From: a bacterium
Lineage (GTDB): Bacteria; Zixibacteria; MSB-5A5; GN15; FEB-12
Direction: 5' to 3'
DNA: 45,443 bases
NCBI GenBank assembly: GCA_029211095.1
Contig: JARGFS010000005.1
Location: forward strand, 1 to 45,443
Position numbers and translations under genes: made by a program. The notes beneath the pieces were generated by a model. It had not been told where the DNA came from, ran no database searches, and was given only the letters and a program-made list of their open reading frames with translations. Below are positions 1 through 45,443 of this stretch, piece by piece; within the stretch, counting starts at the first letter, position 1; every line of letters starts with the position of its first letter.

Positions 1-80
1 CGGGACCACAAGGGTCACCGACCTACAAAGACACAGTTTTGTCGGGACCACAAGGGTCACCGACCTACCAAGACACAGTT
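1..80. repeat. Two tandem copies of a 42-bp repeat downstream of queA
   Basis: Two nearly identical units begin at 1 and 43 (one substitution in the shared 38 bp, at the position reading ACAAAG versus ACCAAG). The second copy ends at the queA stop codon. Read on the minus strand each unit has the form TTGTAGGTCGGTGACCC followed by TTGTGGTCCCGAC, an imperfect hairpin that resembles the hairpin inserted inside queA at 841-902 (TTGTAGGGCAGGACCCC then TGCGGTCCTGCC). It therefore looks like another member of the same repeat family. The array may continue beyond the left edge of the window. Confidence 0.75.
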
Positions 81-1248
81 AGAGAATCAGCATGCAGTCG
101 CCATAACTATAAAATCGCATGCGCTCCCGGATCGCCCGCTCATAGGCGTCCAAAATGCGCTCTCGCCCGGCAAAGGCAGAGACGAGAATCAATAATGAGG
201 ACCTGGGGAGGTGGAAATTGGTCAGCATCCGGTCGACTACTTTGAACTTGTGGCCCGGCCTGATGTAAAGATCGACCATCCCCGCAAACGGCTGTATCTC
301 CCCGTTCACAATCCTGGCCGATTCGAGCGTGCGAACCGAAGTAGTCCCGACTGCGGTCACATAGTGACCCTTTTTGCGGACTGAATTAATCATCCGGGCT
401 GCTTGAGGTGAAAGCTCCGCCATTTCCGGGTCAACAATATGATCTTCCACCTTGTCAGCGCTGACCGGTTTGAAAGTACCGGGGCCGACATGCAAAGTCA
501 GTTCGACAATCCTGACCCCTTTTTCCTTGAGAGCATCCAGAATCGGTTTGGTGAAATGAAACCCGGCGGTTGGTGCCGCCACGGCGCCAACGTTCTCACG
601 GTTGGCATAAATAGTCTGGTAGCGACGAATATCGGTGACCTGGTCATCCCGCTTAATATACTGCGGCAACGGCACATGCCCGTGTCCGGCCACGATCCTT
701 TCCCAATCCGATTGTGACTTAAACTCAACCGTCCATCGTCCCTCTCCATGATATTCCCCCAGCGTCACTGATCGTTCACCAAACAGGACCTTCTCCCCTT
801 CTTTCAGTTTTCGCGAGGGCTGGATCAAAGCATTCCACTGTAGGGCAGGACCCCGCTGATCCTGCCTTGTATAGATGGCAGGACCGCAGGGGTCCTGCCC
901 TACAAAAGCACTCTTTCTTATCAAAAAGACTTCTACCTGCCCACCGGAATCTCTCTTACCGAGCAGCCGCGCCTTGAACACCTTCGTATTATTTATAACC
1001 AGCGCGTCTCCACTATCAAAATAGTCGATAATCGACTTGAATGGATAGATGCCCTGTAAGTCCGGTCGCCCACCGCTTGCGGTGGGTTCTTCGCTAACTG
1101 CTACCGCACTTCCGGCTCCCACGGCAAGCCGTGGGCGACCCGACCCTTCCCGATTCAAAACCATCAATCGAGACTCATCCCTCTTGCGGGTCGGCTGCTG
1201 GGCGATTAGCTCTTCGGGGAGTTGGTAGTCAAACAGCGAAATATCCAT
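79..1248 (-). CDS. queA: S-adenosylmethionine:tRNA ribosyltransferase-isomerase QueA with two in-frame insertions
   Basis: QueA transfers and isomerises the ribosyl group of AdoMet onto 7-aminomethyl-deazaguanine in tRNA to make epoxyqueuosine; it is cytoplasmic. Family landmarks are clear: the start SLFDYQLPEELIAQQP, then VINNTKVFKARL, HVGPGTF, GTTSVRTLES and FHLPRSSLL, ending FYSYGDCMLIL. The protein is 389 aa, whereas QueA is usually about 340-350. The excess is explained by two extra stretches, about residues 37-62 and 116-136, low in hydrophobic core residues and encoded by paired DNA hairpins (see repeats at 1064-1140 and 841-902). Both keep the frame and lie between, not inside, conserved blocks, so the enzyme is probably still active. 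It is last in the ruvC-ruvA-ruvB-queA run, 58 bp after ruvB. No strong ribosome binding site is seen. Confidence 0.95.
   Translation of the reverse strand: MDISLFDYQLPEELIAQQPTRKRDESRLMVLNREGSGRPRLAVGAGSAVAVSEEPTASGGRPDLQGIYPFKSIIDYFDSGDALVINNTKVFKARLLGKRDSGGQVEVFLIRKSAFVGQDPCGPAIYTRQDQRGPALQWNALIQPSRKLKEGEKVLFGERSVTLGEYHGEGRWTVEFKSQSDWERIVAGHGHVPLPQYIKRDDQVTDIRRYQTIYANRENVGAVAAPTAGFHFTKPILDALKEKGVRIVELTLHVGPGTFKPVSADKVEDHIVDPEMAELSPQAARMINSVRKKGHYVTAVGTTSVRTLESARIVNGEIQPFAGMVDLYIRPGHKFKVVDRMLTNFHLPRSSLLILVSAFAGRERILDAYERAIRERMRFYSYGDCMLIL
841..902. repeat. Paired-hairpin palindromic element inserted in queA (62 bp)
   Basis: The outer ends form a perfect 12-nt inverted repeat, TAGGGCAGGACC at 841-852 and its complement at 891-902. 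Inside are two smaller hairpins: GGCAGGA/TCCTGCC (844-850 with 860-866) and GGCAGGACC/GGTCCTGCC (877-885 with 891-899). In the queA frame it encodes about 21 residues (around 116-136) absent from normal QueA. This organisation resembles coding-region palindromic elements known in Rickettsia, though the sequence is different. Confidence 0.8.
1064..1140. repeat. Second paired-hairpin element inserted in queA (77 bp)
   Basis: The outer ends GGTCGCCCAC (1064-1073) and GTGGGCGACC (1131-1140) are perfect inverted repeats. Two strong internal hairpins follow: CCCACCGC-TT-GCGGTGGG (1069-1086) and CCCACGGC-AA-GCCGTGGG (1118-1135). In queA it encodes about 26 residues (around 37-62), between the SRLMVLNRE and YPFKSIIDYF blocks. 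The stems differ in sequence from the element at 841-902, so a second repeat family or subfamily has entered the same gene. Confidence 0.8.
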
Positions 1249-1306
1249 GCGGGTGAAGATAAGAAATCGTGATCAGGAAGTCACGCGGAAGAAATATTTG
1301 CCGCCG

Positions 1307-2335
1307 CTACAGCAATTGCTGCTGGTTGCTCGAACCGGGGAGTTTGAGGCCGAGGTGATTGGCGGCTTCAGCCGAAGCCATCCGTCCCCGTTTGGTGCGC
1401 TGGATGAACCCGATCTTGAGCAAGTACGGCTCGACCATATCAACCAGCGTATCGATCTCTTCGTTAAGGGTCGCACCCAAAGCCTCAATCCCAACCGGAC
1501 CGCCCTTGTAATAGTCGATAATAATTTTGATCATCTTCCGGTCCAGATCATCCAGGCCGACCGAGTCAATCCCCTCGGCATCGAGCGCCTTCTCAGACAA
1601 CTCAGTCGTGATCTTCCCATCCCCTTTGACCTCGGCATAGTCCCGAACCCGCCGGAGCAGGCGATTGGCAATGCGAGGCGTGCCCCGTGATCGTTGGGCA
1701 ATTATTGAGGCGGATTCAGTGTCGATTTCCGTTTCAAAAATCGAAGCTGACCGGATGATAATATCGGCCAGGTCTTCGGGAGGATAAAAATCCAGATGGT
1801 AAAAGAGGCCGAACCGGTCCCGTAACGGTGCTGAGAGCATTCCGGCTCTGGTAGTGGCGCCAATCAGGGTGAACTGCTTGAGAGGTACATTGATCACTTT
1901 GGCGAAGGCTCCCTTGTCGACCACAAAATCAACCTTGAAATCCTCCATCGCCGGATAGAGGAATTCCTCGATAACAGGAGACAACCGATGGATTTCATCA
2001 ATAAACAGAATATCTTTATCATTCAGGTTGGTCATAATCCCCATCAGGTCACCGGAACGCTGCAACGCCGGACCGGACGTGACATAGATATTGGAGTTCA
2101 TCTCCCTAGCAATAATGTGCGCCAGGGTCGTCTTGCCAAGTCCGGGAGGACCGTAGAAAAGAATGTGCTCCATCGCCTCATCACGACCACTCGCGGCCTT
2201 GAGAGCTACTTTAAGTTTTTCGCATAACTCGTTCTGCCCCACATACTCATCGAGAGATTGCGGTCGCAGCGAAGTCTGCAATGATTCTTCTTCGGAGCCA
2301 ATCGGCTCGCCGGTGACTATTCTCTCTCTGCTCAT
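1307..2335 (-). CDS. ruvB: Holliday junction branch migration ATPase RuvB
   Basis: RuvB is the AAA+ hexameric motor that drives branch migration of Holliday junctions with RuvA and hands them to RuvC. The 342-aa protein has the usual length. Visible motifs are Walker A GPPGLGKT (62-69), Walker B FIDEIH (111-116), sensor 1 region IGATTRAG, and arginine-finger region PLRDRFG, followed by the winged-helix DNA-binding end containing GLDDLDRKM and FIQRTKRGR. It lies 27 bp downstream of ruvA on the same strand, so the three ruv genes are probably cotranscribed. Confidence 0.98.
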   Translation of the reverse strand: MSRERIVTGEPIGSEEESLQTSLRPQSLDEYVGQNELCEKLKVALKAASGRDEAMEHILFYGPPGLGKTTLAHIIAREMNSNIYVTSGPALQRSGDLMGIMTNLNDKDILFIDEIHRLSPVIEEFLYPAMEDFKVDFVVDKGAFAKVINVPLKQFTLIGATTRAGMLSAPLRDRFGLFYHLDFYPPEDLADIIIRSASIFETEIDTESASIIAQRSRGTPRIANRLLRRVRDYAEVKGDGKITTELSEKALDAEGIDSVGLDDLDRKMIKIIIDYYKGGPVGIEALGATLNEEIDTLVDMVEPYLLKIGFIQRTKRGRMASAEAANHLGLKLPGSSNQQQLL

Positions 2336-2362
2336 ACTGTCCTGAATTTAGGGCCGAGACCG

Positions 2363-3007
2363 CTACTTCGCCAGTTGATTCTTGAATATATACGAGATCA
2401 ATTCTTCCACTGATCCAATCTTCGCATTGCTTTCCAGAGCCTTTTCAATCATCGCTTCCGCTTCCTGTCGCTTGTACTGGAGCTGCGTGAGAACTTCGAT
2501 AGCCTCCTCCTGAAATGGAGCGCTGACCGTCTTAGCTGGCTTGGACTTGGCCAGCGGTTCTCCATCTTTGGAGAGAGCAAACTTGGCCGTTTTGCCATGC
2601 AGTTCGGCGATAATCTTCTCGGCTAACCTGGCCCCCACTCCGGGAAGTTTGCTGAGTGTGGAGGGGTTTCTCGTTTCAATGGCCGAGGCAATATCTTTGA
2701 TCGGGATAACCAGACACTTGAGCGCCTTCTTGACACCCAGGCCCGGAACCTGTGTAAAGAGCGAAAAGAACTCCCGATCGATAGAACTGGTAAACCCGAC
2801 CAGGCGCGGGTAGTGATTCGATTTCCGATCTCCCGCTTCGATATAATAGATCGTCTCGAAACTAATTGGCTCCCCTACCTTGCCGTTCTCTTTCAGGCGA
2901 TCTGCCAGCGCCGAAGGGACCAGTATCTGGTAATAGATCCCATTGTTGTCAATCAACGCATATTGATCTGTAATAGAATCCAGTTTTCCTTTGATACGAT
3001 TTATCAT
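2363..3007 (-). CDS. ruvA: Holliday junction DNA helicase subunit RuvA
   Basis: RuvA binds four-way junctions as a tetramer and recruits RuvB. The 214-aa protein starts MINRIKGKL, the N-terminal OB fold; helix-hairpin-helix motifs are seen at VPGLGVKKALKCL and LPGVGARLAEKII; a flexible linker rich in Lys, Ala and Pro follows, and the C-terminal RuvB-contact domain contains EAIEVLTQLQYKRQEAEAMI. Its start codon overlaps the ruvC stop by 4 nt (ATGA at 3004-3007), which indicates translational coupling. Confidence 0.97.
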   Translation of the reverse strand: MINRIKGKLDSITDQYALIDNNGIYYQILVPSALADRLKENGKVGEPISFETIYYIEAGDRKSNHYPRLVGFTSSIDREFFSLFTQVPGLGVKKALKCLVIPIKDIASAIETRNPSTLSKLPGVGARLAEKIIAELHGKTAKFALSKDGEPLAKSKPAKTVSAPFQEEAIEVLTQLQYKRQEAEAMIEKALESNAKIGSVEELISYIFKNQLAK

Positions 3008-3498
3008 GACGCGGCCACCTCTTCCCGTTCGACCACACGGCCGTGGCAGAGGGCAATGGCCAAGGCATCGGCCGCATCCGGCGGCTCCGGCACTCGGGCC
3101 AGGTCAAAAGTCGAGCAGATCATCATCTGCATTTGTCGTTTCGAAGAACGCCCGTTGCCGGTCAGCGACTTTTTGATCCGAGTTGAGGCATAGGGAAAGA
3201 CCGGAATTTTCGCCTCGGCGGCCTTCAGGAAGACTACACCCCTGGCATGCCCCATGATTATAGCCGTTTTGGGATGGTCGTAGTGGGAGTACAATTCTTC
3301 AATCGCCAGCGCTTCCGGCTCAAACTGGCGGATTATATCCTCAAGTTCCCGAGCTATTTCATGCAGCCGGTCCCGCATGCTGTCTTTCTGATTGTTGCGG
3401 ATAACCCCCGCCTCTATGATCTTCGGGCTGCTTTGGCCAATCTCAATTATCCCATACCCGGTGATATTAAGACCGGGATCGATGCCTAATATTCTCAT
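3004..3498 (-). CDS. ruvC: Crossover junction endodeoxyribonuclease RuvC
   Basis: RuvC is the dimeric, magnesium-dependent resolvase that nicks Holliday junctions symmetrically. The 164-aa protein has the RNase H-like fold signature: MRILGIDPGL with D7, the EELY glutamate around 67-68, and D141/D144 in DAADALAIALCHG, matching the four acidic catalytic residues of the family. It is the first gene of the ruvC-ruvA-ruvB-queA run. The usual yebC neighbour is absent; a zinc-ribbon gene lies upstream instead. No clear Shine-Dalgarno sequence precedes the ATG. Confidence 0.97.
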   Translation of the reverse strand: MRILGIDPGLNITGYGIIEIGQSSPKIIEAGVIRNNQKDSMRDRLHEIARELEDIIRQFEPEALAIEELYSHYDHPKTAIIMGHARGVVFLKAAEAKIPVFPYASTRIKKSLTGNGRSSKRQMQMMICSTFDLARVPEPPDAADALAIALCHGRVVEREEVAAS

Positions 3499-3619
3499 AC
3501 CGGAGAATATCTTGAAAGCGGAGCTACATCAACTAAAAAGGGCGCACGGTGGCATTATGTGACATCACCTTCAGACTGCTGCCGCCATGAGTCTCAGAAA
3601 CATTCCGGATCAGCCAATA

Positions 3620-3868
3620 TCACCAGCGGGATTTACCAATCAGCATTCCATTGAAGCATTTAGGGCAAACCTCGCCGGATATGCGGGGAGGGTGGGTCGC
3701 TTTCGCCCCGCACTTGTCACAGACCACCAGGTCATAGACGGCCGAGGCCGCCCCACCGTACATCAGCACCCCACCACAATCGTCAACCCCGCATATCTCT
3801 CCAAAGCGCCTTTGGGACCCCTTGAAGTACTTCTTGCAGCGATTGCATCTTACGGCTATTGTTCCCAT
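3620..3868 (-). CDS. Small double zinc-ribbon protein
   Basis: This 82-aa protein has four CxxC-type knuckles: CNRCKK (8-11), CGVDDCGG (about 26-31), CDKCGAK (about 50-53) and CPKCFNG (about 68-71), which would make two treble-clef or zinc-ribbon folds. The start is well supported by GGAGG a few bases upstream of the ATG at 3868. Function is unknown; such small zinc ribbons bind nucleic acid or protein, or act as stand-alone rubredoxin-like modules. It is separated from ruvC by about 120 bp and may be a separate unit. Confidence 0.7.
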   Translation of the reverse strand: MGTIAVRCNRCKKYFKGSQRRFGEICGVDDCGGVLMYGGAASAVYDLVVCDKCGAKATHPPRISGEVCPKCFNGMLIGKSRW

Positions 3869-4034
3869 AGAGACCTCCGTGTTAAAACTATTGTATAGTT
3901 GTAAATTACTCGCTCAGTCAGCTTTGCGCAACGCCAAAAGCGGACCGTTAAGTAGATTATTAATTCTACTCTAACAGTGCCAGGCTTGTTTCGTATACTA
4001 AGCAGATGTGTAAGTTGGAGTGAGGAGAAATAAT

Positions 4035-4200
4035 GTGACCGATCTATTCGACGCCAAAATCAAGCAACGGACATTCATTGCCGCTTCGCCGGAAAGAGTC
4101 TACGATACCATTACTTCGGCCACCGAGTAGGATAGTTTCTTCACCACCGGGATGACCCTGGACCCAAAACCGGGTGGTCCCTGCCGTTTCGCGAATTTGC
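4035..4200 (+). pseudogene. Broken SRPBCC (AHSA1/START-like) domain gene fragment
   Basis: A GTG at 4035 preceded by GAGGAGA (4022-4028) opens a frame reading TDLFDAKIKQRTFIAAS, then PERVYDTITSATE, then a TAG stop at 4128-4130, then DSFFTTGMTLDPKPGG. The pattern matches the N-terminus of AHSA1/SRPBCC proteins, where the stop position is normally Trp (TGG to TAG, one base change). Similarity fades around 4195, about 75 bp before the insertion element, and the rest of the gene is missing. The gene is therefore both nonsense-mutated and truncated. Confidence 0.7.
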
Positions 4201-4241
4201 ACAAGATACTTGACAGAACCCCAGTTTGTTGAGGCAAGATA

Positions 4242-4268
4242 AATGCTTGCCCCCCCCCGTCAAGCATT
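4242..4268. repeat. Hairpin with poly-C loop next to the IS end
   Basis: AATGCTTG (4242-4249) and CAAGCATT (4261-4268) are a perfect 8-bp inverted repeat around a loop consisting almost wholly of C (nine C in a row). It sits 5 bp outside the left end of the insertion element, in sequence that no longer matches the broken SRPBCC gene. It may be leftover from an earlier insertion or a terminator; the sequence alone does not decide. Confidence 0.4.
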
Positions 4269-4299
4269 ATCATTGACCTTCCCCCATTTTTTGGTCCAG

Positions 4300-5127
4300 T
4301 CATAACCTCATAGTTTCCGTTCGTTCTGTCAATCGATTCTCATACTCTTCAATGAACTCAGCCGGTGTCCGCTGGCCGAGGGAACGGTGGGGACGATACT
4401 GGTTGTAGTCCCGTCGCCAGGCTTCGATCTTGGATCGGGCATCGTCGATGTCAAAGAACAGCTCCTCGTTCAGACACTCCTCTCTCAGTTTGCCGTTGAA
4501 TGATTCGATAAACGCGTTCTGCTGCGGTTTGCCCGGCTGGATGAAGGACAGTCGGATGCCGTGCCGATGTGCCCACTGATCGAGTACCTGGCTGGTGAAC
4601 TCAGGTCCGTTGTCGCAGACAATCACCTCAGGCAGCGAACGGTTTTCACTCAGCGTATCAAAGAACTCGGCCACCGTCTGGCCGCAGATCGAACGAGCCA
4701 CCAGGATCCCCGGTGATTCCTTGCTGAAATCATCCACTACCGTCAGGCACTTCAGCCGCTGACCCATCACCAACTGATCTATCACAAAGTCCATGCTCCA
4801 CCGCTGATTCGGTCGGTCTGGAACTGCGGATGGTACCCGAAGGCCACTGGCTCGCTTGCGTCGCTTCCGCAAACGCAGCGACAGCCCCAGCTCGCGGTAA
4901 AGCCGTTCGGTCCGCTTGTGGTTCACCCGGTAGCCCTGACGCCGTACCAAGACGTGCAGGCGATCCTGACCCCACCGGGGACGCGCCTCAGCCAGCACCT
5001 TGAGCAGCTCCCGCAGATCGTCGTTGCCGTCGGGCCGTGCCTGATATCGACAACTCGACCGATACAGCTGCATCACCTCGCAGGCATGACGCTCACTCAT
5101 CTCGTACCGTCTCATCACAAAGCCCAC
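4300..5127 (-). CDS. IS3-family transposase OrfB (DDE integrase)
   Basis: This is the catalytic rve-type integrase part of the transposase. It begins with the HTH_21-like region ([47 protein letters not shown]) and then shows the DDE triad: [17 protein letters not shown] and [14 protein letters not shown]. The end [13 protein letters not shown] is typical. The 275-aa frame starting at the ATG at 5127 probably is not the real product; the open frame continues upstream through [13 protein letters not shown] into the frameshift site, so the active enzyme is expected to be an OrfAB fusion from 5417 to 4300. The frame is intact, so the element may be active. Confidence 0.92.
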
Positions 5128-5150
5128 CGCACGCCGACGGGCAGCGGGCT

Positions 5151-5417
5151 CTACCAGTTTTTTGACAGCACATCCTTCAGGGCCGCATTGTCCAGGCTCA
5201 GATCGGCCACCAGCTTCTTGAGACGACGGTTCTCGTCTTCCAGAGCCTTGAGCTTCTTCGCATCAGATACCGACATCCCCTGGTACTTCTTCCGCCACGA
5301 GTACAACGTCCACTGGCTCATACCGTACTTGCGGCAGGCCTCGGCCACCGTCAGGCCGGCCTCGACTTCCTTCAGAATGCCGATTATCTGTTCTTCGCGG
5401 TAACGGGATCGCTTCAT
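5151..5417 (-). CDS. IS3-family transposase OrfA (helix-turn-helix, leucine zipper)
   Basis: This 88-aa protein starts [17 protein letters not shown] and continues with a helix-turn-helix ([23 protein letters not shown]), then a heptad-rich coiled coil ([13 protein letters not shown]) ending LKDVLSKNW. It binds the terminal inverted repeats and, when fused by frameshifting to OrfB, makes the transposase. The ATG at 5417 is preceded by GAGGA. A longer frame extends upstream through the IS end, but its extra residues are not typical of OrfA. Confidence 0.92.
5157..5163 (-). promoter_or_regulatory. Programmed -1 ribosomal frameshift site A AAA AAC
   Basis: On the minus strand the OrfA codons TCA AAA AAC TGG TAG include the canonical slippery heptamer A AAA AAC in the correct phase, two codons before the OrfA stop. 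Slipping back one base yields the continuous frame [15 protein letters not shown] into OrfB. This is the standard expression mechanism of IS3-family OrfAB transposases. Confidence 0.8.
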
Positions 5418-5492
5418 CGATGGTCCTCCTCTGGGGGCAATATAACCCCAAAATCGAGGTTTCAAACGGACCAGTTTTCGGGGGGAAGGTAA

Positions 5493-5817
5493 TAATGGAT
5501 AGTACTGTCATTATGGTTTGGCTGATAACTGCTGCCGGACGCTGTATGTCATTCCCCTGAAGCAAATCAAAAACCTTTGGAATACCTTTTACAGTGGCGA
5601 TAAAACCTATTAATGAAAATAGAATCAATATCCACAAGGTGATTTTAGGCTTTGTGAAACGCCCAAATACTAACAATATCAGCAAAACAACTATCCCAAA
5701 AAATGCTGGAATAAGAGCAGTGACGCTTTGTAACCCAGTAACAAAGTAACCGATAACTCCGAGTAAGATTAAAGAAATAGCATATATATAAACAACGCGA
5801 GAAATATTTTTATTCAT
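5493..5817 (-). pseudogene. Small integral membrane protein, C-terminus cut off by the IS
   Basis: The ATG at 5817 opens a hydrophobic protein with four predicted membrane segments: about residues 9-26 (VYIYAISLILLGVIGYF), 34-52 (ALIPAFFGIVVLLILLVFG), 59-77 (ITLWILILFSLIGFIATV) and a last one beginning RPAAVISQTIMTVLSI. After about 108 codons the reading frame enters the insertion element and becomes unrelated, so probably 10-20 residues of the last helix are missing. It resembles a family of uncharacterised four-helix membrane proteins; I know no function. Base composition is AT-rich compared with the ruv region. Confidence 0.65.
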
Positions 5818-6081
5818 AAAAAATGCCTTTTAGCTTTATAGATTACTGAATCATCAATAAATCAACGACTGTAACTCGACTATGATCAATATTTGAGAAA
5901 CGCTGTTTAATCGTATTAGTTCCAACTCTTTAACCATTTGAAGGGATGTAAACTGACAATTGCTTTGAAATGAGCTTTGCCCTACTTTCAAGCCGCATTT
6001 CAAATGACCCAGATGTGGAACGCGTCTCGCAGGTCCCTGATTAGATTCTTGCCTGAAGCTCGAAAGGGACGTTGATGTGCT

Positions 6082-6190
6082 CAAATTGCAGAAAGTTGCG
6101 ATATTCATATAACCGACCTCGCCATATTCAAGCTGTTACCCCACAGTAGATTACAAACGCAGTAAACCCCAATATCACTCTCAGCAAACC
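6082..6190 (-). repeat. Dispersed intergenic repeat, copy A
   Basis: On the minus strand this segment begins GGTTTGCTGAGAGTGATATTGGGG and ends TCGCAACTTTCTGCAATTTG. Both ends recur with similar spacing near 10695-10797 (copy C) and, less well, at 16157-16259 (copy D); the middle aligns with copy C at scattered positions such as AATCTA and GGTAA-like blocks. It occupies most of the otherwise gene-free stretch 5818-6306 before the Rrf2 gene. I see no supported protein gene in that stretch. Confidence 0.55.
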
Positions 6191-6277
6191 ACCCTATGGA
6201 TAAACCATTAGTTACGCTCTCATCCAAAAGATAATAAAATCCTGAAGAACATGCTTGACATTGTCGATTGTAATCAT

Positions 6278-6296
6278 ATATTGACATGCGATTAGA
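6278..6296 (+). promoter_or_regulatory. Putative Rrf2 operator or promoter element, copy 1
   Basis: The 19-mer ATATTGACATGCGATTAGA lies just before the Rrf2 start codon and is repeated with one mismatch before the hemerythrin gene (6702-6720). Just upstream TAATC (6271-6275) pairs with GATTA (6290-6294), giving an interrupted dyad around this copy. Its end overlaps the likely Shine-Dalgarno sequence AGAGG, so a bound repressor could block the gene. The role is inferred from position and repetition only. Confidence 0.5.
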
Positions 6297-6306
6297 GGAA
6301 TATGAA

Positions 6307-6702
6307 ATGATATCTAAAACTGGAATACATGCTACATTGGCTCTGGCCTTCTTATCTAAACTTGAGCCCACTGAATTTGCTGGTGCTACACAGATTGCTA
6401 CTGAAGTTGGAGCTCCACCAAACTATTTGGGTAAGCTACTAAAACAATTAGCTGAAGAGGGACTTGTTATATCTCAAAAAGGATTTGGAGGTGGCTTTAA
6501 ATTGGCAAAACCTGCTAATAAGATTACTGTTTATGATGTCCTGGAACCTATAGAGAAAGTCAGCAAATGGAATGGTTGTTTTTTAGGAAAGTCCAAATGC
6601 TCAGAAAAATCTCCATGTAATGTTCATTCTCGCTGGTCAAAAATAAGAGATGAATACTTATCTTTTTTAAGAGAAACAACCATTGCTGAGGTCGCAAAAT
6701 GA
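6307..6702 (+). CDS. Rrf2-family transcriptional regulator (NsrR/IscR-like)
   Basis: Rrf2 proteins are dimeric winged-helix repressors, many carrying an iron-sulfur cluster that senses NO, iron or redox state. The 131-aa protein begins MISKTGIHATLALAFL, has the recognition region PPNYLGKLLKQLAEEGLV and wing KGFGGGFKLAKP, and contains the three-cysteine cluster motif C91-x6-C98-x5-C104 (CFLGKSKCSEKSPCNVH). I choose ATG 6307 with AGAGG eight bases upstream; an in-frame ATG at 6286 would lie inside the putative operator. The hemerythrin and qNOR genes follow, which suggests it is the NO-responsive switch of this cluster, as NsrR is elsewhere. The gene is markedly AT-rich. Confidence 0.88.
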   Translation: MISKTGIHATLALAFLSKLEPTEFAGATQIATEVGAPPNYLGKLLKQLAEEGLVISQKGFGGGFKLAKPANKITVYDVLEPIEKVSKWNGCFLGKSKCSEKSPCNVHSRWSKIRDEYLSFLRETTIAEVAK

Positions 6703-6720
6703 TATTAACATGCGATTAGA
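6702..6720 (+). promoter_or_regulatory. Putative Rrf2 operator or promoter element, copy 2
   Basis: ATATTAACATGCGATTAGA differs by one base from the copy at 6278-6296. It starts within the stop codon of the Rrf2 gene and lies 22 bp before the hemerythrin start. The inverted TAATC arm found next to copy 1 is not present here, so the shared signal is a direct repeat. It may allow separate control of the hemerythrin-qNOR genes. Confidence 0.5.
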
Positions 6721-6741
6721 TCAGAAATAAAGGAGTTTGTT

Positions 6742-7338
6742 ATGGGATTAACTAAAATCTTATCCGATGAACACCGGGTAATTGAGGTTGTGCTCGACTG
6801 CCTCGACAAGATTACCGAAGAAGCCAACAGTGTGGGTAAATTGAATGAGGAATCCGCGGTGCAGGCTATTGATGTCATCCGTACCTTCGCTGATAAATGC
6901 CATCACGGCAAAGAAGAAAACCACCTTTTCGCTACGCTGGTTAAAAAAGGCATGCCCCAAGAAGGCGGGCCGGTGGGACAGATGCTGGTTGAGCATGAAC
7001 AGGGACGTGCATTTGTAAAAGGGATGGCTGATAGTGTTGTAGAAGCAGCGGCTGGTAATGCCGACGCTCTCTCGAAGTTCACTCAGAATGCTCATGGATA
7101 TGTCCAACTGCTCAGAGCCCACATTCAGAAAGAAGATGGAGTCCTCTTCCCTATGGCTGACAAGGTCCTTAATGAGGAAGATCAGAAAGAGCTCATGAAA
7201 GCGTTCGAAGTGGTAGAATCTGATCACATGGGCGCCGGTACTCATGAAAAGTACATTGGTATAGTGGTGTCACTTGCCAAGCAGTACAGAGTTGAAACTT
7301 CTCACATTTCGTCCCACTCTTGTGGATGCGGACATTAG
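6742..7338 (+). CDS. Hemerythrin HHE-domain protein
   Basis: A four-helix bundle that binds a di-iron centre and, in this family, O2 or NO. Candidate iron ligands are spaced as expected: H11, H54 or H55 with E58 or E59 (CHHGKEEN), H85 (MLVEHEQGR), H127 and E131 (LRAHIQKED). The 198-aa protein is cytoplasmic (no signal sequence) and ends in a Cys/His tail, SCGCGH, that could bind metal. AAAGGAG precedes the ATG by about six bases. It lies between an Rrf2 regulator and qNOR, only 19 bp upstream of the latter, which suits a role in NO sensing, scavenging or repair of iron centres. Confidence 0.9.
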   Translation: MGLTKILSDEHRVIEVVLDCLDKITEEANSVGKLNEESAVQAIDVIRTFADKCHHGKEENHLFATLVKKGMPQEGGPVGQMLVEHEQGRAFVKGMADSVVEAAAGNADALSKFTQNAHGYVQLLRAHIQKEDGVLFPMADKVLNEEDQKELMKAFEVVESDHMGAGTHEKYIGIVVSLAKQYRVETSHISSHSCGCGH

Positions 7339-7357
7339 ATAGGAAAGGAATGATATT

Positions 7358-9598
7358 GTGAAGAAGTTATGGATAGCATTTACGCTAGTCGTCGTAATCT
7401 CATTTGCGGTTCTTGGTTGGACTGGGATCAAGATATACCAGGAAAAACCTCCAATACCTGAATCAGTCGTTACCACAGATGGTGTGACCATCATCCCTGC
7501 TGGCGACATTTCCGCAGGGCAAAATGTCTGGCAGGCAATGGGTGGCATGGAGCTTGGCTCTATTTGGGGACACGGTGCCTATACCGCACCTGACTGGTCA
7601 GCCGATTGGCTGCATCGAGAATGTGTTTTCATTTTGGATAAATGGTCTGATGCAGACTATGGCACAGCGTTTGATGACATCTCTCTTGAGAATCAAGCGA
7701 TGCTTAAAGAGCGGCTAAAAGCGCTCATGCGGACTAATACCTACGATCCCCAGTCAAATCGAATCATTCTTGATCCCATTCGACAGGAAGCCTTTGAGTC
7801 TAACCTGGCTCATTATCAGGATATCTTTATGAATGGTCATACCGAGTATGCCATTCCTGAAGGAACAATAAAGGATGCTGCCAGAATGCGTCAAATGGCT
7901 GCATTTTTCTTCTGGAGTTCGTGGGCAGCCTCGACAAACCGTATCGATGATAAAATTACCTATACCAGTAACTGGCCCCATGAGCCTCTCATTGATAACG
8001 TTCCCACCAGTGATTCAATTATCTGGACCGGATTCAGTATCATTATGCTGCTGGGTGGTATTGGCCTATTGGTTTGGTATCACGCTTCTCGTAAACATGA
8101 GCCGGTTGCAGAGCAACTTCCAGATGATGATCCGCTGATGAACTTCAAGGCAACACCTTCACAACTGGCTACAATTAAGTATTTCTGGACAGTTGCGGGA
8201 CTTTTTCTGCTACAGATGGTTATGGGAATAATATCTGCTCATTACGGAGTTGAAGGTGATGGCTTCTATGGTATTCCTCTCGATAAGTGGATCCCTTATG
8301 CATTGGCTCGAACTTGGCACACACAGCTCGGTATTTTCTGGATAGCAACGGCCTGGCTTGCCGCCGGACTCTTTATAGGACCCGCTGTAAGCGAAACAGA
8401 ACCGAAGTTCCAGAGATTAGGTGTCAATGTTCTCTTTGGAGCCCTCCTGGTTGTCGTCCTCGGCTCGTTTGCGGGTGAATGGCTGAGTGTTATGGGCTAT
8501 CTCGGCGGTGATTCATGGTTCTATTTTGGTCATCAAGGGTACGAGTATGTTGACCTTGGTCGTGTTTGGCAGATTGCTTTGCTCGTTGGACTCCTTCTTT
8601 GGGTGTACCTTGTTGGCCGCTGCATTCTTAAGGCGATAAGACAGGGTGGCGAACAGAAACCCCTTCTGACCATGTTTTTAATATCTGCTGTTGCAATAGG
8701 CGGTTTCTACATGGCCGGTCTCATGTGGGGGAAACAAACTCACCTTTCAATAGTGGAGTACTGGCGTTGGTGGGTCGTACACCTTTGGGTGGAAGGTTTC
8801 TTTGAAGTATTTGCAACCGCCGTTATTGCTTTCTTATTCGCTCGACTTGGATTAGTGAGATTAAAAAGTGCAAACTCTGCCGTGATATTCTCCACTACAA
8901 TATTCCTCACTGGTGGCATCATTGGTACTCTTCATCATCTCTACTTTGCGGGGACACCGACAGTCGTCATGGCATTGGGAGCCATTTTTAGTGCTCTTGA
9001 AGTTGTGCCTCTGACTATTATTGGATTCGAAGCCTGGGACAATATCCGTTTATCACGATCAACAGCCTGGGCCGCTAAATACAAATGGCCAATCTACTTC
9101 TTTGTGGCGGTTGCATTCTGGAATATGGTTGGAGCGGGTCTGTTCGGATTCATGATTAATCCTCCTATAGCGCTGTACTACATGCAAGGGTTGAACACCA
9201 CGCCAGTTCACGCGCATACAGCACTCTTCGGTGTGTACGGGATGCTTGGCATCGGCCTTATGCTTTTCTGTTTACGCGTACTTTATGTAAAGAGAGACTG
9301 GAAGGATAACATTCTCAAGTTCGCCTTCTGGACTATCAACGGTGGTCTGTCACTTATGGTCTTGCTCAGCTTGCTTCCGATTGGATTTATGCAAACATGG
9401 GCATCGGTGGAACATGGTTATTGGTATGCCAGAAGCGCTGAGTATCTCTATTCTCCGACAATTACAGTGTTCAAATGGTTGCGCGCTCCGGGGGATACAA
9501 TATTTGCGTTAGGAATCCTGGTGGTTGTGCTGTTCATCTTTGGTTTGGCAACAGGTCACTCTATTAAAGAGAAGAATCAAATCGAGTCTGATTCATAA
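7358..9598 (+). CDS. norZ: Quinol-dependent nitric oxide reductase (qNOR, NorZ type)
   Basis: qNOR reduces two NO to N2O with electrons from quinol, in the inner membrane, for denitrification or NO detoxification. The 746-aa length suits the single-subunit form: an N-terminal helix (about 5-26), a periplasmic NorC-like domain without haem c (HGAYTAPDWSADWLHRE, about 73-89), a helix about 220-243, then the 12-helix haem-copper oxidase-like core. Visible ligand residues are H321 (RTWHTQLG), H475 (VVHLWVEG), H526-H527 (LHHLYFAG) and H618/H620 (HAHTALFG), and the VEG glutamate is typical of NOR. The GTG start at 7358 is preceded by AGGAAAGGA; the nearby ATG at 7350 stops at once. A terminator hairpin follows. 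Confidence 0.96.
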   Translation: MKKLWIAFTLVVVISFAVLGWTGIKIYQEKPPIPESVVTTDGVTIIPAGDISAGQNVWQAMGGMELGSIWGHGAYTAPDWSADWLHRECVFILDKWSDADYGTAFDDISLENQAMLKERLKALMRTNTYDPQSNRIILDPIRQEAFESNLAHYQDIFMNGHTEYAIPEGTIKDAARMRQMAAFFFWSSWAASTNRIDDKITYTSNWPHEPLIDNVPTSDSIIWTGFSIIMLLGGIGLLVWYHASRKHEPVAEQLPDDDPLMNFKATPSQLATIKYFWTVAGLFLLQMVMGIISAHYGVEGDGFYGIPLDKWIPYALARTWHTQLGIFWIATAWLAAGLFIGPAVSETEPKFQRLGVNVLFGALLVVVLGSFAGEWLSVMGYLGGDSWFYFGHQGYEYVDLGRVWQIALLVGLLLWVYLVGRCILKAIRQGGEQKPLLTMFLISAVAIGGFYMAGLMWGKQTHLSIVEYWRWWVVHLWVEGFFEVFATAVIAFLFARLGLVRLKSANSAVIFSTTIFLTGGIIGTLHHLYFAGTPTVVMALGAIFSALEVVPLTIIGFEAWDNIRLSRSTAWAAKYKWPIYFFVAVAFWNMVGAGLFGFMINPPIALYYMQGLNTTPVHAHTALFGVYGMLGIGLMLFCLRVLYVKRDWKDNILKFAFWTINGGLSLMVLLSLLPIGFMQTWASVEHGYWYARSAEYLYSPTITVFKWLRAPGDTIFALGILVVVLFIFGLATGHSIKEKNQIESDS

Positions 9599-9611
9599 GT
9601 AATAAAACCAT

Positions 9612-9635
9612 ACCCGGAGTCATGTGGCTCCGGGT
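9612..9635 (+). terminator. Hairpin after qNOR
   Basis: ACCCGGAG (9612-9619) and CTCCGGGT (9628-9635) form a perfect 8-bp stem with an 8-nt loop, followed by TTGAATTATT. The T tract is short, so termination may be partial, or the hairpin may protect the upstream mRNA. It lies between qNOR and the DUF6448 gene. Confidence 0.65.
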
Positions 9636-9659
9636 TTGAATTATTGAAAGGAAAATGAA

Positions 9660-10280
9660 ATGTCTACTCATAGAATTTGGCAAGGCATCAACACTAAAAT
9701 AATTGCACTCTCCACAATCATCCTGCTATTGGCAGTAAGCCCGGCTTTCAGCCACTGTGATTCGGAGGACGGCCCGATTATACCGGCAATTAGAACTGCC
9801 TTGGACAATGGCGAAATCACTCCACTACTTAAGTGGCTGGCAGCCGATGATGAGGCGGAAATCAAAGATCTCTTTGCGCGGGTGCGGGCTCTTCGTACTC
9901 AGTCTGATGAGGCTAAAGAAATCGCAGATCAATTGTTTATCGAGACGTTCATTCGTGTCCACAGAGCAAGCGAAGGCGCTCCCTTTACAGGAATCAAGGG
10001 GGCCGGAACTATGCCTCCGATTTTTGCTGAATTGGACAATGCGTTGGAATCAGGAAGTGTCGATGCTTTGGCAGATAAAGTTGCAAACGAGGTCCGTGAG
10101 AACATCGTCAAGCGGTTTGACCACGCCAAAGAGCTGAGCAAACATCAGGATGATACTGTGGAAGCTGGTCGAGAATTCGTAGAAGCATATGTCACTTACA
10201 TGCACTTTGTTGAAGGGCTTCACAATTTCCTGGCTTCGGCTGCCGAAGGACATCATACACCAGCGGATGCGGGACATTGA
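9660..10280 (+). CDS. DUF6448-like secreted protein
   Basis: This 206-aa protein has a signal peptide (hydrophobic 12-29, cleavage about AFS-H) and starts the mature chain with HCDSEDGP, followed by FIRVHRASEGAPFTG, DDTVEAGREFVEAYVTYMHFVEGLH. These blocks match my memory of the DUF6448 family, often found beside NO or nitrogen-oxide genes. Conserved His and Cys at the mature N-terminus (H32, C33) and several later His could bind a metal or haem, but this is unproven. AAAGGA stands before the ATG. It lies 61 bp after qNOR with a hairpin between. Confidence 0.75.
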   Translation: MSTHRIWQGINTKIIALSTIILLLAVSPAFSHCDSEDGPIIPAIRTALDNGEITPLLKWLAADDEAEIKDLFARVRALRTQSDEAKEIADQLFIETFIRVHRASEGAPFTGIKGAGTMPPIFAELDNALESGSVDALADKVANEVRENIVKRFDHAKELSKHQDDTVEAGREFVEAYVTYMHFVEGLHNFLASAAEGHHTPADAGH

Positions 10281-10874
10281 CAGTAGCATGAGATCAGCAA
10301 AAACAACGACCAGTTGCTCTCGAGTTGGCATTGATGACTTCTATTGGCTGGCCGTGCCAATATGGGAAATTGAGGAACAAGCTAAGAAGAGTAGTGCTGA
10401 GTGCTCCTTTGGAGGAACAGACGAACTCCAAAAGTGCTCAATACACTCAATTAAACACATATTGTGCGGCTGCGTGTCGGAATTCGATTCCGTAGTCGAC
10501 ACCGCACGTCAGCATTTTATAGATCACATTCGGAAGTGACCCTCTCCTATATTATTGTCTTTCAACGCGTGGCGATTGTAGTAGAGTAGCTGGTCTTCAC
10601 CTGAAATTCAAATTCCCTATAAGTTTGGGGAGAGTGATATTGGGGCTGCTTCTCATAACGACCTTAAATGGTAACACTAATTCCATTCATTTCACAATTC
10701 AAAAAGTTGCGAAATTAGTCTAATGAACCCCGCTCTATTTTAAGTCATTATTCCGCCATAGATTGCGAGCTCATAAAAATCCAATATCACTCTCCAAGTA
10801 CTTCCCTTCGTAGTTTCCTTATCACCTGTTTGATTAAGGGTACCGGACTCTGTCTTCAACGCACAAATCACGAA
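10281..10874. other. 594-bp convergent intergenic region
   Basis: The region separates the plus-strand NO cluster from the minus-strand metal efflux operon, so both transcripts end here. An open frame continues to 10539 (from ATG 10290, reading MRSAKTTTSCSRVGIDDFYW) but I see no family signature or good ribosome binding site and do not call it. The right half holds two copies of the dispersed repeat (10623-10797). Confidence 0.5.
10623..10797. repeat. Dispersed intergenic repeat, copies B (partial) and C, inverted to each other
   Basis: Copy B, plus strand, starts GTTTGGGGAGAGTGATATTGGGG (10623-10645) and is recognisable only over its first part. Copy C, minus strand, spans about 10695-10797, from TTGGAGAGTGATATTGG to TTTCGCAACTTTTTGAATTG. 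C aligns end to end with copy A at 6082-6190 with length differing by about a base or two. B and C point towards each other, making a loose inverted arrangement. Confidence 0.5.
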
Positions 10875-13800
10875 TCACGTTTCAGACTCCGTCTTTTTAC
10901 CAAAAGTCACGTATAGAACGGGCAAAACTATGAGAGTGAGTAGGGTTGATGTTAGAATCCCGCCAACCACAACCGTTGCCAGAGGGCGTTGAACTTCGGC
11001 CCCAATACTCGTTGAAACAGCCATTGGTATGAAACCGAAGGCTGCGACCAGAGCTGTCATGAAGACCGGCCGCAGTCGTGTCAAAGCGCTTTCCCTGACG
11101 GCAGTAATGATGTCTATGCCTTCAGATCGAAGCCGCTTGATTGAAGATACCAGCACTAATCCGTTGAGTACGGCTATTCCTGAAAGCGCGATGAACCCGA
11201 CTCCGGCAGAAATTGAGAACGGCATCCCGCGCAAGGCAAGAGTTACAATACCGCCGATCGCGGCAAGCGGCACACCCGAAAAGATCAACAGGGCGTCTCT
11301 GGCCGATTTGTATGTCCAGTACAGTAATCCGAATATCAGAAGCAAAGCTATGGGAACAACAATCAAAAGCCTGATACGGGCTCGTTCGAGATGCTCAAAC
11401 TGGCCACCCATCCGAACAAAATATCCGGTGGGGAGGTCCAATTCGGAATCGAGCCGTTCCCGCAGTTCGTTCACAAATGAGCCAATATCCCTGTCACGCA
11501 CATTGCATTGAACGACAATGCGGCGCTTGCTCCACTCTCTGGTAATCGTTGTCGGTCCTTCGTCGAGTTCCATGTTCGCCACGCGATCAATACTAACCAG
11601 ACCACCGGTGCTGGAGGCCAGCAGTACCTGGCTGATATCATCAAGCCCTGACATTCTGGTCGTATCCACTCTGACTATCAGATCAAATCGACGCTGTCCT
11701 TCAAAGACATCACCGATAGTCAATCCGCCAATACTTTCAATCGCAGTCAGAACATCTCTCCCATTAAGCCCGTAGCGAGCCAGCTTTTGTCGATCAAGTG
11801 TGAGCCGGAGCTGTGGCTGGCCGGTCATCTGTTCAACCGAGACATCAGCGGCCCCCGGAATCTGATTTACAATTGCCGCTATTTGCTCACCTTGTCCGAC
11901 CAGAATTGACAGGTCGTCGCCAAACAGTTTTATGCCCAAGTCTGATCTGATTCCGGCAATCATCTCGTTGACACGCATTTCAATTGGCTGCGTGAAAATG
12001 CGATTCTGGCCGGGCAGATCGTTCAGCTCCTTATCTATGGCAGCCACTAATTCCGTTTGAGACTCCGCCCTTGTCCATTGATCTCGCGGTGTTAACGATA
12101 TGAACATATCCGAAAGCTCTAATCCCATCGGATCGGTGGAAAGCTCTGCTGTTCCGGAACGGGTCCAAACGTGCTCAATTTCATTGGGGAAGGATGCCAT
12201 CAAATTCCTTTCAATCTGAGTATTGTACTGGACAGTCTGATCGAGTGAAATCCCCGATAATCTGACCAAGTTGATGACTATAGTCCCCTCATTCAGCCGT
12301 GGGACAAATTCGGAACCAAGGGTAGTGAAGATGAAGACACCGATAGCGGTGAAGAGCAAGGCGCCCGCGACAACGAACTTACGAAAGTGCAGCGCCCAAC
12401 TCAGCACAGGTTGATAGATACGGCGCATCCAGCCCACAAATACAGGCTCGCGCTCTCTGATGTTGCGTTTTAGAAAAGTACCGATTAGAGCCGGCATGAT
12501 GGTAAACGAAAACAGGAGTGAGCCGGTGAGAACAAAGACGACAGTCATGGCCATTGGGCGAAACAATTTGCCCTCGACCCCCTGCAGGGTTAAGATAGGT
12601 AAATATACAATTATGAGGATTAATTCACCGAACATAGTCGGTTTTCTTACTTCAAGTATAGCGTCCCTGATTACCTGTAAACGATCAGCCGTGTGTCCTG
12701 CCGAGGATAGTCTACGAACAGTGTTCTCCACTTGAATGACAGCATTGTCCACGGCCAGGCCGAAGTCAATCGCACCAAGGCTCATTAGACTGCCTGCGAT
12801 TCCCACTCGCGACATCATATCAAACGCAAACAGCATAGATAATGGAATCGCGGAGGCGACTATCAGACCAGCCCGGAGACTCCCCAGAAACATGAACAAA
12901 ACGGCGACAACCAGCACGGCTCCATAGAACAAGTTGTGCTCGACCGTTGACAGAACTTCATCAACCAGATGTGTCCTTTCATAAACCGGGATTGCCTCAA
13001 TGCCGTCAGGGAGAGTAGATGATATTTCAGCTAGCCTCGCAGACAGTTGTTTGGTTATCTCAGGTGGATTTTCTCCAGTAATCATAAATCCCAATCCAAG
13101 AACCGCTTCCCCTTCGCCATTGTAAGTTGTAGCGCCTCGCCGCAGTTCATGTCCGATTACCACGGTGGCAATGTCCTTAATTAAGAGCGGCACTCCTTCA
13201 CGGACATCAATGACAATGTTTTCGATCTCGTCAATTGTCTCAATGACACCTATACCACGGATCAGAGTCATCTCGCCTGCACGGACGATCTGGCCTCCCG
13301 GAACATTGCCTAAGTCATTACGTACAAGCTGGACAATGTCATTTATCGACAAGCTGTATTGCGCCAGCCTCTCAGGGGAGAACAGTATCAAGTACTGTTT
13401 CTTGAATCCCCCCCAGCTGTTGACTTCCGCCACACCCGGGACAGCCTGTAGCTGAGGTTTGATGATCCAATCTTGAGCAGTGCGTGGATCGGTCGGCTCA
13501 TTGGTTTGCCCCTGCACTATGTAGTGGAACACTTCTCCCAAACCGGTGGATACCGGACCTAACCGGGGGACATCCACGCCATCAGGTAATTCCGCAGTCA
13601 GCAAGCGTTCACTGACCTGTTGCCGGGCAAGATAGAGATCAGTTTCATCAGAAAATATCGTGGTTATCTGGCAGAGTCCGTATTTGGTAACGGAACGGAC
13701 CTCGTCCAAACCGGTTAAGCCTGTCAGTGCTTGTTCTATTGGATAGGTTACCAGCCTCTCCAGGTCTTCCGGCGCCCAACCAGGCGCAGATACATTCACC

Positions 13801-13946
13801 TGTACCATTACCGGGGTTGTATCGGGGAAGGCGTCAAAAGGCAGATGCCAGAGGGCAATCAAACCGAAGACACAGAAAACGCCTCCCAATACGAGGACCA
13901 GGATCCTGTATTTCAGCATGAACTCTACTAAATTTCTCAGCATCAT
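10875..13946 (-). CDS. Heavy-metal efflux RND transporter (CusA/CzcA family)
   Basis: This inner-membrane, proton-driven pump exports metal cations through a periplasmic adaptor and outer-membrane channel. The 1023-aa protein shows the HME-RND layout: helix 1 (YRILVLVLGGVFCVFGLIAL), LPFDAFPDTTPVMVQV, porter-loop block GLTGLDEVRSVTKYGL, helix 4 motif GAIDFGLAVDNAVIQVEN with the proton-relay Asp residues, and the symmetric second half to TLIVLPVLYVTFG. Substrate is uncertain: CusA-type pumps move Cu(I)/Ag(I), CzcA-type Co/Zn/Cd; the canonical IVDG of helix 4 reads AVDN here. It starts 7 bp after the adaptor stop with AGGA upstream. No outer-membrane factor gene lies nearby. Confidence 0.95.
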   Translation of the reverse strand: MMLRNLVEFMLKYRILVLVLGGVFCVFGLIALWHLPFDAFPDTTPVMVQVNVSAPGWAPEDLERLVTYPIEQALTGLTGLDEVRSVTKYGLCQITTIFSDETDLYLARQQVSERLLTAELPDGVDVPRLGPVSTGLGEVFHYIVQGQTNEPTDPRTAQDWIIKPQLQAVPGVAEVNSWGGFKKQYLILFSPERLAQYSLSINDIVQLVRNDLGNVPGGQIVRAGEMTLIRGIGVIETIDEIENIVIDVREGVPLLIKDIATVVIGHELRRGATTYNGEGEAVLGLGFMITGENPPEITKQLSARLAEISSTLPDGIEAIPVYERTHLVDEVLSTVEHNLFYGAVLVVAVLFMFLGSLRAGLIVASAIPLSMLFAFDMMSRVGIAGSLMSLGAIDFGLAVDNAVIQVENTVRRLSSAGHTADRLQVIRDAILEVRKPTMFGELILIIVYLPILTLQGVEGKLFRPMAMTVVFVLTGSLLFSFTIMPALIGTFLKRNIREREPVFVGWMRRIYQPVLSWALHFRKFVVAGALLFTAIGVFIFTTLGSEFVPRLNEGTIVINLVRLSGISLDQTVQYNTQIERNLMASFPNEIEHVWTRSGTAELSTDPMGLELSDMFISLTPRDQWTRAESQTELVAAIDKELNDLPGQNRIFTQPIEMRVNEMIAGIRSDLGIKLFGDDLSILVGQGEQIAAIVNQIPGAADVSVEQMTGQPQLRLTLDRQKLARYGLNGRDVLTAIESIGGLTIGDVFEGQRRFDLIVRVDTTRMSGLDDISQVLLASSTGGLVSIDRVANMELDEGPTTITREWSKRRIVVQCNVRDRDIGSFVNELRERLDSELDLPTGYFVRMGGQFEHLERARIRLLIVVPIALLLIFGLLYWTYKSARDALLIFSGVPLAAIGGIVTLALRGMPFSISAGVGFIALSGIAVLNGLVLVSSIKRLRSEGIDIITAVRESALTRLRPVFMTALVAAFGFIPMAVSTSIGAEVQRPLATVVVGGILTSTLLTLIVLPVLYVTFGKKTESET

Positions 13947-13953
13947 GTTTTCC

Positions 13954-15441
13954 TCATCCTACCGGTTCAATGCCACAGCATCCGGCGCCGATACTCGTCT
14001 TTTTTAATTCCGTCTTCAACAGAAAGGAGCCATCGACAACCACTTCTTCCCCGGTCGATAGTCCTTGCGTTACCTGGTAGTAGTTCTCCGGGCCATCGGC
14101 AATCGTTACCTTGCGGGGGCGAAAACGAGACTCAGTCTCTTTCACAAATACAACATTGCAGCAGCCTTCCCACTGGACAGCATCTTTCGGGACCAAACTC
14201 GATTCGTCTTTTGATGTCGTCAGAACCCACGCCTTACCGAATTCTCCGGCTCTCAAATCAGTATTTGCATGAGTTACTTGAGCACGGACAATACCAGTAC
14301 GGCTGTGTGTATCAAGGTATGGAGAGACCCAGATAATCGTGCCACTGCTCTTGTTCAGATTGCGGTCATCTGTGGCAAAGACCAGTTTTTGTCCCATTGA
14401 TACCCGTTTTATCTGATTTTCGGTCACACGAGCTTCAATCCACATTGAGGAAGGATTTGTCAGAATTGCCAGCGGCTGGCCATCTTCAAGCAACTCGCCC
14501 ACCTGTGCTATTCGCTGGGCTATCAATCCGGTTGTGGGGCTCCTGAAGATGAACTCCTTGGAAACTGATTCAGAATCAAGAATTCTATTGATGTCCTGAT
14601 TATTCATACCACTGGAAAGCAGCAGACCGCGAACACCTATTATATCCGCCTCTGCCTTTTTATACAGCGCAATTCTACGTTCATAGTCACTCTTGGATAT
14701 AAGATCCTTGGACACAAGAGATTTGTCTCGCTCCAACTCCTGTCTCTGAATTTCAAGCTCTGCGGCAGCAGAAATGAAGCGTGCCTGAAGTTCGACCATT
14801 TCAGGTGATTGCAGGAGGGCGATAGGATCATCACTCTCTACAACGTCACCCGGTGAGATCAACCATCTCGACACAAGCACTCTGACAGTCGATGAGATAA
14901 CAGATGTTGAATTCTCATCAAAGAGAACTTCAGCTGGTGCCTCGATTGTAGATTCATGCTTGGTTGCAACGGCCTGAAATGTAGTTATTCCAGATCGGTT
15001 AGCTGTGTTGGCCGACATAAATTGAATTACAGCATCATTTGTTGCACAAATGTCCTTGTTTGGCCGAAAGAACAAAGATACTTCCATTCCGTTATTACGA
15101 ATCTCCGGTTTTTGTGTTTTCAACAATTCTTCTTGAGGAAACACTATATCAGGATTGCAGAGACGGCAATGAGATTCCGGGAGGCCGTGACCGACACACC
15201 AATCCCCGGACACTTTGAATGACTCCACAAGGGATGGATTGCATTTAGTGCATTCTGATTCCGGAACCGAGTGTTCCGCACACCAGTCAGAAAGTTCACT
15301 GGTACCTAAGTCATCAAATTCTTTCAGGTTTTTTGCCGGATCGATAGCGTTTGCCTCAGTATCGGTAGACATTAGAGAGGTCAATGCTACTACCCCTCCG
15401 ACAGTTAACATCAAGCCGAAGATCAGTATATACTTCAACAT
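13954..15441 (-). CDS. Efflux RND periplasmic adaptor with N-terminal Cys-rich modules (CusB-like)
   Basis: The membrane fusion protein links the RND pump to an outer-membrane channel. I choose ATG 15441 (MLKYILIFGLML), preceded by AGGAGAA, giving 495 aa with a signal/anchor helix; the open frame runs to 15522 but lacks a better start. Two tandem modules follow: DWCAEHSVPESECTKCNP (about 50-70) and DWCVGHGLPESHCRLCNP (about 79-98), each with three Cys and one His, apparent metal-binding sites. Then come the barrel-sandwich halves around a coiled-coil hairpin (QARFISAAAELEIQRQELERDKSL), the SPTTGLIAQRIAQVGELL lipoyl half, and a beta-barrel domain. The C-terminus ends GAGCCGIEPVG, another vicinal Cys pair. 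It is the second gene of the operon. Confidence 0.9.
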   Translation of the reverse strand: MLKYILIFGLMLTVGGVVALTSLMSTDTEANAIDPAKNLKEFDDLGTSELSDWCAEHSVPESECTKCNPSLVESFKVSGDWCVGHGLPESHCRLCNPDIVFPQEELLKTQKPEIRNNGMEVSLFFRPNKDICATNDAVIQFMSANTANRSGITTFQAVATKHESTIEAPAEVLFDENSTSVISSTVRVLVSRWLISPGDVVESDDPIALLQSPEMVELQARFISAAAELEIQRQELERDKSLVSKDLISKSDYERRIALYKKAEADIIGVRGLLLSSGMNNQDINRILDSESVSKEFIFRSPTTGLIAQRIAQVGELLEDGQPLAILTNPSSMWIEARVTENQIKRVSMGQKLVFATDDRNLNKSSGTIIWVSPYLDTHSRTGIVRAQVTHANTDLRAGEFGKAWVLTTSKDESSLVPKDAVQWEGCCNVVFVKETESRFRPRKVTIADGPENYYQVTQGLSTGEEVVVDGSFLLKTELKKTSIGAGCCGIEPVG

Positions 15442-15594
15442 TTTAGTTCTTCTCCTGTCTATTGTGGTTCCTCCGTTTTCATATAGAAATCGCAGGATAT
15501 TAAACGTAACACAGAATCTCATGCTGAGAGATTTGCGTCCGCGATTTTGTAGCTTGTTAGGAATATATGTATTGACCAGCCACGGAAAAGGAGG

Positions 15595-15912
15595 CTAGCT
15601 GAGAGGAAACCTGGGGGGGCGATCCAATCGATCGAAGAATTCGCATTTGGGGCTATTGCGCTGATTGATAAAAGAAAATGATGAGAAGTTGAAAGTAGGA
15701 TTACTGTCGACCACCAAAACTTCACATGCTGGAGAAATGGGAAGGCAGCCGATGCAAACACAGACCGGACTGCCGTGTTCATCACAACCATTCTCGCATT
15801 CGCAATCTATTGCTCCTGATAAAGTCGGCAAAAGAAGGAATCCGAAGACGAACGCCAGACTTATCCCCACAAGGTATCCCCGTAGTAGTGATTTTGCGTG
15901 GAATTTCGGCAT
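15595..15912 (-). CDS. Small secreted Cys-rich protein, first gene of metal efflux operon
   Basis: This 105-aa protein has an N-terminal hydrophobic segment (about 14-34, YLVGISLAFVFGFLLLPTL) typical of a signal peptide, then a Cys-rich stretch CECENGCDEHGSPVCVCIGCLPIS with seven Cys, and an aromatic/Arg tail ending FDRLDRPPRF. Small proteins with a CVCIGC core and such tails are often found first in CusAB-like operons, where they may bind copper or another soft metal in the periplasm; this is my recollection of context, not proof. The ribosome binding site is weak. Spacing to the adaptor is 153 bp. Confidence 0.7.
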   Translation of the reverse strand: MPKFHAKSLLRGYLVGISLAFVFGFLLLPTLSGAIDCECENGCDEHGSPVCVCIGCLPISPACEVLVVDSNPTFNFSSFSFINQRNSPKCEFFDRLDRPPRFPLS

Positions 15913-16156
15913 ATTGAGTTAAACAACTGAATTCCCGAAAAGTTCCTCTAATTGTTTTCGTTTCAAATGCATGCTGGATTTTGCCTCGATTTCGTATCCG
16001 TGACACAAATCAAAACACTTACTTGGTAATACAGATGAGAAACCACATGTTTAACGAATTCCCGACACCCAATATGGAACTCAAGCCATTGGTCGCCAAC
16101 AATTTCCACTTACCGTCAAATAGCGGAATTTCACCGGGAATTCGTATCTCACAAGA

Positions 16157-16259
16157 GTTTGCTGAGAGTGACATTGGGGTCCATTTCTTTAATTCGTTGT
16201 TTTTACCATCGCTTACACTGTCGGGTAGTTCGAAGGTGTATTCAGGTCCCTGCAATTTG
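16157..16259 (+). repeat. Dispersed intergenic repeat, copy D (diverged)
   Basis: GTTTGCTGAGAGTGACATTGGGGTCC at the left and CTGCAATTTG at the right match the two ends of copy A (6082-6190, other strand) with a similar distance between them (about 95 versus 100 bp); the middle is poorly conserved. It lies in the 374-bp gap 15913-16286 between the metal operon promoter region and the end of otsA. No protein gene is supported in the gap. Confidence 0.4.
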
Positions 16260-16286
16260 CAGTCTGTACTTCTGACTTGATCGCGT

Positions 16287-17792
16287 TCAGAGCTTGCCGG
16301 TTTTTCCGTCAGTTGTGTTTTGTTCGATGACGGGTCCAACCTGAACATCCGGGGATTCTTCTTTAAAAAACCACCTGACCCAGCGATGGACATTATTGCG
16401 GCGGATTTCAGATCGAAGCGTCCGCATTCGATTCTGTTTCTCATCGGCCGACATTGTGCAAGCCCGATAGATGGCATCGGCGATTTCATCATAATCAAAA
16501 GGGTTGACCAGCAGCGCGTTCTTACCGAGCTGGGCGGATGCTCCGGCAAACCTGGAGAGAATGAGAACCCCATCCTCGTCAGTGCAACTGGCACAAAATT
16601 CTTTTGAAACCAGATTCATTCCGTCACGAATGGGAGTGATCAGGGCGATATCTGCGGCCTTGTAATGACCAAGGAGTTGCTCCCGATTCAGCGTTCTGAA
16701 TTCGTAGAGTATGGGCACCCAACCATGTTGAGAGAATGTCGAATTGATGCGACCCGCTTCAAAATCCAATTCTCTTTTCAGTTCTTGATATTCAGGAACA
16801 TTGAGACGTGATGGAATGACTATCTGCAATAGCGAAATGTCGCCCACCAGCTCCGGGTGTTTCACCAGAAGACGTTCAAAGGCCAAGAAACGCTCTCTGA
16901 TCCCTTTGGTATAGTCCAGACGATCAAGACCCAGAGCCAGATGCTTGATGGTGAGATTCTCTCTGAGAAACCACGCCGCATCATTAGCATCCGATGAATC
17001 GGCACCGCGACTAAATTCTTCAAAGTCAATTGAAATTGGGTAGTAGCCGACAATGACGTCACGCCCTTCGTACTGAACCGTAGCCTGCCGCTTGCGGGAC
17101 GTAACCCTGGCCTTTGGGACCATCCACTTGACGCATCCTATGAAGTTCCTACGGTCTGCCGAAGTCTGGAATCCGATATGGTCATAAGCAAGAAAGGCAT
17201 GCATGATCTCTTCATATCTGGGTAGACGGCGAAATAAGTCAAGCGACGGAAAGGGTATATGAAGAAAGTAGTCAAGATGTCCGTGATAGCTTAGCTCGCG
17301 CAGATACTGACCGGCAAAAATGAGTTGGTAGTCATGTATCCAGCAGGCGTCGTCTGGCATGGAACTTTGGGCGACGACACTGGCAAATCTGTGATTGACT
17401 TTCTGGTAAGCATCATAGTTTTCCAAATCAAAGGAAAACTGACCCAACAAATCGTGAAACAGGGGCCAGATAGTCTTATTGGAGTATCCCCGGTAGTATT
17501 GCTGTACCTCTTCCTCTGAGATGTCTATGGGGATCAGGGTGTGGGGAGTCTCAAGGGTGAATTTTGTCAAGGCCTCCTTCACATCAGGAGTTACCATACA
17601 ACCCGGCCACCCAATCCAAATTCCGTTGGACTTACGTACAATTGGTTCCAGAGCAGTGACCAAACCGCCTGTCCCCTGTTTGACTTCGAGCAAACCGCTC
17701 TGGTTTTTGTCGAGAGCTACGGGAAGGCGATTTGAAACAACTACGAGCCTTTTTTTTGCTACTTGTGTCATGGCCGGGTATCTCACTGCCAT
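16287..17792 (-). CDS. otsA: Trehalose-6-phosphate synthase OtsA
   Basis: OtsA (GT20) joins glucose from a nucleotide sugar to glucose-6-phosphate. I start at ATG 17792 ([16 protein letters not shown]), preceded by GGTGGAGA; the open frame extends 29 codons further but the extension is not family-like. The 501-aa protein shows [11 protein letters not shown], the glycine loop [49 protein letters not shown] and the nucleotide-sugar region [15 protein letters not shown]. It is the last gene of the DUF5752-TreT-OtsB-OtsA operon, 58 bp after otsB. Trehalose made here would serve osmotic or desiccation protection. Confidence 0.96.
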
Positions 17793-17850
17793 ATTGCAGT
17801 CTCCACCAAATAATAGATTCGACCGGCAGAATATGTCAAGCAATACAATT

Positions 17851-18639
17851 TCAAGCTGATACAGCCTCGAGCCAATCACTTAAGAATTTCAACAGTTCAC
17901 CGGGAGGTTCAATTCTCAAGTCAGCCAGAGTAGGACGCGATTCTGACCTGACAAGAACCTTGAGACCACGATTTCCAAGCGCTCGGAAGGCATCTTCGTC
18001 AGTAAGATCGTCTCCCAAATAACTAACCGTGGAGACATCCGGCGACTCTCTCAACAGGGTGTTTACAGCGTCCGCTTTGGACACTCCTTTTGGCCGGATT
18101 TCTAACCCGCCGTCGAACGAATGTAGATCGTAGCCTGATTCCTGCAGCCTGGTCAACCACTTGTCTGCCACCAGATTCATGATCTGTGAGGCCCATTCGG
18201 GTGATTCACCTCTCCAATGGAAGGCGCAACCGAACGGCTTGTTCTCAAGGTTGTCCAACAGGTTGTTTTCTTTCGCCCACTGCATGATCGTATTAAGAAG
18301 GGCCTGAGCCTCTGCTTCAACTTTGACAATTTCCGTATTCTTACCCGGGATACTCCGCTCAAGGCCGTGGCTTCCCCAAATTTCGCAGTTGAGATCGTTG
18401 CCGACAAGATGCCTTAACGACTTGACTGACCGTCCAGAGACTATCACCAGCCTTGTTCTACCTGTACTTCTAATCTGAATTAATAGCGGGATCACACCCT
18501 CATACGGTACGGCTCTCTCTCGGTCGACGGTGAACGGACTCAGGGTGCCGTCATAATCAAGGAGAAGAAGGCTGGTGTGTGATTTTCTTAGAGTCTCAAA
18601 AAAGGATGGGTACCAGGATTTGGAATTGATCAGTTCCAC
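17851..18639 (-). CDS. otsB: Trehalose-6-phosphate phosphatase OtsB
   Basis: OtsB removes phosphate from trehalose-6-phosphate, finishing the OtsA pathway. The 262-aa HAD-superfamily protein has motif I LLDYDGTLSPF (about 27-37), motif II VIVSGRS, the cap region with WGSHGLE, and motif IV LGDDLTDEDAF, all as in the OtsB family. It follows the GT4 gene by 9 bp and precedes otsA, so the two steps are produced together. Confidence 0.95.
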   Translation of the reverse strand: MELINSKSWYPSFFETLRKSHTSLLLLDYDGTLSPFTVDRERAVPYEGVIPLLIQIRSTGRTRLVIVSGRSVKSLRHLVGNDLNCEIWGSHGLERSIPGKNTEIVKVEAEAQALLNTIMQWAKENNLLDNLENKPFGCAFHWRGESPEWASQIMNLVADKWLTRLQESGYDLHSFDGGLEIRPKGVSKADAVNTLLRESPDVSTVSYLGDDLTDEDAFRALGNRGLKVLVRSESRPTLADLRIEPPGELLKFLSDWLEAVSA

Positions 18640-18648
18640 CTGACCAAA

Positions 18649-19893
18649 TTACGACGCCATAAGATGATTGGCAAGCCCTCGTTTAAGTCCCAGCATCAGC
18701 GTCATATACTCGCGCAGTTGTCGATTGCAGAGGAAATTCTCAAGGACAAACTGTCGGGCTGTCGTTCCCAGACGAGTCATGAGCTCCGGTCTGGCCAGTA
18801 GATTATGCATTCGCAGAGTGGCTCCCTCGGGACTATCGACCAGATAGCCGGTGTGAGAATTGTGAATCTGCAGTCTTATGCCACCCACGTTGCCACCTAT
18901 CACCGGCTTCCCTTTCCACATTGCTTCGGTAACGGTGAGACCAAATCCCTCCTGCAATGATTTCTGCAGGACAATTGTTGAGGCTCTTTGAAGAGCGTTT
19001 ATTATCCGATGGGCGTCAGGTGGCAGCAATAAAACGTGAATGTTTTCTACGCCTTCAGCAGCTTGCTGAACTTCGGCCAAGACCGCGCTGCCTTCGGGAT
19101 CGTCTGTCGCCCCGCCGCCGGCTAAGACTAACTGTACGTTATACGCGCTGTTCAACAACTTAACGGCTTCAATAACGCCGACCGGGTCCTTAAATCTATC
19201 GAAACGAGAAATCTGAGTGATCAATGGGCGGTCTGGATCAAGATTGAATTGTGTCAAAACGCTCAAGACTTCATCGCTACTCAAGGGTATGTTTTTTTCA
19301 GACAAAGGGTCAATGCTTGGGGCTACAATAAACTGCGGGTGGCTTAAGGTTTTGGCGAATTCCGGCATGGAGAAAATCGAAGCATCATAACCATCTACCA
19401 TCGATCTAATATAGTTCCACACCTGTCTGTTAGGCTGGCTTACATCAATATGGCAGCGCCAGATCCATTTTCCCTTACGATTTGGACACAATTGAAGAAG
19501 ACGGGCCGGCTGTGGATCATGAATTATTACATAGTCAGCCTCTTCCAGCACCGGGCGCAGGCGTTCGGCATTCGTTTCAAGTGTTTCCTCGTAGGCAGCT
19601 TTCATGCTGTCGGAGAGACTCACTCGATTACCCTGAAGGCCATTGTGAAACGCCTTGGTTACGTTGAAATAGGCCGGATTACCATCGATAACTTCCCAGC
19701 TCGCGTTCAAGCCCAGATCGCGCATGAGCGGAATCATCCAGAAGAGTATCTCGGCAACGCCGCCACCTTCGCGAGTCGAATTGACATGTACAACTTTCAT
19801 CCCCGCGAGATCACCGGCTACCTGTTTCAGTTTTGAGGTTGAAACCGACCCGATGATCGGTTCATAATCCACCAGGCGTCTACTTGAAGGCAT
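18649..19893 (-). CDS. treT: Trehalose synthase-type glycosyltransferase (GT4, TreT-like)
   Basis: TreT makes trehalose directly from NDP-glucose and free glucose (reversible). The 414-aa protein has the GT-B halves: VVHVNSTREGGGVAEIL (about 33-49), IIHDPQPA, WRCHIDVSQPN, the hinge TQISRFDRFKDP, and the donor site QKSLQEGFGLTVTEAMWKGKPVIGG. These blocks fit TreT and close trehalose phosphorylase-like GT4 enzymes; substrate cannot be fixed from sequence. It overlaps the upstream DUF5752 gene by 14 nt and is followed by otsB, so two trehalose routes are encoded in one operon. Confidence 0.85.
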   Translation of the reverse strand: MPSSRRLVDYEPIIGSVSTSKLKQVAGDLAGMKVVHVNSTREGGGVAEILFWMIPLMRDLGLNASWEVIDGNPAYFNVTKAFHNGLQGNRVSLSDSMKAAYEETLETNAERLRPVLEEADYVIIHDPQPARLLQLCPNRKGKWIWRCHIDVSQPNRQVWNYIRSMVDGYDASIFSMPEFAKTLSHPQFIVAPSIDPLSEKNIPLSSDEVLSVLTQFNLDPDRPLITQISRFDRFKDPVGVIEAVKLLNSAYNVQLVLAGGGATDDPEGSAVLAEVQQAAEGVENIHVLLLPPDAHRIINALQRASTIVLQKSLQEGFGLTVTEAMWKGKPVIGGNVGGIRLQIHNSHTGYLVDSPEGATLRMHNLLARPELMTRLGTTARQFVLENFLCNRQLREYMTLMLGLKRGLANHLMAS

Positions 19894-20545
19894 TAGTCAC
19901 CTCCGACCGATTCACAATATCCACCAACTTCAGTTTTAGCTCTGATAAAGACATGAAGTAAAAGTCGATTTCATGGAGCAGCTCAATGAGGGGCAGGGCG
20001 CCATCCCCGAACTCAGAGAGCCAATTGCTGAAGTCATCCAAGCCGTTTTCGGTGCGGCGACGAGCTTCTACAAAATGATAATAGACGGAACCGAGAGCCA
20101 CCTCGGGTAGTCGTTCAAAAAGGTCAACGGGGGAATTCAGGATCAGGCCGGTATCATACACGACCGTCACAGAACGTAAGAAGTGAAACTGGTCCTTTTT
20201 TGGAGCCCAAGGTATGTGGTCAACTTCCATTAGTCTTTCTTGAATGATCTCCAAAACCAGCTTTCTTAGCTCGTCGATTGACGAACACTTGTATGGATTT
20301 ATGACCGCGAGCCGCTCCGCGAGTTTTCGATCCTGCAGATAGCGGCTGGTCCACATGGCGAAATCATTGTTATAATCAGGATTGTCAAAGGTAGGCCGGA
20401 TGACAGTTTCGCAAAAGTGGTGGAATAGAGATTCGTCGGGACAGACCGCAATTCTTTCCTCTAACTCTCTGAGATTCATTGCACTACGGACCCCTGCCAT
20501 CCGCGCAATCAAACTGCAGTCTCGTATTTGAAATGCCATACTCAT
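19880..20545 (-). CDS. DUF5752 family protein in trehalose operon
   Basis: A 221-aa soluble protein without membrane segments. It contains the blocks ESLFHHFCETVIRP, NDFAMWTSRYLQDRKLAERL and GSVYYHFVEARRRTENGLDDFSNWL, which I recognise as DUF5752, a family commonly adjacent to TreT-type glycosyltransferase genes. Function is unknown; a regulatory or accessory role in trehalose metabolism is inferred from context. The 3' end overlaps the GT4 start. The start is uncertain between the Met codons at 20545 and 20539, and no strong Shine-Dalgarno sequence is present. It is the first gene of the operon. Confidence 0.75.
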   Translation of the reverse strand: MSMAFQIRDCSLIARMAGVRSAMNLRELEERIAVCPDESLFHHFCETVIRPTFDNPDYNNDFAMWTSRYLQDRKLAERLAVINPYKCSSIDELRKLVLEIIQERLMEVDHIPWAPKKDQFHFLRSVTVVYDTGLILNSPVDLFERLPEVALGSVYYHFVEARRRTENGLDDFSNWLSEFGDGALPLIELLHEIDFYFMSLSELKLKLVDIVNRSEVTNAFK

Positions 20546-20807
20546 ATGATCGGCTGATCTTTCAACTTCTTAAACGGTTGTCATTTAAGCCTATGGGTAG
20601 TAGTCTTAACGTCGATAGATGAGATAAGTTCCGGCAAATCCCCCTGCCGCTAATTGTGCTGTCAAAGCGGTGCTTCACACCACGCTCCTTATCGCCCCGT
20701 TGCCTGCTCCAGTCTCATGCCTCCCCGCAGTCTTAAAGCTAATCCGAATGAGCCCAGTGGCTGACCGGGATCAAGTGATGCCAGCGCGGGAGCTTTCAGG
20801 ATAGTGT

Positions 20808-22403
20808 CTACAATGATATCCCCAGTTCGGTTCTCAGTTCCGTAGATTGCAAGTAGGAGTCCAGGTACTGCCTGATCTGCACCGAGAGATAATAGCGACG
20901 GCCAAGATACCGGGAGGCATCGGCAGTAAGAGTATAGTTGTCATCCGTCTCCCCGTTCGTCTCATAGAGATATCCGGTACCGGAGAGATTCACATTCCAG
21001 CTTTTCAACATTCTGAAACGGTAAGATATAAACGGCCGGTAAGCGGTCAGAAAATCAGTATCTATCCAGGCGAGCCTGATAGATACCGACTGTCCGGACG
21101 CCGGAAATCTCTTAAGACGCAATGAGAACGAACTGTTCTTGCTGTCTCCGTTTACATCGGAACGCATTCGAATACCGCCATCGGCACTCAGTGAGATGCG
21201 GCTTGAGACATTCCAGTCAAACCCTCCGCGTAGTCCCTTTCGTGAACGATCATCAAAGAGAGAATCCGCAATGTCACGATATTCAAAGTACCGGATGGTG
21301 GTCCGATTATCGTAGGAGAGTCTGATATTCAGATTCCTTGTCAGGGCTACCCGCGTACTGCCAAAGTAGTTGGTCAGTTCAAGACGCTTGCCGGCCGCTC
21401 CAAAGCGCCAGTCCCGGTTGACATCCAGTTCAGCCGACTGGAAGATGTAGATTCTTCGCGAGGACGAGAAGTTAGTTTGCAGATAGAGGAAGTCACGACT
21501 CACAACGCTGCCCCGATATTCACTACTGAGAGCCACGGACGCAGCAAGCCTTTTGGAATCATAAGCTCCCGTTTCGTAGCCGACAAAGAGGCCCGCTTTT
21601 TTCCGGTCGAAATCGAATCCGGAATCTGAATACCTGGGAGTTGTTCCCCCGGCCAGGCCGACACTTAGTTTGGAAGTGAGACGTTTTGTGAAATAGGCGC
21701 CATCAACATAGCCCATTCCGCGAACCTGCGGGGCAGAGACCCGACCAGCCCCCCAATGATTACCCGGCCCCTCATAGGTGAACGATAACTCGCTCAGGCG
21801 GTGCGTCCAGGAATCTTTTGACTGATCCGAACGCGGAGGTCTGGAGCGGTGATACAGCCTTGTGCGGTGGCGTAGATTGAATTTTATTCCGCTGCCGCGA
21901 ATGTTGTCCATGCGCAGCCTGAGTCCGATACCAGATTGCGACCAGTCTCGGTTTGAGCCGCTCTGGTCGAATTGCCTTGTCTGCTCTAACGTTATACTAC
22001 CCTGCAGTCTCTCTTTCCGGGGTCGATCCGGCTTCCTTGTCGACCGCGTGGCAGGCGGAGATTCAGGGAGAATTGTTTTGACCGGTTCGGCAGCCTCTGT
22101 CTCAATGGAGACAATATCTCCAGCTTTGAGTCCTGTGAATTGGTCGAGCGAAGTGGCGGCCGCGGAGTTGGAGCCAATATTGGTTATTACCAGCCAGGTC
22201 AGCGTGTCCCCGGCTCTAATCACGGCGAGGCTGTCTCCGGTTTTTAATCCGGCGTTGCTGCCGACATTGATGTAGACCGCTTCGGAGGAGACATAGGTGA
22301 TCTCGGCACTGTTTTTCGCGGCCGTTACAATTGGGGACAATGTGACTAACCCGAGGAGCAGGCAGCCGATGCAATTGATCCTATTCAAAATATCTGTCCT
22401 CAT
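20808..22403 (-). CDS. Outer-membrane beta-barrel with N-terminal SH3/FlgT-like domain, in multihaem cytochrome operon
   Basis: The 531-aa product starts at ATG 22403, right after the stop of the 25-haem gene (22405-22407), and has a signal peptide (about 8-28, INCIGCLLLGLVTLSPIVTA). Residues about 35-100 form a small beta domain with the repeated pattern VYINVGSNAGLKTGDSL and FTGLKAGDIVSI, as in FlgT C-terminal domains. A Pro/Arg-rich linker leads to about 350 residues of alternating polar and aromatic strands (for example LSELSFTYEGPGNHWGAGRV, WNVNLSGTGYLYETNG), expected to make a barrel of 14-18 strands. Its place after two multihaem cytochromes suggests the porin of a porin-cytochrome conduit, comparable in role to MtrB or OmbB without clear sequence similarity. 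The open frame extends upstream to 22517 inside the cytochrome gene, which is not used. Confidence 0.8.
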   Translation of the reverse strand: MRTDILNRINCIGCLLLGLVTLSPIVTAAKNSAEITYVSSEAVYINVGSNAGLKTGDSLAVIRAGDTLTWLVITNIGSNSAAATSLDQFTGLKAGDIVSIETEAAEPVKTILPESPPATRSTRKPDRPRKERLQGSITLEQTRQFDQSGSNRDWSQSGIGLRLRMDNIRGSGIKFNLRHRTRLYHRSRPPRSDQSKDSWTHRLSELSFTYEGPGNHWGAGRVSAPQVRGMGYVDGAYFTKRLTSKLSVGLAGGTTPRYSDSGFDFDRKKAGLFVGYETGAYDSKRLAASVALSSEYRGSVVSRDFLYLQTNFSSSRRIYIFQSAELDVNRDWRFGAAGKRLELTNYFGSTRVALTRNLNIRLSYDNRTTIRYFEYRDIADSLFDDRSRKGLRGGFDWNVSSRISLSADGGIRMRSDVNGDSKNSSFSLRLKRFPASGQSVSIRLAWIDTDFLTAYRPFISYRFRMLKSWNVNLSGTGYLYETNGETDDNYTLTADASRYLGRRYYLSVQIRQYLDSYLQSTELRTELGISL

Positions 22404-22404
22404 C

Positions 22405-24339
22405 TCAATCGTTCCCATCTGGATGGCAGGATAAGCAGGCATCGCTGTCGTAAATGTAGCCCGGTCTCCCGCTGTGCCGGTCGTCCATATCCAGCTGGTT
22501 ATGCTCGTGGCACTCAAAGCAGGTGAAATCCGTTCTGTCGCCCGGAATAGTATGGCAGGTCATACAATCGCTCCAGCGTCCGGCGTGCTTTCCGGAATAG
22601 ATCGAGAAAAACTGATTATCGTGCCCGGTAAAGGTCCCTTTTAAGCCGGTTGGATGGCAACTCAGACAGGCGCTGCTGGTGGCGGTATAGCCGGACATAG
22701 AACCATGCAAAAGGTTTGACTGGGCAGCCGGGTGGCAAGACAAACAGTCGAAAACTGAATTGTCACCTGAGACAGGGTGGCATGAGGAGCAATCGGGCCA
22801 CTGACTGGCATGGGTACCGGAGAAAATTGGAAAGAAGAGACCATCGTGATCAGTAAACTCACCCGCTTCACCGGTCGGGTGACAGGAGTAACAGGTTGGG
22901 GAATCGTAAACATAGCCCGACATCCCGGTATGGTTCGGGTCAATTTCGGAACCGGGATGGCAGGTTAGACAGTCAAACACTTTGCGATCATTAGGGTCCG
23001 CATGACATTCAATACAATCTGACCATTTGCCTGAATGACGACCGGAGTATATCGGGAAATAGGTTCCATCGTGCACGGTAAACTCACCCGCTTCACCGGT
23101 CGGATGACAGGAGTAGCAAGTGGGGGAATCGTATGAGTAGCCTGCCATCCCGTTATGCACCGGCTCAACTTCGTTCCCCGGGTGGCAGGTCAGGCAGTCG
23201 AAAATCTGGCGTTCGTTGGGATTGTTGTGGCATTCGGCGCAATCACTCCAGGTACTGGCATGGCGGCCGGAGAAGATGGGGAAAAATTCCGCGTCATGAG
23301 CGGTAAACTCCCCTTTCAGCCCCTGGGGATGACACTCAAGGCAAAGCTTGCTGTCATAACCATAACCGGCCATGCTGCCATGTTTGCCATCCATCTCCTG
23401 CTGTCTATGTTCGTGGCAGGTCAGACAATTAAACTGCCTCCTGTCTGCCGGGACAGTATGACACTCGGTGCAACTGGACCACTCCGAAGCATGGCTGCCA
23501 CTATAAATAGGAAAATATTGAGCGTCATGCTCGCGGAAATCACGAGCTCGTCCATCCGGGTGGCAAAGATAGCAGTCGTCGCTATTGTAAACATAGCCGG
23601 TCATTCCACCATGCTCTCCATCCATATCCGATTGATTGTGAGCATGACAGACCAGGCAGGTGAAAACCTTGCTGTCGTTTGGGTCGGTATGACAGGTAGT
23701 GCAGCTATTCCAGGTGCCGGCATGTTCGCCGCCGTAAATTGGAAAATAAATCTCATGATTGGGAATGGTAGCCGGTCGCCATGAGTGCATCCTATGACAA
23801 TTCTGACACTCGGTGGAGAATCCATCGGCTACATGGTTGGGCGAGGCCGTGTTCAAATAGTCTGTCTGATGGCACTCAACACATCTTGACCGGCTGGTCA
23901 TCATGTCCCCCTGCGGGAGAGTGGTGTGGCAGCTCTGACAGTCCACCAGAGCATGTTTACCCATAAACGGGAAATCCGTGTTGATATGAATTTCCTGAAA
24001 GTCAAAACTCGACCACGACAATGATGAGTGACAGCGCTGACAGTCTGCTCCCATTTTTGATTCGTGTACATCCGCGTGGCAGTTTGAGCAGTTTTTTTCC
24101 ACCTCTGAGAAATCCTGCAGGTCGTGGCAGGAAACGCATCGGGCCGCTCTATGTTTTCCGTCGAGGTCGTACCCGGTAAACTGCACATGATCAAAATCAA
24201 TAGTTGTGAACGACTCGGTCGTATGGCAATTCTCACACGGCATCTTCAGCTTCTGATGCGGCACATCGCCGCTTTTCGCCTCTGAAGCAGTGACTATCGT
24301 CAACGCGATCAGCAAATATCCTGTGATTCTCATGAACAT
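22405..24339 (-). CDS. 25-haem c-type cytochrome built of six three-haem repeats
   Basis: I count 25 CxxCH motifs in 644 residues after a signal peptide (RITGYLLIALTIVTASEA). The first seven lie in a non-repetitive part (about 37-190). The rest consists of six units of 70-78 residues, each with the pattern HDxxFFPIxSGxHAxxW, CxxCH, about 10 residues, CLTCH, a HxxM-GYxYDS block, CxSCHPxG, and FTxHD. Each unit has three CxxCH plus about three further conserved His (SGxH, xHxxM, xHD), enough for bis-His ligation of each haem. Spacing of units in DNA is about 225-234 bp. The start is ATG 24339 with GAGGG upstream; an overlapping TTG at 24345 is possible. The protein is likely periplasmic or surface-exposed and could act as a long electron wire to the barrel encoded next. 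Confidence 0.9.
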   Translation of the reverse strand: MFMRITGYLLIALTIVTASEAKSGDVPHQKLKMPCENCHTTESFTTIDFDHVQFTGYDLDGKHRAARCVSCHDLQDFSEVEKNCSNCHADVHESKMGADCQRCHSSLSWSSFDFQEIHINTDFPFMGKHALVDCQSCHTTLPQGDMMTSRSRCVECHQTDYLNTASPNHVADGFSTECQNCHRMHSWRPATIPNHEIYFPIYGGEHAGTWNSCTTCHTDPNDSKVFTCLVCHAHNQSDMDGEHGGMTGYVYNSDDCYLCHPDGRARDFREHDAQYFPIYSGSHASEWSSCTECHTVPADRRQFNCLTCHEHRQQEMDGKHGSMAGYGYDSKLCLECHPQGLKGEFTAHDAEFFPIFSGRHASTWSDCAECHNNPNERQIFDCLTCHPGNEVEPVHNGMAGYSYDSPTCYSCHPTGEAGEFTVHDGTYFPIYSGRHSGKWSDCIECHADPNDRKVFDCLTCHPGSEIDPNHTGMSGYVYDSPTCYSCHPTGEAGEFTDHDGLFFPIFSGTHASQWPDCSSCHPVSGDNSVFDCLSCHPAAQSNLLHGSMSGYTATSSACLSCHPTGLKGTFTGHDNQFFSIYSGKHAGRWSDCMTCHTIPGDRTDFTCFECHEHNQLDMDDRHSGRPGYIYDSDACLSCHPDGND

Positions 24340-24341
24340 AA

Positions 24342-25805
24342 TCAACCCTCGCGTAAATCCAATTCATTGACCGCCACCTTGTGACAGCTTTCACAGTCGG
24401 TTCGGAGCGGCCGGTAGCGCAGAGTCTCTATCCCCCGGATCGACTCGTTCTGGTGACAGTCAAGACAGGCTACTTTCTTATGGGCACCGGTCAGGGCGTA
24501 AGCAGTCTGCTTGCTATGATCGAAATCAGCAATTTCCCACCTGTCTATCGTATGGCAATCCAGACAGACTTTCGCTTTTTCACCAGTGGTAAACTGACCG
24601 GCATGCTGATCGGTGTGGCAGTCGGTGCATTGCTCTGATTTGAGAGTGTACAGCCGGTACGCGGTTTCTCCTTCACCAACCGTCTTGTGGCAGGCAATAC
24701 ATGGCTGGGCCCGATGAGCCCCAAGTAGCTTAAATTCTGTCTGTTCATGTTCGGTCAATCCGAACCTGGCCGGAAGAAATCCATTTACATCATGGCAGAG
24801 TTCACACTTTCCACTATCCGGCAGTGCCGTGAACTGAGCGGCATGGGGATCGCGATGGCAGTCTGTGCAGAGCGTGAATTTTAGCGATCCGGTTTGGGAA
24901 TCTGATTTATGACATTTGTCGCACTTGAGGTCCCGGTGCTTCCCTAACAGAGGGTATCGTGTCTTGCTATGATCGAAAGACTCTCCCCTGATAATTTTCC
25001 AGCCTTCATTGGTGTGACACCTTACACAATTGTCGCCAAATTTGCCGGAGTGAATATCTTTGTGACAGGAGGTACAGTTCGTGTGCGCAATTCCGGAATA
25101 CTTGATATACTCTTTCTGATTGTCTTCCGCAAAAGCTTCCAGTGACACAACGGGATGACACTTGCCGCATTCAACAGTGTGGTGCTTACCGGACAGAGGG
25201 AATTTCGTACTGGCATGATTGAATCCTGTGGCCGGTTTGAAAGATTCCTGCGAATGACATTGAGTACAATCAATACCGAGTTGGCTGCGGTGAATGTCGG
25301 TATGACAGCTGGTACAACTGGTATCAAGGCCCAGGTAGGTTCTTGTTATGTCGGTGCTTTCTGCCTCCGCCTCGGAGATATTCTTTATCAAAGAGGGATT
25401 GTGACAGTCGCGGCACTTTGTTTTTGCGTGCTTACCCTGCAATGGATAGCCTGCGTCGTTGTGTCGGAAATTCTCCATTCCATTCGGCCATCGTATCAGC
25501 TCAAAATCCCGTCCGGCATGTTCGGAGTGGCAGTCAAAACAGGTTTTGCCCGGCTCATTCAGAAGCAGGTGATGGTAACCTCTCTTTTTGTCCAGCCTCT
25601 TTTTCAGGGCGGCATGACAGTCAAGACATTTAGAGGCGCTGGGCCCCTCCCCAAGTTCATGGCAATTGGTGCAGTTGCTGATCCCTTCGAACGACTCATG
25701 TACCTCGGCTAAATCACCGGGCGATAGTTGGGCAGAAGCCGTTGATGCAGACACCAGAAACAGAGTCAGAACCATTAGCTGAATATGTATAATGAATCTA
25801 ATCAT
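24342..25805 (-). CDS. 17-haem c-type cytochrome (cytochrome c3-like family)
   Basis: I count 17 CxxCH motifs in about 487 residues after a signal peptide (IHIQLMVLTLFLVSASTASA). Several are preceded by the pattern GKHxxxxCxxCH or GAHxxxxCxxCH, with His in the position of the distal ligand, as in multihaem cytochromes assembled from c3/c7-like pieces. Only the membrane-near periplasmic role is inferred: it would take electrons from the b-type membrane protein encoded before it and pass them to the 25-haem cytochrome encoded after it. Start options are ATG 25805, five bases after the upstream stop, and GTG 25820, overlapping it. Confidence 0.88.
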   Translation of the reverse strand: MIRFIIHIQLMVLTLFLVSASTASAQLSPGDLAEVHESFEGISNCTNCHELGEGPSASKCLDCHAALKKRLDKKRGYHHLLLNEPGKTCFDCHSEHAGRDFELIRWPNGMENFRHNDAGYPLQGKHAKTKCRDCHNPSLIKNISEAEAESTDITRTYLGLDTSCTSCHTDIHRSQLGIDCTQCHSQESFKPATGFNHASTKFPLSGKHHTVECGKCHPVVSLEAFAEDNQKEYIKYSGIAHTNCTSCHKDIHSGKFGDNCVRCHTNEGWKIIRGESFDHSKTRYPLLGKHRDLKCDKCHKSDSQTGSLKFTLCTDCHRDPHAAQFTALPDSGKCELCHDVNGFLPARFGLTEHEQTEFKLLGAHRAQPCIACHKTVGEGETAYRLYTLKSEQCTDCHTDQHAGQFTTGEKAKVCLDCHTIDRWEIADFDHSKQTAYALTGAHKKVACLDCHQNESIRGIETLRYRPLRTDCESCHKVAVNELDLREG

Positions 25806-25807
25806 CT

Positions 25808-26680
25808 TTAGAATATCCACTTGTATCCCATCAAGACCACTACAGTTACATGAACAAACATGATCAGGATCATAATGACCGCGAACGGTTTGTGAAAGAC
25901 ATGCCAGAGATGAAAAAAGGAGTTCATGCTGTTCATAACCGCTTTTCTTCGGAGCAGCTTGGATTGTTCTTTGGCCATCCCGCTGATTCTCTTTACAGCT
26001 TTGGCGGAAAATTCCGGATTCTCTTTCTTGAGGAGTTTCCCCAACCGCCAGGTTTTGAAGGGCCTGAGCAAGTCACCGCCGAAACTGACCATTAGAGCTG
26101 ACAAGCCGCGTTGATTCTCTCCACTACCGGAAAGTGAGTGTATCCGGCGAATGACAAAGCGGCTGAGATTGTGAATCTCGGTCAGTTCCCTTTCGGTTTC
26201 GCGAAGGCGCTCGTCCACCTGATCAAGAGACAGAACCAGCCCGGTCTCATCACGGGGAATCTGCATATAGACGTAACGACCTATGAAACCACTCAACATT
26301 ACGGCCATCATGGAAAAATAGCTGATAGAGACAATTCCATTGAACTTCATAGCTGTGTGCAGCGTGATAAGAAGCGGGCCGATAATTCCAAACCAGATAT
26401 GGATATCGAGCCAGCGATTCATGCGACCAAAGCGGAGCCCCAGCTTATTTCTCTTACGAAGTGAGTAAAGGAAAAGAAGAAGGATCATGCAGCTGCCGAC
26501 AATTTCGAGACCGTGACCGGCAAATCCACTCGGCTTTAGTTCTTTGTGCAACTCGGCGTGCGGTCTTTCGGTCAGCGGAAGATTGTAATACTCCCGGCCG
26601 TACCAGGCGACCAGAAGAACAAACAGCAGACCAGCCACGTATAGCAGGAGCTTAAATGTACCAAAGAGGCTGAATTTCAT
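25808..26680 (-). CDS. Putative b-type cytochrome membrane subunit
   Basis: A 290-aa membrane protein with about five helices: 10-27, 56-71, 92-111, 119-139 and 263-285. His residues sit in or near the helices: GHGLEIVGS, LDIHIWFGIIGPLLITLHT (two His 13 apart), and HLWHVFHKPFAVIMILIMFVHV (several His, two of them 13 apart). Paired His in two helices is the usual pattern for bis-His haem b in ferric-reductase-like and formate-dehydrogenase-type subunits. A charged cytoplasmic coiled-coil segment (SLDQVDERLRETERELTEI) separates the helix groups. Its ATG overlaps the stop of the FAD/ferredoxin gene (ATGA 26677-26680). It would move electrons from that enzyme across the membrane to the multihaem cytochromes. 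Exact family not recognised. Confidence 0.75.
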   Translation of the reverse strand: MKFSLFGTFKLLLYVAGLLFVLLVAWYGREYYNLPLTERPHAELHKELKPSGFAGHGLEIVGSCMILLLFLYSLRKRNKLGLRFGRMNRWLDIHIWFGIIGPLLITLHTAMKFNGIVSISYFSMMAVMLSGFIGRYVYMQIPRDETGLVLSLDQVDERLRETERELTEIHNLSRFVIRRIHSLSGSGENQRGLSALMVSFGGDLLRPFKTWRLGKLLKKENPEFSAKAVKRISGMAKEQSKLLRRKAVMNSMNSFFHLWHVFHKPFAVIMILIMFVHVTVVVLMGYKWIF

Positions 26681-27987
26681 CGAACACCGTACTTAGTTTC
26701 CATTTCAATCCCGATCGACTTCAGAAACTGAGTAGGAAATTCGCCGCCGACCATGACGAAGACATAGTCATTGGGGAACAGCAGTTGTTCCCCCCGCTGT
26801 TGCAGGATGACGTCATCATTATGAATTTCCGTAACATGTGATTCCAGGATAGCTTTTACAGCACCGGAATCAATTGCCTGCTTAATTTTCTTTTCATTTT
26901 TCTCTTTGATCCTGGAGAAGACAGCCTTGCGATAGGACAAGCTGACATCGTTGCCCGGTTGTTCGCTCAGGACCAAAGCGGCTTCAATGGCACTGTCACC
27001 GCCTCCCACAACGAGAATTGATTTGTTTTGATATTGCTCCGGCTCCAGGAGACGGTAGGCAACTTTGGAACTGGCTTCTCCCGGTATGCCCAGTTTTCGA
27101 GGTGAGCCGCGGCGACCAATGGCCAGAAGAACATGACCTCCACTAAACGCTTTTCCATTACTGCCTGCTATGAATCGGCTGTTATCTCTTTCAATCCTGT
27201 CCACCTTCTGGCCAAAGCGGATGTCAACTTTTTCTCGGTCGGTGATCTCTTTCCAGATATCGAGCAGTTCTTCTTTGACAATCTCTCGCTTCTTAAACAG
27301 GCCGTAAGTAGGAATCTCCATCGGCTGGGTCATCACCAGCTTTTGCCGGGGGTATGACAGAATGGCCCCTCCGAACAGTTGTTCCTGTTCAAGAACTACC
27401 GTTCTCAATCCTTTGTCCTGAGCACACAGCGAGGCAGCCATTCCGGCCGGACCGGCCCCAACAACGATAAGATCAAACTCACAGTCTGACGCTTCTGATT
27501 TCTCCTGTGCGATATATTCCACCGCTTCCCTGCCCTGGGTAACGGCGTTTCTGATCAGGCCCATACCGCCGAGTTCACCGGCAATGTAAACCCCGGGCAC
27601 ATTGGTTTCAAAAGTCTCTTTTACATGGGGTAACTCCACCCCGCGCTTTTCTGTCCCAAAAACAAGGCTGATCGCATTGGTCGGACAGGCCAACATACAG
27701 GCCCCGTGACCGATACATTTGGTCGGCGAAACCAGGGTTGCCCGGCCATTAATCAGGCCGAGTATTTCCCCTTCGGGACAGGCACTAACACAAGCACCGG
27801 TGCTGATACAGCCATTAGGATCGATTTTGGGATGTAACGAAATCGGCTCAGTCAGTCCGCGCTCCTCTGTCTCTTTCAACTTCAGCTCCGCCCGCCTGGT
27901 TTTAGCCGTAAACCTCAACCAGTAAATGATCGGGATTAGCAGCACCATTGAGCCGACCGCTATGTTAATTAGAGTGTCGAGCGACAT
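26677..27987 (-). CDS. Membrane-anchored ferredoxin-FAD/NAD(P) oxidoreductase
   Basis: The 436-aa product begins with a membrane helix (about 8-27, INIAVGSMVLLIPIIYWLRF) and a charged stretch, then two iron-sulfur cluster motifs, CISTGACVSACP and CIGHGACMLACP, then a thioredoxin-reductase-like flavoprotein with two Rossmann motifs: VVGAGPAGMAASLCAQ (FAD) and VVGGGDSAIEAALVL (NAD(P)). Both ferredoxin motifs lack the second Cys of the classic CxxCxxC, having Thr and His instead; I recall similar C-x5-C-x3-CP patterns in related proteins. The redox-active CxxC disulfide of thioredoxin reductase is absent (GAILSYPRQKL region). I choose ATG 27987; the open frame upstream begins with TTG at 28044. 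It is the first gene of the electron-transfer operon and the likely cytoplasmic entry point. Confidence 0.85.
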   Translation of the reverse strand: MSLDTLINIAVGSMVLLIPIIYWLRFTAKTRRAELKLKETEERGLTEPISLHPKIDPNGCISTGACVSACPEGEILGLINGRATLVSPTKCIGHGACMLACPTNAISLVFGTEKRGVELPHVKETFETNVPGVYIAGELGGMGLIRNAVTQGREAVEYIAQEKSEASDCEFDLIVVGAGPAGMAASLCAQDKGLRTVVLEQEQLFGGAILSYPRQKLVMTQPMEIPTYGLFKKREIVKEELLDIWKEITDREKVDIRFGQKVDRIERDNSRFIAGSNGKAFSGGHVLLAIGRRGSPRKLGIPGEASSKVAYRLLEPEQYQNKSILVVGGGDSAIEAALVLSEQPGNDVSLSYRKAVFSRIKEKNEKKIKQAIDSGAVKAILESHVTEIHNDDVILQQRGEQLLFPNDYVFVMVGGEFPTQFLKSIGIEMETKYGVR

Positions 27988-28375
27988 ATAATGTAGAATA
28001 CCGTTGTTTCCGGCCAAAGCCGGAGCTTTCTCATTTAGTGACAATGATCTTACAATATATATCGGGCTTGGCGGAGATAAAACTGAGAAATTACGTATTT
28101 CGAGGATAAGGGCTTGTGTCTAAATGAGTTGTCCCGGCGCACGATCTACGAACTTGGACTTCAACTGTCGAATAAGCCTCTTTTACCATTGCAGATCCGG
28201 GTTAAAAGAGATTGCCCGATGTTAATTGAATCCAGACTCAGTGTGGCGCAACTGATCAAGCCGGTCCGAATGACATAGATTTTTCCCCGCACTTGGGTTA
28301 TACTTGTATGAAGTCCGTCCCAATTATGGGTCGTGGAGTTTGTAAGGCCGATCAGAACCTGCGAGGGAATATTTA
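27988..28375. other. Divergent intergenic region between electron-transfer operon and ATP-grasp cassette
   Basis: The two operons are transcribed away from each other from here, so both promoters should lie in this stretch. On the plus strand TATACT at about 28301-28306 is a possible -10 box; the matching -35 is not clear. No protein gene or RNA gene is supported. Confidence 0.4.
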
Positions 28376-30535
28376 TTGAAAGTAGCCATTGTATACAATC
28401 GAGATAGCCAACGAGTGATCAATCTCTTTGGAATGCCTAATCAGGAAAAGATTGGTCTGAAAACTATCGACCGCATCGCCAGCGGGTTGAGGAAAGGCGG
28501 CCATCAGGTAGTGGCTATTGAAGGGGACAAGGACTTAGTCAACAACCTGGAGCACTTTATGCCCAGAGTTGTGAAGGGTGAATTCCCCGGACTTGTGTTC
28601 AATGTCTCATATGGTATCCAGGGCCAGGCTCGCTACACGCATGTTCCCAGCATACTGGAAATGGTGGGAGTCCCTTATGTCGGTTCCGGTCCGCTTGCCC
28701 ATTCACTTGCTCTGGACAAGGTTGTGGCGAAAATGATTTTCAAGCAACACGGTATTCCCACCCCTGAATTCACAGTGATGGACTCCCCCGATTCGCCGGT
28801 AAGTGAGATCAAATACCCTGCCATTGTCAAACCAAAGAATGAAGCGGTCTCGTTTGGTATAAAAATTGTGCATAGCGAAGATGAGCTTCGCGAAGGCGCT
28901 TCCCTCATATTTGAAAAATTCAAGCAACCCGTTCTTGTGGAACAATACATTGAGGGGCGCGAAGTAAACGTGGGATTGCTCGGCAACAATCCACCAGAGA
29001 CACTTCCTCCGGTAGAACTCATTTTTGGTAAAACCGGCCCCGCAATCTATACCTACGAAGACAAGACCCGACAATCCGGGCGGGAGATTTCATGGGAGTG
29101 CCCGGCGAATCTTCCGGATGACATACTTGATCGCGTCCTTGAAACAGCCAGGCAGGCGTTTGATAAACTCGGCTGCTATGACTGCGCCAGAGTCGACATT
29201 CGGCTCGATGCATACGGGAATCTGTTTGTCCTTGAAGTCAACAGCCTTCCAAGTCTGGGTGAACATGGTTCTTTCACTATCGCCGCCGAGAAGGCGGGTC
29301 TGGATTTTGACAAGCTCGTTTGCAGGCTGGTTGAGGTTGCCTCGGCACGTTATTTCGGGACTCCTTCCCCCCCCGATATCAGTAAGCCGGGCAAGAACGT
29401 TGATCAGAAGCTGTTCTCTTATCTTGTGGAGAGACGTGACCGGCTTGAAAAGCAGGTTGAAGACTGGTGTCACGTTTCCAGCCGTACATCGGATCCGACT
29501 GGAATGAGAGAAGCCAAACAGCTAATCCAGAAGTTTGCAAACGAAGTCGGATTGTTGCCAGTAGAGGAGTGTACCGATGAAAGGACAGTCTGGACATGGC
29601 AAACCAAAGCGACTATGGCCAAGGGTGTTCTTCTGGTAGCTCACATGGATGTTCCGATTGACCTGAAGGCTCCTTCAGTCGCTTTTCGACGTGACCCTGA
29701 ATGGCTGTATGGCGAGGGGGTGGGGTCATCGCGCGCACCAATCGTTTGCATTCAAAGCGCGTTGCGCGCTCTCAGGAGTATCCGCAAACTAAAGAACATA
29801 CCCTTAGGCTTGTTGATCTACACTGATGAAGGACGTGATTGCCGGTATAGTTCCAAGCTGATCAGGGAAGCTATCTCCAAAGCAGACGAAGTACTGATAC
29901 TCCGTCCCGGGAATCTTGAAAACAGCATAGTGCCCCAGAGACGGGGATGGCGCAAGTATCGGTTTAAAGTGAGTGGCTCACCAAGAAGACTCGGCAAGAT
30001 ATACAAAAAAAGGGGTGTGCTCAAGTGGGCCACCGATTGCCTGGAGAGTTTCTCAAAACTGACGTCAAAAGAGAAAAGATTCGCAGTTGCCACCAGTGAC
30101 TTCAAGACAGAATCGTATCCCCAAATGCTCCCGCACCGCGTAACGGCCGATGTAATAGTGAGCTTTCTCAATAACAAGCATGCCGATGAACTGGATATAT
30201 CGATGCAACAATCAATCAAGACAAAGGACTACAAGTGTACACTTGAACTCGTGTCGGAACGCCCTCCACTAAAGAAATCCAAAAAATCCGCCCAGCTCTA
30301 TCGCCAGTTGGATGCGGTTGCCCGCAACTGGGAGATCCCCCTGGAAAAAGAGTCTTCCCTTTCTCCCTCGGTCGGTGGATTGGCACCTTCAAGGATTCCA
30401 ACAATCTGCGGAATCGGTCCGGTGGCGCGCGATGTAGACACACCGCAGGAGGCAGTCTTGAGAATCAGCCTGATGCAGAGAACTTTGCTATTGGCACAGT
30501 TTCTCCTGACCAGGGCCGGGAATAAGATGAAGTGA
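28376..30535 (+). CDS. ATP-grasp ligase (D-Ala-D-Ala ligase-like) fused to degenerate M20 peptidase domain
   Basis: The 719-aa protein starts at TTG 28376 with GAGGGAA upstream. Residues 1 to about 325 are a D-Ala-D-Ala ligase-type ATP-grasp domain: FNVSYGIQGQARYTHVPSILEM, VPYVGSGPLAHSLALDK, YPAIVKPKNEAVSFGI, and the metal-binding end EVNSLPSLGEHG (E287, N289). Such enzymes activate a carboxylate as acyl phosphate and join it to an amine. Residues about 340-719 follow the M20 fold: HMDVP (H423, D425), IYTDEGRD (D484, E485) and the end GIGPVARDVDTPQEAVL. However the bridging Asp, the second Glu of the DEE motif (Gly here), the lid-domain His (SPRRLG for AHAG) and the final metal-binding His (D686/D688 region) are missing, so peptidase activity is doubtful. 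It is the first of four coupled genes. Confidence 0.85.
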   Translation: MKVAIVYNRDSQRVINLFGMPNQEKIGLKTIDRIASGLRKGGHQVVAIEGDKDLVNNLEHFMPRVVKGEFPGLVFNVSYGIQGQARYTHVPSILEMVGVPYVGSGPLAHSLALDKVVAKMIFKQHGIPTPEFTVMDSPDSPVSEIKYPAIVKPKNEAVSFGIKIVHSEDELREGASLIFEKFKQPVLVEQYIEGREVNVGLLGNNPPETLPPVELIFGKTGPAIYTYEDKTRQSGREISWECPANLPDDILDRVLETARQAFDKLGCYDCARVDIRLDAYGNLFVLEVNSLPSLGEHGSFTIAAEKAGLDFDKLVCRLVEVASARYFGTPSPPDISKPGKNVDQKLFSYLVERRDRLEKQVEDWCHVSSRTSDPTGMREAKQLIQKFANEVGLLPVEECTDERTVWTWQTKATMAKGVLLVAHMDVPIDLKAPSVAFRRDPEWLYGEGVGSSRAPIVCIQSALRALRSIRKLKNIPLGLLIYTDEGRDCRYSSKLIREAISKADEVLILRPGNLENSIVPQRRGWRKYRFKVSGSPRRLGKIYKKRGVLKWATDCLESFSKLTSKEKRFAVATSDFKTESYPQMLPHRVTADVIVSFLNNKHADELDISMQQSIKTKDYKCTLELVSERPPLKKSKKSAQLYRQLDAVARNWEIPLEKESSLSPSVGGLAPSRIPTICGIGPVARDVDTPQEAVLRISLMQRTLLLAQFLLTRAGNKMK

Positions 30536-32133
30536 CCGCTAAACCAAGACATCCCATAGACTCAGAGCTTCTGGAACTCTCTTCGCCACGCATTCCAAAA
30601 CCACAGAGGTACTCTGCCTCACGGTATGGGATGGTGTCAACTCAGCACTATCATGCAACTGAGGCGGGGGTCGAGATGCTGGCCAGCGGCGGTAATGCCA
30701 TTGATGCCGCAGTAGCTGCCTCTCTTGCGCTCGGAGTTTGTGAGCCGGCAGCAAGCGGGCTGGGCGGACAGACGTTTATGATTGTGCACATGGCCAGGAC
30801 GAGACGTACTTTTGTTCTTGATGGTTCCTCCTTTGCACCTCACAGAGTCGTACCCGGAAAGCTGACTCCGGATGATCGACGGCGAGGGTACAAGGCTACA
30901 ACTGTGCCAACGACACCTCGGACTCTGGCTTATGCTCTTGAGAAATATGGACTGCTTCCCTGGTCGAGAGTGCTTGAGCCAGCCATCTCACTGGCCGAGA
31001 ACGGATTCTTGGTTTCAAGCCTTTTCGCGGCACTTTTAAAACGTCACCTAAAGCAGCTCAAGGCGGGGACGGCGGCACCCCTGTTCCTGAAAAACGGCCT
31101 CAGGCCTTATCGAGTCGGTGAGAAGCTCAGGCAACTCTCACTGGCCAATACGCTCCGAAGGTTGTCATCAACTGGCGTCGATGACTTTTATACAGGTAAA
31201 ATTGCCAAAGCGATTCACCAGGACATGGTAAGTAACGGGGGGCTAATCAGACAGGATGATTTGGCTCAGGTACGGCCACCGATTGAGAGACGACCGGTAG
31301 CCTGCTGGTGGGAAGGAAAAAGAGTGATGACAATGCCCCCGCCCGGAGCGGGACGGACACTCATAGAAATGCTAAATATAGTCGGTCATCTTCCAAAAAA
31401 GCTACAGCGATTGGACACTCCGGACTCGGTTGCCATGATCTCCCGAGCAATGCAGCAAGCATACCGGGACCGGAGAGATCGACCGTATGATCCTTCCCAT
31501 TATGCACAAATCTCTGACCGTAAGATGATGAGTCCGGACTACGCCAAACGAATGGCCAAGAAAATTCGTACGGCCGGAGAGACAACTCACCTGTCAGTTA
31601 TGGACAGGTTTGGCAATGTGGTTGGACTAACCCAGTCAATTGAACGTGTTTTTGGTTCTTGCAGCGCATCACCGGAGCTCGGTTTTCTCTACAATAATTA
31701 CCTTATGGCATATGACTATGAAGATATCAGACATCCGTACTACTTGAGGCCGGTAGCAGCCCCCTGGGCCAGTGTGGCTCCCACAATTGTTTTCAAGGGC
31801 AACCGACCGTGGCTGACAATTGGATCTCCGGGAAGCGAACGAATAACGGCTTCCATATTACAGGTACTTCTAAGACTCAGGACGCAGTCGCCATTAGACT
31901 CAGTTGAGTCACCCAGGTTCTACTGCAGCGTTGGAGGCAAAGTCTCGCTGGAGGCATCAAGGATGCGCAGTGATATCCCCGAGGAACTTGAAAGGCAGGG
32001 CTTTGAAATCGACCCGCGCGATCCCTATTCATTCTACATGGGGTGTGTTCAGTTGGCAATGCGCGAACCGGAGGAATTTGTCGGCGTTGCCGATCCGCGT
32101 CGCGATGGAGCCGCGGGAGGCCCGAATCTTTGA
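30532..32133 (+). CDS. Gamma-glutamyltransferase-like Ntn hydrolase
   Basis: The 533-aa protein belongs to the GGT family, self-cleaving N-terminal nucleophile enzymes that transfer or hydrolyse acyl groups. Seen are AGVEMLASGGNAIDAAVAAS, EPAASGLGGQTFMIV, MPPPGAG, the cleavage and nucleophile site GETTHLSVMD (Thr351), and GSPGSERI near the end. No signal peptide is visible, unlike most bacterial GGTs, so it may act in the cytoplasm. The usual DxRExAP motif, whose Arg binds the gamma-glutamyl carboxylate in E. coli GGT, reads LDGSSFAP, so the acyl donor may not be a gamma-glutamyl compound. Its GTG start overlaps the upstream stop (GTGA 30532-30535). Confidence 0.85.
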   Translation: MTAKPRHPIDSELLELSSPRIPKPQRYSASRYGMVSTQHYHATEAGVEMLASGGNAIDAAVAASLALGVCEPAASGLGGQTFMIVHMARTRRTFVLDGSSFAPHRVVPGKLTPDDRRRGYKATTVPTTPRTLAYALEKYGLLPWSRVLEPAISLAENGFLVSSLFAALLKRHLKQLKAGTAAPLFLKNGLRPYRVGEKLRQLSLANTLRRLSSTGVDDFYTGKIAKAIHQDMVSNGGLIRQDDLAQVRPPIERRPVACWWEGKRVMTMPPPGAGRTLIEMLNIVGHLPKKLQRLDTPDSVAMISRAMQQAYRDRRDRPYDPSHYAQISDRKMMSPDYAKRMAKKIRTAGETTHLSVMDRFGNVVGLTQSIERVFGSCSASPELGFLYNNYLMAYDYEDIRHPYYLRPVAAPWASVAPTIVFKGNRPWLTIGSPGSERITASILQVLLRLRTQSPLDSVESPRFYCSVGGKVSLEASRMRSDIPEELERQGFEIDPRDPYSFYMGCVQLAMREPEEFVGVADPRRDGAAGGPNL

Positions 32134-32816
32134 AATTACCACTCCTCATCTCTGTCCCCCATGCAGGGACCATGATTCCGCTGGAGCTGGAGCAACTCAA
32201 CCTCTTGACTGCTGACCAGATCGTCAAAGACGGCGATGAAGGTGCCAGAGAGATTTATGACATCGAGGATCAAGTGGCTGGATATGTAACGACCGAAATA
32301 GCCAGAGCGTATCTGGATATGAATAGAGCCGAAAGTGATCGTTCGGCCGACGGCGTCGTGAAGACTGAAACGATATACCAGGAATCAATCTACCGTGAGC
32401 TTCTGGAAGAAAAACAGATTCAACAACTGCTGTCACACTACTACCGACCGTATCATCGGAAATTGGTCCGCCTTTCAAAAGGGCAACTTCTCGGGATTGA
32501 CTGTCATACAATGGCATCCGAAGCGCCGCCGATCAGCACCGACGCAGGCAGTGTCAGGCCGCTCATCTGCCTGTCTGACGCAGAGGGGACCTGTCCGAAA
32601 GATTGGACCCGGTTGATGGCTAAATATCTTGAAGCCTCTTTTGAATGTACGGTCTCAATCAATCATCCCTTCAAGGGAGGATATATAATTCGATCTCATT
32701 CATCGGAACTGCCGTGGATGCAACTGGAGTTGTCACGTTCTCCATTTGACACCCTGACCCAAAAAAAAGAAAAGGTCCTGAGAGCATTGACCGAGTGGAG
32801 CAGGTGTCAAAAATGA
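32130..32816 (+). CDS. N-formylglutamate amidohydrolase-like protein
   Basis: This family hydrolyses N-formylglutamate and related N-acyl amino acids with a zinc ion. The 228-aa product begins at TTG 32130, which overlaps the GGT stop (TTGA 32130-32133) and gives MKLPLLISVPHAGTMIP, the expected family N-terminus. Further motifs are AYLDMNRAESDR, GIDCHTMASEAPP and HPFKGGYIIRSH, matching FGase/HutG-like blocks. An upstream in-frame ATG (32043) lies inside the GGT gene in a non-family sequence and is not used. Histidine-degradation genes are absent, so it more likely serves the cassette, perhaps trimming an N-acyl amino acid. Confidence 0.85.
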   Translation: MKLPLLISVPHAGTMIPLELEQLNLLTADQIVKDGDEGAREIYDIEDQVAGYVTTEIARAYLDMNRAESDRSADGVVKTETIYQESIYRELLEEKQIQQLLSHYYRPYHRKLVRLSKGQLLGIDCHTMASEAPPISTDAGSVRPLICLSDAEGTCPKDWTRLMAKYLEASFECTVSINHPFKGGYIIRSHSSELPWMQLELSRSPFDTLTQKKEKVLRALTEWSRCQK

Positions 32817-33535
32817 CAGAGAAGCATGAAACATATTTTGATCTCAAACCTGGTCTTACGCTGGGCAGGAATTATTACGTAATCGAATTTCTTGGAAGCG
32901 GCTGGGAGGGGGAGGTCTACAAGGTCGAGGAGAGACGAACCGGGGTACTTCGCGCGGCCAAGATATTTTATGAGGGACGGAGACTGTCCAATCGTCAGCT
33001 TCAACGATATACACGAAAACTGGACAAGCTCAGAAGGTGCCCGATTATCACGCAATATCACCACCGCGATATAGCACGAGTGGGGCGTGAGACGGTTGAG
33101 ATTCTTGTCTCTGATTTTGCCAGTGGTGAGATGCTGTCGGCTTTTCTGAAGCAGCAACCAAAGAAGCGATTGTCGGCCTTTGAATCTTTGCACCTACTTC
33201 ATGCCCTGGCCGTGGGACTGGAGCAAGTACATTATCTGGGTGAGTACCACGGAGACATTCACTCAGATAATATTCTGGTGAAGCGAGTCGGGATCGGGTT
33301 TGAGGTACACCTTCTCGATTTTTTTGACCTCGGCAGACCTACGCGGGAAAAAATTCAACAGGATGTGATCGATTTGGTCTCACTGCTTTACGAGATGATT
33401 GGTGGTCAGGATGGATATGCGAAAGCTGGCCCTGAAATCCGCCAGATTGTAAATGGCCGCAAACATACACAGATTTTGAGTAAATTCAAAACCGCGGGTC
33501 AACTCCGTATAGCTATGGATAATATCGAATGGTGA
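32813..33535 (+). CDS. Compact Ser/Thr-type protein kinase
   Basis: The 240-aa protein has the eukaryotic-like kinase fold without extra domains: glycine loop LGSGWEGEVYKV (28-38), lysine K50 (RAAKIF), catalytic loop HGDIHSDNIL (H146, D148, N153) and a metal-binding DFF (169-171) in place of DFG. The second half of the C-lobe is short. The HGD catalytic loop also occurs in aminoglycoside-phosphotransferase-like and ABC1-like kinases, so a small-molecule substrate is possible. The ATG overlaps the upstream stop (ATGA 32813-32816); a GTG 18 bp upstream is in frame but less likely. It is the last gene of the four-gene cassette and is followed by a hairpin. Confidence 0.85.
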   Translation: MTEKHETYFDLKPGLTLGRNYYVIEFLGSGWEGEVYKVEERRTGVLRAAKIFYEGRRLSNRQLQRYTRKLDKLRRCPIITQYHHRDIARVGRETVEILVSDFASGEMLSAFLKQQPKKRLSAFESLHLLHALAVGLEQVHYLGEYHGDIHSDNILVKRVGIGFEVHLLDFFDLGRPTREKIQQDVIDLVSLLYEMIGGQDGYAKAGPEIRQIVNGRKHTQILSKFKTAGQLRIAMDNIEW

Positions 33536-33537
33536 TA

Positions 33538-33567
33538 TGCCGGAATAGGAGTTAGATTGTTCCGGCA
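33538..33567 (+). terminator. Hairpin ending the four-gene cassette
   Basis: TGCCGGAA (33538-33545) and TTCCGGCA (33560-33567) are perfectly complementary around a 14-nt loop, beginning two bases after the kinase stop codon. There is no long T tract, so intrinsic termination is not certain; the position supports an operon end. Confidence 0.5.
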
Positions 33568-33981
33568 ATTGTCAGTACTGACTTATTATGTAGTCACTAT
33601 TTCTGTACCAGATAGAGATTTACCGGAAACCTTGGCAACAGCATTTTTGACTACCCGGTTGCAAAACGAATCAATAAGCGCCTGCTCATTTCATTTTCAC
33701 GTGGTGCAATTATCTACCTTTTATCAAACGCATATCATATAAAAACAGTATCAATTGTAATAGTCTATGTTTATTCATGAGGAGTTACATTATATTGACG
33801 GTTAAGTTGCAGCCTATAGAGTCGTTTGATGGCCTGCTTTGCTCCGATGCAAAAAAGAGCGATCACTGGAATCCAAAAGTTTTTTTATAGTTGCGACTCG
33901 GATGGCAAGGAGTCTGACAAGGAGAGAGATTAGAAGAGTTGAGATTTGCTAATTTAGCGATATTGTAGGATTATTGATAAA
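33568..33981. other. AT-rich intergenic region, no gene supported
   Basis: Short frames exist (for example 33777-33890, MRSYIILTVKLQPIESF) but show no family pattern, and only weak translation signals. The composition is clearly more AT-rich than the flanking operons. The promoter of the DUF2200 gene should lie at its right end. Confidence 0.4.
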
Positions 33982-34338
33982 ATGAACAAGCAAGATGAAC
34001 GAATAGCAAAAATGACCTTTGCCTCTGTTTATCCACATTATGTGACAAAGGTAGAGAAAAAAGGCAGAACCAAAGGAGAACTACATCGAGTCATCGAGTG
34101 GCTAACCGGTTTTGATGAAGAGAAACTTATTGAACTCATAGACGAGAATGTAACTTTTGATCTGTTTTTCAAGAATGCCAATTTGAACACAAATGCTCAT
34201 CTGATCACGGGCGTTATCTGTGGCTATCGAGTGGAAGAAATAGAGAATCCATTGACGCAACAGGTAAGGTATTTGGACAAGTTGGTTGATGAGTTGGCAA
34301 GAGGTCGAAAAATGGACAAGATTCTGCGATCCAATTGA
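33982..34338 (+). CDS. DUF2200 family protein
   Basis: A 118-aa soluble protein with the DUF2200 pattern: RIAKMTFASVYPHYVTKVEKKGRT, ELHRVIEWLTGFDE, and VICGYRVEEIENPLTQQVRYLDKLVDELARG. The function of the family is unknown. The gene is AT-rich, has no strong ribosome binding site, and stands alone between two intergenic stretches of 350-450 bp, which suggests an independent unit, possibly acquired. Confidence 0.85.
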   Translation: MNKQDERIAKMTFASVYPHYVTKVEKKGRTKGELHRVIEWLTGFDEEKLIELIDENVTFDLFFKNANLNTNAHLITGVICGYRVEEIENPLTQQVRYLDKLVDELARGRKMDKILRSN

Positions 34339-34348
34339 ATTGTCCTCG

Positions 34349-34504
34349 TTAAATTTCAGGATCAGAATCATCTTTAAGCGCCAGCTTCCTTTCAACAAGA
34401 TGTAGTGCTTTGGAATTCGATATTTCCGACCCTAATTTTCTCATAACTCTGAGACATTGCCTGATTGAGAAATCAGTACTGCTACATTTGACTTTCCATT
34501 CCAT
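34349..34504 (-). CDS. Possible 51-aa hypothetical protein
   Basis: From ATG 34504 the minus strand reads MEWKVKCSSTDFSIRQ and ends LALKDDSDPEI before TAA. Composition is protein-like (charged, few rare residues) but no family is recognised and no Shine-Dalgarno sequence is evident. It fills about half of the gap between the DUF2200 gene and the MDR oxidoreductase. It may be the tail of a decayed gene. Confidence 0.25.
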   Translation of the reverse strand: MEWKVKCSSTDFSIRQCLRVMRKLGSEISNSKALHLVERKLALKDDSDPEI

Positions 34505-34684
34505 GATCTAACACGGAATCACAACAGTCTCAATATCTATCAGTAAAGAATCTGCCCGAAACTAAATTGACAATGAGACCAAAACTGGCGACATTCTTAT
34601 GGTGAGTGGGTAGTCAACCTCCATTTCCGTTCTCGCGCATTCTCTGCCCACAGAAGTGTTCAAATATTTTCTGGGAGGTAGATA

Positions 34685-35650
34685 TTGAAAGCTATCATAC
34701 GCACCAAATACGGATCGCCGGATCGGCTTGAATTTCGGGAAACTGAGAAACCGACTCCGAAAGAGAATCAAGTACTTGTAAAAGTACAGGCGGCGGCGGT
34801 GAACCCGCTTGATTGGCACGTTCTGCGTGGCCAACCGTTCCTGGTTCGACTAATGGGCTTTGGGCTTCTGAATCCAAAACATCATATCCTCGGAGCCGAT
34901 ATGGCTGGCCGGGTCGAGGCGATTGGCAAGGATATAACTCAGTTTCAGGTGGGGGACGAGGTCTTTGGCTCCGGCATGGGCGGGTTTGCTGAATACGCCT
35001 GTTTGCGCGAAGACAAATTGGTGCTGAAACCGGCCTCCATGACATTTGAACAGGCGGCGGCGGTTCCGGTTGCTGGAATCACGGCACTGCAAGCGCTCCG
35101 CGACCGCGGAAAGTTACGGGCGGGACAACAGGTTTTGATCAACGGTGCATCGGGAGGGGTAGGTACCTTCGCGGTGCAGATAGCTAAGGCGCTCGGCGCT
35201 CACGTGACCGGAGTCTGCAGTGGGCGTAATATAGAAATGGTACGGTCCCTGGGGGCGGACCATCTGATTGACTACACAAAAGAATGCTTCTGGCAGAACG
35301 GAAAAGAGTACGATCTGATCGTTGATAATGCCGCCTTTCAATCGATACGGAAGTCTCTGCGCGCTCTGAAACCATCCGGCGTCTATGTTGTGGTTGGCGG
35401 CTCCTCATCCACTGGGAGAGTTTTGTTGTCACTACTTTTCAATCCTCTTATTTCAATGATCAAGGGGAGGAAGCTTGTTTCGTTGATGGCGGACCTGAAG
35501 AAATCGGATCTGGTTTTCCTGAAGGAACTTCTGGAGTCGGGCAAGATTGTGCCTGTCATTGGCAGGAAGTACCCCCTGAGTGATACTGCTCAGGCAATCC
35601 GGCATATCGAGAAAGGGCACGCAAGCGGAAAAGTCATAATCAATGTTTGA
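34685..35650 (+). CDS. Zinc-independent MDR oxidoreductase (NAD(P)-dependent, quinone oxidoreductase-like)
   Basis: Medium-chain dehydrogenase/reductase of 321 aa. It has the GroES-like N-domain (NPLDWHVLRGQP, LGADMAGRVEAIG, FQVGDEVFG) and a Rossmann domain with NGASGGVGTFAVQIAK, then GADHLIDY. Cys/His ligands for catalytic zinc are missing, as in the quinone oxidoreductase and reticulon-4-interacting-protein-like subgroup, which reduce quinones or enones with NADPH. The TTG start at 34685 has a strong GGGAGGT five bases upstream. Physiological substrate unknown; no operon partners. Confidence 0.9.
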   Translation: MKAIIRTKYGSPDRLEFRETEKPTPKENQVLVKVQAAAVNPLDWHVLRGQPFLVRLMGFGLLNPKHHILGADMAGRVEAIGKDITQFQVGDEVFGSGMGGFAEYACLREDKLVLKPASMTFEQAAAVPVAGITALQALRDRGKLRAGQQVLINGASGGVGTFAVQIAKALGAHVTGVCSGRNIEMVRSLGADHLIDYTKECFWQNGKEYDLIVDNAAFQSIRKSLRALKPSGVYVVVGGSSSTGRVLLSLLFNPLISMIKGRKLVSLMADLKKSDLVFLKELLESGKIVPVIGRKYPLSDTAQAIRHIEKGHASGKVIINV

Positions 35651-35801
35651 AGAGCAATAACAGGCGACTCAGATTCGCCGGACAAAGCGTCCTGCTGTTT
35701 GGGGAGCGAGATGTTCGAGATGCAGATGATTGTATTTGAAATAGGCGATTACATTTCCTATCTTAGGTACATATAGCAATTGAACTTGTTGGAAAACTAC
35801 C

Positions 35802-37535
35802 GTGAACGTACTTGTATATTTACTCGTAGCGTTAGTCGCCTACCTGATCGCATTTCATTTTTATGGTCGGTTTATTGCCCGCTCTCTCGGCGAAACCGCA
35901 GGACGAAAGACCCCGGCAGTTAAAATCAATGACGGCAAAGATTTTGTGCCCACCCGTCCTTCGGTCTTGTTTGCGCATCACTATGCTACGATTGCGGGGG
36001 CAGGTCCCATTGTTGGTCCCGTTCTCGGTATCCTGTATGGGATAGGTCCGGCCTGGCTATGGGTTGTTTTTGGAGCCATTTTCTTTGGCGCCGTTCATGA
36101 CTTCTCGGCCTTGTTTGCTTCGATAAGAGAAGATGGTAATTCTGTCGCCGAGATTGCTAAAAAGTCGCTCGGTCCTACCGGGTTCCTGCTCTTTATTACT
36201 TTCACGATTATACTTATTGTTCTGGTGGCCGCCGCTTTCTTGTCGCTTACCGCAATTTCTTTGACTTCGCTCTACCCTCTTGAGAAACTCGGTCTACAGG
36301 ATGGTCAAACATTACTCCGGACGATTGTCAAGGGCGGACAGACCTATGGCGTTATCGGTGGGATTGCTTCGTCATCAGTAATTGTCATCACGGCGTTGGC
36401 CCCGCTTTTGGGTTTCCTGGTCACGAAACGGCGCATCTCCACGCCATTAGCTTTTGTCCTGGCTGCAGGGATATGTACTTTTTCAATATGGATCGCTTTC
36501 GACCACCCCCTTACCCTGGCACCATTGGCCTGGATGATCGTGATCTCAATATATACTTTTTTCTCGTGTGAAGCGCCCGTCTGGTTGATCCTTCAGCCGC
36601 GCGATTTTGTGAATGTTCAGATTCTTTATGCCGGTATGGCCGCCATGATTGTCGGGGTTGTGATCGGAGGTTTCCAGGGATTAACTGTGACAGCCCCTCT
36701 TTCCAATATTGCTGTCGGTACATCCAAAATGGGACCGGTGTGGCCATTTCTGTTTATCATTATTGCTTGTGGAGCTATTTCCGGATTTCACTCTTTAGTC
36801 TCCAGTGGTACCTCCTCAAAACAGCTCGCGAAAGAGAGCCAGGCTGTTACGGTCGGCTTTGGCGGAATGCTTTTGGAGAGTTTACTGGCCGTACTCGTAC
36901 TGGTTATAGTCGGGTCCTCGCTCAATTTCGGTGAGTACATGGCCATTGTCTGGCCGGAGGGTGCCAGGGGAAACCCAATTCTGGCTTTTGCCCTCTCTAT
37001 GGGGCATTTGATGAATTCTACGATGGGCATTTCTACCGCATTCGGCTCCGTTATGGGGATACTAATAATCGAGGGGTTCTTAATTACAACTCTTGATTCG
37101 GCAGTGCGTCTCAATCGCTATCTGTTTGAGGAACTCTGGAAAACATTATTGCCTAAGACGCCGCGCTTTATGAAAAGCTTCTGGTTCAACTCCGGGTTGG
37201 CGGTAATCCTGATGTTCAGCATAGCTTATAGTGGTGGTTATAAAGCTATCTGGCCGGTCTTTGGAGCAACTAACCAACTACTGGCCGCGATGACACTCAT
37301 TGTTGTGACCGTTTGGCTGCATCGATCCGGCAAAAAATACTGGTTCACGATGATTCCGGCAATTCTGATGGTAAGTACGACGATATTTGCTCTCGTCTAC
37401 AAGCTGTTTTCAGAATACATTCCCGATAGCAAATATATTCTGGTGGCCACTGACATTCTGCTTCTCGTTTTGGCGCTTCGGGTTGTCTTGCTCTCGATCA
37501 CAAAATTCAACAGACCGGTTGAGAGTTTAAGTTAA
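35802..37535 (+). CDS. cstA: CstA-family carbon starvation protein (peptide or pyruvate transporter)
   Basis: CstA proteins are inner-membrane carriers for peptides or pyruvate, induced on carbon limitation in E. coli. The 577-aa, roughly 15-helix protein shows the family blocks FHFYGRFIARSLGE, DFVPTRPSVLFAHHYATIAGAGPIVGP split over the first loop, FGAVHDFSALFASIREDG, ISGFHSLVSSGTSSKQ, and ITTLDSAVRLNRYLFEE. It is the shorter form of the family (E. coli CstA is about 700 aa). The GTG start at 35802 has GGA about ten bases upstream. Its end overlaps by 9 bp the end of the convergent outer-membrane gene. Confidence 0.95.
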   Translation: MNVLVYLLVALVAYLIAFHFYGRFIARSLGETAGRKTPAVKINDGKDFVPTRPSVLFAHHYATIAGAGPIVGPVLGILYGIGPAWLWVVFGAIFFGAVHDFSALFASIREDGNSVAEIAKKSLGPTGFLLFITFTIILIVLVAAAFLSLTAISLTSLYPLEKLGLQDGQTLLRTIVKGGQTYGVIGGIASSSVIVITALAPLLGFLVTKRRISTPLAFVLAAGICTFSIWIAFDHPLTLAPLAWMIVISIYTFFSCEAPVWLILQPRDFVNVQILYAGMAAMIVGVVIGGFQGLTVTAPLSNIAVGTSKMGPVWPFLFIIIACGAISGFHSLVSSGTSSKQLAKESQAVTVGFGGMLLESLLAVLVLVIVGSSLNFGEYMAIVWPEGARGNPILAFALSMGHLMNSTMGISTAFGSVMGILIIEGFLITTLDSAVRLNRYLFEELWKTLLPKTPRFMKSFWFNSGLAVILMFSIAYSGGYKAIWPVFGATNQLLAAMTLIVVTVWLHRSGKKYWFTMIPAILMVSTTIFALVYKLFSEYIPDSKYILVATDILLLVLALRVVLLSITKFNRPVESLS

Positions 37536-38086
37536 CGATTCAATGCTTACGGATCCCGCATAGAACCGGCACCGTTCTAATGCGATCTCAAACCTCACGA
37601 GTGCGCCAAAAGTGATTGTGTTAAGATCGTCACTTCCCAAATGCTCCAAGTCCGTTGACTTCTGAAAGCGATAGCTGGCAAAGAAATCGAGATCAAGCCC
37701 GCCGGCCGTAAAATCCACGCCAGCCCGCAGGGCATAGAATGGGTCGCTCTGCCAATCACCGTCAATATAGCCTATTCCCACGCCTGCTCCGCCAAATATG
37801 AAATCGCCGATCATGGCATACCCTTGTGGCTGAATCATCATCTCCCCGGTGCCTCCAAAATCCGCAATGAATTCTTTATCCCCTTCAAACCGCAGAAGCG
37901 GCTGTGCGATAACGAAAGACCCCATAAATCCGAAAGCATTTCGATCAAATTCAGGGTTGTCTGTGATATCGGCCATAGTGTTGAGATAGTGGATCCCGCC
38001 GCCGATACGACTTCCGGCATCGGAAGTACCCGCAAACAGAAGCGGACCAGCAGAAAAGCGGTCAATGTCGTTAGTTTACTTCTCAT
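37527..38086 (-). pseudogene. Frameshifted outer-membrane beta-barrel protein gene
   Basis: ATG 38086, preceded by GGAGAG, reads MRSKLTTLTAFLL, a signal-peptide start. Then the frame must change by deleting one base (within about 38035-38056) to continue PLLFAGTSDAGSRIGGGIHYLNTMADITD and the barrel-like body (FGGAGVGIGYIDG, YALRAGVDFTAGGLDLDFFASYRF, FGALVRFEI). Without the shift only the downstream 149-aa frame without signal peptide remains. The chain also runs 17 residues past the expected aromatic C-terminus, ending beyond FEI inside the cstA tail. Either the gene is recently dead or the assembly has an indel here. Confidence 0.65.
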
Positions 38087-38228
38087 CCCTCTCTCCAGAA
38101 CTGAATGGGGGTAATCCCCATTGGCGAGGGAGATTGATATCAGGCCCTTTACGTATATTGAATGTCTGTCAGGAAGATCGGAAACCCATTGTATGTGACC
38201 GCAGGTTGCCGGTGACGACAAATACAGT

Positions 38229-39275
38229 CTACTTATACGCTATCGCGGCACTTGCCGGTCCGGCCAGGCCAATGAATTCAAAACGCTTGAAACCAACGGT
38301 AGTACACCATTTCTTGAAGTCCGCCCCGGTGTAATCAAAGCCGTCACCAAGCTCAATGAGCATGTTGAGTGACATCAGAAGTCCAAAGGCATTTTCACGT
38401 CGAGCGTCATCAATCAAGTTTTCTATGGCGATAAACGCGCCTCCTTCGGGCAATGCCCTATATGCCTTTTCTATCAGTATCATTTTCTTTTCGAGATTCC
38501 AGTCGTGCAGAATATTCCCCATCGTGATAACATCGGACGTGGGTAGTTCATTTTCGAAGAAGTCGCCAGAAATGATTTCGATTCGGTCCCCCATTCCGGC
38601 GTCATCAACGTGTTGTTGGGCGTGGGGAGCTACCGGTGGCAGGTCAAAAGATTTGAATCTAAGGTGACTATGACGCGCTCCAACAACTCGCGCCAACAAC
38701 GCAAGTGCACCGCCAATATCGCTGACCGTATTGTATTTGCCAAAATCAAACTTGTCAGACAACGCCAAAAAATTGCCCGCTTGAACCCCAGACATTGCTT
38801 CCAGGAACTGTCCCAGTCTTGCTTTGTCCGCATAGAGTTCCGCAAACATTGATTTGCCGCTTTGTTTAACTTCGTTCTGCGGTTCGCCAGTCTTCAGAGC
38901 TGTCCCAAGATTATTCCAGAATCCAAATAATCGCGAGTTTAACATTTCAATGATACCCCCTATATAGGTTGTATTAGATTTGTTAAGAAACGCGTTTGAC
39001 TCCGGTGTATTCTTATACTTCCCTTCCCGCCCATCGCCATCTCGGTCAAGAAATCTGAGGGCCACCAGAGCATCGAAAAAATCATACGTTCCACGAGGAT
39101 GCAGCCCAAGCCTGTCACCGAGTTGTGTTGCCGACATAGATCTTTCGCCAAGTACAGTGAAAAGATTCAATTCAACGGCAGTTAGTAATGTCTTTGAAGC
39201 CCAGAAGGCTGTAGCCGTTTGCATGATATGCCCCGGGTCGATTGCTTGCTTCAAGGTAATCTCCTTCAGTCTCAT
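38229..39275 (-). CDS. SAM-dependent O-methyltransferase (COMT/HIOMT-like)
   Basis: The 348-aa protein has an N-terminal dimerisation winged helix (LTAVELNLFTVLGERSMSATQLGDRLGLHP), and a class I methyltransferase domain with the SAM site VSDIGGALALLARVV (usual D-x-GGGxG is weakened to DIGGALA), FDLPPVAP, IEIISGDFFENELP, and the catalytic-region block ITMGNILHDWNLEKKMILIEKAYRAL. This is the plant-like O-methyltransferase_2 family used on phenolics, polyketides and similar small molecules. The start may be Met18 (MQTATAFWASK) rather than Met1; no good Shine-Dalgarno sequence is visible for either. It stands alone, divergent from a small region of gene debris. Confidence 0.88.
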   Translation of the reverse strand: MRLKEITLKQAIDPGHIMQTATAFWASKTLLTAVELNLFTVLGERSMSATQLGDRLGLHPRGTYDFFDALVALRFLDRDGDGREGKYKNTPESNAFLNKSNTTYIGGIIEMLNSRLFGFWNNLGTALKTGEPQNEVKQSGKSMFAELYADKARLGQFLEAMSGVQAGNFLALSDKFDFGKYNTVSDIGGALALLARVVGARHSHLRFKSFDLPPVAPHAQQHVDDAGMGDRIEIISGDFFENELPTSDVITMGNILHDWNLEKKMILIEKAYRALPEGGAFIAIENLIDDARRENAFGLLMSLNMLIELGDGFDYTGADFKKWCTTVGFKRFEFIGLAGPASAAIAYK

Positions 39276-39369
39276 AGCTCATTCAAGGAGGAGCAGTATG
39301 ATGTTATTCGCCTATATTGGCTATAATAGGTAGTTTTTATCTATGATGCAAGTCGATCTTTCAGGGGAA

Positions 39370-39876
39370 TCGCTTGAAAAGACTAGTTAAGTTTGTAGAG
39401 AAACCAGGATGCTGTGTGAATTGGACGGTGAAATAGCGCCGGTCGCGGGAGAACCGAAAATATCGGCCGCAAGAGTACTGTTTTTGATCCCGCCATTTGA
39501 CCGGTAGAGATATCCAGTGCCCGGAGATTCACATTCCAGCCCTTTTAATTTTGAAGTCCCAAAACCAGAAAATATGGCGGCCTTTATTCGAAAATACGCC
39601 GTAATCGGCTATGAAATCACCTTTTCCGAGCTTCTGGAGGGGAGGATAATTATCTCGCGCGGATACCGGCCACGATGTTTCAACCTTTATAACTATTAGC
39701 TGATTTGGGGATGTACATACTATCTCAAATATCGGCCCGCCAACGACCGGTTTGTCTTGACAGTCAGATAAAGAAGGATATATTTGTCCTTGTGAAAAAG
39801 ATAACAAAGTGTGACAGACAGGAAGACATAGTTGAAGTTGTCGAAAAGCGGTTCGACTATCGGGTCCTGTCGCGTT
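39370..39876 (-). pseudogene. Decayed beta-barrel gene related to the cytochrome-locus porin
   Basis: On the minus strand, pieces in different frames match the C-terminal part of the barrel at 20808-22403. The nucleotides 39524-39540 are identical over 17 nt to 20985-21001 (GWNVNL/SWNVNL), followed after a 2-nt deletion by GTGYLYRSNGG (GTGYLYETNGE in the porin) and after another shift by RRYFTVQFTQ (RRYYLSVQIRQ). Further upstream GKGDFIADYGVF and LSVTLCYLFHKDKY look like barrel strands in yet other frames. At least three frameshifts are needed. The debris ends just before the glutamate dehydrogenase promoter region. Confidence 0.6.
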
Positions 39877-39903
39877 AGAAAAATCTATTTCTGAGGTAAG
39901 AAA

Positions 39904-41190
39904 ATGAACACTTCCGGATTCAACCCATTTGAAATGGCGCAAGCGCAATTTGACAGCGTAGCCGACCAACTCGGACTCGATCAGTCGGTTCGTGACCTTT
40001 TGAGAAACCCGCTTAGAGAGTATCAATTCAGTATTCCGATTCATATGGATGATGGAACCACAAAAGTATTCAGAGGGTTTCGTGTCCAGCACAACGATGC
40101 CCGCGGTCCTTCAAAGGGAGGCATTCGCTTCCATCCCGCTGAAACAATTGACACCGTTCGGGCACTGTCAATGTGGATGACATGGAAATGCGCCGTAGTC
40201 GATATTCCTCTTGGCGGCGGCAAAGGCGGAGTAATATGCGATCCGCACAACCTTAGTGCCAAGGAACAGGAGCAGGTCTGTCGGACCTGGGTACGGCAGC
40301 TTGCAAAAAATGTCGGTCCTCTCTCGGACGTACCGGCCCCGGATGTGATGACCAACGCTCAGCACATGTTATGGATGCTTGATGAATATGAACATATTCA
40401 TGGAGGGCACTTTCCCGGATTCATAACCGGTAAGCCGGTTGGTATGGGCGGCTCCCTGGGCCGGACCGAAGCTACCGGCTACGGAACCGTTTTCACGATC
40501 AGAGAAGCGCTGAAGGAACTTGGGATCAGACCGAGCGATACCACTGCCTCGGTCCAGGGCTTCGGCAATGTTGCACAGTATGCCATTGAATTGTATGAGC
40601 AGCTGGGCGGCAAGGTTATCTGTGTCTCCAGCTGGGATCAGTCAGATCAGAAGGCATATTCTTTTGTCAAAAAAGAGGGTGTCAGCCTTAAGGATCTCCA
40701 GGGAATAACTGACCGGTTTGGAGGGATCGACAAGGCGAAAGCAGCCGAACTCGGCTATGACGTGCTTGACGGGGATATCTGGATTGAGCAGGAGGTGGAT
40801 ATTCTGATTCCATGTGCCCTCGAGAATCAGATCACCGGCGACACGGTCAAAAAGATCAGCAAGAAAGTTAAGATTGTTGCCGAAGGAGCCAATGGGCCAA
40901 CCACACCGGCGGCCGACAAGATTCTGGCCGAACGGAACATTTTCACAATCCCGGATTTCCTGGCCAACGCCGGCGGCGTAACCTGCAGCTACTTTGAGCA
41001 GGTGCAGAGCAATATGAACTACTTCTGGGAGAAAGATGATGTCCTTAGTCGTCTGGACCTGAAAATGACCAGTGCTTTCATTGCGGTTAGTGAACTCGCC
41101 CGCAAGCGAAAGCTGTACATGCGTGATGCCGCCTACGTCATTGCCATTGACCGGGTAGCTCAGGCGTGCCGGGATCGCGGCTGGGTATAA
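39904..41190 (+). CDS. gdhA: Glutamate dehydrogenase (Glu/Leu/Phe/Val family)
   Basis: The enzyme interconverts glutamate and 2-oxoglutarate plus ammonia with NAD(P). The 428-aa protein has the substrate domain (GPSKGGIRFHP, IPLGGGKGGVICDP with the catalytic Lys, PAPDVMTNAQHM with the catalytic Asp) and the Rossmann domain (ASVQGFGNVAQYA, EGANGPTTPAAD, LANAGGVTCSYFEQVQ). Length suits the hexameric class. Cofactor preference is not obvious from GFGNVA alone. GAGG precedes the ATG. It is followed by a promoter-like sequence, so the next genes may be separately transcribed. Confidence 0.96.
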   Translation: MNTSGFNPFEMAQAQFDSVADQLGLDQSVRDLLRNPLREYQFSIPIHMDDGTTKVFRGFRVQHNDARGPSKGGIRFHPAETIDTVRALSMWMTWKCAVVDIPLGGGKGGVICDPHNLSAKEQEQVCRTWVRQLAKNVGPLSDVPAPDVMTNAQHMLWMLDEYEHIHGGHFPGFITGKPVGMGGSLGRTEATGYGTVFTIREALKELGIRPSDTTASVQGFGNVAQYAIELYEQLGGKVICVSSWDQSDQKAYSFVKKEGVSLKDLQGITDRFGGIDKAKAAELGYDVLDGDIWIEQEVDILIPCALENQITGDTVKKISKKVKIVAEGANGPTTPAADKILAERNIFTIPDFLANAGGVTCSYFEQVQSNMNYFWEKDDVLSRLDLKMTSAFIAVSELARKRKLYMRDAAYVIAIDRVAQACRDRGWV

Positions 41191-41229
41191 GGAGACTTAT
41201 ATAGTAGTTGCGCCACTATCAGTACAATT

Positions 41230-41257
41230 TTGCTTCCTGTGTAATTTCTGTTATATT
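41230..41257 (+). promoter_or_regulatory. Sigma70-like promoter before the PEP/pyruvate-binding genes
   Basis: TTGCTT (41230-41235) and TATATT (41252-41257) are separated by 16 bp and lie 35 bp before the start codon of the following gene, which has AAGGA upstream. The match is moderate, and other AT-rich hexamers lie nearby. Confidence 0.4.
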
Positions 41258-41291
41258 AGGCAGCAATTGAGATAGTATAAGGAATGTTTGC

Positions 41292-43046
41292 ATGGTGAAA
41301 AAGAAACCGACAATTCCGGCCGCTACTGATATTCCTCTTTTCAACCGTAGATTCTACGATAGCAAAGATGTCATGTCACGTATTGGTGACGGGGCTATTG
41401 GCGGCAAGGCAACCGGCCTTGCCTTTGCCGCTCGGCTGCTCAAGGAGGCGGTTCCCTCCGGTGAGCTCAGCGGCCTCTCCGTATCGGTCCCCCGATTTGT
41501 GATTGTGACCACTGATGTCTTTGACGCGTTTATGGAACGGAACAATCTCAATGAGGTTGCTCTTGGAGATTTACCCAACGACCGTATTGCCAATGCTTTC
41601 CTGAAGGCGGAATTTCCAACCGAATTTGCAGGAGATTTAAGAGGATTAATCACGGCGGTGAATTCTCCGCTGGCCATACGCTCTTCGAGCATGCTTGAAG
41701 ACTCCATGTACGAGCCGTTTGCCGGTGTCTATGAAACCAAGATGACTCCCAACAACCAGTCAGATACGGGCGCCCGCTATTCCAAACTGATTGAAGCGGT
41801 CAAATTTGTTTATGCCTCGACTTTCTTTCACGAAGCTAAGGCGTATAGGAAAATGACCGGACGAACTCCTTCGGATGAGAAAATGGCCGTGATAATTCAG
41901 GAAGTTGTGGGGCAGAGATATGGTGATCGGTTCTATCCGGCCATTTCAGGAGTCGCCCGATCTTACAACTTCTACGCCTTTGGACATGCCAAACCGGAGG
42001 ATGGAATTGTCGATCTTGCGCTCGGCCTGGGGAAGACAATTGTCGATGGCGGTCTTGCGTGGACGTATTGTCCGGCTTATCCCAAGTCTCCCCCTCCTTT
42101 TACCACCAGTGAGATGCTCAAATACACGCAGTCCGAGTTCTGGGCGGTGAATATGGGCAAACCGGCCGAGTACGACCCGGTGCGTGAAACTGAATACCTG
42201 ATCAAGGCGACCGTGAAAGAGGCCGAGTATGACGATGCGATTTCGCAGTCAGCCTCGACCTACCAGGCCCACAACGACAGGCTGGTTATGGGTATCGGTC
42301 ACGATGGCCCCCGGGTGCTTAATTTTGCTCCGCTTCTGCAGTTTGGAGAGATTCCGATCAACGAACTGGTCAAGCAGTTGTCCAAGTTGTGCAGCACAAA
42401 ACTTGACTCAGCGGTCGAGATAGAGTTTGCCGTCTCCATTGACCCGCTCAGGAAGTCGCCGCCACGATTTGGTCTGCTGCAGGTCCGTCCGATGGTGGTT
42501 TCTGATGAGGAAATTGAGATCACCGATCCGGAACTGACCAGTAAGGAGGTGATTGTTGCCTCCAACAAGGTGCTCGGCAACGGTTGTGTCGGCGGAATTA
42601 AAGATATAATATTCGTAAATCCGGCGGTTTTCAAAAAAGAGAATACACGCCTCATTGCCGGTGAAATAGATGCCCTCAACAGAGAGTTTGCGGACTCAAC
42701 CAAACGATATATTCTCATTGGGTTTGGACGTTGGGGAAGTTCCGATCCCTGGCTGGGCATCCCGGTTGACTGGGGAAATATATCCAGTGCCCAGGTTCTG
42801 GTGGAGGCAACCTTACCGGACATGAATGTTGAACTCAGCCAGGGCTCTCACTTTTTTCATAACCTGACCAGTCTGCAGTTGTTATATTTCAGCGTTCCAC
42901 ACACCGGACAATATCAGATTGACTGGGACTGGTTGAACGCACAAAAGGTTGTCTCTGAAAAGGAGTTTGTAAAACATGTTGAGTGCAGTAAACCTGTGAC
43001 CATAAAGGTAGATGGCCGCAGCCAACGCGGAGTTATTTGCAGATGA
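41292..43046 (+). CDS. PEP/pyruvate-binding (PPDK N-terminal ATP-grasp) domain protein
   Basis: The 584-aa protein matches the ATP-binding module of PEP synthase and pyruvate phosphate dikinase: IGGKATGLAFAARLL (about 36-50), RSSSMLEDSMYEPFAGVYET (130-150), VIIQEVVGQRYG, FALGLGKTIVDGG-like ALGLGKTIVDGGLAWTY, and the EIEFAVSI plus LLQVRPM end of the ATP-grasp. It lacks the phosphohistidine swivel and the TIM-barrel PEP domain, so it is not a complete synthase. The C-terminal part contains a Trp/Gly-rich block, LIGFGRWGSSDPWLGIPVDW, repeated in the next protein (MGPGRW at the window end). Function unknown; a phosphotransfer or sensory role together with its neighbour is inferred. Its stop overlaps the next start (ATGA). 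Confidence 0.88.
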   Translation: MVKKKPTIPAATDIPLFNRRFYDSKDVMSRIGDGAIGGKATGLAFAARLLKEAVPSGELSGLSVSVPRFVIVTTDVFDAFMERNNLNEVALGDLPNDRIANAFLKAEFPTEFAGDLRGLITAVNSPLAIRSSSMLEDSMYEPFAGVYETKMTPNNQSDTGARYSKLIEAVKFVYASTFFHEAKAYRKMTGRTPSDEKMAVIIQEVVGQRYGDRFYPAISGVARSYNFYAFGHAKPEDGIVDLALGLGKTIVDGGLAWTYCPAYPKSPPPFTTSEMLKYTQSEFWAVNMGKPAEYDPVRETEYLIKATVKEAEYDDAISQSASTYQAHNDRLVMGIGHDGPRVLNFAPLLQFGEIPINELVKQLSKLCSTKLDSAVEIEFAVSIDPLRKSPPRFGLLQVRPMVVSDEEIEITDPELTSKEVIVASNKVLGNGCVGGIKDIIFVNPAVFKKENTRLIAGEIDALNREFADSTKRYILIGFGRWGSSDPWLGIPVDWGNISSAQVLVEATLPDMNVELSQGSHFFHNLTSLQLLYFSVPHTGQYQIDWDWLNAQKVVSEKEFVKHVECSKPVTIKVDGRSQRGVICR

Positions 43047-45443
43047 CCGGCAAGAAAAAAAGTCAGCGTGAGCGCCCCCCCGTGGACCAACTTCTGCACC
43101 AGCTGCAGGAACGAGCCAAAGAGCTGCAGTGTCTGTATCGGGTGGATGAGGCTCTCGGGCGCACCAAGGCTTCGCTTGACGAAGCCTGCCGGGAAATTGT
43201 CGCGGCCATTCCGCCCGGATGGCAATACCCTGATATTTGCGTGGCTCGAATCGTAATTGACGATAAGGTGTTCAAGAGTGACAATTTTGTAGAGACAAAA
43301 TGGGGATTGAATGCGAATATCATTTCGAGTGGTGTTGTCGTCGGTCACGTTGCCGTGTTCTACACCCAGGAGATGCCTCGATGGGATGACGGCCCTTTCC
43401 TGAGTGAAGAAACCAAACTCATCCGGACAATCGCTGACCGGATTGCTGTTCGCATTTCTCAACAGAACATGCAGAGTATTGTGGAGCAATGGGAGGGACG
43501 AAGCCTTGACCACCAGCGTAGAGATGCCGGTGACTGGCAGATTGTTCTTCAGATGCTCAAGCAGACCGACCGCGACCTCTATGTCCGTGTTGCCCGAAAG
43601 ACACTAAACCACCTTTGCTGGAGCGGCATCCCGCAGGCCGAAGAACTTCTGCATACAGGCGCCTCGGACCCTCGTCAGCTCGAAGCATCCATGCAGGAAG
43701 ACTGGAATCAAGCGTATGAACGCCGCAAGGTGGGATTTACCCCGGAGTTGTGCAGTGCTGTATTCAAAATGGCCGGTGAGACCCTGGACGACAATGTTCT
43801 CTTTGACCTTATACAGAGATGGATTCAGGAAGATAAACTTTCATTTCTTGCCCAAGTAGTAAACGGCAACCTGTCACTGGCCGATGTTGCCGATGCCATC
43901 AGACGCTACCACTACCTGGCCGAACAGGAGCCGGAGATTCAGTCCCCCAACAAAAGAGGGATTGAAGTTTCCCTGATCAGGAGATTCCTCTCCGATCAAC
44001 TTCAGTACATCAGCGCCGCCAAGGGCTATATTCAGGTTCATGACTTTTACAACCTTCTTGAACGGGTAGTATTTGTTCCGGCCAGTCATGGCAAGCTTGG
44101 CGGGAAGAGCGCGGGGCTCTACCTTGCGGCTCAGATACTAAAGTGCAAGGCAAAAGAAAACGAGTTGCTGAAGGATGTAAAAGTTCCCAAGACTTATCAC
44201 TTAACTTCGGACCTCCTGCTGCACTTCATGCACTACAATAACTTTGACGAAGTTGTCGAACAGAAATACAAACCGATTGAACAGGCGAGATTTGAATACC
44301 CGCACATTGTACAGACTTTCAAGAGCGCCCGGTTCCCGGCGGAAGTTCTCAATGGTCTTTCGGCAGCTCTTGATGACCTGGGTGAGACACCTCTGATTGT
44401 ACGGAGTTCTTCACTCCTTGAGGATCGCGTTGGGGCCTCCTTTTCGGGGAAATACAAGAGCGTCTTTGTGGCCAACCAGGGAACCAAGCAGCAGCGACTG
44501 CAGGCGTTGCTGGATGCGGTGGCCGAAGTTTACGCATCGACTTTTGGCCCCGATCCGATTGAATACCGCCTGGAGCGGGGCCTGATAGACTTTGGCGAAG
44601 AGATGGGAGTGATGATACAGGAAGTAGTGGGCACACAAGTTGGCCGCTATTTCCTCCCCTCCTTTGCCGGGGTTGCTTTTAGTAAGAATGAGTTTCGGTG
44701 GTCACCCCGGATAAGTCGGGAAGATGGTTTGATTCGTTTGGTCCCGGGATTGGGAACTCGCGCAGTTGATCGTATTGGGAATGACTATCCAATCCTGATT
44801 GCACCCGGTCAGCCCGGATTGCGAGTCAATATGACGCCGGAGGAGATAATCAATTACTCCCCTCAGAAGATTGACGTCATTGATCTGGAGAATAATAATT
44901 TTGTGACCGTGGATGCCGCTGAATTCATCAAGAATAACGCGCGAGAATTTCCGGGGATTGAGAACATTGTTTCAGCTCATAAAGATGGTCTGTTTAGAAT
45001 ACCCAGCGGTGACCACTTTGACTATGAGGGCAGTGATAACATCGTCACATTTGAAGGTCTTACCAAGCGAACCCCTTTTATCAGTCAGATCAAAGCCATT
45101 CTGGATACCCTGGAAGAGTCACTCGGTCTTCCGATCGACATTGAGTTTGCTTCCGACGGACGCAATTTTTATATCCTGCAGTGCCGATCTCAAAGTTACT
45201 CAGAAACCTATGCGCCAGCTATGATTCCAATCGATATCCCACCGGAGGAGATTGTGTTTTCCGCTAACCGGTACATATCGAATGGAATTACGCCGGAGAT
45301 CACTCATATTGTGTACGTTGATCCGCAGGGATACTCTCAGATTCCGGATCGTCAGTCGATGATTGAAATTGGCCGCGTTGTGGGACGTCTCAATAAAACC
45401 CTTCCCAGGCGGAAGTTTATACTTATGGGACCGGGACGCTGGG
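43043..45443 (+). CDS. GAF-like plus PEP/pyruvate-binding domain protein, 3' end outside the window
   Basis: The ATG at 43043 overlaps the previous stop (43044-43046) and the frame stays open to the end, about 800 codons. Residues about 20-150 are a sensor-like domain (QERAKELQCLYRVDEALGR, IPPGWQYPDICVARIVIDD, VGHVAVFYTQEMP, LIRTIADRIAVRI), the GAF-like unit often seen at the start of PEP synthase-like proteins and some histidine kinases. A helical middle of about 180 residues follows. From about 345 is the PPDK N-terminal ATP-grasp: GGKSAGLYLAAQIL, RSSSLLEDRVGASFSGKYKS, IEFASDGRNFYILQCRSQS. The final residues, KFILMGPGRW, repeat the Trp/Gly block of the upstream paralogue. The two genes are probably cotranscribed and their products may act together. 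Confidence 0.88.
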   Translation, partial: MTGKKKSQRERPPVDQLLHQLQERAKELQCLYRVDEALGRTKASLDEACREIVAAIPPGWQYPDICVARIVIDDKVFKSDNFVETKWGLNANIISSGVVVGHVAVFYTQEMPRWDDGPFLSEETKLIRTIADRIAVRISQQNMQSIVEQWEGRSLDHQRRDAGDWQIVLQMLKQTDRDLYVRVARKTLNHLCWSGIPQAEELLHTGASDPRQLEASMQEDWNQAYERRKVGFTPELCSAVFKMAGETLDDNVLFDLIQRWIQEDKLSFLAQVVNGNLSLADVADAIRRYHYLAEQEPEIQSPNKRGIEVSLIRRFLSDQLQYISAAKGYIQVHDFYNLLERVVFVPASHGKLGGKSAGLYLAAQILKCKAKENELLKDVKVPKTYHLTSDLLLHFMHYNNFDEVVEQKYKPIEQARFEYPHIVQTFKSARFPAEVLNGLSAALDDLGETPLIVRSSSLLEDRVGASFSGKYKSVFVANQGTKQQRLQALLDAVAEVYASTFGPDPIEYRLERGLIDFGEEMGVMIQEVVGTQVGRYFLPSFAGVAFSKNEFRWSPRISREDGLIRLVPGLGTRAVDRIGNDYPILIAPGQPGLRVNMTPEEIINYSPQKIDVIDLENNNFVTVDAAEFIKNNAREFPGIENIVSAHKDGLFRIPSGDHFDYEGSDNIVTFEGLTKRTPFISQIKAILDTLEESLGLPIDIEFASDGRNFYILQCRSQSYSETYAPAMIPIDIPPEEIVFSANRYISNGITPEITHIVYVDPQGYSQIPDRQSMIEIGRVVGRLNKTLPRRKFILMGPGRW

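Follow-up and report, generated by a model that had tools for sequence, protein, structure and literature searches.

A five-gene cluster of Zixibacteria appears to be a variant porin–cytochrome conduit with a dedicated NAD(P)H flavoenzyme

Most characterised extracellular electron transfer routes of Gram-negative bacteria start at quinol, and known outer-membrane conduits combine a barrel with a multihaem wire that is entered from quinol through CymA and similar proteins. The closest described system to the locus presented here is putative porin–cytochrome complex 3 (PCC3), which comprises a porin, an extracellular multihaem cytochrome (MHC), a periplasmic MHC, and an inner-membrane protein (IMP), with no flavoenzyme in the description given there (He et al. 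2017, PMC5566968). The IMPs of PCC3 and PCC4 have about 300 residues and five transmembrane (TM) helices, with SGXXG on TM4 and WX3HX13H on TM3 and TM5, and in the PCC3 model outlined in that paper the redox partner of such an IMP is quinone rather than NAD(P)H (PMC5566968). PCC3 MHCs are described as having very many haems at a residue/haem ratio of 22–39, with porins of up to 42 TM regions (PMC5566968; PMC10734462), and the periplasmic MHCs of Gallionellaceae PCC3 are given as carrying 21, 24, and 27 haems (He et al. 2017, PMC5566968; Hoover et al. 2023, PMC10734462). PCC4, or IMP–MHC clusters, as outlined by He et al. (2017), have an IMP with the same motifs and, in subgroup II, an adjoining Fe–S or redox gene.

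The window, the whole stretch of DNA analysed here, is 45,443 nucleotides from a Zixibacteria genome. We detected five co-directional genes on its minus strand between 28044 and 20808, all present as open reading frames, in the 5' to 3' order flavoenzyme, IMP, MHC-1, MHC-2, and barrel:

26677..28044, minus strand: flavoenzyme, a membrane-anchored 2x[Fe–S]/FAD pyridine-nucleotide oxidoreductase (probable start ATG 27987)
about 27990–27901, minus strand: N-terminal TM anchor of the flavoenzyme
about 27831–27667, minus strand: double Fe–S ferredoxin domain of the flavoenzyme
about 27642–27505, minus strand: C-terminal FAD segment of the flavoenzyme, ahead of the Rossmann part
about 27477–26689, minus strand: Rossmann part of the flavoenzyme
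25808..26680, minus strand: IMP, 290 aa, five TM helices
24342..25820, minus strand: MHC-1, 17-haem c-type cytochrome with Sec signal, 492 aa
22405..24345, minus strand: MHC-2, 25-haem c-type cytochrome with Sec signal, 646 aa
20808..22403, minus strand: barrel, an outer-membrane protein with signal peptide
about 22310–22104, minus strand: small N-terminal beta domain of the barrel, weak FlgT_C-like match
about 22010–20814, minus strand: predicted 22-strand beta-barrel

The flavoenzyme stop and the IMP start overlap in CGATGAAA, MHC-1 overlaps or all but abuts the IMP, the TTG start of MHC-2 is overlapped by the MHC-1 stop, and one base separates the MHC-2 stop from the barrel ATG, bearing out the original prediction of five genes on one strand with short overlaps or gaps. 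For the flavoenzyme, ATG 27987, where its aligned homologues begin, is a more probable start than TTG 28044, and the barrel start was placed at 22403, not 22517, because extending the reading frame to 22517 enters MHC-2. Scanning the cluster for promoters and terminators gave no informative signal. An assembly or binning artefact was ruled out, as 14 relatives have the same cluster and it also turns up in other phyla.

Setting the IMP beside PCC3 by sequence signature, and the porin and MHCs by description only, we found the IMP features, two very large repeat-built MHCs of low residue/haem ratio, and an outer-membrane barrel gene in common; periplasmic MHC sizes in PCC3 are also three haems apart. 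The IMP signature, SGXXG plus two WX3HX13H, matches that published for PCC3/PCC4 exactly, so the earlier view that this gene order is not a described conduit does not quite hold for the porin, two MHCs, and IMP, which the PCC3 description already unites (PMC5566968). The gene content is not flavoenzyme-free, however: a constant fifth gene, the Fe–S/FAD pyridine-nucleotide oxidoreductase, occurs in all 15 IMP-bearing genomes of the host's order. The hosts also lie outside Proteobacteria, and the barrel has 22 strands and an N-terminal beta domain, unlike the PCC3 porins with their up to 42 TM regions. Thus the cluster appears to be a variant of this recently proposed conduit family that adds a dedicated NAD(P)H flavoenzyme; what is new relative to PCC3, as described in that source, is the flavoenzyme, its permuted fold, haem counts that rise in threes, and the phylogenetic range beyond Proteobacteria. 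No description of a flavoenzyme-linked module was found in the open-licence papers searched. PCC4 shares the same-motif IMP and, in subgroup II, a nearby Fe–S or redox gene, but has another MHC set. A Sphingobium plasmid cluster holding a Pyr_redox plus Fer4_11 enzyme, an IMP, and a 10-haem MHC differs in that its flavoenzyme is unpermuted with cNMP-binding domains, and no barrel of the present family was found nearby. Unlike MtrAB, MtoAB, and PioAB, the cluster has no decahaem MtrA-like (DmsE family) cytochrome by TIGR03508, which scored 46–48 bits against a cut-off of 192; membership of MtrAB/OmcB was ruled out, with no family match above threshold.

The flavoenzyme matched Pfam Fer4_10 and Pyr_redox_3 (E 3e-41), and its PDB relatives were YpdA/Bdr (top) and TrxR. 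Both VGAGPAG and VGGGDSAxEA, the YpdA/TrxR-like Rossmann motifs for FAD and NAD(P)H, are kept in the 25 aligned sequences. The domain order is non-linear: the C-terminal FAD segment precedes the first Rossmann motif, so the enzyme is a circular permutant, and the permutation is visible against an unpermuted homologue. It has the Rossmann motifs of YpdA/TrxR-like enzymes but is permuted and fused to a ferredoxin; it differs further from thioredoxin reductase in having no redox-active CxxC, since no Cys of the Pyr_redox part is conserved across the same 25 sequences. Positive residues C-terminal of the TM anchor in this alignment place the redox domains in the cytoplasm by the positive-inside rule.

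The candidate His ligands of the IMP are H94 and H108 on TM3 and H263 and H277 on TM5, with SGFIG on TM4. The protein had been called His-rich; it is a membrane protein, but its distinguishing feature is rather a pair of WX3HX13H motifs, whose four His, like W90, W259, and S130-G131-G134, are invariant in all 51 aligned homologues. Its AF2 model (pLDDT 92.3, pTM 0.83) has the His pairs on helices TM3 and TM5. We infer that the four His would bind two b haems. The IMP had no relative of solved structure by sequence, and its modelled fold gave no meaningful match and no haem-b fold in the PDB, so this assignment draws on the His pattern and a weak match to Ferric_reduct (PF01794; E 9e-4, 19.7 bits, below the cut-off of 28). 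In NADPH oxidases and ferric reductases (NOX/FRD), a cytoplasmic NAD(P)H–FAD module likewise passes electrons to a membrane protein, two helices of which carry His pairs with a 13-residue spacing. Their flavoenzyme, however, is of another fold family than the Fe–S-containing one here, the similarity of the IMP to them stays below the domain cut-off, and they pass electrons to O2 or Fe(III) rather than to an MHC wire.

The 17 CXXCH motifs of MHC-1 (Cytochrome_C7, E 6e-21; 21 extra His) and 25 of MHC-2 (Cytochrome_C7, E 4e-20) give exactly the 42 haem motifs originally counted. Chance motifs are ruled out by 2000 shuffles of the same composition, with means of 0.17 and 0.31 and maxima of 2 and 4. 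In both proteins the His left over from the motifs are at least as many as the haems, which fits bis-His low-potential wires. MHC-2 contains six tri-haem repeats of 75–77 residues each (about 23868 to 22408; haem spacing 34-15-26), and since no DNA-level tandem repeats were found in it, the protein repeats are old. MHC-1 homologues have 17, 20, or 23 haems and MHC-2-type proteins 10–49; because haem numbers step by three, these counts imply that the wires are extended by tri-haem repeats of about 75 residues. Triheme c7 repeat cytochromes (GSU1996, TIGR04257) are wires of similar units, but here the units are far more numerous and the proteins secreted with a barrel; TIGR04257 matches fell below its cut-off. 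Neither MHC had a solved structural relative by sequence. Proteins of 29–38 haems in Nitrospinota/Nitrospirae, considered as MHC-1/MHC-2 fusions, resemble MHC-1 and continue into other repeats, with no clear fusion. MHC-1 keeps its position beside the IMP at homologous loci and is probably the periplasmic wire, while MHC-2 accompanies the barrel alone at other loci and is probably its partner. A lipobox is absent from both, and MHC-2 would therefore depend for its anchoring at the surface on the barrel, in or on which we infer that it sits.

The barrel model (pLDDT 80.4, but pTM only 0.63) has 22 strands from residue 132. Its profile gave no match to solved structures by sequence, and Foldseek, at E values of 6e-9 to 2e-6, matched the model to outer-membrane barrels from families that include FimD/PapC, OprD, and AlgE. 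Three outcomes had been named beforehand as counting against the original prediction: barrel and cytochromes not co-occurring in related genomes, a failed barrel prediction, and no His conservation in the membrane protein. All three were tested and none occurred; co-occurrence, the barrel, and the conserved His all hold.

We consider it reasonably likely that these genes encode a five-part trans-envelope conduit, in which a transmembrane dehydrogenase of the NAD(P)H oxidase type feeds a multihaem wire. FAD in the permuted YpdA-like domain would be reduced by NAD(P)H, and electrons would reach the IMP by way of the two Fe–S clusters in the membrane-anchored ferredoxin domain, crossing the inner membrane via two stacked b haems (H94/H263 on the cytoplasmic side, H108/H277 on the periplasmic side). 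MHC-1 (17–23 haems) would then span the periplasm, and MHC-2, whose 10–49 haems grow three at a time, would work with the 22-strand barrel to carry electrons through the outer membrane and beyond it, to an acceptor outside the cell. The architecture is strongly supported by genes, motifs, folds, conservation, and co-occurrence, read from sequence or predicted, and NAD(P)H, rather than quinol or ferredoxin, is the probable donor. A cytoplasmic flavin/Fe–S entry enzyme with a b-type subunit in one operon had been proposed: the conduit, entry enzyme, and b-type-like subunit stand and are conserved across phyla, while the preference for NAD(P)H over ferredoxin or quinol, haem b, and outward flow are putative.

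Among 81 genomes of the host's order, the IMP was strong in 15, and the same 15 all held the flavoenzyme (E<=1e-60) and the barrel, in two gene orders (flavoenzyme–IMP–MHC-1–MHC-2–barrel and IMP–MHC-1–MHC-2–barrel–flavoenzyme). The set recurs in Zixibacteria, Calditrichota, Krumholzibacteriota, Acidobacteriota, Nitrospinota/Nitrospirae, and others. Of 18 loci where the IMP was flanked on each side by 7 kb or more, 16 hold the flavoenzyme, the barrel, and a large MHC, and one locus (L026) has the IMP with flavoenzyme and barrel absent. These patterns bear on whether a PCC3-type conduit might instead exchange with the quinone pool via the IMP, leaving the flavoenzyme as a side entry or redox tuning rather than the main donor or acceptor. 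The IMP signature, whose published PCC3/PCC4 model is quinone-linked as outlined in PMC5566968, and MHC sizes and residue/haem ratios (29.0 for MHC-1, 25.8 for MHC-2) that match PCC3 values favour such exchange, but we regard it as unlikely because the flavoenzyme is linked as tightly as the barrel (15/15 genomes) and adjoins the IMP even in Nitrospinota, where the opposite strand encodes the cytochromes. Distant IMP homologues also adjoin an MHC and other kinds of NAD(P)H or Fe–S enzyme: a FAD_binding_6/NAD_binding_1/Fer2 flavoenzyme in Alteromonas and Legionella, a 2Fe–2S protein in Methylophaga, and an unpermuted Pyr_redox plus Fer4 enzyme in Sphingobium.

Electron uptake, in which a partner cell, Fe(II), or a reduced mineral outside the cell would supply electrons that run inward to form NAD(P)H, seems more improbable still: PCC3 is reported from iron oxidisers (PMC5566968, in its account of these complexes) and the wire parts are reversible in principle, but inward flow to NAD(P)+ would be uphill with respect to both potential and the charge across the membrane, save with a very reducing donor. 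Outward flow is favoured because it runs downhill along the membrane potential, and the system would thus shed reducing power instead of conserving energy; it most likely serves quinone-independent electron export. Reduction of a periplasmic substrate, such as a soluble oxyanion, for detoxification or as cofactor reduction, with the barrel only admitting substrate, is very improbable: porin-linked MHCs do serve selenite in Geobacter and MHC-1 weakly matches the selenite/tellurite-operon cytochromes ExtN and ExtO, but these matches are far below curated cut-offs, the cluster has no sulfurtransferase or catalytic cytochrome, and growth by repeats to 49 haems makes little sense in a small periplasmic reductase.

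If the cytoplasmic NAD(P)H pool is indeed coupled directly to the surface, bacteria that ferment or respire poorly would have a means of unloading electrons onto minerals, humics, or partners, and many uncultivated phyla might be electroactive. The cluster would also offer a compact five-gene part for bioelectrochemistry, with step-by-three haem counts suggesting that wire length evolves by whole modules. More tentatively, and with slightly less than even confidence, we suggest that quinone-independent extracellular electron transfer of this kind, by direct NAD(P)H oxidation and a single-operon wire to the surface whose length is set by tri-haem repeats, is widespread across many mostly uncultivated phyla and on a Bacteroidota plasmid. 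This plasmid, from the cultivated Emticicia oligotrophica, was the only match in plasmid searches with the barrel and MHC-1 and holds all five orthologues (flavoenzyme 48%, IMP 37%, MHC-1 36%, MHC-2 29%, and barrel 24% identity, the last at E 2e-29). The copy in the type strain DSM 17448 (EMTOL_RS21090-21110) is intact and adjoins a ccsA cytochrome-maturation gene, making the system directly testable in a cultivated bacterium.

The five open reading frames of the original prediction were found where it had placed them, so closely packed that neighbors overlap or lie only a few bases apart, and its haem tally also held: the multihaem c-type cytochromes MHC-1 and MHC-2 carry 17 and 25 CXXCH motifs, respectively, against 0.17 and 0.31 expected from shuffled sequences. 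This cluster and three other features of the window, two of them recognized by eye, are as follows.

28044-20808, minus strand: flavoenzyme, inner-membrane protein (IMP), MHC-1, MHC-2 and barrel
28376-30535, divergent from the operon: fusion of a D-Ala-D-Ala-ligase-like ATP-grasp and an M20-peptidase-like domain
7358-9598: quinol-type nitric oxide reductase-like protein (by eye)
6742-7338: hemerythrin-like protein gene directly ahead of the nitric oxide reductase-like gene (by eye)

The window corresponds to contig C197 in a 96.6% complete MAG of 3.06 Mb. The rpoB of this MAG shares 63-64% identity with those of three 'Candidatus Zixiibacteriota' genomes but no more than 55% with those of other phyla, which, on the strength of this one gene, places the host in Zixibacteria. 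The same genome holds further MHC clusters on contigs C122, C166, C214, C56, C179, and C144, including a 26-haem protein on C56 and 8-, 11-, and 10-haem genes on C122, making the host cytochrome-rich.

The proposal that these genes belong together was borne out by their distribution. Scanning the genome collection for the IMP returned 51 loci in many phyla. Among the 18 whose sequence extends 7 kb or more to each side of the IMP, 16 contain the flavoenzyme, barrel, and a large MHC. Across the 81 genomes of the window's order, IMP, flavoenzyme, and barrel occur in the same 15; the chance coincidence of the IMP and flavoenzyme sets would be 1e-16 if genomes were unrelated, a figure that their kinship makes less extreme, but the distribution across genera is patchy. 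The genes are arranged in two different ways within this taxonomic order, so the association survives rearrangement. In Nitrospinota/Nitrospirae, IMP and flavoenzyme are paired, and the other strand encodes the barrel together with just one large MHC. All five genes are also found on plasmid pEMTOL02 of the cultivated Bacteroidota Emticicia oligotrophica DSM 17448 (NC_018749.1:81299-89995), behind the cytochrome-maturation gene ccsA and with MHCs of 23 and 40 haems.

The outer part of the module appears to be a unit of its own. The barrel protein starts with a signal peptide and a small beta domain, and its predicted structure has 22 strands, with only outer-membrane barrels among the best structural matches, in agreement with the original assignment; textbook geometry suggests a backbone diameter of ~40 A. 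Four further genomes carry the barrel without IMP, flavoenzyme, or MHC-1, three of them with a 27-36-haem MHC-2-like neighbor; in G030, a second barrel adjoins an MHC of 48 haems. Because the barrel and an MHC-2-like gene (27-48 haems at loci L146, L147, L149, and L150) occur apart from the rest, MHC-2 and the barrel are a separable outer-membrane sub-module. Both window MHCs have Sec signals and sufficient extra His for bis-His ligation. Haem counts were 17, 20, or 23 in 44 of 45 MHC-1 proteins and 10, 16, 19, 22, 25, 28, 31, 37, 40, or 49 in 30 of 35 MHC-2 proteins, though these proteins are related and not an independent sample. Each step corresponds to one tri-haem unit of ~75 residues (spacing 34-15-26), of which the window's MHC-2 has six. 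Ten sizes in one residue class modulo 3, common to Bacteroidota and Zixibacteria, point to wires lengthened by whole tri-haem modules.

The flavoenzyme begins with a transmembrane anchor, followed by an Arg/Lys-rich stretch that by the positive-inside rule puts its redox part in the cytoplasm; this part consists of a ferredoxin domain of the double Fe-S type and a Pyr_redox domain. Among 25 homologues, six Cys are invariant, but in the ferredoxin domain (27831-27667, residues 72-126) the usual second Cys of the second motif is replaced by a nearly invariant His (CxGHGxC) and that of the first by Ser/Thr in the window's clade, Emticicia, and Nitrospinota/Nitrospirae, so the ligation and potential of one or both clusters may be unusual. 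The enzyme has a circularly permuted version of the YpdA/TrxR-like fold, in which the segment ETNVPGVYIAGELGG stands before the first Rossmann motif, whereas in ordinary family members it forms the C-terminal end. The permutation is clear because, in an unpermuted Sphingobium relative, C-terminal residues 298-348 match flavoenzyme profile positions 115-165 (2e-9), ahead of the main part at 171-433. Having no CxxC, the flavoenzyme is not a TrxR-type disulfide reductase. The same permuted domain also occurs outside the module, fused to a membrane polyferredoxin in a Pseudoalteromonas plasmid protein (L105:5932-8286) whose gene sits inside a glycosyltransferase cluster.

The IMP was modeled with high confidence (pLDDT 92, pTM 0.83) as five transmembrane helices and a cytoplasmic helical region; no related solved structure was found by sequence or fold. 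The conserved His on which the predicted haem binding depended are invariant in 51 sequences, within W90-H94-H108 and W259-H263-H277 (WX3HX13H twice), as are SG..G and R135. By the positive-inside rule, TM3 and TM5 cross the membrane in the same direction, outward, which would let H94 pair with H263 and H108 with H277 at two depths, fitting the need for two putative haems b across the membrane. Distant homologues on proteobacterial plasmids are flanked by another kind of flavin/Fe-S enzyme on one side and by a cytochrome of 7 or 10 haems on the other.

L102, Alteromonas plasmid: operon of FAD/NAD/2Fe-2S oxidoreductase, IMP homologue, and 7-haem cytochrome, without barrel, adjoining NiFe hydrogenase
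L101, Methylophaga plasmid: operon of 2Fe-2S protein, IMP homologue, and 7-haem cytochrome, without barrel
L188, Legionella plasmid: operon of FAD/NAD/2Fe-2S oxidoreductase, IMP homologue, and 7-haem cytochrome, without barrel
L187, Sphingobium plasmid pTomTYG65a: Pyr_redox enzyme bearing Fe-S clusters and two cNMP-binding domains, followed by IMP and 10-haem cytochrome

The L187 cytochrome is membrane-anchored with an FHA-like N-terminal part, and cpdA is adjacent; electron transfer there is possibly under cAMP control. That one IMP type recurs with unrelated flavin/Fe-S enzymes argues that it takes or gives electrons at these enzymes, and for this reason we favor NAD(P)H, not quinol, as the putative inner end of the path. 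From NAD(P)H, electrons would enter at the flavoenzyme and pass to the IMP, whose two putative haems b, ligated by H94/H263 and H108/H277, would carry them across the membrane. We prefer outward flow on energetic grounds, since electrons leaving NAD(P)H for the outside would fall in potential and move with the membrane charge; if so, the system would be a disposal route for electrons, a role comparable to that of NADPH oxidase (NOX) or fermentative extracellular electron transfer.

The cluster shares every examined feature of the putative porin-cytochrome complex PCC3 (He et al. 2017) except gene content, to which it adds a constant flavoenzyme. Membership in PCC3 proper is unproven, the porin and cytochromes having been compared by features. 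In function, the cluster would resemble PCC3 joined to a NOX-type dehydrogenase, and its MHCs vary in steps of three haems, as do the periplasmic PCC3 MHCs with 21, 24, and 27 haems (Hoover et al. 2023, PMC10734462).
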